A DNA stretch of 64,000 nt from Flavobacterium sp. 1 (lineage in GTDB: Bacteria; Bacteroidota; Bacteroidia; Flavobacteriales; Flavobacteriaceae). The stretch covers positions 1,240,001 to 1,304,000 of the forward strand of contig NZ_PGER01000001.1 of assembly GCF_002797935.1 (NCBI RefSeq), given 5' to 3'. Each line of letters begins with the position of its first letter. The stretch's first letter is position 1. The notes beneath the pieces were generated by a model. It was not told where the DNA came from. It did no database searches and was given only the letters and a program-made list of their open reading frames with translations. A program made the position numbers and the translations under genes. This document shows, piece after piece, positions 1 through 64,000 of the stretch.

Positions 1-2040
1 GCTATAATTGTAGCCGTTTTATTTCTGAAATCGGCTAAAGCCAGTGCCACTATTTTAATCATTATTCCGGTTACTTTAGGCTTAACCCTAATTGTTTTGT
101 ATCTCACGGGAAATAGCTTCAATATTATGACTTTGGGAGCTATTGCCGCAGCTTTGGGATTGATAATTGACGATGCAATTGTTGTTGTTGAACAAATTCA
201 CAGAACACACGAAGAACATCCCGAAGAACCCACGGTGACTCTTTTACAAAAAGCAATTCATTATTTATTTCCTGCAATGGTGGGTTCATCGATTAGTACT
301 ATTGTGATTTTTATCCCTTTTGTATTAATGAGTGGAGTTGCCGGTTCTTATTTTAAAGTACTGACAGATACCATGATTATTACTTTGATTTGCTCTTTTT
401 TTGTTACTTGGCTATTGCTTCCAGTGGTTTATTTGTTGCTTACCAAAAATGAAAGCACAGCAAATGGAACTCAAAAAGGAATCCAGACTCACGAGGTAAA
501 AACACAAAAGTGGGTTGCTTATTTTATTTCAAAACCTATTATCAGTATTGTATTTTGTATTGTTTTGGTGCTTTCTATTTTTATTATTTTGCCCAATTTA
601 GAGACTGGTTTTTTACCCGAAATGGATGAAGGAAGTATCATTTTGGATTATGAAAGTCCTCCAGGAACTTCACTTGAAGAAACGGATAGAATGCTTAATG
701 AAGTGGAGAAAATCATCATAAAAGTTCCGGAAGTGGAAGCCTATAGTCGCAGAACCGGAACACAGATGGGTTTTTTTATCACAGAACCCAATCGAGGGGA
801 TTATTTAATTCAATTAAAGAAAGAAAGAAGTAAAACCAGTAATGATGTTATTGATGAAATTCGAGCCAAAGTAGAAGAGACACAGCCTGCATTGCGTATT
901 GATTTTGGCCAGGTTATTGGTGATATGTTGGGTGATTTGATGAGTTCGGTTTCTCCAATTGAAGTAAAAATATATGGAAGAAACCAAACTGAATTGCAAA
1001 GAATTACTAAAGAAATAGCTGGAATTGTCGAAAAAGTAAAAGGAACCGCAGATGTTTTTGATGGAATTGTTTTAGCAGGACCTGAAATTACGATTCAGCC
1101 CAACTACGCACAATTGGCTCAATATGGAATTACACCTACTGATTTGCAATTTCAAATGCAAACCGCTTTGGAGGGTAATGTAGTGGGCAGTTTATTAGAA
1201 AATGAAAAGCAAACCCCAATCCGAATGATTTATGCCAATGGACAAAAACGAAGTTTGGAAGATATCAAACAACTTAAAATATTTTTGCCCAATGGACAAT
1301 CTATTCCAATTACAAGTTTGGTTACTATTTCTGTTCAAAAAGGAGTAGCCGAAATTGAACGCGAAAATCTACAAATGATGAGTGTGGTTACAGGACGATT
1401 GGACAACAGAGATTTAGGAAGTGTGATGCAAGAAATTCAAGCTAAAGTTACTTCTACTATTCATTTGCCAAATGGCTATTATATCGAATATGGTGGAGCT
1501 TATAAAGATCAGCGGCAGTCATTCAAGGAATTATTGATGATTTTAATTACCTCTTCATTATTGGTTTTTGGTGTTATTTTATTTCTCTTTAGAGATTTTA
1601 GAATTGCATTAGTTATTCTTTTGATTTCTGTTTTGGGAATTGCAGGAAGTTATATTTTACTTTTTATAACCGCTACACCTTTGAATGTTGGAAGTTACAC
1701 AGGAATCATTATGATAGTGGGTATTATCGCCGAAAATGCGATTTTCACCTTTCTTCAATTTCGAGAAACTTTCAAATTAACTCAAAATGTAAACGGATCA
1801 ATAATTTATTCAATTTCAACTCGATTGCGTCCCAAATTAATGACCGCTTTAGGAGCCATAATTGCACTTTTGCCTTTGGCAATTGGTATTGGAACTGGTT
1901 CAGAATTGCATCAACCCTTGGCGATAGCGGTAATTGGAGGATTTATTATTGCAATGCCTTTGCTGCTGGTGGTACTACCGAGTTTATTGTGTTTTGTTTT
2001 TAAAAATGAAAGAAGACCTAAGATGTTTGACATGGTTTAA
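1..2040 (+). CDS. RND efflux transporter permease, 5'-truncated by the window edge
   Basis: Inner-membrane proton-driven pump of the AcrB/CzcA superfamily, which exports drugs or metals through a tripartite envelope complex. The frame is open from base 1, so the N-terminal part lies outside the window; an internal TTG at 97 is not the true start. Visible are the TM4 motif with two adjacent Asp residues (GLIIDDAIVVVE), a large periplasmic porter loop, and a second bundle of hydrophobic helices near the C-terminus with a GIIAENAIF segment. The TM4 motif lacks the D-x5-D-x6-E pattern of zinc/cobalt pumps seen in the other RND protein of this window, so the substrate is unclear. Adaptor and channel genes are expected upstream, outside the window. 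Confidence 0.9.
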   Translation, partial: AIIVAVLFLKSAKASATILIIIPVTLGLTLIVLYLTGNSFNIMTLGAIAAALGLIIDDAIVVVEQIHRTHEEHPEEPTVTLLQKAIHYLFPAMVGSSISTIVIFIPFVLMSGVAGSYFKVLTDTMIITLICSFFVTWLLLPVVYLLLTKNESTANGTQKGIQTHEVKTQKWVAYFISKPIISIVFCIVLVLSIFIILPNLETGFLPEMDEGSIILDYESPPGTSLEETDRMLNEVEKIIIKVPEVEAYSRRTGTQMGFFITEPNRGDYLIQLKKERSKTSNDVIDEIRAKVEETQPALRIDFGQVIGDMLGDLMSSVSPIEVKIYGRNQTELQRITKEIAGIVEKVKGTADVFDGIVLAGPEITIQPNYAQLAQYGITPTDLQFQMQTALEGNVVGSLLENEKQTPIRMIYANGQKRSLEDIKQLKIFLPNGQSIPITSLVTISVQKGVAEIERENLQMMSVVTGRLDNRDLGSVMQEIQAKVTSTIHLPNGYYIEYGGAYKDQRQSFKELLMILITSSLLVFGVILFLFRDFRIALVILLISVLGIAGSYILLFITATPLNVGSYTGIIMIVGIIAENAIFTFLQFRETFKLTQNVNGSIIYSISTRLRPKLMTALGAIIALLPLAIGIGTGSELHQPLAIAVIGGFIIAMPLLLVVLPSLLCFVFKNERRPKMFDMV

Positions 2041-2093
2041 TCTCCAAAAAAATAAAGGAATTAAGAATCAATCTATAATTATAAAAAAATCTA

Positions 2094-2847
2094 ATGTTAA
2101 AAATAATTCTATTCTCATTGTTTAGTATTGCAACTATAAATGCACAAGAAGTAAAAACAGATATAGTCTCGAAAACAGATACTCCTGGAAACTTAAAATT
2201 TAATTACAAACAGCTTATTATTCCAACTGTATTAATTGGATATGGTTTTATAGGTCTTGCAAGTGATCAGATAAAAAATTTTAATTCTGAAATTAAAGAA
2301 GAAGTAAATGAACATATTGATGAGACAATTATTATTGATGATTTCTCACAATATGCGCCTGCGGTTTCGGTTTATGCACTGAATGCAGCTGGGATAAAAG
2401 GAAAAAATAATCTGAAGGATCGCTCAATAATATTGGCTACTTCCTATATTATTATGTCAACCGTCGTTTTAGGCCTTAAATCAATTACGAAAGTTCCAAG
2501 ACCAGACGGTTATGGAAATAATTCTTTTCCGTCAGGACATACAGCAACCGCTTTTGCCGGAGCTGAATTTTTATGGCAGGAATACAAAGACAAATCTATT
2601 TGGAACGGGATTTCAGGTTATGTTGTTGCCACGGAACAGGGCTTTTCAGAATATAGAATGACAGGCATTGGTTAACAGATGTTGCTGCGGGTGCCGGAAT
2701 AGGTATTTTAAGCACGAAAATCGCTTATTTGATTAATCTTATATCAAGAAAAAAATATTTAACAATAAAGAGAAAAACAGCACAACATTACTAACGCCTT
2801 TTTATAATGGGAAGCAATTAGGTTGTGGTCTGGTAATAAATTATTAA
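2094..2847 (+). pseudogene. PAP2-family phosphatase, broken by two frameshifts
   Basis: Membrane-associated PAP2 (type 2 phosphatidic acid phosphatase) relative with an N-terminal signal peptide. The first frame (2094-2675) carries the K-x6-RP-like stretch and the intact PSGH motif, but ends just after YRMTG. The missing third motif (HWLTD, then GAGIGIL) continues in another frame from 2666, as if about seven bases had been lost. A second shift in a run of seven A at 2749-2755 restores a third frame, which runs to a stop at 2845-2847 and matches the tail length of the intact paralogue directly downstream. Two independent shifts make a real pseudogene more likely than a sequencing error, although the A-run shift alone could be one. 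Confidence 0.75.
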
Positions 2848-2886
2848 GTGCTGAATCAATGAAGTAGTTCACCCTAAATTAAAATT

Positions 2887-3636
2887 ATGAGAATTAGAGA
2901 ACTTTTTTTGGCTACTATTTTATTGTCCTTTACAATATCGGCTATCGCACAAACAGATACTATAATTTCTAAATCAAGACAAAAAAAAGATTTTTTAAAA
3001 ATATGTATTTTACCGGTTTCTTTAATCGCAGGAGGCATTTTGATTAGTAACAGTAACTTCGAAAAGTCTTTTCAAGAAGATGTTGGAAATGTCGTTGGGA
3101 ATGATTTTAGTACCACGGTTGATAATTATACCAGATATGTGCCGATTGTAGAACTTTATGCTGCAGATGTAATGGGAGTAAAGGCAAAAAATCATTGGTT
3201 TGACCAGGCAAAAAATCTGACCTTATCCATTGTTATAACCGATTTTATTACTTTTAAATTAAAAAATCATATTTATAAAACTCGACCGAATGGTTCATCT
3301 GATGGTCAGTCTTTTCCCTCTGCACATACTTCTTCTGCTTTTACTAATGCGACTATCTTGTTTGAGGAGTTTAAAGGAACAAGCCCATTGTTGGCCTATA
3401 GCGGTTATGTTTTTGCAACTACTACTGGAGGGTTAAGGATAATGAATAATGCACATTGGCTTTCAGATGTTTTAGTGGGTGCCGGAATAGGTATTTTGGT
3501 AACAGAAGTTATCTATTTTTTTGATCCTATTATTAAATGGAACCCTTTTGAAAAAACAAAGAATGTTACTCTTATACCTGAAGTGGACAACGATCAATAT
3601 GGATTCTATTTGTGTATAAGACTTAAGAGCTTTTAA
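2887..3636 (+). CDS. PAP2-family phosphatase
   Basis: Acid phosphatase of the PAP2 superfamily, which typically dephosphorylates lipid phosphates such as phosphatidate or undecaprenyl pyrophosphate on the periplasmic side of the inner membrane. The 249-residue protein has a signal peptide ending near residue 21 (AIAQ). Its three catalytic motifs are KxxxxxxRP at 126-134, PSAH at 144-147 (Ala replaces the usual Gly), and R184, H190 and D194 in the third. It is a paralogue of the broken gene just upstream, so the pair arose by duplication. The C-terminal 40 residues are not part of the catalytic fold. Substrate unknown. Confidence 0.85.
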   Translation: MRIRELFLATILLSFTISAIAQTDTIISKSRQKKDFLKICILPVSLIAGGILISNSNFEKSFQEDVGNVVGNDFSTTVDNYTRYVPIVELYAADVMGVKAKNHWFDQAKNLTLSIVITDFITFKLKNHIYKTRPNGSSDGQSFPSAHTSSAFTNATILFEEFKGTSPLLAYSGYVFATTTGGLRIMNNAHWLSDVLVGAGIGILVTEVIYFFDPIIKWNPFEKTKNVTLIPEVDNDQYGFYLCIRLKSF

Positions 3637-3701
3637 TTATTTTTTGTAACCCTAAAAACATAAGCATTTATAAAAAAATCATGTCGATATTAAAATGATT
3701 T

Positions 3702-3875
3702 ATGCAATTTGGATATCATTTTATTCTTAACTATATCTCCACACTAAGTCAGTATATCCAGTTAGTTCAAACTAAAATAAATGAATGGAAAAAAGCAAGA
3801 ACTATTTTAGACGGAGAACTTCCTTTAAGAGGTGTTTTTAAATCTTTCTTATCGTTATTGCGGGATTGTTTTTAA
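3702..3875 (+). other. Possible small ORF, 57 codons, in a 620 bp gap
   Basis: The stretch 3637-4258 has no clear gene. Within it an ATG-started frame codes 57 residues with an amphipathic, protein-like composition (ILDGELPLRG in its centre). It shows no family I recognise and no strong ribosome binding site. It could be the remnant of a larger gene, since several neighbours are broken. The remaining part, 3876-4258, is AT-rich and presumably holds the promoter of the FHA gene. Confidence 0.2.
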
Positions 3876-4258
3876 GTATTTCTTGAATATTTTTATAATT
3901 TTCATAAATTATTAAGTAATTTTTTATAATTTTAAGGTATTAGTCCGAATAATTGGATGTTTAGAAGTGTTTTGGATATACCTTAAATATTAAAGTGTCT
4001 AGATTTTAAAACAAATTAATTAAAAGACATTTCTGTTTTTAATTAAATCGGGAACTTTTTTTTCTATCCTTGATCGCGTTATTTGATATTTTAGAGTATA
4101 AAAACGAAATAGGGAGGCTTTTTTGATTTTCTTTTTTTGTTAGTGTTTTTGCTGGTAAAAGTTGCAATTGTTACTCGAATCCTGCAATGATTATTAGATA
4201 TGAATTCGGATTATTTAATAATTTTTATAAACCAATACTAAACTAATTACTTTTAAAA

Positions 4259-5194
4259 ATGGCAATAGTTAGAAATGAGTTAAATGGAGAAGAATTAATT
4301 CTTCATAGCCAACATACAATAGGAAGAGACAAAAATAATATAAGTTGTTTCGAAGAAAACACTGTTTCCCGCAAACATGCTATCATCTATTGGGAGAATA
4401 ATCATTGGCAATTGACGGATTTTAGCAGTAATGGCACAAAAGTAAATAACTCCCATTTACATCATTCAACAAAAAAATTAGAAATAAATGATTTTATACA
4501 GTTTGCAAATAATGAAACGGGAATATGGAAAATTATTAATTTGGATAGACCCAATAGTTATTTAAAAGATATTCAATGTAATCATAAATTCATTGATTTA
4601 GGAAAAGGATTAATGCTTCCGGATAAAGATAACCCGAAATGGACTTTATTTCATAACAAACATAGAAACTGGTTGATCGATGATGGAGAAACTGAGACTA
4701 TTCTTGTTCATGGAAAACTATATTGCTTAGATGGAAAAGAATATGAGTTTATAGAGAATGAATGTTTAGCTGATACCAATATGAATATTGATATTACTGA
4801 AAATGCTTATTTCCATTTTTTTTTAAGCATGGATCAAGAAACCATTTCCTCAAGAATAAAAATAAATGATTTGATACTAGATTTGGGAGTTCGTGTTTAT
4901 AACCATTTGTTGCTTCATTTGGTTCAGGCAAAACAACAGGATTTAGATAGCGGCCTGATTGAATCAATATGTGGGTGGGTTCAATTAGAAAATTTAAGAA
5001 AAGCTTTGAGTAAAGAATTACTAATGGATGTAGATGATTATTATATCAATACCTTAATCTGTCGTTTACGCAAGAACTTGATGAAATTAACACCTTATGG
5101 TTATTTGTTTTCGGATATTATAGAAAGGAAAAAAGGAAAATTACGTTTTGGAATGCCCAATTTTAAAATTGAAAACGAATTAGAATGCTCATAA
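4259..5194 (+). CDS. FHA-domain protein with C-terminal winged-helix-like domain
   Basis: A cytoplasmic phosphothreonine-binding protein. The N-terminal FHA domain (about residues 1-90) keeps the recognition residues: GR at 22-23, SRKH at 37-40 and SSNGT at 56-60. The middle part (100-190) is not recognisable. The C-terminal part (200-305) looks like a winged-helix effector domain of the OmpR/PhoB type, with an ICRLRKNL-like recognition helix and a final beta-hairpin. The Ser/Thr kinase gene starts 31 bp downstream in the same direction, so the kinase probably phosphorylates a partner that this FHA domain reads, or the protein itself. Function in gene control is inferred from the winged-helix resemblance only. 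Confidence 0.75.
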   Translation: MAIVRNELNGEELILHSQHTIGRDKNNISCFEENTVSRKHAIIYWENNHWQLTDFSSNGTKVNNSHLHHSTKKLEINDFIQFANNETGIWKIINLDRPNSYLKDIQCNHKFIDLGKGLMLPDKDNPKWTLFHNKHRNWLIDDGETETILVHGKLYCLDGKEYEFIENECLADTNMNIDITENAYFHFFLSMDQETISSRIKINDLILDLGVRVYNHLLLHLVQAKQQDLDSGLIESICGWVQLENLRKALSKELLMDVDDYYINTLICRLRKNLMKLTPYGYLFSDIIERKKGKLRFGMPNFKIENELECS

Positions 5195-5225
5195 TGTATT
5201 ATTTTATAATAAATTTTGTTGATAA

Positions 5226-8200
5226 ATGGAAAACACATCTTTGGCTGTGATTAAACTAGAAGTAATTGATAACTTCAGATATATTGAAAAAATCGGAGAG
5301 GGTGGTTGCGGATTGGTTTTTAAGGCGGAACAAATTAGTACAGGTAAATTTGTTGCAATAAAAACATTAAAGATTCACGGAGGTATAACAGAACATAAGA
5401 AAAAGCAACAATTGGCTCGTTTTGAGCGAGAAACCCAATTGTGTTCTGAAATATATCACCCCAACATTGTACAGCTTCTTGACAAAGGATGCTCAGATAG
5501 TGGAGAACCTTATGCTGTATTTGAATATGTACATGGAGAAACCTTAAATTCGTATATTCTACGTAACAAGTATCTTTCGGCTTCCGATATGGCAAACATA
5601 ATGGGACAAGTGCTTGATGGTTTGGTTTGCGCCCATAATAAAGGAATCGTTCACAGGGATTTGAAGCCTCATAATATTATGGTTTCAAAATGGGGTTCTA
5701 AAAATCATGTAAAGATTTTAGATTTTGGTATTGGAGCTTTTTTCCAAGATTTCCGTTCTATAGATTATCAGGATTTAACTGTTGAACAAGACGTATTAGG
5801 GACTCCTACATATAGTGCGCCTGAGCAATTGAGGGGAGAACCGTCTACTGTAAAATCAGATTTGTATTCGTGGGGACTTATCGTTATTGAGTGTTTAACC
5901 GGTAAACCGGTGATGGGTGGAGCCTCTATTGCCGAAGTGTTCCAGAAACAGTTAATGGCTTCGAGTGTACCGTTACCTCCTTCGATTGTTGGTCATCCCT
6001 TGGCGAGTTTACTAAGAAGGGTTTTGGAGAAAAACCCTAGGAATAGGGCAGAAAACGCGCAAACTGTTTTGGAAGAGTTTGACCAAATTAATTTCAATAC
6101 CTTGATAGGGGACATTGATAGGCAAAAGAATGTTATTGCCGATTATCAGGATTTTACTGTTGCCGATGAGATAGTTTGGAGTGGTGTGACTGCAGCTCGA
6201 AAACAAATGACAATACTTTGTCTCAAGCTCAATTTAATAGTTTCTCGAGGAATGCATTTGGATTTGGAGACTTTGGATACTATTCAAAAGGATCAGTTGA
6301 ACTTGTGCAAAGATATTGCGATTCGATATGGTGGATATGTTTCGGAAACCTTTATGAATAATTTGGCAGTTTATTTTGGTTATCCTGAATCAAGTGACAC
6401 TGATGCAAGAAGGGCTGGAAGAACGGCATTAGAAATAGCTACGGCAGTAAAAAAAAGGAATGCTCTATTGATGGAGCAGCAGGGTATTAGCATAGATATT
6501 CGAGTGGGCTTGCACACAGGAACAGTTTTAGTCCAACGGAATAATTTACCAGAGGGAAGTGTACCCAATATGGCCTTTGATTTGGTGTACATGGCTGCTT
6601 CGGGATCTGTACTGGTTAGTGCGCCTGCCAAAAAATTATTGGAACCCTATTTGGAGTTTGAGAGCGTTGATGAAATTCGGTTTTCGAATGGCTGTGAAAC
6701 GATAGAAACGTATCAGTTAGTTGGAGAGCGGCAAACAGAAGCTTTATCTTCTTTGCGACCATGGAGTGCTGATAAGGAAATGATTGGTAGGGATGCCGAA
6801 AAAAAAACGATACTCCAATTATGGCTGAATAGTATGGAAAGCTATAGTTCTGTACTTATAAGTGGACAGGCAGGAATAGGGAAGTCAAAATTGGTTTATG
6901 AAGTAAAAAAGGAAATACGTTCTGTTGATGGAAGGGTCAGTGAATGTCGTTGTTTCCCAGAACATCAGAATAATGCGTTATATCCTTTCCTACATATGCT
7001 TCGAAATCATTGTGGAATCTCAGGAATTGAGGATAAAGACATAGCGATTTCTCGCTTGAAAGTAGTATTAGAGAAAACAGGATGTTCGGTAGATAAAACC
7101 TTGGCTCTTTTGTGTTCATGGTTGTCAATTCCGATACCTAAAGAATGTGCTGTAAGTCAAGCATCACCTGAAAAACAAAAACAACTTTTATTTCAAACTT
7201 TAAAGCAATGTTTACTCTTTTTGGATAATGAAAAATCCTTCCTCTTAGTAGTCGAAGATTTGCATTGGTTGGATCAAACTAGTGCAGACTTCATTGAATA
7301 TATTTTATCAGACACAAATGAAGGTCATTATTTATTATTAATGACAGCAAGACCTGAATTTGTGAACCCTTGGAACTTGGATTGCCTTTCTCAGATAAAT
7401 ATTGAAATTCTTTCGGAAGATTCTGTTAAGCTTTTAGTAGAAGGAAGTCTGGACGGAAAATCTGTTAGTGAAAAAGCGTTGCTATACATTTTCGAAAGAG
7501 CAGACGGCATTCCTCTTTATGTAGAAGAATTGACCCGTATGTTGGTTGACCAAAATTACGTTGTGTTGGACAATGGGGGATATGATTTGGTGGAAGATAT
7601 TGATACCAAGTTAATACCTTCGACTCTTCAAGATTTATTGAATGCAAGATTAGATCGATTGAGCTTAGCGAAAGAAACAGCACAATTAGCAGCTGTTATT
7701 GGAAGAGAATTTAGTTATGAGTTACTTATTAAGGCTTCAGCAAAAGACGAAGCAACAGTGCAAAGTGATTTAAATTTGTTACTGAATTCGGATTTAGTCT
7801 ATCGTCAGCGAAGAGTTAAAGGGGAAAATTACATTTTTCGTCACGCTTTAATTCGTGATGCTACTTATGATGGAATGGTAAGTACCAATCGAAAAGTGGT
7901 TCATAAAAATATAGCCGAAACTTTAGAGAAAAATTGTAATATACAAAAAGACATCTCTTTACAAATTATAGCATTTCATTACGAACAAGCTACGGATTTT
8001 GAAAAATCTCAGAAATATTGGTTCGATTCAGCATTAGTAAGTCGTCAAAAAACGGGTGCGTATTTGGATACAGTCTTCTATTTGTCTAAGGCTCTGAATT
8101 ATGTTGAATCCATTCAAAATGAAAATGAAAAAGTGGAATCAAAAATAAGGATCTATAATTTGCTTGGAGAAACTCAGCTGTATACCAGTGGATTTACATC

Positions 8201-8303
8201 TGCCGATGTTGCACTCTCTTTATATTGTTTTCTTTTTTTCTATTTTCTTGTCAAAATCAAAACAATAAATCAGAAATCATTGGTCGCTCTGGTCAACTCG
8301 TAG
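5226..8303 (+). CDS. Ser/Thr protein kinase / degenerate cyclase / STAND ATPase fusion, C-terminally truncated
   Basis: Large cytoplasmic signalling protein. The kinase domain (about 17-290) has the glycine loop GEGGCG, the VAIK lysine, HRD near 142 and DFG near 166, so it should be active. Residues about 325-500 resemble a class III nucleotide cyclase (VGLHTGTV), but the metal-binding Asp positions are missing (LCLKLNLIV, NNLAVYFG). An AAA/STAND ATPase follows, with Walker A GQAGIGKS near 546-553 and Walker B LLVVEDLHWLD near 672-682, then helical repeats. The order matches kinase/cyclase fusion proteins found in some RiPP (TOMM) loci, but no RiPP genes are nearby. The helical repeat stops mid-repeat near residue 995; the last residues read through the next gene's signal peptide, so the end is not native. 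Confidence 0.85.
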   Translation: MENTSLAVIKLEVIDNFRYIEKIGEGGCGLVFKAEQISTGKFVAIKTLKIHGGITEHKKKQQLARFERETQLCSEIYHPNIVQLLDKGCSDSGEPYAVFEYVHGETLNSYILRNKYLSASDMANIMGQVLDGLVCAHNKGIVHRDLKPHNIMVSKWGSKNHVKILDFGIGAFFQDFRSIDYQDLTVEQDVLGTPTYSAPEQLRGEPSTVKSDLYSWGLIVIECLTGKPVMGGASIAEVFQKQLMASSVPLPPSIVGHPLASLLRRVLEKNPRNRAENAQTVLEEFDQINFNTLIGDIDRQKNVIADYQDFTVADEIVWSGVTAARKQMTILCLKLNLIVSRGMHLDLETLDTIQKDQLNLCKDIAIRYGGYVSETFMNNLAVYFGYPESSDTDARRAGRTALEIATAVKKRNALLMEQQGISIDIRVGLHTGTVLVQRNNLPEGSVPNMAFDLVYMAASGSVLVSAPAKKLLEPYLEFESVDEIRFSNGCETIETYQLVGERQTEALSSLRPWSADKEMIGRDAEKKTILQLWLNSMESYSSVLISGQAGIGKSKLVYEVKKEIRSVDGRVSECRCFPEHQNNALYPFLHMLRNHCGISGIEDKDIAISRLKVVLEKTGCSVDKTLALLCSWLSIPIPKECAVSQASPEKQKQLLFQTLKQCLLFLDNEKSFLLVVEDLHWLDQTSADFIEYILSDTNEGHYLLLMTARPEFVNPWNLDCLSQINIEILSEDSVKLLVEGSLDGKSVSEKALLYIFERADGIPLYVEELTRMLVDQNYVVLDNGGYDLVEDIDTKLIPSTLQDLLNARLDRLSLAKETAQLAAVIGREFSYELLIKASAKDEATVQSDLNLLLNSDLVYRQRRVKGENYIFRHALIRDATYDGMVSTNRKVVHKNIAETLEKNCNIQKDISLQIIAFHYEQATDFEKSQKYWFDSALVSRQKTGAYLDTVFYLSKALNYVESIQNENEKVESKIRIYNLLGETQLYTSGFTSADVALSLYCFLFFYFLVKIKTINQKSLVALVNS

Positions 8304-9901
8304 AAGAAGTTACCCCGGAATTATATGATTCTTTACCGTCATTTGTTTTTAAACAAAATGGAATGTATGCTACAGGCCTGTTCTGTGTAGATCTGGATAA
8401 TAATGGTTATATGGATGTTGTTAATGCTAATGGAAATGATATGTGTCCGCAACCATTAACTATTTATAACAATTGGGGTAAAGAAACCGGAGAGCCTTAT
8501 TATTTACCAAATTATGCAGATGATAAAGGTTTTAATACTAGAATTAAAATTGGAGATTTGAATAAAGATGGTTGGCAAGATATAGTTATGATTTCTGTGT
8601 TTAAAAGGGCGCAGTTTAATCCAGAATCTTTTACTTCCCAAAGTGATTTAAATGGATCAGATCTTTATAAATCCGGCAGCGTAAAAGTATATATGAATAA
8701 TAGGGGGATTATTCCGAGTACAGCTACCTATGAAATCGAACTAGGTACATTTCCGTTCGATATTGATTTAGGGGACTTTGATGCTGATGGAGATTTAGAC
8801 TTAGCTGTTGCAAACATTGGACAACTTAATGAAAATGGTGTGTTTGTCCCTGCGAAATCTGTAATTTGTCTAAATGAAAATGGAATACTAAAAAGCAAAA
8901 AAATCTGGGAGACCGATTACTCCTTTAATGCGATGTCAATAAAATTTGCTGATCTTAATCTTGATGGATTATTAGATCTCACAATTGGTCATTCTCCTGG
9001 TCATCCGGGAGAAAAAAGAATTAAAACCAATGAGGCAATAAGTGTGTTTTATGGAAAATTAGATAGTAATAATGAAATTGGGATTGACACCAATGTGGGG
9101 TGGTCTTTTGGGTTTGGCAGCTCTTTAGCAGCGGTAACATTAAATATTGGTCTGTTAAGAGAAGGAGAGAATAGTGTTCCTAATAAAAAGGATGTTATTT
9201 TTTTAGTAGGGATACAAGGAGTTAAAGAGGATGAAGAGGCTTTTAAATTAGTGAATAGTCATAGAATGTTAAATTCAAGTAATTGTTTTGGGGAGGATTT
9301 TTATGTGATTGGATGCCAAGAAAAAAAGATCTATTGGAAAACTGATGTAACTGATATGAATGTAAACAAACCGTCGTTTTCTTCTATGGGAGATCTCAAT
9401 AATGATGGTTATGCAGATCTAGTATTGGGATTCTTCAAAATGGAAGAAGGGAATTTGAATGATGGAGCACCATTTTTTATATTCGAAGGAAAGCCTGGGG
9501 ATGCCAATGGATCAAGATTCAAACAAATATATCGTTCCAAGGCACATGGAGTTAATCAGGAAATATTCTTGGGGTATGCACGTAAATACACTAAAGTGAA
9601 ATCGAATAAAATAGAACAAAGGAGGTTTACTCAGGTATTTTCTCCTAATAGGCCTGTGGTAACATTACCATGCAATGTTGTATTATCAATAGATAGTGTA
9701 AAAGTCGATAAAGTGATGCAAAATTATGGAGCTTATAGCTGGAGTTATGCCACCAATGTGTTGACACTAAATAATAGTTTCAAGCATGCTGTTGAGGTGG
9801 AAGTTGTTTATAAAACGCCTTTGAAAAAGGATATTTATATTGCTTATTGGAATGCCAATATAGGAAATGCAATTTATTACAGCCAATATTCTAAGCCTTG
9901 A
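8225..9901 (+). CDS. FG-GAP/VCBS-repeat lipoprotein with damaged 5' end
   Basis: Secreted beta-propeller-like protein with repeated Asp-rich calcium-binding turns (DLDNNGYMD, DLNKDGWQD, DFDADGDLD, DLNLDGLLD, DLNNDGYAD). Such repeats serve adhesion or carbohydrate binding at the cell surface. The N-terminus holds a lipobox-like FLFSCQNQN. However, only a TTG at 8225 is available as a start, it leaves just eight residues before the Cys, and there is no positively charged n-region. Upstream the frame runs into kinase sequence without a Met. The real start has therefore probably been deleted, and expression or export may be lost. The gene overlaps the kinase frame by 79 bp in a different frame. 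Confidence 0.75.
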   Translation: MFSFFLFSCQNQNNKSEIIGRSGQLVEEVTPELYDSLPSFVFKQNGMYATGLFCVDLDNNGYMDVVNANGNDMCPQPLTIYNNWGKETGEPYYLPNYADDKGFNTRIKIGDLNKDGWQDIVMISVFKRAQFNPESFTSQSDLNGSDLYKSGSVKVYMNNRGIIPSTATYEIELGTFPFDIDLGDFDADGDLDLAVANIGQLNENGVFVPAKSVICLNENGILKSKKIWETDYSFNAMSIKFADLNLDGLLDLTIGHSPGHPGEKRIKTNEAISVFYGKLDSNNEIGIDTNVGWSFGFGSSLAAVTLNIGLLREGENSVPNKKDVIFLVGIQGVKEDEEAFKLVNSHRMLNSSNCFGEDFYVIGCQEKKIYWKTDVTDMNVNKPSFSSMGDLNNDGYADLVLGFFKMEEGNLNDGAPFFIFEGKPGDANGSRFKQIYRSKAHGVNQEIFLGYARKYTKVKSNKIEQRRFTQVFSPNRPVVTLPCNVVLSIDSVKVDKVMQNYGAYSWSYATNVLTLNNSFKHAVEVEVVYKTPLKKDIYIAYWNANIGNAIYYSQYSKP

Positions 9902-10038
9902 AAAAGGTAACAAGCTTTTTAAGCAACAATAATAGAAATTAATAAAAATCAGTAAGAAATGAGCATGGCTCAAAATTGGTCGTAAACATCAATGATAATA
10001 TGCAAATTACATAAAACCATTAAAAAAATAAAACAAAT

Positions 10039-11559
10039 ATGAAAAAAGTATCAGTAGAAGAAAATGATTCTCGTTTCCCAAGTTTTAAGCAAGGTTTTAA
10101 TCAACGTTGGTATGCTAATAATTGCAATGTGGTTTACCTGTGCGAAAATGCGGATGGCACTGCTGCTGCATTAGAGGAAGCAATAAGTCGTTTTGATAAG
10201 GATGTGAAAGTAAAATGCGGAGGGCATTGTTATGAAAATTTTGTTTTCAACGAAGTCACCAAAGCTATTTTGGATGTAACCTCCCTAGACGACGCAGGGT
10301 ATGATGAAGATCGCGGATATTACTTAGGTGCAGGAGGAAACAATTGGGAAGCATTTAAAAGTTTATTCCGAGATTTTGGTAAAGTTTTACCCGCTGGATC
10401 TTGCTATTCAGTAGGATTGGGAGGTCATATTTGCGGAGGCGGATATGGACTTTTATCACGTCTGAATGGACTTACGGTTGATTGGTTAACAGGGGTTGAA
10501 TTGGTGGTAAAAGACAAGAATGATCAACCGGCACGTACAATATATGTTTCAAAAGAGTCCATAGGTGATGAACAAGATTTGTTTTGGGCGCATTGTGGTG
10601 GTGGTGGCGGTAATTTTGGCGTGATCACGAAATACTATTTTAAAAATCTTCCAGACTCGCCTGAATGTGCTTTTCTGACCACTTACGCTTTTCAGTGGAA
10701 ACATTTATCCGCGAAAACACTTTACAAACTCCTCGAATGGTACGAGGGATTTTCATTAAAAAAAGACAACTGGAATCAATTTGGTTTATTTAAACTCAAC
10801 CATAAAGCAAATGGGGAGATTCATCTGGTGATTCAAACGGCAACGGAGAATAGCGATGAAGCATTAAAAAGAAATAAAGCCCTCATTGAAAAGCAGTCCA
10901 AAGAGTTAACTGAAATTTGTGAGCACCAAATTGCTAGAAGACCCATTTTTGGACATGGAGCGTACTTCCCTTCCGAGATGTCTACAAATACAATTTTATA
11001 TACTTATTATGAAGCAACTCAAACCTTGAATGGCTCCGGAGTGAACCAACGAGGAAAATACAAGTCGGCCTATATGCGTAAGAAGTTTAGTAAGCGGGAT
11101 GCCAAAGTGATTTTTAAGCAACTGCAAAAAGTACCAGAAGGACTCACCAAAACAGACATGACGCAAAGTTTGTTGCAAGTTGATTCCTATAGCGGAAAAA
11201 TAAATAATGTAGATTCAAATGCCACAGCCATTGCACAGCGGGATTCAATATTCAAACTTCAGTTTCAAACCTATTGGACATCTGAAAAAGATGATCCAAA
11301 ATATTTAAGTTGGATTCGCGAGTTCTATGGTGCCGTGTACAAAAAGACAGGAGGTACTCCTAACCCAAAATTAGACCCCACAAATAATGTAGACGGCTGC
11401 TATTACAATTATCCCGACGCCGATTTAAATGAACTTGTAGGCAAACAAGGAGCTATGGAATTGTATTTCCTTGAAAATCTTGATCGTTTGAAAGCAGTGA
11501 AGCGCAGATGGGATCCGAATAATTACTTTAATAGTGAACAATCAATCCCTTTGATTTAA
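10039..11559 (+). CDS. BBE-type FAD-binding oxidoreductase, probably bicovalent flavin
   Basis: Flavin oxidase of the berberine bridge enzyme/hexose and chito-oligosaccharide oxidase type, 506 residues. The N-terminal FAD_binding_4 domain contains GGHCYEN, where H63 should carry the 8-alpha bond, and GSCYSVGLGGHICGGGYG, where C122 sits at the position of the 6-S-cysteinyl bond. The C-terminal BBE motif is present (YYNYPDADL, then RWDPNNYF and QSIP). Known relatives oxidise sugars or alkaloids and release hydrogen peroxide. There is no signal peptide, so the protein is cytoplasmic or exported by an unconventional route. A chitinase gene lies 1.8 kb downstream, which fits oxidation of a chitin-derived sugar, but the substrate is inferred only. 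Confidence 0.85.
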   Translation: MKKVSVEENDSRFPSFKQGFNQRWYANNCNVVYLCENADGTAAALEEAISRFDKDVKVKCGGHCYENFVFNEVTKAILDVTSLDDAGYDEDRGYYLGAGGNNWEAFKSLFRDFGKVLPAGSCYSVGLGGHICGGGYGLLSRLNGLTVDWLTGVELVVKDKNDQPARTIYVSKESIGDEQDLFWAHCGGGGGNFGVITKYYFKNLPDSPECAFLTTYAFQWKHLSAKTLYKLLEWYEGFSLKKDNWNQFGLFKLNHKANGEIHLVIQTATENSDEALKRNKALIEKQSKELTEICEHQIARRPIFGHGAYFPSEMSTNTILYTYYEATQTLNGSGVNQRGKYKSAYMRKKFSKRDAKVIFKQLQKVPEGLTKTDMTQSLLQVDSYSGKINNVDSNATAIAQRDSIFKLQFQTYWTSEKDDPKYLSWIREFYGAVYKKTGGTPNPKLDPTNNVDGCYYNYPDADLNELVGKQGAMELYFLENLDRLKAVKRRWDPNNYFNSEQSIPLI

Positions 11560-11729
11560 TTGAAGCGAATTTTGTAGCAACTACTTTTTTTGCGATTCTA
11601 TGAAAGAGCAAAAGTGGCGAGTTTCTCCTTGAATTCGATTTAATTGACAGAAGTTTAAAAAGTTCCAATTTGGAGGCCCAAGAGTTTTTGTAAAGCCTAT
11701 TAGAAAAACAATCTTTAATTTTTAATCAC

Positions 11730-11762
11730 AAAAAGCATCTCTTTTTTAAGGAGGTGCTTTTT
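11730..11762 (+). terminator. Rho-independent terminator after the flavin oxidase gene
   Basis: A 12-bp stem (AAAAAGCATCTC with GAGGTGCTTTTT, one G-T pair) and a 9-base loop, ending in T. It lies 170 bp after the stop codon and just before leader module A. Weaker but related hairpins precede modules B and C. Confidence 0.7.
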
Positions 11763-11826
11763 GCTTTTTAAAATAGACCAATATCTCATGGTATAAGGTC
11801 TTATCACTTGATTTCAACTGCGTGAA

Positions 11827-12124
11827 ATACCGTGATATATTTTTATCGATTTCTTCTCTCTACATTTATAATGTCAAACTAAAGGGTGTAAGATGTAGCG
11901 TATCAATCCGATATTCTGTAAATTATAAAATGGATTTGATAGTCTGACTTTGGCCAAAGTAGGAATGATAAATTGTCAATAAATAAATGGAATCAACACC
12001 AAGAGTATCTGAAATAAGCGTATTCCAAAAAGTAAAAATAAGAATAGATTTATGGATTTGGAATGAATGCGTTTATTGGCATAAAATAATAAAATAGTGG
12101 AGCCAGAAACCACTTAAATAAACG
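11827..12124 (+). promoter_or_regulatory. Leader module A: promoter plus about 300-nt conserved 5' leader
   Basis: First of three related modules (A 11827-12124, B 12965-13266, C 14345-14530). A promoter-like box TCTACATTTA (TAnnTTTA, near the Bacteroidota -7 consensus) is followed by GTCAAA, a conserved TTCTGTAA, the 14-bp perfect palindrome ACTTTGGCCAAAGT at 11947-11960, an AACACCAAG block, AGATTTATGGATT, and a stem-loop AGTGG-9-CCACT at 12096-12114 running into TTAAATAAACG. The start codon of the next gene is 64 bases further on. No ORF in this copy is shared with the other copies, so conservation is more likely at DNA or RNA level. Function as operator or RNA regulator is inferred. Confidence 0.6.
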
Positions 12125-12178
12125 ACTTGATCTGCACAGGAAAATTGCAGGGAGTATTAAATTTTAAAAATAAATATT

Positions 12179-12859
12179 ATGGAAATCAAAGATTATGTAA
12201 AAAGTGAAGTGTTAAGTAGCTTCATATCAAATCCGACGTTGGTACAGAGAACTAGCATAGGTAATGTTATGCCTATGCTTGATCGTGTTATTTTTAGTAT
12301 TGAAAGACCAGATTCAGGCACTAATCAAGGTGGTATTGCGTATATTAAGGAAATCACCACGGGTAAACTGATAAAGATGATTAGTATCCCAGGGATGAAT
12401 ACTCCGGTAACCGGATTGTCTATACAAAGTGATGAGTTGAATTTTGAAACTAAATCATATGTACTAGAGTATGGACCCGACCATATCGATAAGGGAGTAA
12501 AATCTATTGCGGCAACAGTGGATATCATTCAAGCTACTCCGATGAATTATCAACCATCAACATGTAATGCATTTAACAACTCTGATACCCATATACAGAG
12601 TAGATATCATCTTCCGAAAGAAATATTACAAGATGGAAACGTCGTGATGATATATGCAGTCGAAGGTGATAAATTATTATCTAGCGACAAAGCAATAGCA
12701 AATAAGATTTTTACGCTTTCAAAAGTTTCTCCTAACCATGGCACCGCGCTTTTGGAAAACTACCCAGAAGGTACATTTAAGAGGGGGAAAACATACTCGG
12801 TTTGCTTAAATGTTTATAGTTGGGCACGTCAAATTGCGGGATACCAATTCGTGTATTAA
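12179..12859 (+). CDS. Unknown 226-residue protein under leader module A
   Basis: I do not recognise a family. The 226 residues are rich in beta-strand-like segments, with no signal peptide, no lipobox and no membrane helix. It starts with MEIKDYVKSE and contains only two cysteines. The start ATG follows an AT-rich stretch without a classic Shine-Dalgarno site, as is usual in Bacteroidota. It shares its long leader with the chitinase gene downstream and has its own terminator, so the two are separate transcripts probably under the same control. A cytoplasmic or unconventionally released binding protein would fit, but no function can be assigned. Confidence 0.7.
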   Translation: MEIKDYVKSEVLSSFISNPTLVQRTSIGNVMPMLDRVIFSIERPDSGTNQGGIAYIKEITTGKLIKMISIPGMNTPVTGLSIQSDELNFETKSYVLEYGPDHIDKGVKSIAATVDIIQATPMNYQPSTCNAFNNSDTHIQSRYHLPKEILQDGNVVMIYAVEGDKLLSSDKAIANKIFTLSKVSPNHGTALLENYPEGTFKRGKTYSVCLNVYSWARQIAGYQFVY

Positions 12860-12916
12860 TTTTTTTAGCAAGTTCAAGCACTTGTAGCTTCTAACTTGTA
12901 CCTGTAAATAGAATAA

Positions 12917-12946
12917 AAAAAGCAACCCGTAAAAAGGTTGCTTTTT
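12917..12946 (+). terminator. Rho-independent terminator after the unknown gene
   Basis: Perfect 11-bp stem AAAAAGCAACC / GGTTGCTTTTT with an 8-base loop. It separates the unknown gene from leader module B. Confidence 0.8.
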
Positions 12947-12964
12947 CCTGTCATTCCCACCCAT

Positions 12965-13266
12965 TGAAATAGGATGAAATATTTTTCCTGATTTTTTTTC
13001 TTTTTCTAGATTTATCGTGTCAAATAAAGGATGCAATACATGGACAATCAATACGCTATTCTGTAATATGCAAAAAGAGTTTGAAAATCTGACTTCGGCC
13101 GAAGAAAGAAAAAATAAGTTGTTGATTAACGAATTATTACAACACCAAGCGTACTTGGAATAAGATATTCTGAAAAGTAAAATTAAGTACGAATTTATGG
13201 ATTGGGATATATCGTTGCTAGTTTTCTAAATTTTATGCAGTGGAGCAGAACCCACTTAAATAAACG
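12965..13266 (+). promoter_or_regulatory. Leader module B upstream of the chitinase gene
   Basis: Second copy of the leader. Same order of blocks: GAAATATTTTT, TCTAGATTTA, GTCAAA, TTCTGTAA, the palindrome CTTCGGCCGAAG (13093-13104), AACACCAAG, GAATTTATGGATT, and the stem-loop AGTGG-8-CCACT (13239-13256) followed by TTAAATAAACG. Relative to copy A the palindrome changes T-A to C-G on both arms, so symmetry is kept. This copy alone contains two short ORFs: 13031-13066 (11 codons) and 13068-13163 (31 codons, MQKEFENLTSAEE...). A further hairpin CCTAAAA / TTTTAGG sits just before the chitinase ribosome binding region. Confidence 0.6.
13068..13163 (+). other. Short ORF (31 codons) inside leader module B
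   Basis: Starts one base after the stop codon of an 11-codon ORF (13031-13066), an arrangement that would allow translational coupling. The peptide is charged and helix-prone (EERKNKLLINELLQHQ). The matching positions in modules A and C keep traces of the same reading (FDSLT and IENITS) but are closed by stops. It may therefore be a true leader peptide, or the last intact relic of an ancestral coding sequence shared by the three modules. Confidence 0.3.
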
Positions 13267-13317
13267 GGGCAGATTCCTAAAAGCCTTATTTTTTTTAGGA
13301 GAACAAATAAATTACTT

Positions 13318-14193
13318 ATGGATAATTCACTCGTAGTAGGTTACCTTGAAAGTTGGTCGCCTAATCAGATTACTTTTACACAAGCCGCAAAAAGTGGTTA
13401 TAACACTATTGTAATGGCTTTTGGAACCATTAATGGGACGACAATCGGGATTTCGGATGGAAATTTTAATCCCTCTCCAACTCCCCAAAAATTAAAAGAG
13501 GATATCAAAAATGCCAAAGCAAATGGAGCGAAACACATACTTTTCTCTGTTGGAGGCGAAAGCAATACGTATAATCCAAAAGGGTCGGCAGACGATGTTG
13601 CACAGGCATTGGTAGCGTATCTCCAAGAGTATGGGTTTACAGGAGTTGATTTCGATTTAGAAATAAACACCGATGGAAATTACTTAGATCAATTATGTGC
13701 CGGTATTCAAAAAAGAGACCCTTCATTAATTATTACGGCAGCTCCTCAACTCAACCAAGCTGATCATGCATCTGATCTGTTCCTTGTCTCCACAGGAAAC
13801 TATCGCATTTACGACAAAGCGATTCAAAATAATCGTTTTAATTACCTCTTTATCCAAGCGTACAACAATGGATGGCCATCCATTAATGGCTATTCAGAAA
13901 TGAATGTCCCTTTTATTTCTGCCGCCTTCAACAACTTGAAGAAAAGCATTCCTGCTCAAACAAAAATTGTCATAGGTGAACCTGCCACTAAAGATGCCGC
14001 GGGTAGTTACAGCGTATTTAATGGACCTAATGCAGGACCTAATATTTATTCGTTAATGGCAGATCAGTACAAAGCAATTTCTAATGACCCCCAGTTTGGT
14101 GGAGTTATGACTTGGGATATCAATTGGGATGCAAAAAATAATTACCAATTTGTAAAAGCAATGAATCATGTGATTGTGCCGAATTTGGTATAA
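13318..14193 (+). CDS. Glycoside hydrolase family 18 chitinase without export signal
   Basis: Endo-acting chitinase-like (beta/alpha)8 barrel of 291 residues, essentially only the catalytic domain. The substrate-binding SVGG motif is at 77-80, the catalytic DFDLE at 111-115 with E115 as proton donor, and QAYNN at 180-184. The first Asp of the usual DxxDxDxE motif is Thr. The protein begins directly with the first strand (MDNSLVVGYLESW) and has neither a signal peptide nor a type IX C-terminal domain, which is odd for an enzyme acting on an extracellular polymer. Leader module B lies upstream and a weaker hairpin terminator follows at 14301-14327. It might act on imported oligosaccharides or be delivered by a contractile or lysis-based route. 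Confidence 0.9.
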   Translation: MDNSLVVGYLESWSPNQITFTQAAKSGYNTIVMAFGTINGTTIGISDGNFNPSPTPQKLKEDIKNAKANGAKHILFSVGGESNTYNPKGSADDVAQALVAYLQEYGFTGVDFDLEINTDGNYLDQLCAGIQKRDPSLIITAAPQLNQADHASDLFLVSTGNYRIYDKAIQNNRFNYLFIQAYNNGWPSINGYSEMNVPFISAAFNNLKKSIPAQTKIVIGEPATKDAAGSYSVFNGPNAGPNIYSLMADQYKAISNDPQFGGVMTWDINWDAKNNYQFVKAMNHVIVPNLV

Positions 14194-14300
14194 AAGCATA
14201 ACGAAGCAAGTAAAATTGACACTATGAATGCCTGATTTCGGGTAAAAAACAAGTAGCTGCGCATGGCTTGATTGCTATAAAACACGACCATGTTTATTAC

Positions 14301-14327
14301 AAAAGCAATCTGTAAAGGGTTGCTTTT
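14301..14327 (+). terminator. Hairpin terminator after the chitinase gene
   Basis: Stem AAAAGCAA / TTGCTTTT with an 11-base loop and a run of T. It stands in the same place relative to leader C as the other terminators do relative to leaders A and B. Confidence 0.6.
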
Positions 14328-14344
14328 TTTGCTTTTTCATCCCT

Positions 14345-14530
14345 ATTGAAATAGGATGAAATATTTTTTCTGATTGCTTATTTCTAAATTTACACTATCA
14401 AGTAAGGGATGTAATTTATGGTCTATAAATTTGGTATGCTGTAAGTTGTAAAATAAATTGAAAATATAACTTCGGTCGTAGGAACAAATAAGTAAATAGT
14501 TTGTCAATAAATAACCAATGCCAATTATTA
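14345..14530 (+). promoter_or_regulatory. Leader module C, shortened
   Basis: Third copy of the leader: GAAATATTTTTTCTGATT, then TCTAAATTTA and TATCAA, then CTGTAA and a damaged palindrome CTTCGGTCGTAG (14470-14481). The downstream half with the AGTGG/CCACT stem-loop is missing, and a start codon follows at 14552. It drives only a gene remnant, so the palindrome may have decayed after the gene was lost. Confidence 0.5.
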
Positions 14531-14551
14531 ACAATTTAATTAAAAAAAATA

Positions 14552-14596
14552 ATGGAACACAATCATTCTGATCACGACCAGGGCATTCGCTTTTAA
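14552..14596 (+). pseudogene. 5' remnant of a gene interrupted by an insertion sequence
   Basis: An ATG after leader C opens a frame for MEHNHSDHD; sequence resembling an ISAs1-type terminus (CAGGGC) begins at about 14579 and a stop follows at 14594. The His/Asp-rich start could be the beginning of a third gene of this regulon. Nothing more of it is seen in the window. Confidence 0.4.
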
Positions 14597-15190
14597 ACTT
14601 TCAATATTAATTCTCTGTAAGTGCTGTCAGTAAAGGCTTTGAGACGTTTTCTGTTTTTTGATTTTGGAAAGGTTTTTTCTTGATCCAACATCGTGTTTGC
14701 TAATTTTGCAATTAGATTGGCATTTTCGATAGCTGTTTGGTTTCGTTTGGCTTGATTGTCTTCTCTGAAAATGACATCTAAATTCCAATGTAAATTATTT
14801 TCAATTGTCCAATGTGATCGTATGGATTCGTTTAGAAGTCCAGCATCAGCGGGCAATGAACTAATGTAATACCTTGTACTTGTGGTTTCTTTTTCTGTTT
14901 TTTTGAAGTAGATTTTTGACTCAATTTTCACGATGATTCTCAAATCTTTCCATTTATGAGCATTATCTATGAATTCTAAATCGCTAATAACGATACACTT
15001 ACGAACTTCAACTCGACCATGTCCACAATCTTCAGTTGTGTCTATTTCTACTGCTTTTTTAACAGCAAATGAATCCTCAATGTTTTCTAATAGTGTTTTT
15101 TGATTGTTTTTAACTTGTAAAATATAATCCGCTTCTTGCTCTCTAATTTTCTTTGCAATTTCTCTCTGACAACCCATTGCATCAATCATA
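14593..15190 (-). mobile_element. ISAs1-family transposase remnant, N-terminus lost
   Basis: C-terminal two thirds of an ISAs1-type DDE transposase (H-repeat protein type). Visible are IDAMGCQREIAKKI with a catalytic Asp, the ADYILQVKNNQ strand, HWTIENNLHW with the Glu region, and the usual RxREDN-like segment followed by the NTxLDQEK tail. The frame stays open to 15228, but transposase-like sequence ends near 15190, where histidine-kinase sequence on the other strand begins. The element is therefore cut by a deletion and cannot move by itself. Its right terminus probably starts with CAGGGC at 14579. It interrupts the third leader-controlled gene. Confidence 0.8.
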
Positions 15191-15192
15191 TA

Positions 15193-15417
15193 ACCCAGCT
15201 CAAAGAAATGATTTTTATGATTTCTCATAAAGTAAGACTGCCCATTGCAAATATTATAGGCCTATCGGATGCTCTTGATGAGTCAATAAATAACCCAACG
15301 GAATTAAAAAAAATAGTCGATTATATGAAAGAATCCGCAATTGATCTTGAAGAGTTTACGCAAGAGTTGAATCATTTTATTCAAAACTCAAAAGATAAAG
15401 CAGAAAATGAAATTTAG
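15193..15417 (+). pseudogene. Histidine-kinase C-terminal fragment
   Basis: About 75 codons that read like a HisKA dimerisation segment (MISHKVRLPIANIIGL, with the phospho-acceptor His) and its second helix, ending at a natural stop. It lacks both an N-terminal sensor part and an ATPase domain. The frame continues upstream only into antisense transposase sequence, so the start is not its own. It is the 3' end of a PAS/HisKA-type gene left after the deletion that also cut the IS. The stretch 15418-15611 holds no gene, but contains the first copy of an 18-bp repeat (15560-15577). Confidence 0.65.
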
Positions 15418-15559
15418 ACAGGATAAGTGAAATTAGCGTTTTTAATCGTAATTTCGTTTAGCTGAAAACACTCTGCTTCAAAGTCCGCAAACCGCTTGAA
15501 GTGTGGGAATGTCAGACTGTCTGATAGAAGTCCAAATAAGAAAAGATTAAACAAGGTTT

Positions 15560-15577
15560 TTTGACAAACTGACGTTA
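15560..15577 (+). repeat. 18-bp direct repeat, left copy
   Basis: TTTGACAAACTGACGTTA, identical to 18836-18853 in the same orientation. The two copies bracket the GlxA/EthD/DinB/SRPBCC/PH block of about 3.3 kb. Confidence 0.75.
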
Positions 15578-15611
15578 GCAGAAATCCTAGAACAACCACG
15601 CTTAATGAATT

Positions 15612-16601
15612 TTATACAATAAAAACTGCATCTTTATAATATTTTCTTTTATATTCCAACGGAGACATTCCAGTAATTTTCCTAAACACTTCTCGAAATG
15701 CTTTTACATCGGCATAACCAACTTCATACATTACTTCATTAATTGTTTTGCGGTTTGTTTCAAATGCTTTTTTTGCAGTTTCTATTTTAACCCTTTGGGA
15801 ATATTCGATTGGAGTATTTCCAGTAGCTTTTATAAATCTTCTATCAAAATTTCTTCTGCCAACATTAAACTTTGAGGATAACTCTTCAACGGATATTTTT
15901 TCTTCTACATTCATTTCTATGTATGCTTGTGCTTGTTGCACTATTTCATCATCGTGTTTTTTTTGTCCTGTGAAAATTGCAAATTCAGACTGTGTATTCC
16001 TATCGATTTCTATCTGAAAAACTTTGGCACAAAAAATGGAAGTCTGTCTGTCAAAATATTTTTCTACCAAATAAATCATCAGATTAAGAAATGAATAAGC
16101 ACCTCCGTTGGTATAAATTCCGTTCTCATCAGTAATTAATTTATCTGTTTTTAAATTTACTTTCGGAAACATTGTTCTAAAATTATCCGCAGCCGACCAG
16201 TGTGTAGAACAACTTTTTCCATCTAACAAACCTGTTGAAGCAAGCAAAAATGCACCTGTACAAATACTGGCTATTTCTGCACCATTTTTATATTGCATAT
16301 CGATCCAATCTATCAGTAACTTATTTGCCTGAACTGTTTTTTGATAATTATGATTTAATGACGGAATGATGATGAGATTTGTTTTCGGAACATCAGAAAT
16401 ATTGATATGTGGCTTCACAGCAAACAAACCGTCATAAAACTCCACTGTTTTTGAAACTCCAACCAACTGAATATTGAAGATCTGTTCATTTCCCTTTTGC
16501 TTCCAATAAGCGCTGGCTCTCATAAATATTTTGTAAGTACCAATAATGCTACTTAGGTTGTTTCCTTCTCCATTTGGAACAATTATAGTAAGATGTTTCA
16601 T
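15612..16601 (-). CDS. GlxA-type transcription regulator (DJ-1/PfpI-like plus AraC HTH)
   Basis: Transcription factor of 329 residues. The N-terminal half is a DJ-1/PfpI-like domain with the nucleophile-elbow region ICTGAFLLAS, so a Cys is present. The C-terminal 100 residues are an AraC-type double helix-turn-helix (FNVGRRNFDRRF and the second signature ending GMSPLEYKRKYY). GlxA-type regulators usually sense small metabolites and activate adjacent genes. The gene is divergent from the EthD gene across 153 bp that must hold both promoters; a TATATTTG box lies at 16696-16703 for the opposite strand. It is the likely regulator of the small operon next to it. Confidence 0.9.
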   Translation of the reverse strand: MKHLTIIVPNGEGNNLSSIIGTYKIFMRASAYWKQKGNEQIFNIQLVGVSKTVEFYDGLFAVKPHINISDVPKTNLIIIPSLNHNYQKTVQANKLLIDWIDMQYKNGAEIASICTGAFLLASTGLLDGKSCSTHWSAADNFRTMFPKVNLKTDKLITDENGIYTNGGAYSFLNLMIYLVEKYFDRQTSIFCAKVFQIEIDRNTQSEFAIFTGQKKHDDEIVQQAQAYIEMNVEEKISVEELSSKFNVGRRNFDRRFIKATGNTPIEYSQRVKIETAKKAFETNRKTINEVMYEVGYADVKAFREVFRKITGMSPLEYKRKYYKDAVFIV

Positions 16602-16754
16602 AGCTTAAAATTTTCATAAAAATACAAAACAATATTGTCTAAATCAACCTATTAGAATGTCTGTTTTACACCCTGTAGAAGTAAGTTTATGACGATATAT
16701 TTGTAATGTAAAATCTAAAAAAGATATTCACAACAATTCAAAATAATAAATCAA

Positions 16755-17069
16755 ATGGCAAAAATGACTGTGATTTACAAAACACCAAAAGATAAAGAAT
16801 TTTTTGAACGACATTATTTTGAGATACACATTCCATTAGCAAAACAATTACCCGGTTTAATAAAGTATGAAATAAATGACGGCCCAATTGTTTCACTTAC
16901 TGGGCATGAAGAAACGTATCGCATTGCCAACCTATATTTTGATTCACTTGAAGCAATGATGAACGCTTTTCAATCAGAAATAGGACAAAAATGTGCTGTT
17001 GACAGAAATATTTTTGCACCAAATAATGAAGAGGTTCAGATTTATTTATATGATTCAAAAAACACTTAA
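16755..17069 (+). CDS. EthD family protein
   Basis: Small ferredoxin-like fold protein of 104 residues with the EthD pattern: an N-terminal strand MTVIYKTPKD, HYFEIHIPLAKQLPG in the first helix region, and a C-terminal QIYLYD strand. EthD proteins are dimeric alpha+beta barrels linked to degradation of ethers and other xenobiotics, but many have no known reaction. First gene of a three-gene set with DinB and SRPBCC proteins, divergent from a GlxA regulator, with a TATATTTG promoter box about 50 bp upstream. A role in detoxification is inferred. Confidence 0.85.
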   Translation: MAKMTVIYKTPKDKEFFERHYFEIHIPLAKQLPGLIKYEINDGPIVSLTGHEETYRIANLYFDSLEAMMNAFQSEIGQKCAVDRNIFAPNNEEVQIYLYDSKNT

Positions 17070-17126
17070 TACACTAGTAAACAAAAAATAATGATAATAA
17101 ATTTACACTAATTAAAAATCAAAAAA

Positions 17127-17606
17127 ATGAAAACAACAGAAACAATCATTAAAATGATATTCGACAGATGGAATGCATCTATAGCAAGTTGCGATACATT
17201 ACTTAATTCTTTGACTGACGAAACCTTGCAAAAAGAAATTGCACCGGGCAAGAACAGAGGAATTTATCTATTGGGACATCTTATTGCGGTGCACGATGAT
17301 ATGCTGATACTATTAGATATGGGTGAAAAACTGTATCCAGAATTGAATGAACCGTTTCTAAAATCGCCTGACAAAACAACAACTCTAATTCAATCGGCAA
17401 GTGAATTAAGAACTTTTTGGTCTAACCAATGTGAGGTATTAAAACAAAAATTCGACAATCTGAAACCAGAAGGGTGGTTTGAAAAACATACTGCTGTTTC
17501 AACCGAAGACTTTGCTAAAGAGCCCCATCGCAATAAATTAAACATTATCATAACAAGAACATCACATTTACAATACCATTTGGGGCAATTGCAATTACTT
17601 AAATAA
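17127..17606 (+). CDS. DinB family protein
   Basis: Four-helix DinB/YfiT-like protein of 159 residues. The expected metal-binding His residues are visible: GHLIAVHDD near 50 and the C-terminal HLQYHLGQL. Such proteins bind a divalent metal and often act as thiol- or bacillithiol-dependent transferases, though most are uncharacterised. It lies 57 bp after the EthD gene and 7 bp before the SRPBCC gene, so the three are probably co-transcribed. Confidence 0.85.
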   Translation: MKTTETIIKMIFDRWNASIASCDTLLNSLTDETLQKEIAPGKNRGIYLLGHLIAVHDDMLILLDMGEKLYPELNEPFLKSPDKTTTLIQSASELRTFWSNQCEVLKQKFDNLKPEGWFEKHTAVSTEDFAKEPHRNKLNIIITRTSHLQYHLGQLQLLK

Positions 17607-17613
17607 TAAAAAA

Positions 17614-18057
17614 ATGACAGCATCAAATTATAGTACAACCCTTTTAGTTGACAATCCGGTAAAAGAAGTTTTCAACGCCATCAATAATGTTCGTGGTTGG
17701 TGGCAAGGGGAAATTGAAGGCAGCACAGACAAACTCAATGATGAGTTTACCTATCGTATGGAAGATATTCATTTTTCAAAACAAAAAGTAGTTGAAATTG
17801 TCCCAAACGAAAAAGTAGTATGGCTTGTTACTGACAGTAAACTGAATTTCATTAAAACTAAAAGCGAATGGACAGGAACAAAAATTATTTTTGAAATATC
17901 TGAAATAAATAACAAAACACAAATCCGTTTCACTCATTTGGGTTTAGTTCCTGAAGTTGAATGTTTCGGTGACTGTTCAAATGCTTGGAGCCAACTTATA
18001 CAAGAAAGTTTATTTAGTTTGATAACCAGAGGAAAGGGGATAAAAGTTTTTGGATAG
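17614..18057 (+). CDS. SRPBCC (AHSA1-like) domain protein
   Basis: START-like fold protein of 147 residues with a typical beginning (STTLLVDNPVKEVFNAINN) and VRGWWQGEIEG, as in AHSA1-related ligand-binding proteins. The C-terminal helix follows a conserved-looking ECFGDCSNAWSQLI segment. Probably binds a hydrophobic ligand. It follows the DinB gene by 7 bp as the last gene of this operon. The stretch 18058-18197 contains no gene. Confidence 0.8.
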   Translation: MTASNYSTTLLVDNPVKEVFNAINNVRGWWQGEIEGSTDKLNDEFTYRMEDIHFSKQKVVEIVPNEKVVWLVTDSKLNFIKTKSEWTGTKIIFEISEINNKTQIRFTHLGLVPEVECFGDCSNAWSQLIQESLFSLITRGKGIKVFG

Positions 18058-18197
18058 AAAAATGGGTACTAACAGCGAGGGTTTTGCGATATTGAAGCAA
18101 ATGTGCTAAATTTGAATGGAGTAATTTTATTGTTAATAAAAATATTTTGCTCTTTGTCATAAAAGATAAAACATTTTATAATATGCTTAAATAAAAA

Positions 18198-18655
18198 ATG
18201 AAAACTTACAAATCAAAAATTGGTATTGAATTAGTTATTCCTCTTACAATTTTATTTGGTTGGGGATTTATAAATCTATTATCGATAAAAAGCGGATTAC
18301 TACTATTGTTATTTTAATGGTAATTATATTTCTATGTTTTTTGTTTTTTAACATAAAATACATAATAGAGAATGAAAGTCTGAAAATAGGTCGTGGATCC
18401 AATATTGACATAAAAACGATTCGAAAAATTTCAGAAACGTATAATCCTCTAAGTTCTCCAGCAGCTTCTATAGACCAATTAGAAATTATGTATAATAAAT
18501 ATGATACAGTATTAGTTTCCGCAAAGGACAAAAAAGGTTTTATTAATAGTCTAACAGAAATAAACCCTAATATTGAAGTAGTATACAGAAAAAAACTCGT
18601 CAAAAAACGTATAAACCAAAAAATACTCAACCAAAGAATGAAGTACTACCGCTAA
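18198..18655 (+). pseudogene. PH-domain membrane protein with one frameshift
   Basis: Small bacterial PH-domain (bPH_4-like) protein. The first frame starts at ATG 18198 (MKTYKSKIGIELVIPLTILFG) and ends soon after. The continuation GIYKSIIDKK, a hydrophobic segment, and then IENESLKIGRG and SSPAASIDQLEIMYNKYD lie in the next frame and run to 18655. One base appears lost in the TTGGGG run near 18260. The order signal-like segment, membrane helix and PH core is complete apart from this shift. It may be a recent pseudogene or a base-calling error in a short G run. Confidence 0.65.
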
Positions 18656-18835
18656 AAGTCATTTTGAATAATTGATTTTTACTTCAAATTTGGTAATTAG
18701 AAAAAACGCAGTTTTAAAAGCCATAAAAATATGTTTTTAAACAAACTTGAACTAATAGGCTTTTTCTGTATAAAGATTTTAATTATAGTTTAAATCATAT
18801 ATATTTAAACAAATATAAAGTTCATTTGAAGGTTA

Positions 18836-18853
18836 TTTGACAAACTGACGTTA
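18836..18853 (+). repeat. 18-bp direct repeat, right copy
   Basis: Second copy of TTTGACAAACTGACGTTA (first at 15560-15577), located just upstream of the HIT gene. Confidence 0.75.
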
Positions 18854-18882
18854 CTTAATAACTAAAAAAAGATGAATTGAAT

Positions 18883-19359
18883 ATGAATACATGTAGATTT
18901 TGTCAAATAATTTCAAGTCAAAGAGAAAATGAAGAAATAATATTTGAAAGTAATGAATTCATAGTTATAACTGACCAATACAGGAGAACAAGTGCAGGAG
19001 CAATTTGTCTGATAATTCCTAAAAAACATAAACAGAATATTTTAGAATTAGAAGAAAGCAATGGAAATGAACTTATTAAAACTTTAAAATTAATAGGTAT
19101 GTCAATGCAAAAAGCATATTCGTGTAATGGAATAAGAATTTGGACAGCAGTAAATAAAGAAGCTGGACAATCTATATTTCATTGCCATATTCACTTATTA
19201 GCTTGTAAATCCTTAAAAGATCGAATCATTGCATCTTTTCCAGGTGTTTATGACCTGAAAAGAAGAATTTTTAATTTTAGAAATAGAAAATTAAATAGGA
19301 AATTGAATTTTGAATTAGCCGAAAAAATTAGAACTGTAATAAAAGTAAAAGGTAACTAG
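18883..19359 (+). CDS. HIT family protein
   Basis: Nucleotide hydrolase or transferase of the histidine triad superfamily, 158 residues from the ATG at 18883 (a TTG two codons upstream is less likely). A CxxC pair near the N-terminus (CRFC) and IIPKKHKQN precede the triad HCHIH at 100-104. HIT enzymes cleave AMP-lysine-like or dinucleoside polyphosphates. The C-terminal 40 residues are basic (RRIFNFRNRKLNRK) and outside the core fold. The 300 bp that follow (19360-19665) hold no gene apart from a TAAATTTG promoter box at 19592-19599 for the next small gene. Confidence 0.85.
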   Translation: MNTCRFCQIISSQRENEEIIFESNEFIVITDQYRRTSAGAICLIIPKKHKQNILELEESNGNELIKTLKLIGMSMQKAYSCNGIRIWTAVNKEAGQSIFHCHIHLLACKSLKDRIIASFPGVYDLKRRIFNFRNRKLNRKLNFELAEKIRTVIKVKGN

Positions 19360-19665
19360 AACTTTTTTCAAAATTTAAATTAGAAGATATACTCTTTTTT
19401 TCTAATATAAACAATTCTCTAATTTATGTTTGCTTACTTGGTCAAGAAAAAGGAAAAATTCGTTTAATGTTTTTGACAGATTGCATTGCAATTTCATCAT
19501 TTAAATCAAATTTCAAAAGGCGATGGTCAAAAATGGTAGTAAAAAGCCTATAATAACCTATTTAAGTCACTTAAAAACGAAGTAATTTTCTTAAATTTGT
19601 TCACTTCGGGAGAAAGGCGCTCAAAGCCCTATCCTAAGTATGGATAATGTATTAAAAGTAGTAGT

Positions 19666-19869
19666 GTGATTGCATCAAATGTCAGGGTATGTATTTATCC
19701 AAAAGATGTACAGCGTATTACCGGTAAAACATACAGACAGGCACGGTTGTATTTAATTAAAATTAAAGACAGCTTGAACAAAGAACCGCATCAGTTAATT
19801 TCGATAGAGGAATTTTGTTCGTATTCAGGCCTTCAGTTGGAGCATGTTTTGCGCTGTATAATCGGATAG
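19666..19869 (+). CDS. Small conserved protein, excisionase-like helix-turn-helix
   Basis: 67 residues from a GTG start. The sequence YPKDVQRITGKTYRQARLYLIKI, followed by ISIEEFCSYSG, is typical of small Bacteroidota proteins with a helix-turn-helix reminiscent of excisionases, often near mobile elements. A TAAATTTG box lies 67 bp upstream. Role unknown; binding to DNA is inferred from the helix pattern. Confidence 0.6.
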   Translation: MIASNVRVCIYPKDVQRITGKTYRQARLYLIKIKDSLNKEPHQLISIEEFCSYSGLQLEHVLRCIIG

Positions 19870-19949
19870 GAATCTAAGACTTTAAAAGTCTGCCACTCAT
19901 CCATATCACAGCAATACTAGTTCAATAAGCAGTTTAAACACTAGTGTAA

Positions 19950-20048
19950 TCAGTTGCTCCTGAAAAAGCTCAGAAAATGTTAAAAGAAGAGGATATGGAA
20001 GTGATCTTAGAAGAAGCTAAACTATTTTTCCGATGCATGAAAGCCTGA
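19950..20048 (+). pseudogene. Fragment of a small helical ORF
   Basis: An open frame without a start codon at its head reads APEKAQKMLKEEDMEVILEEAKLF to a stop at 20046. It resembles small Bacteroidota proteins of mobile-element neighbourhoods (MLKxxGxEVxxEQA pattern). The stop immediately upstream suggests a degraded copy. The rest of 19870-20250 shows nothing recognisable. Confidence 0.3.
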
Positions 20049-20250
20049 GACCTTCAGTTCTCTATGTGCCATAAGATGGCCAAAAAAAACATTTTTTAGA
20101 CCTCGTTTTTTGAAGCGCAAACAAGATACAAATTTAATCAAAACATCTACTAATATTCAAAAGAAAAAGGAAATAAAAAATGAGTTAAAATATTGTTTGT
20201 CAATATTACAACTCATTTTTTTTGCTGTTATTTTGTGATGTTTTGTCCTG

Positions 20251-21663
20251 CTACTTTCCAATGCAGAAATTAGCAAAAATATTTCCTAACAGCTCATCAT
20301 TTGTAACCTGCCCCGTAATCATCCCAAACTGATACAAAGCTTCTTTAATATCAAGAGCCATAAGATCACTGGATAAATTTGTTTCAAGACCAAATTTAAC
20401 TTTTTGGATTTCGTCCAGTGCTTTGAGCAATGAGTCGTAATGTCTGGTATTGGTAACTATTGTTTCGTTATTACGTAAAGCGCCAGTGTTTACGAAAGAA
20501 AGGAGTTTGTTTTTAAGTTCATCTACTCCGACCTTTTCTTTGGCTGAAATATAAATGGTTGTTGGTTGTTGGTTGTTGGTTGCTAGTTTTGCATTTATTG
20601 CATCTATCACTTCTTTAGAAAGTAAGTCTTTTTTATTAATGATTACCAAAATAGGTTTTTGCGGGTATTGATTTTGTGTTTTGTTAACTTCAACAAGTAA
20701 GTTATCCAGTTTTCCATCAACTGTCAGCTTACAGCCATCAACTAAATATAAAACCACCTGAGCCTGCTCAATTTTTTCAAAGGTCTTTTTAATTCCAATA
20801 CTTTCAACCACATCAGCTGTTTCGCGGATTCCCGCTGTATCAATGAATCTAAAGCCAATTCCGCCAATTACTAATTCATCTTCAATCGTATCGCGGGTAG
20901 TTCCTGCAATTTCCGAAACAATGGCGCGTTCTTCGTTTAACAAAGCATTTAGTAAAGTCGATTTCCCCACATTCGGTTCACCAACAATAGCTACTGGAAT
21001 TCCATTTTTAATCACATTCCCAACAGCAAATGAATCGATTAAACGCTTTAGGACAAATTCAATTCGGTTCAATAATTCATGAAATTGCGTTCTGTCGGCA
21101 AATTCTACATCTTCTTCGGCGAAGTCTAATTCCAATTCGATTAAGGAAGCAAAATTCAATAATTCCTCACGGAGTTTAGCAATCTCGTTAGAGAAACCGC
21201 CGCGCATTTGCTGCATCGCAATTTGGTGCGAAGCTTCATTATCAGATGAAATCAAATCGGCTACAGCTTCTGCTTGCGAAAGGTCTAGTTTGCCGTTCAA
21301 AAATGCTCTTAAGGTAAATTCTCCGGCATCGGCCATTCGACAGCCTTTTCGAAGTAATAATTGAATAATCTGCTGTTGAATATAAGTCGAACCATGACAG
21401 GAAATTTCGATTGTATTTTCGCCTGTATAAGAATTTGGGTTTTTGAAAATGGAAACCAAAACCTGGTCTAATGTTTTTTCGCCATCTGCAATATGTCCCA
21501 AATGCAGAGTATGCGTTTTTTGTGTGGTTAAATCCTTGTTTTTTATTGATTTAAAAACGGAATTTGCAATAGTAATGGCATCTTCTCCAGAAACCCGAAT
21601 TACAGCGATAGCTCCTGCTCCCGAAGCAGTCGCTAAAGCAACTATAGAATCGTTTTTAATCAT
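20251..21663 (-). CDS. mnmE: tRNA modification GTPase MnmE
   Basis: With MnmG it forms the cmnm5 group on wobble uridine 34 of several tRNAs. The 470 residues contain the N-terminal formyl-THF-binding domain (TASGAGAIAVIRVSG), the helical domain, the GTPase domain with P-loop GEPNVGKST at 228-236, DTAG and NKKD, and the C-terminal FCIGK with the catalytic Cys. All essential motifs are intact. A TACTTTTG box (minus strand, 21679-21686) lies just upstream. An unusual heptanucleotide tandem repeat at 20557-20582 codes for the Asn/Gln/Pro/Thr stretch between NKKD and the SAK loop. Confidence 0.97.
   Translation of the reverse strand: MIKNDSIVALATASGAGAIAVIRVSGEDAITIANSVFKSIKNKDLTTQKTHTLHLGHIADGEKTLDQVLVSIFKNPNSYTGENTIEISCHGSTYIQQQIIQLLLRKGCRMADAGEFTLRAFLNGKLDLSQAEAVADLISSDNEASHQIAMQQMRGGFSNEIAKLREELLNFASLIELELDFAEEDVEFADRTQFHELLNRIEFVLKRLIDSFAVGNVIKNGIPVAIVGEPNVGKSTLLNALLNEERAIVSEIAGTTRDTIEDELVIGGIGFRFIDTAGIRETADVVESIGIKKTFEKIEQAQVVLYLVDGCKLTVDGKLDNLLVEVNKTQNQYPQKPILVIINKKDLLSKEVIDAINAKLATNNQQPTTIYISAKEKVGVDELKNKLLSFVNTGALRNNETIVTNTRHYDSLLKALDEIQKVKFGLETNLSSDLMALDIKEALYQFGMITGQVTNDELLGNIFANFCIGK
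20557..20582 (+). repeat. Heptanucleotide tandem repeat inside mnmE
   Basis: About 3.7 copies of GGTTGTT. Because seven is not a multiple of three, gain or loss of a unit would shift the frame of mnmE. Confidence 0.85.
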
Positions 21664-21844
21664 AACTTAAAATTTATGCAAAAGTAAACAATTTTTTTGG
21701 CTGAGGACTGTTTACAGTTCAGTTCGCAATTCATCATTCACAACCGGACCAGCTAAAAAGCTGTAAATGACAATTATCATGCTTTTTTTCTATTAAGTTT
21801 TTGTAACTTTATATTTATTATTAATTGTTGCCTAAATAAATATT

Positions 21845-22672
21845 ATGAAAAAAATACTGTTTCCAACTGATTTTTCAGATGTTTCAAAAAACGCTTTTAT
21901 TTATGCATTAAAACTAGCCGATGCGGTAAATGCCGAGATTGTAACTCTGCATGTTTACGAAGCAGATTCACCTGCATATTTAGACGCTTCCATTTATTTA
22001 CAGGAAATTTATGAATATGAAGAATTGAGCGAATTCGAAAATTATAAAGATGCTGTACCTCTGTTGCGAAACATAGCCCAAGCCAATGATTTAGGGCATA
22101 TTCAAATTAGTAACGTTCTTATACAAGGCAGTCTGGTAGCCGAAGTTCTCCAGATTTCCAAAAAAGAGAAGATCGATTTTATTGTTATGGGAACCAAGGG
22201 AGCAACCCATCTTAGACAAATATTTTTGGGAACTACACTAACCAAAATAATGGACGAATCCAAAATAACCGTTTTGGGTATTCCAGAAAATTGTGAATAC
22301 AAACCTATCAATAGAATATTGTTTACAACAAAGTATCATTTTGACGATATTGATGCCTTGCAAAAAACACAAAATTTAGCTAAAGTATTAAATGCTCACA
22401 TCGACTGCTTGAATATAAAACCGCCTCACAAGGTGCATAATGACGATTTTGCTGCCGATTTTAAAAATGTTTTCAATAATTCCGATGTTACTTTTCATTC
22501 CGTTTTAAGCGATGATACCGAAGGGGCAATTTTAGATTTCATACAGCGAAACAGCATAAATATGATCGCAGTTCATATAAAACACAAGGGATTTTTTGAA
22601 AAACTTTTTCAAGTAAGCCTTTCCAAAAAACTAGCTGTTAATATCAATATTCCATTTTTATCTGTTAAGTAA
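21845..22672 (+). CDS. Universal stress protein, tandem UspA type
   Basis: Two UspA-like domains in 275 residues. The first opens with KKILFPTDFSDVSKNA and ends with VMGTKGA, near the usual G-x2-G-x9-G nucleotide loop (FLGTTLTKI). The second domain is weaker. Such proteins bind ATP or sense stress in the cytoplasm. A paralogue follows after 51 bp in the same direction, so both probably form one operon. Confidence 0.92.
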   Translation: MKKILFPTDFSDVSKNAFIYALKLADAVNAEIVTLHVYEADSPAYLDASIYLQEIYEYEELSEFENYKDAVPLLRNIAQANDLGHIQISNVLIQGSLVAEVLQISKKEKIDFIVMGTKGATHLRQIFLGTTLTKIMDESKITVLGIPENCEYKPINRILFTTKYHFDDIDALQKTQNLAKVLNAHIDCLNIKPPHKVHNDDFAADFKNVFNNSDVTFHSVLSDDTEGAILDFIQRNSINMIAVHIKHKGFFEKLFQVSLSKKLAVNINIPFLSVK

Positions 22673-22723
22673 AAATATACAAACAGAACATTCTGTATTA
22701 ATTAAACTTTTAATTCACATACA

Positions 22724-23557
22724 ATGAAAAAGATTTTATTTCCAACCGATTTTTCTGAAGTCGCCAATAATGCTTTTATTCACGCTTTAGAATTTGCAAA
22801 GATTGTCAATGGAGAACTCGTGTTGTTGCATACTTTCGAATTGCCCATTATTGACAATCAATTTATTCCAGAGAACTATTATAACATTTTAGATTCTTTG
22901 CAGTTAGCACAGTATGATATGTTTAAAGACCAAATCCCAAAGCTTCGTGAATTAGCTCAAAAACAGCATTTGGAGAACATTAAGCTAAATCATAAAATCA
23001 TGGAAGGCGATTTGATTTACAGTATTAAAAGAGCCATAAAAGAAGAAAAAATCGATTTTGTTATCATGGGAACTTCAGGAGCCACAGGCTGGGAATCCTT
23101 TTTTATTGGTTCCAATACAGGTGCAGTAGTAACAGCAGTAGATGTTCCAGTGCTTAGCGTACCTGTTGAATCCGAATTCGCTAAAATCAAAACAATTGGT
23201 TTTACCACTCGTTTTAGAGACAAAGACAAATCTGCTTTGCGTCAAGTTCTTAAAATTGCCAAAAAAGCTCATGCAGAAGTTAAGTGTCTGTATGTAAAAA
23301 CGAGTAAATCAGACGTTTCGGAAGAAACAATTAATCAATGGAAAAATGAGTTTGGGAACGAAGCCGTTGATTTTATAGTTATGAATACTGATTTGGTTAA
23401 AGAAACTATTTTGGATTTTGTATCTCATAAAAACATCGATATTTTGGCAATGATAACCCACAAAAGAAATTTTTTCTCCGAGCTGTTCAACCCAAGCCTG
23501 ACCCAAAAAATGTCTAATGTTTCAATTGTGCCAATATTAGCGATGCATGAAGAATAA
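22724..23557 (+). CDS. Universal stress protein, tandem UspA type
   Basis: Paralogue of the preceding gene, 277 residues with the same two-domain layout: KKILFPTDFSEVANNA at the start, VIMGTSGATGWESFFIGSNTG as the ATP-binding loop of domain one, and a second domain ending in MITHKRNFFSELF. The loop GTSGATGWESFFIGSNTG fits the G-x2-G-x9-G(S/T) pattern better than in the first paralogue, so this copy is the better candidate for ATP binding. Confidence 0.92.
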   Translation: MKKILFPTDFSEVANNAFIHALEFAKIVNGELVLLHTFELPIIDNQFIPENYYNILDSLQLAQYDMFKDQIPKLRELAQKQHLENIKLNHKIMEGDLIYSIKRAIKEEKIDFVIMGTSGATGWESFFIGSNTGAVVTAVDVPVLSVPVESEFAKIKTIGFTTRFRDKDKSALRQVLKIAKKAHAEVKCLYVKTSKSDVSEETINQWKNEFGNEAVDFIVMNTDLVKETILDFVSHKNIDILAMITHKRNFFSELFNPSLTQKMSNVSIVPILAMHEE

Positions 23558-23592
23558 ATTGTAGAAGTCAGGAAAAAGATTTTAGATTTTTC

Positions 23593-23663
23593 AATTGCCA
23601 TTGATATTGCCATTGAAATTAAAATTGATTTTTGTTATTGAAATTGCCATTGCCATTGAAATT
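23593..23663. repeat. Short ATTGCCATTGA-type repeats
   Basis: Imperfect copies of ATTGCCATTGA occur at least three times between the stress gene and the MutS-like gene. The last copy overlaps the -33 promoter element of the MutS-like gene. Confidence 0.6.
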
Positions 23664-23680
23664 CTGATTCCCTACATTTG
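23650..23680 (+). promoter_or_regulatory. Bacteroidota-type promoter of the MutS-like gene
   Basis: TTG at 23650-23652, exactly 20 bp, then TACATTTG at 23673-23680, the TTG-N20-TAnnTTTG arrangement. The start codon lies 19 bp after the box. Confidence 0.7.
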
Positions 23681-23699
23681 TATATCATTAAATCAAAAG

Positions 23700-25472
23700 A
23701 TGGAAATATATAAAAGCAATAGTCAAAGCTATTCTCAGGAGTTAAAAGCAATCAATGCCAAATACAATACTATTAGCTTTCTAAGGTTCATTAGTGTTTT
23801 GCTTCTTTTAGGGAGCCTATTTTATTACATAAAAACCAGCGAATCAGTATTTGTCATAACGGCAATTGTATTGTTCGCTGGTTTTGTTGTTTTGATGAGA
23901 ATTCATTCTAAATTATCCTTTCAGAAAAAGATAAAAACGGCTCTCATAGCTATTAACGAAAATGAAGCTACATATTTGGAACGAAAATCAATCCCGTTTG
24001 AAAATGGCGCCGAATTCAATGATTTTCATCATCCGTATGCCTACGATTTAGATATTTTTGGAGACCATTCTTTGTTTCAAAATTTAAACAGAACAGCCAC
24101 TTTTATTGGTAAAAAGACTTTAGCAAAGCAATTATTGACACTTTTGCCAAATGATGAAATACTAAAAAATCACAAAGCTGTACAGGAATTAAAAGAAAAG
24201 TTAAATTGGCGTCAGGAGTTTTTAGCTTTCGCCAAAGTGGGGCAGGACAATGAAGCATTTTATAAAACCCTGCTGCAGTGGAGAGTTTATAATAGTAAGC
24301 CTTTATCTAAAGCATCGGTGGTAATTTCGTATTTATTTCCAGCGTTGTTTGCAAGTTGTCTTATCGCTTATTTGGTGACTTCAAATATGGTTTTCCTGAC
24401 ATATTCCTCTTTTGTGTTTGTAATTAATTTAGGTGTTTTGGGTAATTTCACAAAGCGGATTCAAATGGAAATTGCACAATCCGAAAATATCAATACAATA
24501 ATCAGTCAATACAGCTTATTGGTTCAAAAAATTGAAAAAGAAAATTTTAAATCGGAAAAGTTGAAAGATTTGCAGCAAAAATTAAACTTTAAAAACCAAA
24601 AGGCCAGTGCACATCTTCAAAAACTAGCAGAGTTGTTTTCTAATATGGAAACTATTGGGAATTTTGTGACTGCTTTATTATTTAACGGAACATTTCTTTT
24701 TAATCTTCACGTTTTAAAGTCGATGATTGCTTGGAAAAAAGAACATGCTGAAGTTTTAGAAGAATGGCTGGAAGTTATTGGCGAGTTTGAAATGCTCAAT
24801 AGTTTGGCAAATTTTGCATATAATAACCCAGATTTTGTGTACCCTGAATTGAATGCTGATTATGAAATTTCTTTTTCTAATCTAAGCCATCCTTTATTAA
24901 ATCCAGCGACTAGAGTAGGGAATGAGGTACAGTTTCAGCCGCAATCTTTTATGATTTTGACAGGTTCTAATATGTCAGGCAAAAGTACTTTTTTGCGTAG
25001 TTTAGGAATTAATATGGTGCTTTCAGGAATGGGTTCTCCAGTTTGCGCGAGCCAGGCAAGTGTACATCCGTTACCAGTTTTAGTATCTATGCGACTCTCG
25101 GATTCGTTATCTGACAGTGAATCTTATTTCTTCGCTGAAATAAAACGCTTGAAGCAAATCATGGATGAACTGGAAGCAAATCCAGCCTTTGTTCTTTTGG
25201 ACGAAATTCTGCGTGGCACCAACTCCGATGATAAACGAAATGGAACCATTGAAGTGGTTAAGAAAGTAATTGCCAAAAAAGCAATCGGTGCCATTGCCAC
25301 ACACGATATTGAAGTTTGCTTGACAACAAATGAATTCCCAAATATTCTTACCAACAAATGCTTTGAAGTCGAAATCAACAGCAATGAACTGCATTTTGAT
25401 TATACTCTTCGTGACGGCATTTGTAAAAACAAAAGCGCTACTTTCTTGATGAAAAAGATGGGGGTTATTTAA
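23700..25472 (+). CDS. MutS-related membrane ATPase
   Basis: 590 residues; the ATG at 23700 fits the promoter, although the frame is open further upstream. The N-terminal part has two pairs of hydrophobic helices (about 25-65 and 205-250). The C-terminal 200 residues are a MutS/ABC-type ATPase with Walker A TGSNMSGKST near 421, a signature-like region SLSDSESYFF, Walker B LLDEILRGT near 498, and the switch His in ATHD. Mismatch-binding domain I is absent, so it is not MutS proper. This family is common in Bacteroidota and its function is unknown. Confidence 0.85.
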   Translation: MEIYKSNSQSYSQELKAINAKYNTISFLRFISVLLLLGSLFYYIKTSESVFVITAIVLFAGFVVLMRIHSKLSFQKKIKTALIAINENEATYLERKSIPFENGAEFNDFHHPYAYDLDIFGDHSLFQNLNRTATFIGKKTLAKQLLTLLPNDEILKNHKAVQELKEKLNWRQEFLAFAKVGQDNEAFYKTLLQWRVYNSKPLSKASVVISYLFPALFASCLIAYLVTSNMVFLTYSSFVFVINLGVLGNFTKRIQMEIAQSENINTIISQYSLLVQKIEKENFKSEKLKDLQQKLNFKNQKASAHLQKLAELFSNMETIGNFVTALLFNGTFLFNLHVLKSMIAWKKEHAEVLEEWLEVIGEFEMLNSLANFAYNNPDFVYPELNADYEISFSNLSHPLLNPATRVGNEVQFQPQSFMILTGSNMSGKSTFLRSLGINMVLSGMGSPVCASQASVHPLPVLVSMRLSDSLSDSESYFFAEIKRLKQIMDELEANPAFVLLDEILRGTNSDDKRNGTIEVVKKVIAKKAIGAIATHDIEVCLTTNEFPNILTNKCFEVEINSNELHFDYTLRDGICKNKSATFLMKKMGVI

Positions 25473-25527
25473 AAAAATAATTTATTTCAAACTTTTATCA
25501 TTGGTAGAAATCACTCTTTAAAAACTG

Positions 25528-25560
25528 TATTTAAAATATTAAAATTCAGTATTTTAAATA
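25528..25560. repeat. Inverted repeat in the gap after the MutS-like gene
   Basis: Arms TATTTAAAATA and TATTTTAAATA, 11 bp each. A second short hairpin (AAAACAAA / TTTGTTTT) follows within 30 bp. Either could help end transcription. The rest of 25473-25778 shows nothing else. Confidence 0.5.
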
Positions 25561-25778
25561 GAAAACAAATTGGTGTTTTGTTTTTCTATTGGCATTTTTA
25601 TTGTCAAAAACCAGATTTCCTGCCACAATTTTAATATCTAATTTGAGTTTATTAGAAATAGTAAGTGTTGTAATTTATATCCAACATCTCTTAGATACGT
25701 TTAACCAATATTGATTTGAAGTTTTTTAGCAATTATTATTGATTTTGGAGACTGCTGTTTTTAATTAATAATGAAAAG

Positions 25779-26555
25779 ATGAAAGGAAAAATTATTGCTT
25801 TGATACTGTTTTTTGTCTTAGTCATTTCTTGTTCCAAAGAAGATGATGAAGGCGGAATGACTGTAGATGGGAATCCGGTTGCCAATAATCAAAAAACATT
25901 AGGGGCCTCTTCCCATGATTTACTGGCCGATGATACTTTCAAAAGTATGGTTATTGAAGTGGCTTATGTTCAGGGATATGAACCGTCAGTTGCAGCAATC
26001 AATAATTTTGTTGCTTTTTTGAGTGAACGGGTGAATAAACCTCTTGGAATAAATGTTGTAAAAAAACCTATTGCCTCACAAGGAAAAGCGACGTTTACTA
26101 ATCAGGAAATTGTTGCGATAGAAGATGCCAACAGAACGGAATATAATTCTTCAAATCAAATTGCTGTTTGGACTTTTTTTGTCGATGGAGCTTCGTCCAG
26201 TAATACAAGCACTTCCTATATTTTGGGAACGGCTTACAGAAATACTTCTTTTGTTATTTTTGAAAAAACTATTCAGGGATTAAGTAGCAGCCCGTTTCAA
26301 CCAAGTAGAAGTTTACTAGAAACGACAGTCATTGAGCATGAATTTGGACACTTATTTGGGTTGGTTAATTTGGGAGCAAAAATGCAAACTAATCATGAAG
26401 ATACTGCTCATTCAAAACATTGCAATGTGCAAAGCTGTTTGATGTATTGGGATTCAGAGTCCGGAAGCAGTATTGGTAATATGGTCTCAGGCGGAACGGT
26501 ACCAAAATTAGATGCCCAATGTATCGCCGATCTCAGAGCAAATGGAGGAAAGTAA
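25779..26555 (+). CDS. Lipoprotein metalloprotease (HEXXH)
   Basis: Secreted zinc-dependent protease of 258 residues, membrane-anchored. A signal peptide with the lipobox VISC (Cys 18) is followed by an acidic linker. The catalytic zinc motif HEFGH is at 187-191 in HEFGHLFGLVNLG. A Cys-rich stretch HCNVQSCLMYW carries a Met as in the Met-turn of metzincins. This matches a family annotated as membrane metalloproteases in Flavobacteria. A beta-barrel gene follows 47 bp later, probably in the same transcript. Confidence 0.85.
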   Translation: MKGKIIALILFFVLVISCSKEDDEGGMTVDGNPVANNQKTLGASSHDLLADDTFKSMVIEVAYVQGYEPSVAAINNFVAFLSERVNKPLGINVVKKPIASQGKATFTNQEIVAIEDANRTEYNSSNQIAVWTFFVDGASSSNTSTSYILGTAYRNTSFVIFEKTIQGLSSSPFQPSRSLLETTVIEHEFGHLFGLVNLGAKMQTNHEDTAHSKHCNVQSCLMYWDSESGSSIGNMVSGGTVPKLDAQCIADLRANGGK

Positions 26556-26602
26556 AATTTAGAATATAGAAATTAGAAAATTAAAACAGAAAACAAAAAA
26601 GC

Positions 26603-27184
26603 ATGAAAAAAGCAACCTACTTAGCAATAGCTCTATTTTTTGGGGGAATAACAGTATCCCAATCGCAAAATTATGATCATAAAATGAGTGGAGGAATAAA
26701 AGGGGGATATAATTTGGCCTCAGTAAGTTTTGATGGGAATGGAGAAACAGATCAGCGCCATGGATTTCATATTGGGGTTTACGGTGAATCTTTTATCAGT
26801 GAAAACTTTTCTATTCAGCCTGAATTATTGTATTCACAACAAGGATATGAGATAAAAGATGCCAGTGGAACATTTAAACAAAAATTAGATTATATCAATT
26901 TTCCGGTAATGCTTAAAGCTTATCCTTCAAGGAATTTCTTTTTAGAAGTTGGTCCCCAAATTGGGTTAGCTATTAAGCATAAAGAAGAATATAATGGATT
27001 TTTCAGTAGTTCCCAAGAGTATGACCCGGATAGTTTTGATTGGGGAATGAATTTTGGGGTAGGATTTAAATCAAATTCTAATATAAGTTTTGGAGTACGT
27101 TATCATTTAGGTTTGGGAGATTTGTACGATAGTAGTAAAGCATATAATCGGGTTTGGCAGTTTTATGTTGGATTTGATTTGTAA
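26603..27184 (+). CDS. Outer-membrane beta-barrel protein (porin-like)
   Basis: 193 residues with a signal peptide ending near SQSQN, then alternating beta-strands typical of the OMP_b-brl family (GGIKGGYNLASVSF, GFHIGVYGE, SIQPELLYSQQGY) and a last strand ending in Leu (FYVGFDL). Probably an eight-stranded barrel in the outer membrane. Follows the metalloprotease gene and ends in a strong terminator. Confidence 0.88.
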   Translation: MKKATYLAIALFFGGITVSQSQNYDHKMSGGIKGGYNLASVSFDGNGETDQRHGFHIGVYGESFISENFSIQPELLYSQQGYEIKDASGTFKQKLDYINFPVMLKAYPSRNFFLEVGPQIGLAIKHKEEYNGFFSSSQEYDPDSFDWGMNFGVGFKSNSNISFGVRYHLGLGDLYDSSKAYNRVWQFYVGFDL

Positions 27185-27193
27185 TTAAACAAG

Positions 27194-27231
27194 AAAAGGA
27201 TTTGACTTAAATTCATAAGTCAAATCCTTTT
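27194..27231. terminator. Strong terminator between convergent genes
   Basis: Perfect 15-bp stem AAAAGGATTTGACTT / AAGTCAAATCCTTTT with an 8-base loop. Symmetric A and T tracts make it usable from both sides. Confidence 0.9.
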
Positions 27232-27328
27232 TGATTTTGGTGAAAACAAAAAAACCAAAACTCTGGTTAGGAATTTCGGTCTTTTCAAATATAAAAATGG
27301 TTTTGGTTAGTTTAGTATTTTGAGGTAA

Positions 27329-28447
27329 TTAGCTGTTTAGCATTACTGGCATCACAAGCATTGTTACGGTTTCGCCTTCTTCCAGTCCATCTATTGGAGT
27401 CAGGATTCCGGCTCTGTTTGGTAATGACATTTCGAGCATAATCATGTCCGATTGCAGGTTGTTCAGCATTTCGGTTAAGAAACGGGAATTGAATCCTATC
27501 TGCATATCGTCTCCTTGGTAATCACATGTCAGTCTTTCTTCGGCTTTGTTGGAGTAGTCTATATCTTCTGCAGAAATGTTTAATTCGGCTCCAGCAACTT
27601 TCAAACGAATCTGGTGTGTTGTTTTGTTAGAGAAAATAGCGACACGACGTACAGAACTCAATAATTGAGAACGATCCATCATCAATTTATTTGGATTCTC
27701 TTTTGGGATAACCGCTTCGTAATTTGGGTATTTTCCATCGATTAAACGACATAACAAAATGTAGTTGTCGAAAGAGAAAGTAGCATTCGAATCGTTGTAT
27801 TCTATTTTTACTTCAGCATCTGAGGTGCTAAGGATACTTTTTAGAATGTTCAAAGGTTTCTTTGGCATAATAAACTCTGCCACTTGAGATGCTTTTACAT
27901 CGGTACGGGTATATTTTACCAATTTATGGGCATCTGTTGCTACAAAAATTAAACCTTCTGGAGAAAATTGGAAGAAAACCCCTGACATTACCGGACGCAA
28001 ATCGTCATTTCCTGCTGCGAAAATGGTTTTGCTTACAGCAGTTGCCAAAACATCTGCAGGTACAAGCGTTACTGATGGCTCTTCTAAGTTTACAGATTTT
28101 GGAAATTCTTCTCCCGGAGCATACGCCAAGGCATATTTTCCAGAGTTTGAACTGATTTCTATAGTGCTGTTTTCTTCAACAGTGAAAGTTAAGGGCTGCT
28201 CTGGAAAGGTTTTAAGGATTTCCAATAATAATTTTGCAGGTACTGCAACACTTCCTTTACTTTTGGAGTCAATAGCCAATGTTGCAGACATAGTAGTCTC
28301 CAAATCGGATGCCGAAACAGTTAATTCGTTATTATTTAATTCAAATAAGAAGTTATCCAAGATTGGCAAAGTATTGTTACTGTTGATAACGCTACCTAAA
28401 ACTTGTAATTGTTTTAATAAGTACGAACTCGATACTATAAATTTCAT
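27329..28447 (-). CDS. dnaN: DNA polymerase III beta subunit (sliding clamp)
   Basis: Ring-forming processivity clamp of the replicative polymerase, 372 residues, the usual length. Three repeated clamp domains can be followed, beginning MKFIVSSSYLLKQLQ and ending with the conserved C-terminal VMPVML. A promoter lies directly upstream. dnaN is not next to dnaA here, as is common in Bacteroidota. The gene ends facing the beta-barrel gene. Confidence 0.96.
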   Translation of the reverse strand: MKFIVSSSYLLKQLQVLGSVINSNNTLPILDNFLFELNNNELTVSASDLETTMSATLAIDSKSKGSVAVPAKLLLEILKTFPEQPLTFTVEENSTIEISSNSGKYALAYAPGEEFPKSVNLEEPSVTLVPADVLATAVSKTIFAAGNDDLRPVMSGVFFQFSPEGLIFVATDAHKLVKYTRTDVKASQVAEFIMPKKPLNILKSILSTSDAEVKIEYNDSNATFSFDNYILLCRLIDGKYPNYEAVIPKENPNKLMMDRSQLLSSVRRVAIFSNKTTHQIRLKVAGAELNISAEDIDYSNKAEERLTCDYQGDDMQIGFNSRFLTEMLNNLQSDMIMLEMSLPNRAGILTPIDGLEEGETVTMLVMPVMLNS

Positions 28448-28506
28448 CTGTATTGTTTTGTTTTTAATGGTGTACTTTTTTTAAATAAAATTTGTGATAC
28501 ACTTTA

Positions 28507-28539
28507 CAAATATATTGTAAACTATTCTAGTATTGCAAA
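28507..28539 (-). promoter_or_regulatory. Promoter of dnaN
   Basis: On the minus strand TTTGC (28535-28539) and TATATTTG (28507-28514) are about 20 bp apart, matching the Bacteroidota consensus. About 60 bp before the dnaN start. Confidence 0.75.
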
Positions 28540-28553
28540 TTTTTTATTAACAT

Positions 28554-30239
28554 CTACTTACTGTATTTTCTTTTTCTAAGGAATGTAAATCCTAGACCAA
28601 ATAGCCCTAAAAATAGGATTGGAATCCCGATAGTTAGGAACTGAGTGAAAGTATAGTTTTCATAAACTTTTTCTTTATCCAATAGAGGCAAATCAAGATC
28701 TTTGCTTCTAATGTTAATAAGTCCTGTGTCGTCCAATAGGTAATTGACGCAATTCATCATAAAATCTTTGTTGTCGTATAAATTCCCAGATCGTTGGTCA
28801 TAGCCTAATTCTACGGACTGCCCTGCTTTATCCAATTGATTTTTTATAATGTCTCCATCCGCAATCACAATCATTTTGCTTTCTTTTCCTTTGACTGCGA
28901 ATGATTTTTCTTCAAAAGGCAAAACACGGTTCTCAAACATAGAATGAAAAGATCCTTCCAGTAAAACCGCCATAGGAATATTTCCTTTATTGAGGTAATC
29001 AGCTGGTGAAGTTTGCTCAGAGACCATATTTAGGCTGATTTGGACAGGAGTTCCTATTTTTTTCGAATAAGGAGAAGACTGCAATAAAACCGTTTTCTTG
29101 ATTCCGTTTTTCAAAGTATCCATTGCATTGGCAAAATCAAATTTGATGCCTCCAAGGTTTTTTACAATCGGATGTTTGCTGATAGGATACACCTGAGGCG
29201 CAAATTTCCAGTTGAAATCCTGATATTGTGTCCCGCTTCCTTGTTCTCCGCTGGCGAGTTTTATAGGGCTTCCTTGCTCGTCTTTTACCAAATCAGGATT
29301 GATGCGCACTCCATATTTGAAGAACATATCATTTAGGTTCAAATCTTTTGGAAAAGCTAAAGTTGCTCCAGTTGGGTTGTAAAGACTGTCCATTTCTGCA
29401 TTGACCTGATCGATAAGCCAGAGGGTTTTTCCTCCATGGATAATAAATTGATCCAGAACCAGTTTTTCTTCATCGGTAAAAGCTTCGGTTGGTTTGGCAA
29501 TGACGGCCAAATCATAATTCTGCAATGATTTTAAAGTCCCTTCAGGATTTTTTGCAACTGAATCTAAAGTAAAAGGACCTATGAAATAACTTTCGCGCAC
29601 CTGCATCAGAAATTTGGCAATATGTCTTTCTTCCAGTTCGCCGTTTCCTTTTATGATGGCAACTTTCTTTTGTTTGCCTTTAGAAATTTTATTGATTCCG
29701 TCAGATATTGAATATTCAAGATGCTGAACAGAACCAATTACTTTTTGGGTGGTATTAGTTCCCATAATGTTTTTCAGCAATGGGATATTGACTTCTTTGT
29801 TGTTGTAAACTGCAATTGCCCAAGGAAAAACCATTGATTGGGATTGTTTCCCTTTATCGTCAACGGTTATGTTTATTGGCGTTAAGCCTTTTCGGTACAA
29901 TTCCTTAATTTTATCCATGCTTTCGTCCTTGTTCTCTAAAGGATCTACAAATTCGATAATAATATTAGAATTATACGCTTGAAATTCTTCCAAAAGCTGT
30001 TTGGATTCCAGCTGTAATCGCTTGAATTCAGCTGGTAATTCCCCTTGCAGATATACTTTTATGGATAAAGGAGCTTTTACCTCTTTGATGATTTTTAAAG
30101 TGGTTGGCGAAAGAGTATAGCGATGATCTTGCGTTAAATCAAAACGATGAAAAAAGAAATTGCTGATGATGTTCAAAAGCAAAACTGCTGCAACAGTAAT
30201 CAATAATGATTTGGCGTTTTTTATGTTAAATGCTTTCAT
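28554..30239 (-). CDS. gldG: Gliding motility ABC transporter auxiliary protein GldG
   Basis: 561 residues. An N-terminal membrane helix (about 12-30), a large extracytoplasmic part containing the GldG-type sequence (APLSIKVYLQGELPAEFKRL) and a C-terminal helix followed by a basic tail. GldG works with GldF and the ATPase GldA in an ABC transporter needed for gliding in Flavobacterium. The start overlaps the gldF stop by one base, so the two are translated together. gldA is not in this window. Confidence 0.95.
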   Translation of the reverse strand: MKAFNIKNAKSLLITVAAVLLLNIISNFFFHRFDLTQDHRYTLSPTTLKIIKEVKAPLSIKVYLQGELPAEFKRLQLESKQLLEEFQAYNSNIIIEFVDPLENKDESMDKIKELYRKGLTPINITVDDKGKQSQSMVFPWAIAVYNNKEVNIPLLKNIMGTNTTQKVIGSVQHLEYSISDGINKISKGKQKKVAIIKGNGELEERHIAKFLMQVRESYFIGPFTLDSVAKNPEGTLKSLQNYDLAVIAKPTEAFTDEEKLVLDQFIIHGGKTLWLIDQVNAEMDSLYNPTGATLAFPKDLNLNDMFFKYGVRINPDLVKDEQGSPIKLASGEQGSGTQYQDFNWKFAPQVYPISKHPIVKNLGGIKFDFANAMDTLKNGIKKTVLLQSSPYSKKIGTPVQISLNMVSEQTSPADYLNKGNIPMAVLLEGSFHSMFENRVLPFEEKSFAVKGKESKMIVIADGDIIKNQLDKAGQSVELGYDQRSGNLYDNKDFMMNCVNYLLDDTGLINIRSKDLDLPLLDKEKVYENYTFTQFLTIGIPILFLGLFGLGFTFLRKRKYSK

Positions 30240-30964
30240 TACGATTTGATAGATTTTAAATTAAAGACTGTGAAAGAAAGGAACAGCATGGCAATACTAA
30301 CAAAATAGATGACATCTCTAGTGTCTATAACGCCCCGGCTCATACTCTTGTAATGATCCTGCATTCCGAAATGCGAAATGATAGAAGAAAAACCAGGTAA
30401 AATAGAAGCCAATCCCTGAAATCCAAAATAGAAAAAGAAGCACAGAAAAACGGCAATGATAAACGATACAATCTGATTCTCGGAAACTGATGAAGTGAAA
30501 ATTCCAATAGCAGAATATGCCCCGATTAAAAACAATAATCCGAAATAAGAACCAAGAGTACTGCCTAAATCCAGATTTCCTTCAGGCGAACCTAAACTCC
30601 AAATCACTTCCACATAAATAAAAGTCGGGATGATCGCCATTATAATTAATAAAAAAGCGCCCAAAAATTTTCCGTTTACAATTTCCCAAAGACTGATAGG
30701 TTTTGTAAGTAATAATTCAAGTGTTCCTTGTTTTTTTTCATCAGAAAAACTGCGCATGGTTACGGCTGGAATCAGGAATATTAAAATCCAAGGAGCTAAA
30801 GTAAAAAATGGTGTTAAATCGGCAAAACCTGTGTTTAAAATATTATAATCTCCTTCAAAAACCCAAAGGAATAAGCCGTTTCCAATTAAGAAAAGAGCAA
30901 TTACTAAATATCCGATTGGGGAACCAAAAAAGGATTTTATTTCGCGAAATACGATTGATTTCAT
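30239..30964 (-). CDS. gldF: Gliding motility ABC transporter permease GldF
   Basis: Integral-membrane permease with about six helices in 241 residues, starting MKSIVFREIKSFFGSPIGYLV, typical of GldF and ABC-2 permeases. The conserved EKKQGTLELLLTKPIS cytoplasmic loop is present. Upstream partner of gldG in the same operon. Required for gliding in F. johnsoniae according to published genetics of the family. Confidence 0.95.
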   Translation of the reverse strand: MKSIVFREIKSFFGSPIGYLVIALFLIGNGLFLWVFEGDYNILNTGFADLTPFFTLAPWILIFLIPAVTMRSFSDEKKQGTLELLLTKPISLWEIVNGKFLGAFLLIIMAIIPTFIYVEVIWSLGSPEGNLDLGSTLGSYFGLLFLIGAYSAIGIFTSSVSENQIVSFIIAVFLCFFFYFGFQGLASILPGFSSIISHFGMQDHYKSMSRGVIDTRDVIYFVSIAMLFLSFTVFNLKSIKS

Positions 30965-31084
30965 TTGTGTCTTTGTTTAATCGTTTATTTGTTCATTTGT
31001 TCATTTGCTGCAAAGGCGCAAATATACTAAGTATTTTAATCAGCTTCAGTTTCTGAAGTCTGAAAACTGCGATCTGCCGACAGG

Positions 31085-31381
31085 TTATTGCAAGCTTACT
31101 AATTTATCTACACTCCAAGCCTCCGGTTTTGCATTGAATAATTGTTTGGTAAATGTCCAAACGGTATTAAAAAGTTCAGAATTGCGGTAGTTTTCTAAAT
31201 CCGCTTCGGTTTCCCAATAACTATAGGTAAAGAAAATGCTTTTATTGTTTTTATCCTGATACAGTTCGAGAAAACGGTTTCCGGGTGCATTCCGTATTTT
31301 ATCTTTCATTAATTCGAAGTTTTCCAAAAAGGCAGGAATATTTTCCTCATGAAAACTCAGTTTTACTATTCGTACAAACAT
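31085..31381 (-). CDS. Antibiotic biosynthesis monooxygenase (ABM) domain protein
   Basis: Dimeric ferredoxin-like protein of 98 residues when started at the Met of MFVRIVKLSFHE. The core SIFFTYSYWETEADLENYRNS matches ABM/quinol monooxygenase proteins. These often oxidise quinones or degrade heme, but most small ones are uncharacterised. The open frame extends 18 codons upstream, where the sequence is not like the family. Confidence 0.8.
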   Translation of the reverse strand: MFVRIVKLSFHEENIPAFLENFELMKDKIRNAPGNRFLELYQDKNNKSIFFTYSYWETEADLENYRNSELFNTVWTFTKQLFNAKPEAWSVDKLVSLQ

Positions 31382-31502
31382 GTTTATATTATTATTTAAT
31401 GCAAAAACAATTATACTTTCAATGGGCAATATCAAAAATCTATTTTCTCTTCTCTATATTCTTTTTTCTAAATCCTAAATTGTTAATCAACAATCTAAAA
31501 TC

Positions 31503-32333
31503 TTAATTCTTAAATTGTATAGAAACAACATCTCTATAATTAAGCCCTAATAAAGTGCTTGCTGAACCAACGGTTAATGGATTGCTCCTGAAAATGGCAA
31601 TTTCGAGAAAACCGGCTTCGTTGAAAATGGCTAATTTTTGACCTTCATAATATTTTACAGGATATTTATCAGAACTGGCAATAGCCGAATAATAAGGTAA
31701 AATAGTCTTGATGGTCTGGTTTCGGTATACAATTTCATAATCTCTTCCTTTGGCAGACTCTAAAAATTGTTTCTTGGAAATATTAGTCACCACATTTCCA
31801 AAATGGTCTATATAAATTACGTTTCCTTTTAGCAGGCTTCCATCTTCTGATAAAATAACCTGCAAATCGGTCACTTGTTTTAGATTATTTATTTCTTTGC
31901 CAATAACATTAAGAACGCCACCTTTTGCGACATGACAGGCGACTGTAACAAAAACATCCAAATCGGTAGCTTCGCTATGAAGCCGATCGTGAATGGTTAT
32001 GGCGACTATTTTTTGCGGCATTATTTTTTGCGAAAGCATACTTAGAATGCCGTTATCAGCCGCAATGAAGAAATGATCGTTCCATTGCATCACAATATGC
32101 TGGTTTTCTTTGTTGGATTCTAAATCAACTCCAATAATATGAACAGTCCCTTTTGGAAAACTGTCATAGGAGGCCGAAATAATGTAACTGGCTTCTGCTG
32201 TGTTGAATGGGTCGATGTAATGTGAAATATCAACAATTGATACATCAGAATACTCAGACAATATCTTTCCCTTCAGCGCACCGACAAAGTGGTCTTTCAA
32301 GCCATAATCGGTAGTAAGGGTAATTATTGACAT
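31503..32333 (-). CDS. SAM hydroxide adenosyltransferase (DUF62)
   Basis: 276 residues from MSIITLTTDYGLKDHF. The family splits S-adenosylmethionine with water into adenosine and methionine and is related to fluorinase and chlorinase. The TTDYGLKDHFVGALKG start and the C-terminal barrel (VYIDHFGNVVTNISK) are typical. The longer open frame upstream is not needed. It stands alone, divergent from a small secreted-protein gene. Confidence 0.88.
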   Translation of the reverse strand: MSIITLTTDYGLKDHFVGALKGKILSEYSDVSIVDISHYIDPFNTAEASYIISASYDSFPKGTVHIIGVDLESNKENQHIVMQWNDHFFIAADNGILSMLSQKIMPQKIVAITIHDRLHSEATDLDVFVTVACHVAKGGVLNVIGKEINNLKQVTDLQVILSEDGSLLKGNVIYIDHFGNVVTNISKKQFLESAKGRDYEIVYRNQTIKTILPYYSAIASSDKYPVKYYEGQKLAIFNEAGFLEIAIFRSNPLTVGSASTLLGLNYRDVVSIQFKN

Positions 32334-32462
32334 AAAATTGTTTATAACTATTGGGTTTTGCAGTAACCGAAACTTATTTTTTCTTAAATTTGAGAAATGC
32401 AAAGCTAAAGTATTTTATACTTTATTTGAACAGAATTTAATTAGAATTAAAAACAAAAATTT

Positions 32463-32735
32463 ATGCCTAAGTTTATTGTTATTTTATTTTTTTTCTTTTG
32501 TAGCCTGCATTGTTTTAGCCAGAACGGTTTGTCAAATACCACAACAGATAAATCGAATTTTTCAGGTAAATCAGGTAAAATTGAAAAAGAAAAAATAAAA
32601 GCTGTTACAGTCAGAGACATAAGCGGAACAGAGATTGAGTTGCTTCTTAACAACAATCTTTGTGAGATTTTATCAATTAAGCCTTCTGATTTATTGAGTG
32701 AAAAAATGTTAAAAAAATTAAAAGCTAACGTATAA
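32463..32735 (+). CDS. Small secreted protein of unknown function
   Basis: 90 residues: signal peptide (FIVILFFFFCSLHCFSQ) and a short mature part with a Ser/Thr/Lys-rich segment and a helical end. No family is recognised. The stop is followed by 144 bp with no feature, then phoH. Confidence 0.6.
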   Translation: MPKFIVILFFFFCSLHCFSQNGLSNTTTDKSNFSGKSGKIEKEKIKAVTVRDISGTEIELLLNNNLCEILSIKPSDLLSEKMLKKLKANV

Positions 32736-32879
32736 TTAGAACTAGAATTGCTCAAATTCTGGAAAAGATGTTTTTTAGTGTTATTTACCTATTTAGAAAT
32801 TAAAAACTGCGGTATAATAAATTGCAGCGTAAAAATTGATTAGTTTAATATCAATTAATTAACTTAAAAACTTCTTATT

Positions 32880-33833
32880 TTGAACGAAAGAATCATCGAG
32901 CTCATCGACATTGCTCCCAAAGATTTCTGGGGCACACACGACTCTCATTTGGAGTCAATCAAGAAATATTATCCAAAACTAAAAATTGTTGCAAGAGGCA
33001 CAACTCTAAAAGCATTTGGCGACAAAGATGTTTTAGATGAATTTGAAATGCGGTTTCAGCGCTTGATGTTACATTTTACCAGATACAATACTATAGATGA
33101 TAATGTAATTGAGCGAGTTATTCAAAGCGATTCCCAAGAAGAAACCCGAGTATTTGGACACGACAAGATTTTAGTTCATGGTGTAGGCGGAAAAATCATT
33201 AAAGCTATGACTGCTAATCAGCAATTGCTGGTTGATACTATGGAGAAAAATGATATGGTCTTTGCTGTTGGTCCTGCCGGAACCGGTAAAACCTATACTG
33301 GTGTTGCCATGGCGGTAAAAGCTCTTAAGGAAAAACAAGTCAAACGTATTATCCTTACTAGACCTGCTGTTGAAGCTGGCGAGAATCTCGGTTTTCTTCC
33401 CGGCGACATGAAAGAAAAACTGGATCCATACATGCAGCCTTTATATGATGCATTGCGGGATATGCTGCCTAATGAAAAACTGGAGGATTTTATCTTGAAA
33501 GGAATTATTCAAATTGCACCTTTAGCTTTTATGAGAGGAAGAACTTTAGATCATGCTTTTGTAATTTTGGACGAAGCACAAAACACTACGCATTCGCAAA
33601 TGAAAATGTTTTTGACGCGTATGGGTAAAAATGCTAAGTTCATGATAACCGGAGATCCAGGTCAGGTCGATTTACCGCGAAGAACAATATCAGGGCTCAA
33701 AGAAGCTTTGTTGGTTTTAAAGGATGTAGAAGGTATTGGTATTATTTATCTTGATGATAAAGATATTGTTCGCCATCGATTAGTGAAAAAAGTAATTGAT
33801 GCTTACAAACAAATCGAAAACAATGATTATTAA
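32880..33833 (+). CDS. PhoH family ATPase
   Basis: 317 residues from a TTG start (the first codon that gives the family's usual MNERxIEL start). Walker A GPAGTGKT at 131-138 and Walker B FVILDEAQNTT are intact, as in PhoH and PhoH2-type RNA helicase/ATPases. N-terminal KH-like part before the ATPase domain. Function probably in RNA metabolism. A hairpin terminator lies 28 bp after the stop. Confidence 0.92.
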   Translation: MNERIIELIDIAPKDFWGTHDSHLESIKKYYPKLKIVARGTTLKAFGDKDVLDEFEMRFQRLMLHFTRYNTIDDNVIERVIQSDSQEETRVFGHDKILVHGVGGKIIKAMTANQQLLVDTMEKNDMVFAVGPAGTGKTYTGVAMAVKALKEKQVKRIILTRPAVEAGENLGFLPGDMKEKLDPYMQPLYDALRDMLPNEKLEDFILKGIIQIAPLAFMRGRTLDHAFVILDEAQNTTHSQMKMFLTRMGKNAKFMITGDPGQVDLPRRTISGLKEALLVLKDVEGIGIIYLDDKDIVRHRLVKKVIDAYKQIENNDY

Positions 33834-33861
33834 AGTTAAAAGACGAAATAATTAAAAATAT

Positions 33862-33891
33862 AAGGAGAAGCTCGCAATTGAGGTTCTCCTT
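33862..33891 (+). terminator. Terminator after phoH-like gene
   Basis: Stem AAGGAGAA / TTCTCCTT with an inner CTC/GAG pairing, followed by T. Confidence 0.7.
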
Positions 33892-34050
33892 TTTGTATAT
33901 AATAAATAGAAATTCCTGTTTGTTTTTGCTAATTAAAGTTAACAGATCTATATAATTAAGTTGAATGCATTTCATGAGAAAATGACTTTTTGGGTATGTT
34001 ATTGAAAAGCAATAAATTTGCAGTGATTAAAATGAAATTGAAATTTGAAA

Positions 34051-34890
34051 ATGCCGAAACAAAAAATAAAAGTAGTAATAAGCGATTTAGACGGAACATT
34101 ACTCAATTCAGACCACACGATATCAGCCTATACCAAATCTGTTTTTCAAGAACTGCACAAACAAAATTATTTGATTATTGTTGCCACTGGTCGTCATCAC
34201 TTGGATGCCATGGCAATAGTTAATAATTTAGGTTTTCCTGTTTATCTGGTAACATCAAATGGAGCAAGAATTCATTCCCCGCAAAGAGAACTATTGTATT
34301 CTTTTGATATGAATGGGGATTCGGTGAAATCCGTTTTAGCATTGGATATTGACCCAGAGATTACAACCGTTTTATTTAGAGAAACTGTTTGGCAAACTTC
34401 CAAAACGAATAATAAGCTCAATGCTTTTCAGAAAGATTTAGTCTATCCGCCTCAAGTTGTAAATTTTGCCGAGCTGGACGATTTTAATGCCATAAAAATA
34501 TTTTTTACTCATGATAACCATCAAAAATTAGTTGATTTAAAAGAGAAAATTCTAGAAACTCATGCCGATGATTTTCATCACGCCTTTAGTCTGCCTATTT
34601 GTTTGGAGTTTATGGACAAATCCGTTGATAAAAGTGCTGCTATTGCTAAGATTTTGGAGCAAGAGGGGTATTCTTTTGAGGAGGCTATATCTTTTGGAGA
34701 TGGTTTTAACGATGAAAAAATGCTGAATGCAGCAGGAATTGGTTTGATTATGGGGAATGCTCCAGAAAATTTAAAAGAAAAATTGCCTCATTTGGAAGTG
34801 ATTTCAAGTAATAATGAAGACGGGGTCGCCAGATATTTGTCTTTGAATTTAGACGGAATTGAAACTAAGCTAAAGAAAATAAAAGCATAG
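34051..34890 (+). CDS. HAD-IIB (Cof-type) phosphatase
   Basis: 279 residues from the ATG of MPKQKIKVV; a TTG two codons upstream is an alternative. The HAD nucleophile motif DLDGT is at 12-16, and the last motif GDGFNDEKML binds Mg. The C2 cap inserted in between is typical of sugar-phosphate or FMN phosphatases of the Cof type. Substrate unknown. Confidence 0.9.
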   Translation: MPKQKIKVVISDLDGTLLNSDHTISAYTKSVFQELHKQNYLIIVATGRHHLDAMAIVNNLGFPVYLVTSNGARIHSPQRELLYSFDMNGDSVKSVLALDIDPEITTVLFRETVWQTSKTNNKLNAFQKDLVYPPQVVNFAELDDFNAIKIFFTHDNHQKLVDLKEKILETHADDFHHAFSLPICLEFMDKSVDKSAAIAKILEQEGYSFEEAISFGDGFNDEKMLNAAGIGLIMGNAPENLKEKLPHLEVISSNNEDGVARYLSLNLDGIETKLKKIKA

Positions 34891-34952
34891 GAAAATGACA
34901 AAAAATAGTAAGGAAGAGGTTTTTAGCTAGTAAATAGAACTTTTGGTTTTCC

Positions 34953-34983
34953 TTGCGTTCTCTATTAATTAGTTTTAAATTTG
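34953..34983 (+). promoter_or_regulatory. Promoter of purC
   Basis: TTG (34953-34955), 20 bp spacer, TAAATTTG (34976-34983): a complete Bacteroidota promoter, 31 bp before the purC start. Confidence 0.8.
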
Positions 34984-35014
34984 CATTCATAAAAATAACA
35001 ACAACACACTACTA

Positions 35015-35968
35015 ATGAGCAATACAATTACCACTACCAATTTTAATTTTCCGAATCAAAAATCAGTGTATCGCGGAAAAGTAAGGGAAGTTTATAATAT
35101 AAATGATGATTTACTTGTGATGATAGCCACTGACAGGCTTTCGGCATTTGATGTGGTTTTACCAAAAGGAATTCCATACAAAGGTCAGATTCTAAATCAG
35201 ATTGCTACAAAATTCATGGAATTGACTCAGGATATTGTACCAAATTGGTTAATTGCAACTCCAGATCCAAGTGTGGCTGTTGGTCATTTATGTGAGCCTT
35301 TCAAAGTTGAAATGGTAATTAGAGGTTATGTTTCCGGACATGCAGCGCGTGAATATGCTCTTGGCAAAAGACAAATTTGCGGCGTTACAATGGTCGAAGG
35401 TTTGAAAGAAAACGATAAATTTCCAGAACCGATTATCACGCCAACAACCAAAGCTGATAATGGTTCTCATGATGAAGATATTTCTCGTGAAGACATTTTG
35501 GCTAAAGGTATAGTTACCGAAGAAGATTATTTAGTTCTGGAAAAATACACCCGTGCTTTATTTCAAAGAGGGACTGAAATTGCTGCCAGCCGTGGTTTGA
35601 TTTTGGTAGATACTAAATATGAATTTGGTAAAACCAAAGATGATGTTATTGTATTGATTGACGAAATTCATACTCCGGATTCTTCCCGTTATTTTTATTC
35701 AGAAGGGTATCAGGAAAGACAAGACAAAGGCGAAGAGCAAAAACAATTGTCTAAAGAATTTGTAAGACGCTGGCTGATTCAAAACGGTTTTCAAGGTTTT
35801 GAAGGACAAAGTATTCCAGACATGACAGATGAATATATTGAAACGGTTTCGGACAGATATATAGAATTATACGAAAATATTCTTGGAGAAAAGTTTGTGA
35901 AAGCTGATATTTCGAATATTAATGAGCGTATTGAGAAAAATGTTTTAGCTTATTTGGCACAACGATAA
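35015..35968 (+). CDS. purC: Phosphoribosylaminoimidazole-succinocarboxamide synthase
   Basis: Joins CAIR and aspartate with ATP in purine synthesis. 317 residues, the longer variant found in Bacteroidota and yeast. The motifs [42 protein letters not shown] and LVDTKYEFG are intact. Its own promoter lies directly upstream and a terminator follows. Cytoplasmic. Confidence 0.97.
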
Positions 35969-36003
35969 TTTGAGTCAAATCGCTAAACAGCGATATTATT
36001 TAT

Positions 36004-36042
36004 AAACCATAATTCATTGATTTGAGTTATGGTTTTTTTTAT
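36004..36042 (+). terminator. Terminator after purC
   Basis: Stem AAACCATAATTCA / TGAGTTATGGTTT (13 bp with one wobble pair), ending in a run of eight T. Confidence 0.8.
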
Positions 36043-36138
36043 GCGGTTTTTTAATCTATCGTCTCCAATGGTTGAAACCGCTGTCTATGGTAAATTGTCG
36101 TTGTTTTTTATTTCCAAAATAGAAACTTTGCTGGCTCT

Positions 36139-36215
36139 TTTAGCCCCGATAGAAGTGAAAATCCTTTTTATTTTTCCTTTAAAAATAAAAAGATTGAAAC
36201 GGATAGCGGGAACCC
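36139..36215 (+). repeat. REP-like element, copy 1 (GCCCCGATAG...GGATAGCGGG)
   Basis: Starts AGCCCCGATAGAAGTGAAA and ends ACGGATAGCGGGAA, with a 12-bp hairpin CTTTTTATTTTT / AAAAATAAAAAG between. Copy 2 is at 42121-42237. From memory, similar sequences are scattered through Flavobacterium genomes. It is non-coding; the short frame that covers it is a by-product. The rest of 35969-36310 holds two terminators. Confidence 0.7.
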
Positions 36216-36276
36216 ATACTTGCTAAAAAAGCCTATTGCTTCGCTCTTTGTTTTTTATATTGAAAATTTTTTAAGC

Positions 36277-36303
36277 AAAAAAACTCTTCACGAGGAAGAG
36301 TTT
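36277..36303 (-). terminator. Terminator of the DUF4258 gene
   Basis: Minus-strand stem of 9 bp (AAACTCTTC / GAAGAGTTT) with a 5-base loop, followed on that strand by a U tract (AAAAAAA on plus). Confidence 0.75.
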
Positions 36304-36310
36304 AGGATGA

Positions 36311-36685
36311 TTATTTTTTGGTAATGTCTTCAAGAACAGCTTTGTTTTCGTAATTAATCACTTTGATTATGATTTCCTGATTTTTTCTTGTTTTACCTTC
36401 GATAACGTATAATTTTCCTTTTTTGAAAGGGACATTACTTTTATCAAAATCAACATCTCCAAGTTTTAGAGTAGTTTTGATATCGGTGGTATCAACCCAC
36501 TTTTGGGATAAAATAAGGGAAGCTTTATCGGAATAGAAAAAGGGTTTAGTGCTTAAATCATTCAAAACCCTTGCATTTGGGAAATAATTGCAACGGGTAT
36601 CTTTTCCGCTGAATATAGCGGCTACAATAAATCCTCCCATTATTAAACCTATTAAATAGTAGGCAAAACGCTGTATAAAATTCAT
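36311..36685 (-). CDS. DUF4258-like membrane-anchored protein
   Basis: 124 residues: one N-terminal membrane helix (YYLIGLIMGGFIVAAIF), then a short domain with a conserved-looking Cys and Asn-Pro region (CNYFPNARVL) and GKLYVIEGKTRKNQEI. I associate this with the DUF4258 type found in Flavobacteria. No function is known. It sits 35 bp after alanine dehydrogenase in the same direction. Confidence 0.6.
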   Translation of the reverse strand: MNFIQRFAYYLIGLIMGGFIVAAIFSGKDTRCNYFPNARVLNDLSTKPFFYSDKASLILSQKWVDTTDIKTTLKLGDVDFDKSNVPFKKGKLYVIEGKTRKNQEIIIKVINYENKAVLEDITKK

Positions 36686-36720
36686 ATTTATTTTTTCGGC
36701 AAAGGTATGGGAAAGTTTAG

Positions 36721-37923
36721 TTAAAAAACAATTAAATTGATGTCGTTATCGGGTAAATCAAACCAATCGCCAATGGCTTTGTTGGTAAGTATGCCATGAT
36801 ACAGATAAACACCGTTTTTTAGGCCTGAGTTGCAGCGGATAGCGCTTTCAATTCCACCATCTTCAGCAATCTGCAGTAAATAAGGAGTGATAATATTGCT
36901 TATGGAAAGAGAAGCTGTTTTTGAATAACGTGACGGAATATTAGGAACACAATAGTGTAAAACATTGCTTTTAATGAACGTTGGTTTTTCGTGAGTTGTA
37001 ACTTCTGATGTTTCGAAACAGCCACCAGTGTCAATGCTTATGTCAACAATTACGGCACCTTTTTTCATGTGCTCGACCATGGTTTCACTCACTACAACTG
37101 GGCATCGTTCAGCTCCTCTCATAGCACCGATAGCTACATCACAGCGTCTTAGTGCTTTGAGTAATGCTTTTTGCTGAATGGTTGAAGTGAAAATACGCTG
37201 GTTTAAGTTGTTTTGCAGACGGCGGAGTTTGGTAATTGAGTTGTCAAAAACTTTTACGCTGGCTCCAAGCCCAATGGCAGTTCTGGCGGCAAATTCACCA
37301 GCAGTTCCTGCTCCAATAATTACAACTTCGGTAGGTGCTACTCCTGTAATGTTGCCAAATAACAGTCCTTTTCCGAATTCATTGGTAATCATTAATTCGG
37401 CGGCAATTAATATGGAAGCGGTTCCGGCAATTTCGCTCAATGCTTTTACGGCAGGGTAGGAGCCGTCGGTGTCTTTCAGGTATTCAAATGCGAGTGCAGT
37501 AATTTTTTTACGGGATAAAGTTTCGAAGTATGATTTTTTTCTGGTTTTTAATTGAATGGCCGATAAAACAATTGTTTTGGAATGCATCATTTCGATTTCG
37601 GCAATTGTCGGCGGTTCGACTTTTAAGATCATAGGACAGCCAAAAACTTTTTTGGTGTCTTGAGTTATTTCGGCACCAGCTTCACTGTATTCTTTATCGC
37701 TGTAACTGGAACTTACTCCAGCCCCGGCTTCAATCATTACTCTATGACCTTGATAGGTAAGGGAATTCACCGCATCAGGTGTGAGACAAATGCGTCTTTC
37801 TTGGTAACTGTTCTCTTTTGGGATTCCTATAAAAAGTTGGCTTTTGTGTCTAGCGATTTCTAGTTTCTCTTCTTGAGGCAGTAATTGTTCTTTTGTGAAT
37901 GGGCTTAGAGACATTGATTTCAT
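36721..37923 (-). CDS. Alanine dehydrogenase/PNT family protein
   Basis: NAD-dependent enzyme that interconverts alanine and pyruvate, 400 residues. Visible are the N-terminal IGIPKENSYQERRICLTPDAV with the usual Arg and Lys positions, a GAGTAGEFAARTAIGLGASVKVFD Rossmann loop, and a C-terminal substrate region. The Bacteroidota variant has an extra N-terminal stretch of about 30 residues, also seen here. It is in the same direction as the GNAT, tsaE and porX genes upstream. Confidence 0.88.
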   Translation of the reverse strand: MKSMSLSPFTKEQLLPQEEKLEIARHKSQLFIGIPKENSYQERRICLTPDAVNSLTYQGHRVMIEAGAGVSSSYSDKEYSEAGAEITQDTKKVFGCPMILKVEPPTIAEIEMMHSKTIVLSAIQLKTRKKSYFETLSRKKITALAFEYLKDTDGSYPAVKALSEIAGTASILIAAELMITNEFGKGLLFGNITGVAPTEVVIIGAGTAGEFAARTAIGLGASVKVFDNSITKLRRLQNNLNQRIFTSTIQQKALLKALRRCDVAIGAMRGAERCPVVVSETMVEHMKKGAVIVDISIDTGGCFETSEVTTHEKPTFIKSNVLHYCVPNIPSRYSKTASLSISNIITPYLLQIAEDGGIESAIRCNSGLKNGVYLYHGILTNKAIGDWFDLPDNDINLIVF

Positions 37924-38168
37924 GTAATTAGTGGTACAATTTACAAAAAAGATTCTTAATTATTTCGTTAGTTTTTAGTTTTCAGTCACAGTTTTCAGTC
38001 AGAAAAGAGTGCTAATTTTAAAAACTGCACAAAAAAGGATTTATTATTTTGCAAATGATTTTAAAAAAGTTAATTACAATATTCATAGTGAATACTGCAA
38101 ACTGCGACTGAAAATTGGGTATTAATATTTTTAAGAAAGCTACAATTCGATTACTTAAATTATTTGGC

Positions 38169-38645
38169 TTAAGATAGTATTTTCTCCATTTTAATATCGG
38201 CTCTTTCATAAACGCCTGCTTCGACAGGAATTTCGATAAAACCAAAACTTTCATATAAATGTATTGCAGGCTTTAATTTACGATTGGAATACAGAATTAA
38301 TTTTTGAATTCCTTTTTCTTTTGCCTCATTCAAACAATGTTCCATTAGTTTTTTACCTATGCCTAATCCTTGATTTCCATCTGATACGGCCATTTTTGTT
38401 AATTCAAATGTGATGTCGTCGATTTTCAATAAAGAAACCGTGCCTATAATTTGACTGTTGTATTGGGCGTAAAAAATCATTCCGCCTTTGTCTATTATTT
38501 CACCTTGAGGGTCAGATAATACTTTTTTATCTTTGGGTTCAATCTTAAAGTATTTTTGAAGCCATTCCAAATTTAAGGTTTTAATAGGTTCTTTTAATTC
38601 GATTGTAAAAGGGATGATTTTAACTTTATTGGTTTCTAAGCTCAT
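38169..38645 (-). CDS. GNAT family N-acetyltransferase
   Basis: 158 residues with the acetyl-CoA loop QGLGIGKKLMEHCL and the following IYSNRKLKPAIHLYESFGF helix. Acts on an unknown amine. It starts 7 bp after tsaE, so the two are probably one transcript. The 245 bp behind it hold only short repeats of CAGTTTTCAGTCA and a matching inverted copy. Confidence 0.88.
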   Translation of the reverse strand: MSLETNKVKIIPFTIELKEPIKTLNLEWLQKYFKIEPKDKKVLSDPQGEIIDKGGMIFYAQYNSQIIGTVSLLKIDDITFELTKMAVSDGNQGLGIGKKLMEHCLNEAKEKGIQKLILYSNRKLKPAIHLYESFGFIEIPVEAGVYERADIKMEKILS

Positions 38646-38652
38646 AATTTTG

Positions 38653-39060
38653 TTACTTTAATTCCAATAAACGCTCTCTGCTTGGCAGTAATTCAATTGT
38701 AATTACGGTATGCTGTTGCGGAATCAAACCTGCAATTTTTTCAGACCATTCGATGAAACACCAATTTCCGGAATACAAATAATCATCAACGCCCATATCC
38801 AAAGCTTCTGTTTCTTTGTTTAATCGGTAAAAATCAAAATGATAAACCGTTTGATTTGTGTCAGTTTGGTATTCATTCACCAATGAAAATGTTGGACTGC
38901 TGGTTGCATCTTGTACGCCTAGTGTTTTGCAAAGCTGTTTGATTAAGGTTGTTTTGCCTACGCCCATATCCCCATTGAAAAGGATTACTTTATTTGGGTT
39001 TTGATCTAAAACTTGTTGAGCAACTTCTGCAAGTTGTTCTATAGAAAATGTGATAGTCAT
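38653..39060 (-). CDS. tsaE: tRNA t6A37 threonylcarbamoyladenosine biosynthesis ATPase TsaE
   Basis: 135 residues, with the P-loop GDMGVGKTT at 30-38 and the downstream FSLVNEYQ and FIEWSE motifs of the family. ATPase of the TsaBDE complex that makes the universal tRNA modification t6A. Lies between the GNAT gene and porX. Confidence 0.93.
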   Translation of the reverse strand: MTITFSIEQLAEVAQQVLDQNPNKVILFNGDMGVGKTTLIKQLCKTLGVQDATSSPTFSLVNEYQTDTNQTVYHFDFYRLNKETEALDMGVDDYLYSGNWCFIEWSEKIAGLIPQQHTVITIELLPSRERLLELK

Positions 39061-39099
39061 TTTTTTAAATATTCTGTTATGCGTTTTGTTTATTGATTT

Positions 39100-39132
39100 A
39101 GACCTAACAGGTTTTTAAAACCTGTTAGGTCT
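39100..39132. repeat. 33-bp near-perfect palindrome
   Basis: Arms AGACCTAACAGGTTTT and AAAACCTGTTAGGTCT (16 bp, perfect) around a single T, between tsaE and porX. Similar palindromes occur in intergenic regions of Flavobacterium genomes, from memory. Confidence 0.85.
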
Positions 39133-39220
39133 GTATTAAGCTATAATTATTAATAGTGGTCTGATGTTTATTCATTAGCATAATAACTGCTCAATAAAAA
39201 CTGAAAACTGACCACTTCTT

Positions 39221-40774
39221 TTACTTCGGATTGAAAACCAAAAACGGAATGATCATTTCCTCTAATGAGATTCCGCCGTGCTGATAGGTGTTTTTGTAAT
39301 AACTCACATAATGATTGTAGTTGTTTACATAAGCTAAAAACAAATCATTTTTTGCAAAAATATATGAACTGCTCATATTTATGGCAGGCAAACCGATAAG
39401 TTTTGGCTCTTTTACGGCATAAACATCTTTTTGTTCATAAGTTAGACTGCGTCCGGTTTTGTAACGTAAATTCAGACTGGTGTTTTTGTCGCCGACTACT
39501 TTTGAAGGGTTTTTTACATTGATAGTACCGTGATCTGTGGTTAGGATTAATTTGAAACCCAGTTTTTGTGCCTGCTGAATAATTTCCAGTAAAGGCGAGT
39601 TTTTAAACCAGCTTAAAGTCAAGGAACGATACGCTTTATCATCAGAAGCGAGTTCTTTTACCACATCCATTTCGGTTTTGGCATGCGAAAGCATATCGAC
39701 AAAATTATAAACTACTGTAACAAGATCATTGTCTTTTAGTGATTTAAAGCTTTCGGCAAGTTTTTTCCCTCCTGCTAAATTGGTGATTTTAAAATAATCT
39801 TCTTTTAAATCAAGTCTTAAACGCTTAATTTGAGCCGTTAGAAATTCGGCTTCAAACAAGTTTTTACCGCCTTCTTCGGGGTCATTTTTCCAATATTGCG
39901 GAAACTGTTTTTCCATTTCAAGTGGCGTTAATCCAGAGAAAATAGCGTTTCTGGCGTATTGTGTTGCCGTAGGAAGTATCGAGAAATAGGGAACTTCTTT
40001 TTCAAGCTTGTAATAATTGCCTACTACACTTTCAAATACTTTCCATTGATCATAGCGCAAATTGTCAATTACGACAAAAAGTATAGGTTTGTCTTTTTTA
40101 AGAATCTCAGGAACGACTAACTCTTTAAATAAAGTATGGGATTGTATCGGTTTGTCAGCTTTTGGTACAAACCAATCTTCATAATTACGTTCTATAAATT
40201 TTCCAAATTGTGAATTGGCTTCCACTTTTTGGGATTCCAAAATTTCAATCATTCCTTGGTCGTCAATATTCTCGAGTTCCAGTTCCCAGAAAATAAGTTT
40301 TTTATATAACTCAACCCAGTCTTCATAGGAGTTGACCATCGCCATTTCCATAGTGATTTTGCGGAACTCTTTTTGGTAATCCAAAGTCGTTTTTTGCGAA
40401 ATCAGTCTCGAATGGTCTAAGTTTTTCTTCAAACTCAACAAAATCTGATTTGGATTTACGGGCTTGATAAGGTAATCGGCGATTTTGGAACCAATGGCTT
40501 CTTCCATAATATATTCCTCTTCGCTTTTGGTAATCATAATCATCGGAATCGAAGATTTTTTCTCTTTCATCTCCGATAATGTTTCCAAACCGCTCATTCC
40601 GGGCATATTTTCGTCAAGAAAAACAATGTCAAAATTATTTTCGTCAAAAATATCGATGGCATCTCGGCCATTATTGCAGGTAGTTACGCTGTAATTTTTT
40701 TTCTCCAGAAATAATATGTGTGGTTTGAGCAAATCAATTTCATCATCAACCCAAAGTATTTTTATGTTCTCCAT
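39221..40774 (-). CDS. porX: Type IX secretion regulator PorX (response regulator with PglZ domain)
   Basis: 517 residues. The receiver domain (1-120) has the phospho-acceptor D54 in IVFLDEN. A middle helical segment and a PglZ/alkaline-phosphatase-type domain (about 200-517) follow, with NLRYDQW and TTDHGTINV metal-site motifs. PorX works with the sensor PorY and sigma factor to control type IX secretion genes and hydrolyses oligonucleotides in vitro according to published work on the family. It supports a T9SS-using, gliding Bacteroidota. Confidence 0.93.
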   Translation of the reverse strand: MENIKILWVDDEIDLLKPHILFLEKKNYSVTTCNNGRDAIDIFDENNFDIVFLDENMPGMSGLETLSEMKEKKSSIPMIMITKSEEEYIMEEAIGSKIADYLIKPVNPNQILLSLKKNLDHSRLISQKTTLDYQKEFRKITMEMAMVNSYEDWVELYKKLIFWELELENIDDQGMIEILESQKVEANSQFGKFIERNYEDWFVPKADKPIQSHTLFKELVVPEILKKDKPILFVVIDNLRYDQWKVFESVVGNYYKLEKEVPYFSILPTATQYARNAIFSGLTPLEMEKQFPQYWKNDPEEGGKNLFEAEFLTAQIKRLRLDLKEDYFKITNLAGGKKLAESFKSLKDNDLVTVVYNFVDMLSHAKTEMDVVKELASDDKAYRSLTLSWFKNSPLLEIIQQAQKLGFKLILTTDHGTINVKNPSKVVGDKNTSLNLRYKTGRSLTYEQKDVYAVKEPKLIGLPAINMSSSYIFAKNDLFLAYVNNYNHYVSYYKNTYQHGGISLEEMIIPFLVFNPK

Positions 40775-40918
40775 TTCAATTTATTTTAGTGCAATTTAGT
40801 TTTATAGAACTTAAATAATATTAAAAATAGTATAAAATTGATTAAAAATAATTCGGTGTAGCTATATTTGTTGCTGGGAACAGAATTTAATCCGAATAAG
40901 CACATTGGAAAAAAAATA

Positions 40919-41050
40919 ACCGCAGATTCGCAGATTAACTTCTTGAAATGCTAAATTTTCTAATTTTAAAAAAATTAATTTGCGCAAATTTTACTGAAAG
41001 TATTTAATTTATTTTGATGAAATATTCATAAAAATCTGCGAATCTGCGGT
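40919..41050. repeat. 132-bp MITE-like element with 18-bp terminal inverted repeats
   Basis: ACCGCAGATTCGCAGATT at the left end and its exact reverse complement at the right end (41033-41050). An internal palindrome AATTTGCGCAAATT lies at 40977-40990. No coding potential. It sits between porX and the DMT transporter gene, whose TATTTTTG box is at 41107-41114. Nothing else is seen in 40775-41132. Confidence 0.75.
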
Positions 41051-41132
41051 AAAAATAAAACATATGTTTGCTTTGAGAATTTAATGCGCATTCTAGGTTT
41101 AAACAGTATTTTTGCACCAATAAAAAAGAACT

Positions 41133-41987
41133 ATGTTATTTCTTATTCTGTCTGTTATTTGCAGTGTAACTGTTGGGGTGATTTTCAAAATTTCACGTCG
41201 TTATCAAGTGATTTCTACACAAATTGTTGGATATAATTATGTATTTGCTTTAGCGTTGTGTTACTTGGTTTTCAGTCCCGATTTAATGGTTTTGAATGAT
41301 TCTTCGCCTTGGGGAATCTTTATTTTACTAGGTATTTTGTTGCCTGTTGTATTTCTTTTTCTGGCGACTTCCATAAAACATAGGGGTATCGTAAAAACCG
41401 ATGTCGCCCAGCGATTATCACTGATTATTTCCATTTTGGGAGCTTGGCTATTTTTTGGAGAGCAATTTAGCGGACTTAAATTGACTGCTCTTTTGTTTGG
41501 ATTTCCTGCAATTATCCTTATTTTGGATAAACCCACCGAAAACAAAGAGAATAAATGGATTTACCCAACACTCGTATTGCTTGGTTTTGGAGTGATAGAC
41601 CTTCTTTTTAAACAAATTGCGCTGACTTCTACATTGCCTTTTACCACTTCATTGTTTGTTCTTTTCTCGATAGCGCTTGTTATAATGATTCTTTTTAATG
41701 CTTATGAAATACTTTTTAGAAAGACCAAAATGGATTTCAAGAGTGTTATTTTTGGAGGTTTGGTTGGGGTTTTTAATTTTGGGAACATCTTGTTTTATCT
41801 AAAGGCGCATCAGGCATTTGCCAAGAATCCCTCTACCGTTTTTGCCGGGATGAATATGGGAGTTATAGTGATTGGCAGTCTCGTCGGTATTTTTATTTTC
41901 AAGGAAAAAGTAACCAAGCTGAATATAACAGGTCTTTTGCTGGCCTTGATTGCAGTAGTTTTTATTGTGGTTTCTCAATTGAATTAG
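41133..41987 (+). CDS. EamA/DMT-family transporter
   Basis: Membrane protein of 284 residues with about ten hydrophobic helices (LFLILSVICSVTVGVIFK... to ...LLLALIAVVFIVVSQLN), typical of the drug/metabolite transporter superfamily with two five-helix halves. The Lys/Arg-rich loops face the cytoplasm by the positive-inside rule. Substrate unknown. Confidence 0.85.
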   Translation: MLFLILSVICSVTVGVIFKISRRYQVISTQIVGYNYVFALALCYLVFSPDLMVLNDSSPWGIFILLGILLPVVFLFLATSIKHRGIVKTDVAQRLSLIISILGAWLFFGEQFSGLKLTALLFGFPAIILILDKPTENKENKWIYPTLVLLGFGVIDLLFKQIALTSTLPFTTSLFVLFSIALVIMILFNAYEILFRKTKMDFKSVIFGGLVGVFNFGNILFYLKAHQAFAKNPSTVFAGMNMGVIVIGSLVGIFIFKEKVTKLNITGLLLALIAVVFIVVSQLN

Positions 41988-42120
41988 AAGTTAAAATTTT
42001 TGATTGAATTCAAGGCGAAGCAATCTGCGGTTGTTTTTTAACTTATGTATTTGTCTTGTTAATTGAAATTGTAATTTTTTTCATTCCGCATTTTTATTAT
42101 ATATTTGACCTTTGTAAACT

Positions 42121-42237
42121 AGCCCCGATAGCAGTGAAATCCTTTTTGTGTTTTTTTTAAACACAAAAGATTACTTCACCAATTTAATAATTATTTTGGT
42201 GTTCAGTGAATTACATTTGCAACGAATAGCGGGAATA
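42121..42237 (+). repeat. REP-like element, copy 2, in the fabG leader
   Basis: Begins AGCCCCGATAGCAGTGAAA, has a hairpin CTTTTTGTGTTT / AAACACAAAAG, then an extra hairpin of TTCACCAA and TTGGTG, and ends ACGAATAGCGGGAA. It matches copy 1 at both ends but has a different middle. A TATATTTG promoter box (42100-42107) lies just upstream, so the element would be transcribed in the 5' leader of fabG. Confidence 0.7.
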
Positions 42238-42268
42238 GCTCCTAATAAAAATAAACTAATTTTAGAAT

Positions 42269-43015
42269 ATGAAATTACTAGAAGGAAAAGTAGCCATTAT
42301 TACTGGCGCGAGTCGTGGAATTGGAAAAGGAATTGCAGAAGTTTTTGCAAAAAATGGAGCAAATGTTGCCTTTACTTATAGCTCATCTGTAGAGTCTGCA
42401 CAGGCTTTGGAAAATGAATTGAATGCTTTGGGAATTAAAGCCAAAGGATACAAATCTAATGCGGCTGATTTTAATGAAGCACAAACTTTTGTTGATGCTG
42501 TTTTGGCCGAATTTGGAACAGTAGATATTTTGATAAACAACGCTGGAATTACTAAAGATAATTTGTTAATGAGAATGTCTGAGGCTGATTTTGACCAAGT
42601 TATTGATGTTAACTTGAAGTCAGTTTTTAATATGACTAAAGCGATTCAAAGAACATTTTTGAAACAGCGTTCGGGTTCAATTATCAATATTAGTTCAGTA
42701 GTTGGTGTGTCTGGTAATGCTGGTCAAACGAATTATGCAGCTTCGAAAGCTGGTGCTATTGGGTTTACTAAATCGGTAGCTTTGGAGTTGGGTTCACGTA
42801 ATATTCGTTGTAATGCTATTGCTCCAGGGTTTATTGAAACTGAAATGACAGCCAAATTAAGCGAGGATGTTGTAAAAGGCTGGAGAGAAGGTATTCCTTT
42901 GAAACGCGGCGGTACTACAGAAGACGTTGCAAATGCTTGCTTGTTCTTGGCTTCTGACATGAGTGCTTATATCACAGGACAAGTATTGAATGTTTGTGGA
43001 GGAATGCTTACCTAA
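42269..43015 (+). CDS. fabG: 3-oxoacyl-[ACP] reductase
   Basis: NADPH-dependent short-chain dehydrogenase of fatty acid synthesis, 248 residues. The cofactor loop TGASRGIGKGIA, NNAGITKDNL, the catalytic Ser region ISSVVG and YAASKAG (Tyr and Lys), and the C-terminal GQVLNVCGGM match FabG. The leader contains REP-like copy 2. A long hairpin follows the gene. Confidence 0.95.
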   Translation: MKLLEGKVAIITGASRGIGKGIAEVFAKNGANVAFTYSSSVESAQALENELNALGIKAKGYKSNAADFNEAQTFVDAVLAEFGTVDILINNAGITKDNLLMRMSEADFDQVIDVNLKSVFNMTKAIQRTFLKQRSGSIINISSVVGVSGNAGQTNYAASKAGAIGFTKSVALELGSRNIRCNAIAPGFIETEMTAKLSEDVVKGWREGIPLKRGGTTEDVANACLFLASDMSAYITGQVLNVCGGMLT

Positions 43016-43031
43016 AATAATTATGAATTAT

Positions 43032-43076
43032 AAATGATGAATTTTGAATGTAGAAATAATTCAAAATTTATCATTT
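43032..43076. repeat. Hairpin between fabG and the VWA gene
   Basis: 18-bp arms, AAATGATGAATTTTGAAT against ATTCAAAATTTATCATTT with one mismatch and a 9-base loop. No T tract follows directly, so it is a less certain terminator. Confidence 0.6.
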
Positions 43077-43089
43077 AAAATATAAAAAT

Positions 43090-45117
43090 ATGACAGCAAG
43101 CACGATTCTATTACTACTACTTTCTTTATTAATAGCGGGAGGTTTGTCGTTTTTTCAATATTTATACAAAGTCAAAAACAAATCGAAAGTGTATTTGTTT
43201 TTGACTTTTTTGCGTTGTTTAAGTGTTTTTTTAATTCTATTGCTTCTGATAAATCCTATTATCACAACTAGTAAGCTTGAAATTATCAAAACGCCGTTGC
43301 CTATCGTTGTTGATAATTCAGGCTCAATTTCTTTTTTGAATGCAAAGGGAAAAGCTTTAGAATTAGCTCAAAAATTGACTTCAAATAAAGCTATTCAAGA
43401 AAAGTTTGAAGTGCAATCTTATCTTTTTGATTCCGATTTTAAACAATCGGACAGTTTAACTTTTAAAGGAAACCAAACTAATTTGGATTTGGTTGCCAAA
43501 AACTTGAAGAGTATTTATAAAAACGCATTTTATCCAACGGTAATCATCACCGACGGGAATCAAACTTCCGGGAATGATTATGTCTATAGCTTTAATGAAA
43601 ACAATAAAGTTTATCCTTTGGTTTTGGGTGATACGGTCAAAGTTTTGGATTTGAAAATTAATCAGCTAAACGTAAACAGATATGCGTTCCTGAAGAATAA
43701 ATTTCCGGTTGAAGTGTTTTTGCAATATTCAGGTGATAAAAGCATAACTGCCAATTTTAGCATTGCCCAAGGAAATGAAGTGCTAAGCAAACAAAATGTT
43801 TCGTTTTCGGCATCCAAAAGAACAGCAACCTTGAATATGCTTTTGCCTGCGAATAAAGTAGGATTACATGTTTATAAAGCGAAAATTGAATCGAAGGAAA
43901 GTGAAAAAAACACTTTCAATAATATTAAGAATTTTGCTGTTGAAGTTATTGATCAAAAAACTACTGTTGCTATTGTTTCAGCAATCAGCCATCCTGATCT
44001 TGCAGTTTTTAAAAGAGCTATTGAATCTAATCTGCAGCATAAGGCTGTATTGGTAAAACCAAATGAAGTAAAGTCTTTGCAGGATTACAATGTACTTATC
44101 TTGTATCAGCCAACGGCAGCTTTCAAATCGGTTTTTGAAGCCAATAAAAAAGCCAATCTAAATACATTTATCATAACAGGAACTGCTACCGATTTTTCTT
44201 TTTTGAATCAGGAGCAGAATAATTTTGTTTTTAAAATGAGCGGTCAGGAAGAAGATTATTTGGCTCATTTTGATTCTCAGTTTAATCTTTTTGCGGTGGA
44301 TAATTTAGGTTTTGAAAATTTTCCTCCTTTACAGAATAATTTTGGCACAATAACTGCCAATGGAGAAGTGAATGTATTGCTTTCTGCCAAAATCAGAAAT
44401 ATAGATACCAAAGCTCCTTTGTTATCTTTTACTGAAAGTCAAGGAAGAAGATCAGCTTATTTATTTGGTGAAAACAGCTGGAAATGGAGTCTGCAGAGTC
44501 ATATCGATACACAGTCTTTTGAGAAATATGATGTTTTTATCAATAAAATTATACAATATTTGGCTTCCAATAATGCTAAGAAATCATTGGTTGTTAATCA
44601 CGAAAGTTTTTATAATTCTGGTGAAACTATTGAAATCATTGCTCAATATTTCAATAAAAATTATGATTTTGATGAGAAAGCGCGTTTGACAATTGCAGTT
44701 ACTAATGTCAAAACCAAACAGACCAAAAACTTTGATCTTTTAAAAGGAAACAATATTTACAAAGTAAATCTAGACGGACTTGTTGCCGGAAGTTATAATT
44801 TTTCGGTAAAAGAATTGAATTCTAATAATACTTATTCCAGTCATTTTGAGATTCTGGATTTTGATATTGAAAAGCAGTTTGTAAATCCGGATGTTCAGAA
44901 ATTGAAACAATTGGCCGTTCAAACGAAAGGGGTAGCTTTTTACCCAAACCAAATCGATGCGCTGATAAAAACACTTTTGGAAAATGAGGAATACAAAGCC
45001 ATTCAGAAAGATGTAGTAACCAAATCACCTTTGATCGATTGGAAATGGCTGTTGGTTTTGATTGTTGTTTTCCTTTCTACGGAATGGTTTGTTAGGAAGT
45101 ATAATGGGATGTTGTAG
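43090..45117 (+). CDS. VWA-domain membrane protein
   Basis: 675 residues. Two N-terminal membrane helices (6-25 and 36-57) precede a von Willebrand A-like domain with the metal site DNSGS (75-79) and TDGNQTSG. Beta-rich segments follow, and the final helix (WKWLLVLIVVFLSTEWF) is near the C-terminus. The architecture matches Bacteroidota proteins of unknown role, similar to BatA/BatB neighbours. A LysR gene follows after 27 bp. Confidence 0.75.
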   Translation: MTASTILLLLLSLLIAGGLSFFQYLYKVKNKSKVYLFLTFLRCLSVFLILLLLINPIITTSKLEIIKTPLPIVVDNSGSISFLNAKGKALELAQKLTSNKAIQEKFEVQSYLFDSDFKQSDSLTFKGNQTNLDLVAKNLKSIYKNAFYPTVIITDGNQTSGNDYVYSFNENNKVYPLVLGDTVKVLDLKINQLNVNRYAFLKNKFPVEVFLQYSGDKSITANFSIAQGNEVLSKQNVSFSASKRTATLNMLLPANKVGLHVYKAKIESKESEKNTFNNIKNFAVEVIDQKTTVAIVSAISHPDLAVFKRAIESNLQHKAVLVKPNEVKSLQDYNVLILYQPTAAFKSVFEANKKANLNTFIITGTATDFSFLNQEQNNFVFKMSGQEEDYLAHFDSQFNLFAVDNLGFENFPPLQNNFGTITANGEVNVLLSAKIRNIDTKAPLLSFTESQGRRSAYLFGENSWKWSLQSHIDTQSFEKYDVFINKIIQYLASNNAKKSLVVNHESFYNSGETIEIIAQYFNKNYDFDEKARLTIAVTNVKTKQTKNFDLLKGNNIYKVNLDGLVAGSYNFSVKELNSNNTYSSHFEILDFDIEKQFVNPDVQKLKQLAVQTKGVAFYPNQIDALIKTLLENEEYKAIQKDVVTKSPLIDWKWLLVLIVVFLSTEWFVRKYNGML

Positions 45118-45144
45118 GTTTTAATTTAGACAAAAATACAAATA

Positions 45145-46041
45145 ATGGATTTTAGACTAAAAGTATTTTTCACTGTCGCAACCCGATTGAGCTTTACCAA
45201 AGCGGCTTCCGAATTATTTATTACGCAGCCCGCCATTTCCAAACACATTCAGGAGCTGGAGGAAGAATATAAAATCAAGCTTTTTGAAAGAAACGGTTCT
45301 AAAATAGCACTTACGAATGCGGGAGAAGTGTTGTTGAAGCATACCAAAAATATCTTTGAGATTTACAGGGAAATCGACTTTGATATGAGCACGTTTATTA
45401 ATGAACGAAAAGGTTTGCTGCGGTTGGGGGCAAGTACTACGATTTCACAATATATTATTCCGCCGCTATTGGCTCGTTTTCATCAAAAACTGGAATCCGT
45501 CAAAGTAAATTTGTTAAATGGCAATACGGAACAAATCGAAAATGCTTTGCTAAATAAAGAAATTGAAATTGGAATTGTAGAAGGACAATCCAAAAATCAA
45601 TCGATAAAATATACGCAATTCATTAGAGATGAACTGGTTTTGGTCTGCAGTTCCAATAATCCATTAGTCAGAAAAAAAGAAATTACTCCTGATGATCTAA
45701 AATCTTTGCGGTTTCTTGTACGGGAACAAGGTTCTGGAACACTTGAAGTTATTGAATATGCCTTAAAACCTTTCAATATCAAAATCGACCATTTACAGAT
45801 TGAAATGCAGTTGGGAAGCACCGAAAGTATAAAATCGTATTTGATGAATTCCGATTGCGTTGCTTTTATGTCAATACACGCGGTAGATAAGGAGTTGAAA
45901 AGTAAAGAACTGCAAATAATTGACGTTGATAATTTGACAATTGAGCGTTATTTTTATATCATTACGCTACAAGGGAAATCGGATTCCCTTTGCGAATTAT
46001 TCATAAAAAACATATCAAGCTATTATAACTTAAAGTTATAG
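45145..46041 (+). CDS. LysR-family transcription regulator
   Basis: 298 residues: winged helix-turn-helix (1-60, LSFTKAASELFITQPAISKHIQ), then the two-lobed effector-binding domain. It is followed after 71 bp by a YeiH-type exporter gene in the same direction. LysR-YeiH pairs are common, and the regulator usually controls the exporter. Confidence 0.92.
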   Translation: MDFRLKVFFTVATRLSFTKAASELFITQPAISKHIQELEEEYKIKLFERNGSKIALTNAGEVLLKHTKNIFEIYREIDFDMSTFINERKGLLRLGASTTISQYIIPPLLARFHQKLESVKVNLLNGNTEQIENALLNKEIEIGIVEGQSKNQSIKYTQFIRDELVLVCSSNNPLVRKKEITPDDLKSLRFLVREQGSGTLEVIEYALKPFNIKIDHLQIEMQLGSTESIKSYLMNSDCVAFMSIHAVDKELKSKELQIIDVDNLTIERYFYIITLQGKSDSLCELFIKNISSYYNLKL

Positions 46042-46112
46042 TAGATTATTTTTAACGATTAGCCTTTCTAGGCCTTTCAAGCGATCTTTGCTGTGTTAAA
46101 AATGATAAAGAA

Positions 46113-47075
46113 ATGAAAACGGATAGTGTTAATGCTCCAATTTTTTTTAGAATCAATACTACAGCGCAGCAAATTATTTTTGTTTTGCTGTTGCTTCTTT
46201 GTTTATTCCCGATAATTTCTCCACCTATAGCATTGCTGTTGGGTTTGGTTGTTGCTAATCTTTCGGGACATCCTTTTTTGCATTTAAATCATAAAGCGAC
46301 TAACATGTTATTGCAGGTTTCGGTTGTTGGACTGGGTTTTGGTATGAATGTTCATAGTGCCGTTGCGGCGGGTAAGGAAGGCTTTATTTTTACAGTTGCT
46401 TCTATTATAGGGACAATAGCATTGGGAACTTTATTGGGAAAATGGTTTAAGATTCAAAAGAAAACTTCACATCTTATTTCTTGCGGTACAGCTATCTGTG
46501 GAGGAAGTGCGATTGCTGCGATAGCTCCCGTGATACAATCTGATGAAAAGCAGACTTCGGTGGCTTTGGGTGTGATTTTTATTCTTAATTCAATTGCTTT
46601 GTTTGTTTTTCCTGTTGTTGGGCATTTTTTGAATATGTCGCAAAACGATTTTGGCTTATGGTGTGCTATTGCGATTCACGATACGAGTTCGGTAGTGGGA
46701 GCGGCGAATAAATATGGGGCAGAAGCTTTGCAGGTTGCCACAACGGTAAAATTAGCAAGAGCTTTGTGGATCATTCCTATTGCTTTGATTACGGCAGTCG
46801 TTTTTAAAAATAAAACGAGCAAAGTTAAAATTCCTTATTTCATCGGATTATTTATTTTGGCAATGATCTGTAATACTTATTTCTCTCCTGTTGCGAATTT
46901 TGCTCCGCATTTGGTTTCAATTGCCAAAACAGGTCTTACTGTTACTCTATTTTTGATAGGAGCAGGGCTGAACCGTTCTGTTTTGAAATCGGTGGGGTTA
47001 TTGCCTTTGGTTCAAGGCGTACTGCTTTGGGTAAGTATTGCTGTTGGAACTTTATTAGCAATTTTGTATTTCTAA
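46113..47075 (+). CDS. YeiH-type putative sulfate exporter
   Basis: Integral membrane protein of 320 residues with about ten helices (family UPF0324/YeiH). The conserved segments SCGTAICGGSAIAA and IAIHDTSSVVGA are intact. Often named a putative sulfate exporter, but the transport substrate is not proven. The end overlaps the stop of the convergent YoaK-like gene by 4 bp. Confidence 0.9.
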   Translation: MKTDSVNAPIFFRINTTAQQIIFVLLLLLCLFPIISPPIALLLGLVVANLSGHPFLHLNHKATNMLLQVSVVGLGFGMNVHSAVAAGKEGFIFTVASIIGTIALGTLLGKWFKIQKKTSHLISCGTAICGGSAIAAIAPVIQSDEKQTSVALGVIFILNSIALFVFPVVGHFLNMSQNDFGLWCAIAIHDTSSVVGAANKYGAEALQVATTVKLARALWIIPIALITAVVFKNKTSKVKIPYFIGLFILAMICNTYFSPVANFAPHLVSIAKTGLTVTLFLIGAGLNRSVLKSVGLLPLVQGVLLWVSIAVGTLLAILYF

Positions 47076-47803
47076 AATGTTTTTTTCTTTCGCTTAATCG
47101 CAATGAAATACAATCGGATGTAATCATAATATAGGGCAACCAAAAGAAAAGCCGCAGCGATTAGCAGTGTTTTTAGTGCCAAATATCCGTATATAAATCC
47201 GCCGGCAAAACAGCCTAGAAAGAAGAAAGAAATGATAGACAGTCTTAAATAAATACTGGTTTTTAAGGCTTTTCGCTCTTCCGGTTTTTTGTAGAAAAAC
47301 AATTGGGACAATTCAATCCCTAAATCCGTGAAGAGTCCTGTTAAATGCGTAGTTCTAACGGTTGACTGCGAAATTTTGGTCACCATTGCATTTTGGATTC
47401 CCATTGCAAAAAGAAGACCAAAGGCAATCCATTTTCCTTCTAATAAATTAAAATCGGGGTGCATGTCAAAAAGCCCCAAAGTGACTAAAATAAGAAATTC
47501 GATGGCTATTGCGGGCAAATGAGAAAGTTCTTGCTTTTTTTCAGAAACCAGTTCGGCCAAAAAATTAGATGTAAATGCTCCCGCCAAAAAGAACAGCGTA
47601 TAAATTAAAAAAACGATGGCGGCTTGATAGTCTTTTTTTGTTACTTCTTCTGCAAAATAGGCAAAATGCCCAGTAACATTAGTGGTTAATGTTTTTACTG
47701 CCAAAACTCCTGTTACATTTACAATTCCGGCTACAAATGATAATAATATAGCAAGCCGTAAATTATGTTTAGAAGTTCTGCTTTTGCCTTGATGTCTAAA
47801 CAT
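47072..47803 (-). CDS. YoaK/DUF1275 membrane protein
   Basis: 243 residues with six hydrophobic helices and the typical beginning LRLAILLSFVAGIVNVTGVLAV and THLTGLFTDLGIEL of the DUF1275 family. Function unknown. Convergent with the YeiH-type gene. Confidence 0.88.
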   Translation of the reverse strand: MFRHQGKSRTSKHNLRLAILLSFVAGIVNVTGVLAVKTLTTNVTGHFAYFAEEVTKKDYQAAIVFLIYTLFFLAGAFTSNFLAELVSEKKQELSHLPAIAIEFLILVTLGLFDMHPDFNLLEGKWIAFGLLFAMGIQNAMVTKISQSTVRTTHLTGLFTDLGIELSQLFFYKKPEERKALKTSIYLRLSIISFFFLGCFAGGFIYGYLALKTLLIAAAFLLVALYYDYIRLYFIAIKRKKKTF

Positions 47804-47898
47804 TTTAATTTAATTTCTTTGGATTAACATAAATTTAAACTCAAATCGTTTAAATTATCTTTTAAAAAATACTTTTGTAATTCAATAAAATAAATATA

Positions 47899-48900
47899 AT
47901 GAAAAAATTTAAATTAAAACGAACAGCGCTTACTTTTTCGATAATTGGTATTGCTTTTATTACATTGTCATGGGGAATTTTTGGTCATGAGCATATTAAT
48001 AACGCTGCAGTTATGGCTTTGCCAAAACCGATGCAGACTTTTTTTTACAATCATTTAGATTTTATTACGCAGGAATCGACTGTTCCGGATTTGCGTAAAT
48101 ACACATTACGCGATAAGGCCGAAAATCCGCGTCATTTTATGGATATGGAGAATTTTGGTGCTGTAGATTCTATTCCGCTGCCTTTTGATGAAGCAAAGAA
48201 AAAATACAATGAGAAATTTTTAGCAGATAATGGTATTCTGCCTTGGTATATCCAGGAAGTAATGACCAAGTTAACAAAAGCCATGAAAGACAAAAGAAAA
48301 ACTGAAATTTTGTTTTTGGCAGCTGATTTGGCTCATTACATAGGTGATGCGCACATGCCTTTGCATACTGCTGTCAATCATGACGGACAATTGACTAATC
48401 AAAAAGGAATTCATTCTTTATGGGAATCCCGTCTTCCGGAATTGTTTGGAAAAAATTATAATTTTTATACGGGAGAAGCAAAGTATGTGGAAAATGTAGA
48501 AAAAGCGACTTGGGATATGCTGAAAGACACACACAGCCAAGTTGAGCCTCTTTTATTGGCTGACAGTAAACTGCGTGCAGCTTTTACTGCTGAGACGATG
48601 TTTGAGAAAGATGAAAAGGGAAATGTTGCTAAAAACAAGTTTGGTGATTTGATTTATTCCAAAGAGTATGTGACTCAATTTCATGCAGCATTGAACGGAA
48701 TGGTTGAAAAGCAAATGAGAAAAGCAATTGTTGCGACAACCAATTTTTGGTACACAGCATGGGTAAATGCTGGAAAACCTAATCTTGATGAATTGGATTC
48801 AAAAGAATTGACTGAACGTAATAAAAAGAATTTGAAAAATGATTTGAAACTTTGGAAAACTGGAAAACTTTTTGGTTTAGAAAGTGAGAACGATTTTTAG
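47899..48900 (+). CDS. Zinc-dependent phospholipase C-like protein (S1/P1 nuclease fold)
   Basis: 333 residues with a signal-type N-terminal helix (FSIIGIAFITLSWGIFGHEH). The zinc ligands seem present: a Trp and His near the mature start (GIFGHEHI), HFMDMENF, and the LAHYIGDAHMPLHTAVNHDG block with HxxxDxHxxxH. This is the pattern of phospholipase C and S1/P1 nucleases. A TACTTTTG box (47870-47877) lies upstream. Secreted or periplasmic; substrate lipid or nucleic acid is undecided. Confidence 0.85.
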   Translation: MKKFKLKRTALTFSIIGIAFITLSWGIFGHEHINNAAVMALPKPMQTFFYNHLDFITQESTVPDLRKYTLRDKAENPRHFMDMENFGAVDSIPLPFDEAKKKYNEKFLADNGILPWYIQEVMTKLTKAMKDKRKTEILFLAADLAHYIGDAHMPLHTAVNHDGQLTNQKGIHSLWESRLPELFGKNYNFYTGEAKYVENVEKATWDMLKDTHSQVEPLLLADSKLRAAFTAETMFEKDEKGNVAKNKFGDLIYSKEYVTQFHAALNGMVEKQMRKAIVATTNFWYTAWVNAGKPNLDELDSKELTERNKKNLKNDLKLWKTGKLFGLESENDF

Positions 48901-48921
48901 ACCAAATTATAATGAAACACA

Positions 48922-48958
48922 AAAAAAGCCTGTAAACTCAATATTTACAGGCTTTTTT
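48922..48958. terminator. Bidirectional terminator
   Basis: Perfect 15-bp stem AAAAAAGCCTGTAAA / TTTACAGGCTTTTTT with a 7-base loop, between convergent genes. Confidence 0.9.
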
Positions 48959-48976
48959 GTGTTTCTAAATTTAGAA

Positions 48977-51076
48977 TTACTTTAATTTTTGATAGCTCTT
49001 TTTCTTTAATATGTCTGAAGCTGTCTGATAATAAGAGATCGTTTCATTAACAAGATCGGTTCTTTCATTTTTTAAGGGAACTTGGTCGTAGTAGATTTGA
49101 AACTCCGGAGCCACTTTTTGATCTGGTTTTAATGACAATTGGAATTGTTTTACGGCTTGTTTAGGAGAAATAATGGTCAAAATATTATCTTTTATTAGCC
49201 CTAAATCCTGATAAGTAGCAATTAATGCTCTCGGTTTGTAATCGGGTTTCAAAACATCCTGACCATAAAATTTACTTTGGTAATTAAAATTTAATAAACC
49301 AAAAAGTGTTGGCATAAGATCGATTTGCGACATTACATTCGTATACTTTTGAGGTTGGATAAATCCCGGACTGTAAATCATTGCAGGAATTCTGTATTTA
49401 TCCACAGGGAGTTCTGTTTTCCCGGCACTTGAAGCGCAGTGATCAGCAACGATAACAAATACGGTATTTTTGTACCAAGGCTGTTTACTGGCCATATCAA
49501 AGAATTTTCTCAAAGCATAATCGGTATATTTTACACCGCCATCTCTGGATTTTGCATCTCCGGGAATATCAATTTTATCGTTTGGATATGTAAATGGACG
49601 GTGGTTACTCACGGTCATCCAGTGATTAAAGAAAGGTTTGCCAGTTTTAGCCTCTATATTCATCGTTTTTATAGCTTTATTGGCCATATCTTCGTCACAA
49701 ACTCCCCAAATATTGGCAAAAGTAATTTCTTCGGGAGTGAATGATTTTTTGTCGACAATGCCATAGCCATTTCCGGTAAAAAAGTCTTCCATATTGTCAA
49801 AAAAAGCATCTCCGCCATAAAGATATTTCACGTTGTATCCTTTTTGTTTAAAAATTGAACCGGTAGAAAATTTGTCTTTATTGTCTTTTCGTTTTACAAC
49901 ACTTTCGCCGGCAGTTGGCGGAAAACATAACGTTACGGCTTCAAGTCCGCGAACTGTTCTGTTTCCAACGGCATATAAATTAGTAAACAATAAGCTTTTT
50001 TGTGCCAAATCGTCTAAAAATGGAGTGATGTTTTGATCATTACCATACATTTTCATAAAATCGGCACTGTAACTTTCAATAGTGATTAAAACCACATTTT
50101 TTGGTGTTTCAGCAACATCACTTTTTATTGATCTTAAAGTCGATACACCAGTAATAGAGGGAATCTGTTTTCCCAGTAAAGCAAAAGCTTCATTCTCGGG
50201 TAAAGTTTTATAAAATTTGAAATAATCCAATTCACTGTTCATAAATGCCAAATAGAAACGATACATTCCATTAGATTGCAATTCATTGGTAAAAACATTT
50301 TGAGAGTTTTCTTTTTTTGCTAATGAAGGAACTGCGTATAAAGCGATACCAAATAACGCAAGATAAATCACTGATATCTTTAATTTCTCAGGAAATGTCG
50401 GAATATCATCAATATAATTTCTAGATTTTCTGACAATAAAATAAGTCACAATTCCAGCAATTAAAAACAATGCCGAAAACAACGGAATCACAGGGTACGA
50501 TTCCATTATATTCCCGATTACCTCATTAGTGTAAACCAAATAATTTACCGCGATGAAATTATATTTTACCCCAAATTCATTCCAAAAGAAATATTCGCTG
50601 ATTCCGTTTTGAAGAATAAGAACAACATATAAAAACATCACAAAAGCGAACAGCCAGAATCTGATTTTGTCTCTGTGCTTTGGTAAAAACAGAAGAAGTC
50701 CGAACAAAAGCGTTTTAAGCCCCACGAAAATCATTCCGATTTTTGGCAAAGCTCCGCCATATTCATTCAGAATCGTTTTGCCGGAAGCTATATAAAGCAA
50801 TAATGCCACAAATAATCCAAAAATGATATAACCGTAGGGTTTATAATATTTGGAATTGGATATAAAAATGAGATACAACCACAAGAATCCTGTTGCTACA
50901 ACAAATACAAAAAGATCTGAAATTAATCCTATAGAGAAGATTTTTAAGCTATCTATAAAAACAAAATTTGTCTGCGTGATAGGATGAAACATCAACACAA
51001 TTCGCAGAACGAAACTTACAAGGATATAGAAAAATGCTAGATTGTAAAAAGGGGAAAACTTTTTAAGAAAATTCAT
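48977..51076 (-). CDS. LtaS-type membrane sulfatase family protein
   Basis: 699 residues: five N-terminal membrane helices (about 10-235), then an extracytoplasmic sulfatase-fold domain. Metal-site segments are ITIESYSADFMKMYG, GNRTVRGLEA (the probable nucleophile Thr) and VIVADHCASS. Family members transfer phosphoglycerol or phosphoethanolamine to envelope glycans or lipids. In a Gram-negative, lipoteichoic acid itself is not expected. Confidence 0.88.
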   Translation of the reverse strand: MNFLKKFSPFYNLAFFYILVSFVLRIVLMFHPITQTNFVFIDSLKIFSIGLISDLFVFVVATGFLWLYLIFISNSKYYKPYGYIIFGLFVALLLYIASGKTILNEYGGALPKIGMIFVGLKTLLFGLLLFLPKHRDKIRFWLFAFVMFLYVVLILQNGISEYFFWNEFGVKYNFIAVNYLVYTNEVIGNIMESYPVIPLFSALFLIAGIVTYFIVRKSRNYIDDIPTFPEKLKISVIYLALFGIALYAVPSLAKKENSQNVFTNELQSNGMYRFYLAFMNSELDYFKFYKTLPENEAFALLGKQIPSITGVSTLRSIKSDVAETPKNVVLITIESYSADFMKMYGNDQNITPFLDDLAQKSLLFTNLYAVGNRTVRGLEAVTLCFPPTAGESVVKRKDNKDKFSTGSIFKQKGYNVKYLYGGDAFFDNMEDFFTGNGYGIVDKKSFTPEEITFANIWGVCDEDMANKAIKTMNIEAKTGKPFFNHWMTVSNHRPFTYPNDKIDIPGDAKSRDGGVKYTDYALRKFFDMASKQPWYKNTVFVIVADHCASSAGKTELPVDKYRIPAMIYSPGFIQPQKYTNVMSQIDLMPTLFGLLNFNYQSKFYGQDVLKPDYKPRALIATYQDLGLIKDNILTIISPKQAVKQFQLSLKPDQKVAPEFQIYYDQVPLKNERTDLVNETISYYQTASDILKKKSYQKLK

Positions 51077-51297
51077 ATTGGATTTATTTTTCGGTAAAAA
51101 TACAAAAAAGAGATTTACAAAAAAGTCTGTTCAAGAATGTTTTGAATCCTAAATTTGACTTAGGATTCAGCAGTTAATTTATTTGCTATTCTTTCTATTT
51201 TTATTCAGGACATGCTTTTAATTTTTTTTTGAATTTCACTTATGAAACACGAGTATAAATGATTGATAGTCAATCATGTATTTTGTGTATTAGCAAC

Positions 51298-51341
51298 AAA
51301 AAGAGGCTGTGTGAAAATTAGTTTTCCAACTGCCTCTTTTT
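51298..51341 (-). terminator. Terminator of the DUF3570 operon
   Basis: Outer 10-bp stem AAAAAGAGGC / GCCTCTTTTT and an inner GAAAA/TTTTC pairing. Located immediately after the DUF3570 stop on the minus strand, with U tract on that strand. Upstream at 51147-51165 lies another short symmetry, TCCTAA...TTAGGA, around a TAAATTTG box. Confidence 0.75.
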
Positions 51342-51351
51342 AACTTATTTT

Positions 51352-52542
51352 TTATTTGTATTTAATGTTTAAACTAATAATATCAGAGGTCATATTTGTT
51401 GTTCTTGTGTAATGTCCATATCTAATTTCAACAGTATTCCAATGCTTAAGACCAAAGACACCATTAGGCGGTGTGAATTTCATTCCCATTCCAAAGAAAC
51501 TGCTGTCAAACTTAGATAAATCATAATTACTGGTGTAATACTCATCAGCTGCAGTATGTTCACCGTACGGTTTGAAATATTTGGTTCCTGTCTGTGTATA
51601 ATATCTGTAAAACGGACTCAAAGAAAATGCCTGTGATAATTTTACAGGGATTTCAATATCGGCGGTATGCGCTTTTAAACTCCAGTCATCAGAATAATAT
51701 CTATAATAAGCTCTAATAATAAAATTATCGCCTAAAAAATAACTAGCTCTGAATCCAAGAGGAATTTTTAATCTGGTATCAGGCATTTTTTCCTGATGCA
51801 CAGATCCGTCGGCGAAATATACTCTGTGAAAAGGAAGACTTAAATAACCATTTTGACTGATGATATCACCAACAATCATTACCTGAAGTCTTTGGTTTAC
51901 AACTTGAGAATAACTTAAAGTTCCTGCAAAAGTATTTCGATTAGCACTGCCATAACCTTCACTTCTATAAGTACGAAGTTCAATAGGTTCAATTAGTTTT
52001 AACTGATCTATATAAGTTTGGATTTTAGCGGTAAATTCTCCGTTTTTATTTTTAGTTTTTTGAGAGAAACTTAGATTTCCTCCAAAAGACTGATAATCAA
52101 ATTCAGATGATGATGAAACGCCCGCGGAAAATGTTCTTCCCTTTTCTTCATTTTCTCTGATATAACTTAAAGATGGGTAAAAACGAATGTCTGAAGATGA
52201 TGCAGAAGAATTAGCACTCAAATCAATCATATCCGAAGAAGCTGAAGTATAATGATCAATTCCAGCTTCAATGTCAAAGGTGTGTTTGATTCCGTTTTCT
52301 CCGTATTTAATCAATTTAACATCGATGGTATTTGCAATATCTGTCAGATGTTCAGAGCCAATACCTCCTGTCACAGCCGAATTGTCTCCATCTTGTTTGT
52401 AATAACTCGAAATTAAATTTACTTCTTCAACCTTTAATTTTTTGTTTTGATAGTTGGTAGAATCTGAAACAACATTTTGCGCTCTTAATTGGTATTGAAA
52501 CAACCCCAATAAAGCAAGTCCTGTAATAAATATTCTTTTCAT
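51352..52542 (-). CDS. DUF3570 outer-membrane beta-barrel protein
   Basis: 396 residues with signal peptide (LALLGLFQYQLRAQN) and many amphipathic strands; the final one (SLNIKYK) ends the barrel. DUF3570 proteins occur with DUF4266, ApbE and thioredoxin genes, just as here. The Ser-rich segment SSDMIDLSANSSASSSD is unusual for a barrel. Last gene of the operon. Confidence 0.85.
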   Translation of the reverse strand: MKRIFITGLALLGLFQYQLRAQNVVSDSTNYQNKKLKVEEVNLISSYYKQDGDNSAVTGGIGSEHLTDIANTIDVKLIKYGENGIKHTFDIEAGIDHYTSASSDMIDLSANSSASSSDIRFYPSLSYIRENEEKGRTFSAGVSSSSEFDYQSFGGNLSFSQKTKNKNGEFTAKIQTYIDQLKLIEPIELRTYRSEGYGSANRNTFAGTLSYSQVVNQRLQVMIVGDIISQNGYLSLPFHRVYFADGSVHQEKMPDTRLKIPLGFRASYFLGDNFIIRAYYRYYSDDWSLKAHTADIEIPVKLSQAFSLSPFYRYYTQTGTKYFKPYGEHTAADEYYTSNYDLSKFDSSFFGMGMKFTPPNGVFGLKHWNTVEIRYGHYTRTTNMTSDIISLNIKYK

Positions 52543-52559
52543 TTTACTTGTTATAAATG

Positions 52560-52793
52560 TTAGTTACAGCCACAGCCACCACCGCTTTTTCCTGCATTTG
52601 CTCCGGAAGCGCCTTCACGGTAGGATTGAAAACTAAGTTCTGTCTTCTCGATTTTTCTATTTGCCAATACCATTTCAGAATCATTAATTCTTCCTTTTTG
52701 ATATTCTTTCACAGGAGAACAAGAAGTAAAGAGCATGCTCATAAAAGCAATACTGTATAACACTAAGAAAATTTTTTGTTTGGGCTTTTTCAT
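52560..52793 (-). CDS. DUF4266 small lipoprotein
   Basis: 77 residues: signal peptide with the lipobox FTSC, a short helical domain with EYQKGRINDSEM as in DUF4266, and a Gly-rich tail ending GGGCGCN. The C-terminal CxC could bind a metal or take part in redox exchange with the thioredoxin of the same operon; this is inferred. It overlaps apbE by 4 bp and precedes the DUF3570 gene by 17 bp. Confidence 0.85.
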   Translation of the reverse strand: MKKPKQKIFLVLYSIAFMSMLFTSCSPVKEYQKGRINDSEMVLANRKIEKTELSFQSYREGASGANAGKSGGGCGCN

Positions 52794-53734
52794 TTCAAGT
52801 TGATATTTTTTGAAGTGTAAATTTTATTGTTATCGTCAATAATAATACAATGTAAATCAGGTATTTGGTCAATTAAATATAAGCCTGCCTTGATTCCCAT
52901 TACGGCAATTGGAGTTGCCATTGCATCTGCAAATTCGGCATTCGAAGTAATAATAGTAACGCTCTTAATTCCGGTTATTGGCAATCCTGTTTTTGGGTCA
53001 ATGGTATGCGAATATTTTTTACCATTGATAATTACAAATTTTTCATAGTTCCCAGAAGTAGCAACAGCCTTATTGGATATTTCCATAAAAGAAAATGCAG
53101 CAGCAGGGGATTCCGGATCAGCTACTCCGATGGTCCATTTTTTGCCATTTGGCTGAAAGCCCCATGCCGAAAGATCGCCGCTGGCATTAATAATACCGCT
53201 TTTTACGTTATGTTTTATAAGTAATTGTTTTGCCATTTCAGCAGCATAGCCTTTTCCGATACCTCCAAAGCCAATTCGCATTCCTTCTTTTTTTAGAAAA
53301 ACGGTTGTGTTTTCTTTGTTCAGAATTATATTTCTATAATCAATAAGGTGTATCATTTTTAAAGCTGTTCCAGCATCAGGCAGTTTAGTCATTGCTTTGT
53401 CAAAATTCCAAAGGCTTTTATCAATACTGCCGTATGAAATATCAAATGCTCCTTGCGTAATTTTTGAAATACCAATACATCTTTCGATGAGATTAAAAAC
53501 TTCCTGATCTACCTTGACAGGCTGTATCCCTGCGTTATTATTAATCATATTGGTTTGACTGTCATCTTTATAAGTAGTTAAAAGAGTTTCAATTCTTCTG
53601 ATTTCGGCAATGGCAAGATTAATATTTGCATTTGCAGTCTTCTCATTTTGGGCGACAACAGTTATAGTAAAGTTGTTTCCCATCAGTTTTAGTGACTGCG
53701 AATATTTTTGTTCTATGTTATTTTTTGCTATCAC
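52790..53734 (-). CDS. apbE: FAD:protein FMN transferase (ApbE family)
   Basis: Mg-dependent enzyme that attaches FMN covalently to Thr/Ser of target proteins, 314 residues. The motifs GGIGKGYAAE, ASGDLSAWG, SHTIDPKTG and EFADAMATPIAVMG are intact. It lacks the lipoprotein signal that most ApbE proteins have; the N-terminus MIAKNNIEQKYSQS is hydrophilic, so either it acts in the cytoplasm or the true start differs. Target unknown: no obvious flavinylation motif was seen in the neighbours. Overlaps the thioredoxin gene by 17 bp. Confidence 0.92.
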   Translation of the reverse strand: MIAKNNIEQKYSQSLKLMGNNFTITVVAQNEKTANANINLAIAEIRRIETLLTTYKDDSQTNMINNNAGIQPVKVDQEVFNLIERCIGISKITQGAFDISYGSIDKSLWNFDKAMTKLPDAGTALKMIHLIDYRNIILNKENTTVFLKKEGMRIGFGGIGKGYAAEMAKQLLIKHNVKSGIINASGDLSAWGFQPNGKKWTIGVADPESPAAAFSFMEISNKAVATSGNYEKFVIINGKKYSHTIDPKTGLPITGIKSVTIITSNAEFADAMATPIAVMGIKAGLYLIDQIPDLHCIIIDDNNKIYTSKNINLK

Positions 53735-54158
53735 AAATTGCTTTTATTTCTGCTGTCCATTGTTCCGGTGTACTCTCTGGTTTTCCCTGCCAGATTTTCA
53801 GTACTTTACCATCGGAATCAAGCAGCAAAGTGAGCGGAAAACTTCCTTCTTTATTGTATATTTCGGCAAGTCCTTCGTTACGTTTAACTTGCTCAGGTGT
53901 GCTGATGTTTACCTTTTTTCGCGGAAAATCAGCATTAACCATTACTAAATTTTCTTTTGCCATATCTGTGAATGCCTGACTTTCGAGATAATTTTTTCGG
54001 AGTACAATACAAGGACCGCACCAGTCAGAACCTGAGAAGTTCAATAAGATTAATTCACTTTTTTCCTTTGCAATTTTTTTTGCATTATTAAAGTCAGGCT
54101 CCCATTGTATTGGAAGAACTGCTAGTAACCATATCATTATAATTAGTTTCATCTGCAT
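53718..54158 (-). CDS. Thioredoxin-fold protein with WCGPC
   Basis: 146 residues with a signal peptide (IIMIWLLAVLPIQW) and the redox motif WCGPC in FSGSDWCGPCIVL, then a typical thioredoxin fold. First gene of the ApbE operon; it may keep Cys residues of DUF4266 or of the flavinylated protein reduced. A paralogue sits on the other strand across a 334-bp gap, which contains a TAAATTTG box near 54300 and no gene. Confidence 0.9.
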   Translation of the reverse strand: MQMKLIIMIWLLAVLPIQWEPDFNNAKKIAKEKSELILLNFSGSDWCGPCIVLRKNYLESQAFTDMAKENLVMVNADFPRKKVNISTPEQVKRNEGLAEIYNKEGSFPLTLLLDSDGKVLKIWQGKPESTPEQWTAEIKAICDSKK

Positions 54159-54492
54159 TCTGTTTTAGATATATACGAAATAACGAATTGTTATACTTCT
54201 AATTGCTTTTGATAGCTTAAGATTCGATTAATATTAAACACTATAACGTTTCTTAGAAATGAGCCTGTACTTAAATCTTTGCAATAATGATTTTATTCTT
54301 AAATTTGACTTAAGACCTTCTTTTGTATCTAATGCAGCGGGGTATTTTGAGTTAGATTTGTTAAATAATAATCATGACTTTATAAAAAAATAATTTCAGA
54401 TAAATAGAAAAGTGTTTTTTGAAAGAATATAAAACGACATTAACAGGTACAACTTTTAGTTTTTTTCTTAACACGATTAACAAAATGTAAAA

Positions 54493-54924
54493 ATGAAATA
54501 TCTAATCTATTTTATATTTTTGATTTCAACTGCTTTTGGATATTCCCAAAACTGGAATACCAATTTCGAGGAAGCAAAAGCAAAAGCCGAAAAAGAAAAT
54601 AAAAATATTTTATTAGTCTTTTCAGGCTCTGATTGGTGTGGACCTTGTATAAAACTAGAAAAAGTAGTTTGGAAATCTCCAGAATTTCAAGTCGAAGCTG
54701 ACAAAAATTGGGTTATTTATCGAGCGGATTTTCCAAATAAAAGAAAGAATCAGCTTGCTCCTGATATGGTCGAGACTAATAACAAATTAGCGGAGAAATA
54801 CAATAAAAATGGGATTTTTCCCCTTGTTATGCTTTTAAATCCAAAAGGAAAAGTAATTGGAATGACAGGTTTTAAAAACGTTTCTGCACAAGATTATATT
54901 AAACTTATTCATTCATTCAAATGA
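54493..54924 (+). CDS. Thioredoxin-fold protein with WCGPC, paralogue
   Basis: 143 residues with a signal peptide (FLISTAFGYSQN) and the same FSGSDWCGPCIKL motif as its divergent neighbour. Overlaps the response regulator by 4 bp (ATGA), so it is the first gene of a thioredoxin-TCS operon. An exported oxidoreductase in an operon with a two-component system suggests envelope redox or metal sensing, an inference. Confidence 0.9.
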   Translation: MKYLIYFIFLISTAFGYSQNWNTNFEEAKAKAEKENKNILLVFSGSDWCGPCIKLEKVVWKSPEFQVEADKNWVIYRADFPNKRKNQLAPDMVETNNKLAEKYNKNGIFPLVMLLNPKGKVIGMTGFKNVSAQDYIKLIHSFK

Positions 54925-55589
54925 AAATTCTAGTAGTTGAAGACGAAATTGGAATTGCCAATTTTCTAAAGCAGGGGTTGGAAGAGGAAGGCTATGAGGT
55001 CGTGGTTGCCAATGATGGCAAAACTGGTCTAGGAATAGCTCAGAGCCAAAAAGCAGATATTATTTTGCTGGATTGGATTTTGCCTCAAATGTTAGGGATT
55101 GATGTGTGCAAAGAAATCCGAAAGGAAGATTCCAAGACGCCTATTCTATTTTTAACGGCCAAAGATACCATTCAGGAAACAATTGAAGGCCTGAAAGCTG
55201 GAGCTAATGATTATATCAAAAAGCCATTTAGCTTTGACGAATTGGTAGAACGCATAAAAATTCATTTCAGAAATGAAAATCAAAATGATGTTCTTTCACT
55301 TGGAAAAATTAAAATCATTCCTTCAAAACACCAAGTAATTTCAAGTGGACAGGAAGTTTCGCTTACGCAAAGAGAATACGAATTGTTATTTTATTTAATA
55401 AAAAATAAAGGAAGAGTATGCACCAGAAATGAAATTATTAATGATGTTTGGGATATTCATTTTGAGTACGATACGGGTGTAATTGATGTTTTTATGAATG
55501 CTATTCGTAAAAAACTGAATTTGAATAAAGATGAAGATCTCATAAAAACCATCCGTGGTGTAGGCTATATTGCAAATGATATAAATTAA
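54921..55589 (+). CDS. OmpR/PhoB-family response regulator
   Basis: 222 residues: receiver domain with phospho-acceptor D51 (ADIILLDWILP), Thr and Lys switch residues (LTAKD, KPFSFDEL), and a C-terminal winged helix (TQREYELLFYLI). The kinase gene follows 4 bp later. The metal efflux genes lie just downstream and are the likely target, as in CusRS/CzcRS systems. Confidence 0.93.
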   Translation: MKILVVEDEIGIANFLKQGLEEEGYEVVVANDGKTGLGIAQSQKADIILLDWILPQMLGIDVCKEIRKEDSKTPILFLTAKDTIQETIEGLKAGANDYIKKPFSFDELVERIKIHFRNENQNDVLSLGKIKIIPSKHQVISSGQEVSLTQREYELLFYLIKNKGRVCTRNEIINDVWDIHFEYDTGVIDVFMNAIRKKLNLNKDEDLIKTIRGVGYIANDIN

Positions 55590-55593
55590 TTAA

Positions 55594-56973
55594 ATGTTTT
55601 CATTCTCATATAGAAACAGAATTGCCTTCAATTACATTCTCAGCACCGCGCTATTGATTTCGGTAGTGTTTTGTACTATATATGGAATCACTTTATTCAG
55701 TATTAACAAACATATAAATGATGATATTTTACAGGAATCTAGTGAATATTTGGAGCAGATAGAAGTTGACAACAATAATGCCTATCTGATTCAAGTTGAT
55801 CAATGGAGAGAAAGCGACAATAATAGAGTCAATGTAAATCCAGTTTTTGTACAGTTTTTTGACAATGATAATAAATTAATTGATAAATCGCCCAATCTGA
55901 AAGGATTTCAGCTTAAATTGCACAAACATGAAAAAGACAATCAATTCGTGGATTCCTATTTGAATAAAAAACCAATCAGGCAAATTCAAATTCCGCTTTT
56001 TGATAAAAAGAAAAAAGTAGGATATCTTTTTGTAGCGATGTCCTTGGATGAGGCTACATTGATATTGACCAATCTTAGAAATACACTTTTTATAACATTT
56101 CCATTAATTTTATTGCTGCTATTTTTTATTGCCAGGTTTATTGCCGGACGAAGTATTAAACCAGTAGCTCTAATTACCGAAACCTCGAGTAGAATTACTA
56201 CTGACAATTTAAAAGACAGAATAATTTTGCCTCAAAATAAGGATGAATTATTTGTACTTTCCAAAACAATCAATGATTTACTGGATCGAATTGAAAATGC
56301 AGTCGAACGGGAAAAACAATTCACCTCCGATGCTTCTCACGAATTGAGAACTCCCTTGACGGTTTTGAAAGGAACTTTGGAAGTTTTGGTGAGAAAACCA
56401 AGAAGCCAGTCCGAATATGAAGAGAAAATTAATTTCAGCATTTCGGAAGTGAACCGTTTGAATAATTTAGTGGATCAATTGCTTTTGTTGGCAAGATTCG
56501 AAAATCATAAGCAAAGTTTACGGATTGAGAAAATTTACCTGAATGCCATAATTCTCGATGTTCTTACTTTATATTCGAATAAAATAAATGATAAAAATAT
56601 AGGAATAGAACATAATTTTTCAAAAGATTATTTTATTAATTCTGATAATTATTTAGTGAGTATAATTATTAGTAATGTGATTTCTAATGCGATAAAGTAT
56701 TCCAAACACAATGGCAAAATTTCAATAAATGTTTCCAAAAAAAAATCGAAAACCATCTGTTCTATATCGGACAGCGGAATTGGAATTGCCACAGAAGACT
56801 TAGACAAGATTTTCAACCCATTTTATCGATCAGACGCAACAAGTAATCCCAATATAAAAGGATCTGGATTAGGATTGTCAATAGTGAAAAAGATTTCACA
56901 GCTGCTGAATATCAGTATTGATGTTCTCAGTAAAAAAAATGAAGGCACAACTGTAGTTCTGACTTTTGATTAA
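55594..56973 (+). CDS. Sensor histidine kinase
   Basis: 459 residues. Two membrane helices (about 12-35 and 165-185) flank a periplasmic sensor region of about 130 residues. HAMP follows, then HisKA with the phospho-acceptor His in DASHELRTPL (about residue 249), and HATPase with NAIKYSKH, DSGIGI and GSGLGLS. Partner of the response regulator. Similar to CusS/CzcS-type kinases by gene context. Confidence 0.92.
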   Translation: MFSFSYRNRIAFNYILSTALLISVVFCTIYGITLFSINKHINDDILQESSEYLEQIEVDNNNAYLIQVDQWRESDNNRVNVNPVFVQFFDNDNKLIDKSPNLKGFQLKLHKHEKDNQFVDSYLNKKPIRQIQIPLFDKKKKVGYLFVAMSLDEATLILTNLRNTLFITFPLILLLLFFIARFIAGRSIKPVALITETSSRITTDNLKDRIILPQNKDELFVLSKTINDLLDRIENAVEREKQFTSDASHELRTPLTVLKGTLEVLVRKPRSQSEYEEKINFSISEVNRLNNLVDQLLLLARFENHKQSLRIEKIYLNAIILDVLTLYSNKINDKNIGIEHNFSKDYFINSDNYLVSIIISNVISNAIKYSKHNGKISINVSKKKSKTICSISDSGIGIATEDLDKIFNPFYRSDATSNPNIKGSGLGLSIVKKISQLLNISIDVLSKKNEGTTVVLTFD

Positions 56974-57123
56974 GATATTATCCCTTATTTGAATGCGGAA
57001 AAAACATTTCTTTTTTACTTATTTAAGCACCTTAAATTAAGCTGTTACTAAGATTATTTTAATTTGTTGTTAAGTTTTTCCTTATCATTTTGACTTATTT
57101 TTGTTAAAATAAATAAGGTTAAA

Positions 57124-60100
57124 ATGCTAGAAAAAATTATAGCTTTCAGTTTAAAAAATAAAGCAGTTGTTTTGCTTTTTACAGCTTCTGTATTGGGATT
57201 TGGATTATTTTCGGTTTTCCAAATTTCTATTGGAGCTGTTCCTGATGTTACCAATAATCAGGTTCAGGTAATCACAACTTCACGAAATCTTTCAACACAA
57301 GATATTGAGCAGTTTATTACCTACCCGGTTGAAATTGAAATGGCTAATTTGCCAGGCGTCGAAGAGATTCGTTCGATATCAAAATTTGGGCTGTCGGTCG
57401 TAACCATTGTTTTTAATGATGATATCGGAACCTATCTTCCCCGACAATTGATTGCCGAAAAAATTAAATCCGCTTCCGAAAAGATTCCACAAGGTTTTGG
57501 TGTTCCCGAGATGGGACCCATTACAACAGGTTTGGGGGAGATTTATCAATATACTTTGGAGGTAAAACCGGAATATAAAAATCAATATTCGGTTACAGAT
57601 TTAAGAATACTGCAGGATTGGGTTGTAAAAAGACAGCTTTCAGGAATAAAAGGCGTTGTTGAGATTAATACATGGGGCGGTTTCTTAAAACAATATGAAG
57701 TAGCTATTGTTCCTTCCCGTTTGAAGGCAATGAATATCACTATGACTGACGTTTTTACCGCATTGGAAAAAAACAACAGTATTGCGGGCGGTGCCTACAT
57801 CGAAAAAGTGAACCAAAGTTATTTTATACGCGGTGAAGGAAAGGTGAATTCAATTGCTGATATAGAAAATATTGTAGTAAACAATGCTAATGGCATTCCT
57901 ATTTATATCAAAAACGTGGCTCAGGTTCGTTTTAGTCATGCCAACCGTTTTGGGGCTATTACTGGTAATGGTGAGGGAGAAAAAGTTCTTGGTCAAGTAA
58001 TGATGCTAAAAGATGCCAATTCAAAACAAGTGATAAGCGCTGTAAAAGAGAGAGTAGTCCAAATTCAAAAAACATTGCCAAAAGGAGTTTATATAAATGG
58101 TTTTTTGGAACGCAGCGAATTGGTGGGCAAAACTACTTTCACAGTTGCCGAAAATTTGATTTTGGGCTGTCTTATCGTAATTTTTGTTGTGGTTCTTTTG
58201 TTAGGGAATTGGCGGTCAGGTTTGGTAGTTGCATCGGTAATTCCGTTGTGTCTGCTATTTGCGATCTCATTTATGAATGTTTTCGGGATTGATGCAAACT
58301 TGATGAGTTTGGGAGCTATTGACTTCGGAATTATTATTGATGGAGCTGTTATTATAGTCGAATTTATTGCTTTTCAAATAGCGGGTAAATCAGGAAGTTT
58401 GGTTGGTTTGACAAAAGAAGATCGACAATTGGAAATTGATCAAATCACGTTTAAGAGCGCTTCCAAGATGATGAATTCTGCTATTTTTGGCCAGCTTATT
58501 ATTTTAATTGTATTTATTCCCATTTTATCTTTAACAGGAATTGAAGGAAAAATGTTTAAACCAATGGCAATGACTTTCAGCTTTGCATTATTGGGAGCTA
58601 TGATTTTCTGTTTTACTTATGTTCCAGTGATTTCTTCTTTGTTTTTGAAACCTACAAAAGATAATCCAAATTCAATATCCTCAAAATTGATTCAAAAATT
58701 AAATTTTTGGTATGTACCTGTAATCACTTGGGCATTGCATAACACCAAAAAAGTGCTTTATGGCTCTGTAGCGCTTTTGGTTTTTGCGATAGCATTATTT
58801 TCTACAATGGGAGCTGAGTTTATTCCAACGCTTGATGAGGGGGATTTTGTGATACAGCCCGTTTTGAAAACAGGGACATCTTTGTCTAAAACTATTGCCA
58901 CAACAACTAAAATAGAAAAAATTATCTTGAAAAACTTCCCAGAGGTGGATCAAGTAGTAAGCAGGATAGGAGCAGCCGAAGTTCCAACAGACCCAATGTC
59001 TATGGAGGAAAGCGATATTATTGTAAAATTAAAACCTAAATCAGAATGGGTTTCGGCATCGAGTAAAGATGAACTGGCCGATAAAATAAAAGCAGCAATT
59101 ACGGCTCAAATTCCAAATATGGAAGTTGAATTTACGCAGCCTATTGAAATGCGGTTCAACGAATTGGTATCTGGAACACGTTCGGATGTAGCTATTAAAG
59201 TTTTTGGTGAAGATTTGAATGTTTTGGCTCAAAAAGCACACGAAATTGAGAAAGCAATTAAAAATATAGACGGTGCCTCGGATGTTATTATCGAAAAAAC
59301 TGCAGGCTTACCGCAAATGTTTGTACAATATGACCGATCCAAAATTGCCCGTTATGGGCTCAATATTGCCGATTTGAATGATATGATTGCATTGAGTTTT
59401 GCAGGGAAAACCGTTGGTAATGTTTTTGAAGGGGAAAAACGATTTGATATGGTGGTTCGTTTGGCCGAGTCCAATCGTCATGATATTGAGGACTTGAGAA
59501 ATTTATATGTTTCGGTTCCAAATGGACAGCAAATTCCATTGAGTGAATTGGCCAAAATCGAATATACTGAAGGTCCCGCTAAAATTTCAAGAGATAATAC
59601 TAATAGAAGAATTGTAGTGGGTGTAAATGTTAGAAATCGTGATTTGCAAAGTGTAGTAACCGATATCCAGAAAATTGTTGACACAAAAATTAAACTTCCG
59701 TTGGGATATTATGTGGAGTATGGAGGACAATTTGAAAACCTGAATAGTGCTAAGACCCGTTTGGCAATTGCTGTTCCTATCGCTTTAGTTCTGATATTTA
59801 TACTCCTGCATTTTGCTTTTGGCTCAGTTAAAGAAGCTATGATGGTTTATTCTGCGATTCCGCTTTCGGCCGTTGGAGGAATATTATTTTTATGGATTCG
59901 AAATTTACCTTTTAGTATTTCTGCTGGGGTAGGTTTTATTGCGCTTTTCGGAATTGCTGTACTAAACGGTATAGTGCTTATTGAACATTTTAAAGAACTC
60001 AAACATAAAGGTATGACAGATTTGGATGAATTGATTTTAAAAGGAACTACCGACAGATTACGACCCGTTTTGTTAACAGCAGCGGCAGCGGCTTTAGGTT

Positions 60101-61458
60101 TTTTACCGATGGCTGTATCGTCTTCAGCTGGAGCCGAGGTTCAAAAACCACTAGCGACGGTTGTTATTGGCGGACTATTCACTGCAACAATATTAACGAT
60201 GATTGTTTTGCCAATTTTATATAAGGTTTTGGATGAAAAAGAAGGTAAAAAGCCAAAGTTCAAATTACACCATAAATCAACTCTTATACTCTTATTGCTG
60301 TTGAGTACTTCAATGTCTTTTTCTCAAAACAATAATCCCGAATTAGATAGCTTGGTAGCAAAAGCCTTGAAAAACAATAAGGATGTTAAAGTTGCCCAAC
60401 TGCATGTCCAGCGCATGGAGGAGAATACAAGAACTGCATATTCCTTTGATAAAACCAATGTGTACTATAGTTATGACCAAAATAATTTAGCTGTTAATAA
60501 TGTCCCGTTAAAAGTATTCGGAGTACAGCAAAAATTTGAATTTCCGACCGTTTACGGCGCTCAAAAAAAGGTTTATAATTCGGAATATGAAAAGGAAAAA
60601 GCCAGTTATGATATTCAAAAGATGAAACTTTCCTTGGAGGTTTCAAAAGTGTATCAGCATATCGTTTTTCTGCAAAATCAAGCAAAAATGTATGTGTATT
60701 TGGATAGTTTGTACCAAAATTTTTCGAATGCAAGCGGAAGAAAGTTTGAATTGGGAGAAACTAATTATCTTGAAAAAATTACGGCCGAATCAAAATTCAG
60801 GCATATTAGATCAAAACTTTCCCAAATCGAGAGTGATAAAAGAGCGCAGTATGAAATTTTGTATTCATTGATACAGAATGATGAGAAAATTGAAATTAAG
60901 AATAAAAAAATAGAACCGCTTGAAAAACAAACAAACGATGCTGTCAAAAGCTATTACAATACTTATTTGAATAGCGTTACCAGTGTTTATGAAAACCAAG
61001 TGAAACTCAGAAAACAAAATTGGTTACCAGACATTAATGTTGATTATTTTCAAGGAAAAAATCGTGGATTAACTCAGTCTTTGTATGGGTTTCAGGTAGG
61101 TTTGGCAGTTCCGCTTTTATTTTCCGGCACGGTGTCTAAAACGAAAGTTGCCCAGCTCGAACTGCAAAGCTGGGAACAAAAGAAACAAAACGAAGAACGA
61201 AAAATGGGCACTTATATGTCCCAGAAAAATAATGAACTGACAAAACATCAAGAAGCAATTAATTATTATAATCAATACGGAAAAAAGCTATCTGAAGAGA
61301 TTCTTAAAGTAGCCAATAGAAGCTATAAACAAGGAGAAATTGACTTTTTTCAATACATTCAAAGTTTAGAAAATGCAACCAGCATTCAGATTGAACATCT
61401 TGATACCGTTTTGCAGTTCAATATAACCCAATTGGATTTACAATATCTTAATTTTTAA
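57124..61458 (+). CDS. czcA: Heavy-metal efflux RND pump fused to outer-membrane channel (CzcA-OMF)
   Basis: 1444 residues. The first 1045 form an HME-type RND pump. The TM4 motif D400-FGIII-D406-GAVIIV-E413 matches the D, D, E triad known in zinc/cobalt/cadmium pumps (CzcA), and does not match copper-type CusA. From about residue 1050 an internal hydrophobic segment resembling a signal (STLILLLLLSTSMSFSQ) leads into a TolC-like channel domain of about 390 residues. Pump and channel are thus one polypeptide, a layout common in Bacteroidota. The adaptor gene follows after 10 bp. Confidence 0.93.
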   Translation: MLEKIIAFSLKNKAVVLLFTASVLGFGLFSVFQISIGAVPDVTNNQVQVITTSRNLSTQDIEQFITYPVEIEMANLPGVEEIRSISKFGLSVVTIVFNDDIGTYLPRQLIAEKIKSASEKIPQGFGVPEMGPITTGLGEIYQYTLEVKPEYKNQYSVTDLRILQDWVVKRQLSGIKGVVEINTWGGFLKQYEVAIVPSRLKAMNITMTDVFTALEKNNSIAGGAYIEKVNQSYFIRGEGKVNSIADIENIVVNNANGIPIYIKNVAQVRFSHANRFGAITGNGEGEKVLGQVMMLKDANSKQVISAVKERVVQIQKTLPKGVYINGFLERSELVGKTTFTVAENLILGCLIVIFVVVLLLGNWRSGLVVASVIPLCLLFAISFMNVFGIDANLMSLGAIDFGIIIDGAVIIVEFIAFQIAGKSGSLVGLTKEDRQLEIDQITFKSASKMMNSAIFGQLIILIVFIPILSLTGIEGKMFKPMAMTFSFALLGAMIFCFTYVPVISSLFLKPTKDNPNSISSKLIQKLNFWYVPVITWALHNTKKVLYGSVALLVFAIALFSTMGAEFIPTLDEGDFVIQPVLKTGTSLSKTIATTTKIEKIILKNFPEVDQVVSRIGAAEVPTDPMSMEESDIIVKLKPKSEWVSASSKDELADKIKAAITAQIPNMEVEFTQPIEMRFNELVSGTRSDVAIKVFGEDLNVLAQKAHEIEKAIKNIDGASDVIIEKTAGLPQMFVQYDRSKIARYGLNIADLNDMIALSFAGKTVGNVFEGEKRFDMVVRLAESNRHDIEDLRNLYVSVPNGQQIPLSELAKIEYTEGPAKISRDNTNRRIVVGVNVRNRDLQSVVTDIQKIVDTKIKLPLGYYVEYGGQFENLNSAKTRLAIAVPIALVLIFILLHFAFGSVKEAMMVYSAIPLSAVGGILFLWIRNLPFSISAGVGFIALFGIAVLNGIVLIEHFKELKHKGMTDLDELILKGTTDRLRPVLLTAAAAALGFLPMAVSSSAGAEVQKPLATVVIGGLFTATILTMIVLPILYKVLDEKEGKKPKFKLHHKSTLILLLLLSTSMSFSQNNNPELDSLVAKALKNNKDVKVAQLHVQRMEENTRTAYSFDKTNVYYSYDQNNLAVNNVPLKVFGVQQKFEFPTVYGAQKKVYNSEYEKEKASYDIQKMKLSLEVSKVYQHIVFLQNQAKMYVYLDSLYQNFSNASGRKFELGETNYLEKITAESKFRHIRSKLSQIESDKRAQYEILYSLIQNDEKIEIKNKKIEPLEKQTNDAVKSYYNTYLNSVTSVYENQVKLRKQNWLPDINVDYFQGKNRGLTQSLYGFQVGLAVPLLFSGTVSKTKVAQLELQSWEQKKQNEERKMGTYMSQKNNELTKHQEAINYYNQYGKKLSEEILKVANRSYKQGEIDFFQYIQSLENATSIQIEHLDTVLQFNITQLDLQYLNF

Positions 61459-61468
61459 ATTTAAATAC

Positions 61469-62584
61469 ATGAAAAAAATCATATACGCTCTACTATTTGT
61501 ATCATTGCTTTTCTCTTGTAAGGAAGCAAAAAAAGAAGAAGAAACATCAAAAGATAATGGATTAATAACAGTAACCAAGCAACAATTTCAATCGTCTGGG
61601 ATGCAAATCGCTTCACCAGCCGAACAGGATTTCAATGTAGTTGTTAAATGTTCTGGAAAGATTGATGTTCCTCCGCAAAACCGAGCACAAATCACTTCAT
61701 TTATTGGAGGTTATGTTAAGTCAACCCATCTTTTAGTTGGAGATAAAGTAACCAAAGGACAAGCTTTATTGACTTTGCAGAACACTGAATTTTTGGATAT
61801 TCAAAAAGAATATCTGGAAGTCGCGGAACAAATCAATTACTTGAAATCGGAATACGAACGTCAAAAAACATTGTATGATGAGAAAATTTCCTCACAAAAA
61901 AACTATTTGAAAGCAGAGAGTGATTACCGGAAAACAAAAGCAATGTATCAAAGCTTACGTGAAAAATTACTGATGCTTAACATTAATCCTGTTCAAGTTG
62001 AAAAAGGAAAATTAACTTCGGTGATTACTATTTATTCACCAATTTCAGGCGATATTGTCATTATGAATGCAAATGTTGGAATGCCAATTGCACCTTCTGA
62101 TGTAATATTGGAAATTGTGGATACCCAGCATTTACATTTGGAATTGGCAGTTTTTGAAAAAGATATTCTGAAGATTAAAATAGGTCAGAAAATTGAGTTT
62201 ACTGTGCCTGAAGCGACAAAAGAAGTGTTTAATGCAGAAGTTCATTTGGTTGGAAAATCTATAGAAGGTAATGACAGAACCATAAATGTGCATGGACATT
62301 TGGAAGATAAAATTAGACAAAAGTTATTGACAGGCATGTTTGTAGAGGCAGGAATATTAGTTGACACAAAAAAAGGTTTGGCAATTCCTGCGGAGGCATT
62401 AATTACAGAAAGTAATAAAAATTTCGTACTTTTATTAGATAGCTCTAAAAAGGACTATTCCTTCAAAAAAGTCAAGGTTTTAATTGGTGAAAAATCCGAA
62501 AAATATATTGAAATAATTCCTGATAGTGAAATTAATGTTTCTTCAAAAATTTTGACCAGAGGGGTTTTTGATATTGCAAATTGA
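61469..62584 (+). CDS. czcB: RND periplasmic adaptor lipoprotein (CusB/CzcB type)
   Basis: 371 residues with the lipobox LFSC (about Cys 17), then biotinyl-lipoyl-like halves (VLVGDKVTKGQALLTLQN and VIMNANVGMPIA) on either side of a coiled-coil hairpin, a beta-barrel and a membrane-proximal domain. Links the pump to the channel domain and helps load metal. Assignment to CzcB follows from the pump's motif. The end is 88 bp before the next gene. Confidence 0.88.
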   Translation: MKKIIYALLFVSLLFSCKEAKKEEETSKDNGLITVTKQQFQSSGMQIASPAEQDFNVVVKCSGKIDVPPQNRAQITSFIGGYVKSTHLLVGDKVTKGQALLTLQNTEFLDIQKEYLEVAEQINYLKSEYERQKTLYDEKISSQKNYLKAESDYRKTKAMYQSLREKLLMLNINPVQVEKGKLTSVITIYSPISGDIVIMNANVGMPIAPSDVILEIVDTQHLHLELAVFEKDILKIKIGQKIEFTVPEATKEVFNAEVHLVGKSIEGNDRTINVHGHLEDKIRQKLLTGMFVEAGILVDTKKGLAIPAEALITESNKNFVLLLDSSKKDYSFKKVKVLIGEKSEKYIEIIPDSEINVSSKILTRGVFDIAN

Positions 62585-62672
62585 TAGTAATCACAACTAT
62601 ATGGCAGAAAAATATTCTGTATTATTCCATATATTCATTTAAATTTTTTTAACCATTAAATCAAAATATATT

Positions 62673-63167
62673 ATGAACGATGCACATTTACACATGGTAG
62701 TAAACCATTTTCCAATTATCGGAACCATTTTTGGATTTGGAATCTTAATTGTTGGCTTGGTTTTGAAAAATAAAATACTGATAAATACATCTTATGTGTT
62801 ATTTATAGTTGCAGGTATTTTTGGAGCAATTAGTATGGGAACCGGCGAGGGAGCAGAGGAATTGGTTGAAGATATGCCAAATATTGGAAAACAGATTATT
62901 CACGAACACGAAGAGCTGGCCGAAAAATTAGCAGTTTTACTTTATGTTTTAAGCGGTATGTCTCTTGCGGGCTTGTATTTGAATTTTAAAAATCATGTAA
63001 AAGCAAAAGTGGTTTCCTTTTTGATACTTGGTATCGCAACTGCTGGATTGTTTTTAGTTCAAAAAGTTGGTACTTCAGGTGGTAAAATTCGCCATACCGA
63101 AATTCGGGCAAATGCGGATGTAACTGTTAATGGTTCTGTAAAACAATCAGAAGAGCATGAAGATTAA
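62673..63167 (+). CDS. Small membrane protein next to the metal pump
   Basis: 164 residues with four hydrophobic helices, His residues at the N-terminus (DAHLHMVVNHFP) and an acidic, His-containing loop (HEHEELAEK) and tail (EEHED). The layout resembles DUF2231-type membrane proteins, which is not certain. Being downstream of the efflux genes, it may bind metal; this is inferred only. Confidence 0.7.
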   Translation: MNDAHLHMVVNHFPIIGTIFGFGILIVGLVLKNKILINTSYVLFIVAGIFGAISMGTGEGAEELVEDMPNIGKQIIHEHEELAEKLAVLLYVLSGMSLAGLYLNFKNHVKAKVVSFLILGIATAGLFLVQKVGTSGGKIRHTEIRANADVTVNGSVKQSEEHED

Positions 63168-63187
63168 GTTTCCGATTTGAAAATTAC

Positions 63188-63224
63188 AAAAGAAAAGCGA
63201 TTCAATACGAATCGCTTTTCTTTT
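63188..63224. terminator. Bidirectional terminator
   Basis: Perfect 16-bp stem AAAAGAAAAGCGATTC / GAATCGCTTTTCTTTT with a 5-base loop, between convergent genes. Confidence 0.9.
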
Positions 63225-63244
63225 GACGGGCTTGTATTGAAAAA

Positions 63245-64000
63245 TTATCGATTAATCAATTTTGCTTTTTCTTTAATAATATCGCTTATTTTTCGATTTT
63301 CGATTTTGCTTTCCAGCCAAGAAATAATATCAAGATATAAAAAAGCTCTTTTTTCATAAGTGTTTTTCTCTAATTCAATGAAACGCTCCCTCATTTTGAT
63401 AAACTCTTTCTTAATGTCACTCGGATATAAGTTACTTAAGTTTTTTAGAAAACGAATAATCTCTTTTTGCACCTCATGTAAATCATTCATTTTGATTAAA
63501 AATTTATAAGTACTCAATAGCTGACTTTCTAAATTAAAATCTTTACCTGATTCATAATGTGCGATTAAACACAATAATCGTGCAAAACAAGCCAAATCTT
63601 CTCGAACATAAAGATTTTTGTTATTGATGATTTTTTCCAAATAAATGATACATTCTCGGTACTTTTCATTTCCGAAATAAATACTCGCAATTTTGTAATA
63701 AAACATCATTTCGTGATGCTCATCCAAATGTTCACTGTGAACTTTTATTTTGTTTAAAATCTCAGGAATGAGGTATTCGCTTTCGGCAAAAGTGCCTTCT
63801 AAAATATGATAGTTTAATTTGTTGTTATAAATATAGAGAAATGATAGCGAAGCAATGTTGTCATTGACAGGGAATCGAGGATCACTGATGGTTTCTTCTA
63901 AAAGATTTAAATATTTTTTAAAATTGGTTTTGTATTTCAACATGAATAGGGATTCCAATAAATAATGATTTCCTTTTAGAAAGAAAACAGGATTTAGGAA
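63245..64000 (-). CDS. Helical-repeat protein, cut by the window edge
   Basis: The frame is open to base 64000, so its N-terminal part lies outside; a TTG at 63958 is only internal. About 250 residues of regularly spaced helices (YYKIASIYFGNEKYRECIIYLEKIINNK) suggest TPR-like repeats. No catalytic motif is seen. Similar Bacteroidota proteins belong to Rgg- or transcription-regulator-like families, which cannot be decided here. Confidence 0.6.
   Translation of the reverse strand, partial: FLNPVFFLKGNHYLLESLFMLKYKTNFKKYLNLLEETISDPRFPVNDNIASLSFLYIYNNKLNYHILEGTFAESEYLIPEILNKIKVHSEHLDEHHEMMFYYKIASIYFGNEKYRECIIYLEKIINNKNLYVREDLACFARLLCLIAHYESGKDFNLESQLLSTYKFLIKMNDLHEVQKEIIRFLKNLSNLYPSDIKKEFIKMRERFIELEKNTYEKRAFLYLDIISWLESKIENRKISDIIKEKAKLINR

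Follow-up and report, generated by a model that had tools for sequence, protein, structure and literature searches.

Repeated leaders in Flavobacterium sp. 1 and a candidate DUF805-related RNA element that carries an H-type pseudoknot in one of them

Introduction

Three related modules, A (11827-12124), B (12965-13266) and C (14345-14530), follow one another within a 64,000-nt stretch of the genome of Flavobacterium sp. 1 (hereafter the window, to which all positions refer). A first-pass annotation had read them as ~300-nt leaders of three separate single-gene transcripts, possibly sharing a new regulator or RNA element. The question raised by this locus is whether the repeats form one regulatory unit and which part of them could act as RNA.

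Results

Extent and setting of the repeats

The repeats are genuine: blastn of leader A against the whole 5.35 Mb genome returned exactly three places, namely A itself, B (71% over 292 nt, E 7.5e-29) and C (69% over ~158 nt, E 3.4e-8). Our alignment agrees with the block order described before for all three, and the spacing in A and B was recovered as well, with the promoter-like box beginning 320 and 313 nt before the start codon, respectively (about 300 nt had been given), and the CCACT arm ending 64 and 61 nt upstream of the ATG. Terminator-like hairpins precede each module as annotated, that of B scoring on the minus strand only, and five were found in the scanned region compared with a mean of 1.8 in shuffles. 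A sigma-70 promoter scan, based on a model unfit for this phylum, gave no excess (11 versus 13.3 in shuffles). The transcript starts of A and B are predictions. Leader A may offer more than one, its internal TTTG marking another candidate promoter, proposed from the homologous region of genome G197. C ends ahead of the middle block, lacks the AGTGG/CCACT hairpin and is followed by no intact gene.

Table 1. Positions of the leader parts, flanking hairpins and genes at the locus
Feature	Position	Strand	Basis and details
Terminator-like hairpin 5' of leader A	11729..11763	+	terminator scan
5' domain, leader A	11827..11992	+	alignment; box TCTACATTTA 11859-11868; internal TTTG 11935-11938
Middle block, leader A	11994..12058	+	CAACACCAAG ... 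TATTC ... TTTATGGATT; also in B, G056, G197, G412
P1 hairpin and linker to AAACG, leader A	12096..12124	+	AGTGG 12096-12100 with CCACT 12110-12114; 5' half of DUF805-type element
H-type pseudoknot, leader A	12126..12151	+	search rule, shuffles, covariation; S1 CUUG 12126-12129 with CAGG 12137-12140; S2 (U)CUGCA 12131-12136 with UGCAG(G) 12146-12151; loop 3 AAAAU 12141-12145
Gene A, 226 aa	12179..12859	+	no Pfam match
Terminator-like hairpin 5' of leader B	12915..12948	.	terminator scan, minus-strand score only
5' domain, leader B	12965..13137	+	box TCTAGATTTA 13005-13014; internal TTTG 13080-13083
Middle block, leader B	13140..13203	+	alignment
DUF805-type element, leader B	13235..13305	+	36.9 bits; without pseudoknot insert; P1 13239-13243 with 13252-13256; second hairpin GGC 13268-13270 with GCC 13283-13285
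Gene B, 291 aa, glycoside hydrolase family 18 (PF00704)	13318..14193	+	Pfam
Terminator-like hairpin 5' of leader C	14301..14327	+	terminator scan
Leader C, 5' domain only	14345..14514	+	blastn, alignment; no middle block, no DUF805-type element
14-codon ORF remnant 3' of C	14552..14596	+	by eye; runs into transposase gene
Transposase gene (PF01609)	14593-15228	-	Pfam

A database search found five proteins of the gene A family, gene A included, and a scan of named genomes contributed no relative. A homologue of 37% identity with its own pseudoknot leader is present in G837, a genome of another family, and the reach of both searches is therefore limited. AlphaFold2 on the gene A product (five sequences) gave a mean pLDDT of 50.

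The 5' half and the middle block

The leaders are composite and do not constitute one 300-nt RNA. Searching 398 same-genus genomes with a model of the 5' half (R1) yielded strong matches of 120-160 bits only for the three copies in this genome and for G056, i.e. in 2 of the 398. All other matches were weak (~17-21 bits), and among these only G197 was backed by further evidence, the 5' half being diverged and partial in the orthologous pair G197/G412; a widespread 5' element was rejected on these grounds. Between the A and G056 orthologues, the leader is 81% identical, compared with 80% at four-fold sites of the upstream gene, and the intergenic sequence ahead of the leader, at 88%, exceeds it. 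The data do not support reading the whole leader as one regulatory unit. The middle block was also rejected as an RNA structure, RNAalifold on the 5' half and on full leaders giving weak results with positive, i.e. unfavourable, covariation terms; a hairpin around TATTC recurs, with too few changes to count. We consider the 5' half, comprising promoter region and upstream UTR, a local duplication whose function is less certain. In G197/G412, the region homologous to the leader contains a box of the TAnnTTTG promoter consensus, and the region resembles the promoters 5' of two other DUF805 elements in this genome.

A DUF805-type element at the 3' end

As judged from cmscan alignments and scores, leaders A and B end in a divergent relative of the DUF805/DUF805b clan (CL00115), a candidate cis-regulatory RNA. 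Against the Rfam DUF805 model (RF03081), A scored 29.5 bits and the syntenic G056 leader 26.4 bits, with P1 and linker intact; together with B (Table 1), both lie under the curated gathering score of 51.1 bits. The match of leader A (E 0.005 genome-wide) would not convince by itself; 11 of 14 control genomes contain DUF805 matches at E <= 10, one of which exceeds the cut-off. Like DUF805 RNA, both leaders carry P1 (GTGGAG..CCAC) and an A-rich linker ending in AAACG and lie just before start codons, and B additionally carries the GGC/GCC hairpin. The Rfam consensus consists of two simple hairpins without insert, whereas in leader A the linker is followed by an H-type pseudoknot and the second hairpin is gone. 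This hairpin with GAAAAGCC is present in B as the UAAAAGCC variant and absent from A, and B has no pseudoknot insert; the two neighbours therefore share P1 and linker only. A further hairpin in leader B, UCCUAAAA/UUUUAGGA (13275-13282 with 13293-13300, by eye), overlaps the 3' part of its DUF805-type element.

The linker TTAAATAAACG belongs to a widespread RNA element and is not specific to this locus. Within the alignment of A, B and G056, no stretch of invariant columns is longer than that of the P1-linker block (15 columns), a length reached by 133 of 5000 column shuffles. A model of the 3' element (R2), which also picks up ordinary DUF805 elements, matches 209 of the 398 genus genomes (E <= 0.01). 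The position relative to the gene is narrow: among 138 distinct clan elements having the usual 3' motif, 114 are followed by an ORF of at least 60 aa within 70 nt, and in 111 of these 14-25 nt separate the end of the motif from the start codon. DUF805b RNA (RF02914) is related in that the pseudoknot-form elements match its consensus of 35 nt at their 3' end, and differs in that it spans neither P1 nor pseudoknot; leader A is not among its listed matches. The shared RNA element proposed earlier holds for A and B at their 3' end; C does not possess this part, and the element is not wholly new because its clan is already in Rfam; what neither Rfam model contains is the pseudoknot of leader A.

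The DUF805 motif was reportedly first described by Weinberg et al. 2017. Our literature search found no paper under "DUF805 motif" or "DUF805b" and no function for this computed motif, papers on DUF805 together with RNA bearing unrelated titles.

The pseudoknot

None of 60 shuffles scored as well as the pseudoknot of leader A, in which the DUF805b hairpin, the usual next part after the pseudoknot, is missing. By the same search rule, the fold was found in 34 of 35 distinct elements, 29 of which were equalled by none of 60 dinucleotide shuffles. When elements from other families are included, 45 of 50 distinct insert cores contain it, built from 36 different S2 and 34 different S1 helices, and the rule finds no pseudoknot in the remaining five. 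The fold is present both in Flavobacterium and in further families of the class. S1 comprises 3-6 bp, S2 4-7 bp and loop 3 in 40 of 45 cases 3-7 nt.

Covariation was assessed on 43 sequences, five of them without the insert. Both-side changes were observed at 4/4 pairs of S2 (95.3% of cells paired) and at 3/4 pairs of S1 (81.9% paired), which lies outside the model used. The whole 16-pair structure, pseudoknot included, reached a covariation score of 0.364 compared with 0.136 in shuffles, none of 500 shuffles attaining this value, and sliding the structure by 1-3 columns gave at most 0.120. In a swap control, only 23 of 45 elements outscored 95% of the exchanged 3' halves, since many of these halves are alike. 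Elements with P1 and neither pseudoknot nor second hairpin also occur (L096, L098 and L099 at 1020).

Target genes

The pseudoknot forms precede genes for PixA (PF12306), MVL (PF12151, a mannan-binding lectin), RicinB (PF14200), DUF1842 (PF08896) and the family of gene A, and the ordinary DUF805 forms precede genes for GH18 (gene B), GH72, DUF1842 and rhodopsin (PF01036). Leader and gene often recur as units in tandem, single-gene arrays. The pseudoknot set comprises 54 distinct gene starts, of which only 3 reached the N-terminal hydropathy cut; most of these genes seem to have no obvious signal peptide, and their products would mostly not be exported. PixA proteins are described as stationary-phase inclusion body proteins (PMC9060813).

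Discussion

We propose a model in which A and B would each be transcribed singly from their own promoters, with the functional, DUF805-clan-related RNA confined to the final ~70-110 nt upstream of the start codon. P1 would be followed by the A-rich linker, the inserted H-type pseudoknot (in A and many relatives), and usually the GGC/GCC hairpin, after which an A-rich stretch without pairing would lead to the AUG. Located in the mRNA UTR of organisms without Shine-Dalgarno sequences, the element would set how translation starts, how long the mRNA lasts, or both, for a regulon of abundant proteins that are mostly not exported and often bind carbohydrates, and a putative trans-acting factor or ligand may recognise pseudoknot and P1. 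Such a translation- or stability-setting mRNA element is, with a probability of roughly 0.6, the best explanation overall. It builds on the family relation, the covarying pseudoknot, the start-codon spacing, the kinds of genes served and their tandem arrangement, as established here; we infer the action at translation or stability, the abundance of the regulon proteins in these organisms and the binding of some partner. Counting against it are the leader, not conserved beyond four-fold sites, the scores of A and B under the gathering threshold and the cores without pseudoknot. More tentatively, the pseudoknot form could constitute a distinct class of regulatory RNA in this bacterial class, bound by a ligand or protein of its own and inducing, as one regulon, a store made up of cytoplasmic lectins and inclusion-body proteins, with the tandem units as cassettes that place new genes under the same RNA control.

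For DUF805 RNA, these results add a covarying pseudoknot absent from the Rfam models and a common theme among the targets, namely lectin-like and inclusion-body proteins that are for the most part not exported and are frequently encoded in tandem single-gene units. Flavobacterium johnsoniae is described as lacking Shine-Dalgarno sequences, secondary structure tuning initiation there (PMC6847099). Structure and target theme together make the function testable in this laboratory organism and could show how such bacteria govern initiation of very abundant proteins.

Compact H-type pseudoknots with a ligand pocket are familiar from preQ1-I and SAM-II riboswitches, and the elements resemble these in having two interleaved helices close to the initiation region, with loops 1 and 2 short and loop 3 often rich in A. 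A metabolite or second-messenger riboswitch, in which such a pocket would gate initiation, would suit this geometry and the position just upstream of the start codon, but is unlikely: Rfam 15 scans gave no match to the preQ1-I and SAM-II models or to any other riboswitch family, even at E up to 1-5, where DUF805/DUF805b alone among the families hit coincide with the elements, the insert is optional and shows by eye no long invariant stretch that would mark a pocket, and no metabolic pathway evidently unites the genes that follow. An mRNA stabiliser without sensing, with P1 and pseudoknot shielding the 5' region from nucleases so that transcripts are long-lived, would accommodate the very diverse genes, some in families reported to be abundant elsewhere, such as PixA (PMC9060813) and rhodopsin. 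It would need neither the fixed position before the start codon nor so uniform a P1 and linker, and we consider it rather improbable.

That the region is instead regulatory DNA, i.e. a locally duplicated operator or promoter region for a transcription factor with RNA structures being secondary, draws on the 5' half being common to all modules and the sole part of C, on the promoter-like boxes and palindromic blocks and on the TAnnTTTG box of G197/G412. A purely transcriptional role of this repeated half is compatible with the data. As an account of the whole locus it is unlikely, leaving the compensatory changes in S1 and S2 and the narrow spacing unexplained and resting on a part far rarer in the genus than the element. 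Recent segmental duplication, named at the outset as the reading that would undo a regulatory role, may account for much of the 5' half, which is confined to this and a sister genome plus one diverged pair; the leader as a whole has diverged about as fast as four-fold sites. A functionless relic throughout is very unlikely, being contradicted for the 3' element, which spans the class with compensatory changes and retains its invariant P1-linker block in A, B and G056.

The leader as a composite

Leaders A, B and C proved real, as the first-pass annotation had described them, and blastn of the whole genome (complete, 5.35 Mb) found no further copies beyond these three. A and B are 71% identical. 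The gene behind leader A encodes a 226-aa protein without a Pfam match, whose family counts five proteins in a large database, itself included, and the gene behind leader B encodes a GH18 protein; downstream of leader C lie a 14-codon remnant and then a transposase gene. In the sister genome G056 the syntenic leader is 79% identical to A (blastn) and the same FAD-oxidase-type gene lies upstream in both loci. The gene after the orthologous leader differs between the two genomes, a 142-aa gene followed by a metallophosphatase standing behind it in G056.

The leader is a composite of three parts, a 5' half (i), a middle block (ii) and a 3' DUF805-type RNA (iii), and these are separable, since C consists of part (i) alone. 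With the 5'-half model, strong matches (120–160 bits) among 398 genomes of the genus were restricted to A, B, C and G056, the remaining matches among those listed scoring about 17–21 bits. The middle-block profile was built from A, B, G056 and G197 and searched within the collected loci only, G412 being the sole copy outside its building set; the diverged partial leaders of G197 and G412 are near-identical orthologues. In this pair the middle block lies downstream of a promoter-like TAnnTTTG box, and a TTTG inside both A and B aligns with this box, which gives two candidate transcription starts for gene A, about 300 and about 235 nt upstream.

Over its whole length the leader is 81% identical between A and the G056 orthologue, against 80% (150/188) at four-fold sites of the upstream gene and 88% in the intergenic sequence upstream of the leader, so that the leader as a whole shows no unusual constraint. 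The longest run invariant in A, B and G056, CCACTTAAATAAACG, covers 15 columns, a length reached by 133 of 5000 column shuffles, and falls in part (iii).

Coordinates and loci of the features discussed (window positions unless a locus or genome position is given; R2, model of the 3' element)
Feature	Position or locus	Remark
Part (i), 5' half	11827–11992 (A)	in A, B, C, G056
Part (ii), middle block		in A, B, G056, G197/G412
Part (iii), 3' part		DUF805-type RNA
Leader A locus	10039–14193	compared with G056:C2 (L112)
Leader C, remnant and transposase gene	14345–15228	transposase gene matches only later part of PF01609
Protein kinase with AAA domain	5226–8303	weak cyclase match
FG-GAP repeat ORF	8225–9901	overlaps kinase ORF by 79 nt
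Flavo-1 RNA (RF01705)	36138–36217, plus	81.3 bits; Rfam motif without known function
R2 places in window genome	A; B; 923 kb (two); 925 kb; 1.89 Mb; 5.0 Mb	925 kb: GH72 gene; 5.0 Mb: DUF1842 gene
PixA (PF12306)	L125, L211, L225	behind pseudoknot forms
Mannan-binding lectin (PF12151)	L104	behind pseudoknot form
Ricin-B lectin (PF14200)	L140	behind pseudoknot form
DUF1842	L212	behind pseudoknot form
Bacteriorhodopsin-like gene (PF01036)	L006 725–1447, minus	behind DUF805 element; in general set

A pseudoknot insert in the 3' element

Many of the matches confined to the hairpin P1 and the A-rich linker carry an insert that folds a-b-a'-b', as an H-type pseudoknot of the interleaved helices S1 and S2 (in A, in order: CUUG, UCUGCA, CAGG, AAAAU, UGCAGG). 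Some of them lack it: L095, L096, L098, L099 at 1020 and the second of the elements in L057. When a fixed rule was applied to 35 distinct elements drawn from R2 matches and earlier ones, it gave the fold in 34 and none in L142; of 60 dinucleotide shuffles per element, none reached the score in 29 elements and 1–4 did in 5. Widening the set to other genera and families, with L228 and L229 excluded beforehand, yielded 60 distinct inserts and 50 distinct cores, 45 of which fold; these folds draw on 36 different helices for S2 and 34 for S1. Four or more other families in the class are represented among them (G709; G673 and G745; G837; G851), and the 13 named records matching the pattern of the commonest form are all Flavobacterium. 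Swapping 3' halves between elements lowered the mean score from 23.2 to 11.4; since many 3' halves resemble each other, no more than 23 of the 45 elements scored above 95% of their swaps.

The best test of the pseudoknot is covariation in alignment A10, whose 43 distinct rows include 5 without the insert. S2 shows changes on both sides at all four pairs and S1, which was not built into the model, at three of four; for S1 a single register was used, whereas in some elements the helix is shifted by one. The 16-pair structure has 92.6% of cells paired against 77.7% in shuffles, and a covariation score of 0.364 against 0.136, reached by 0 of 500 shuffles, where A10 was fitted to S2 and the shuffles do not keep relatedness; slides of 1–3 columns score at most 0.120.

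Relation to DUF805 and distribution

A, B and G056 match DUF805 (RF03081) at 29.5, 36.9 and 26.4 bits (cmscan), none of them reaching the gathering score of 51.1. In the window genome three DUF805 matches exceed the cut-off, and a further two that are weaker, at E < 0.01, add to those of A and B; at a loose E ≤ 10, matches occur in 11 of 14 control genomes, one of them over cut-off. Elements with the insert are visible to the Rfam models only via the DUF805b end or weakly via DUF805. A has lost the DUF805b hairpin usual after the insert, and B has the hairpin and no insert.

R2, built from 12 elements, finds seven places in the window genome at E < 0.01. Within the genus, 209 of the 398 genomes have a match (E ≤ 0.01), as do 20 of 199 in the family draw and 72 of 247 in the class draw (both E ≤ 0.001; two and four, respectively, from the genus), counts that take in ordinary DUF805 elements without insert. 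Among the genus matches listed, by our own count at least 46 rows in at least 34 genomes span at least 103 nt, which suggests the insert form, the rows having been inspected in part.

In ordinary DUF805 elements (L006, L011, L169, L173 and others), one base in the P1 loop covaries with one in the CGGGG that follows; long-loop forms give C-G 17, U-A 4 and U-G 3 times, and a short form gives one A-U. The pattern matches only elements of that spacing. It passes over the common form with a short loop (GAGCAG with CGAGG), which cannot form the pair. This covariation suggests a second tertiary contact in the ordinary element, possibly a second pseudoknot. A flavobacterial transcriptome study reports new structured 5' elements (PMC9723704); a text search counted no mention of DUF805 in it.

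Position and genes behind the element

Among 138 distinct clan elements with the usual 3' motif, with insert or not, 114 have an ORF of at least 60 aa starting within 70 nt, in 111 cases 14–25 nt downstream of the motif, a count for which A and B lack the exact motif. Such a spacing keeps the initiation region clear, in agreement with the finding that Flavobacterium johnsoniae has no Shine-Dalgarno sequences and that structure close to the start tunes initiation there (PMC6847099). A mechanism read from the element's structure would be a proposal.

Besides the genes in the table, many small proteins of no known kind stand behind pseudoknot forms, and 18 of 30 proteins scanned against Pfam at E 0.01 had no match. 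PixA proteins are described as stationary-phase-associated inclusion body proteins (PMC9060813); upstream of the PixA gene at L216:1806 lies an element without the fold by the rule. In the pseudoknot set, whose 54 distinct gene starts include many that are orthologous to each other and one (L142) without the fold, 3 reached an N-terminal hydropathy cut, against 15 of 40 distinct starts in the general set, which contains some pseudoknot forms; since part of these 15 are DUF1842 proteins, the contrast is no clean measure of export.

The gene-A family is tied to the element across families: G837, from another GTDB family, has a 37% identical homologue with its own pseudoknot leader, whose S2 (UCCCG/CGGGA) differs from that of A. 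Tandem leader-plus-gene units as in A and B recur, with four R2 matches each in L210 and L211, six in L216 (two weak) and three in L097; these arrays hold three or more leader elements, most with their own gene behind.
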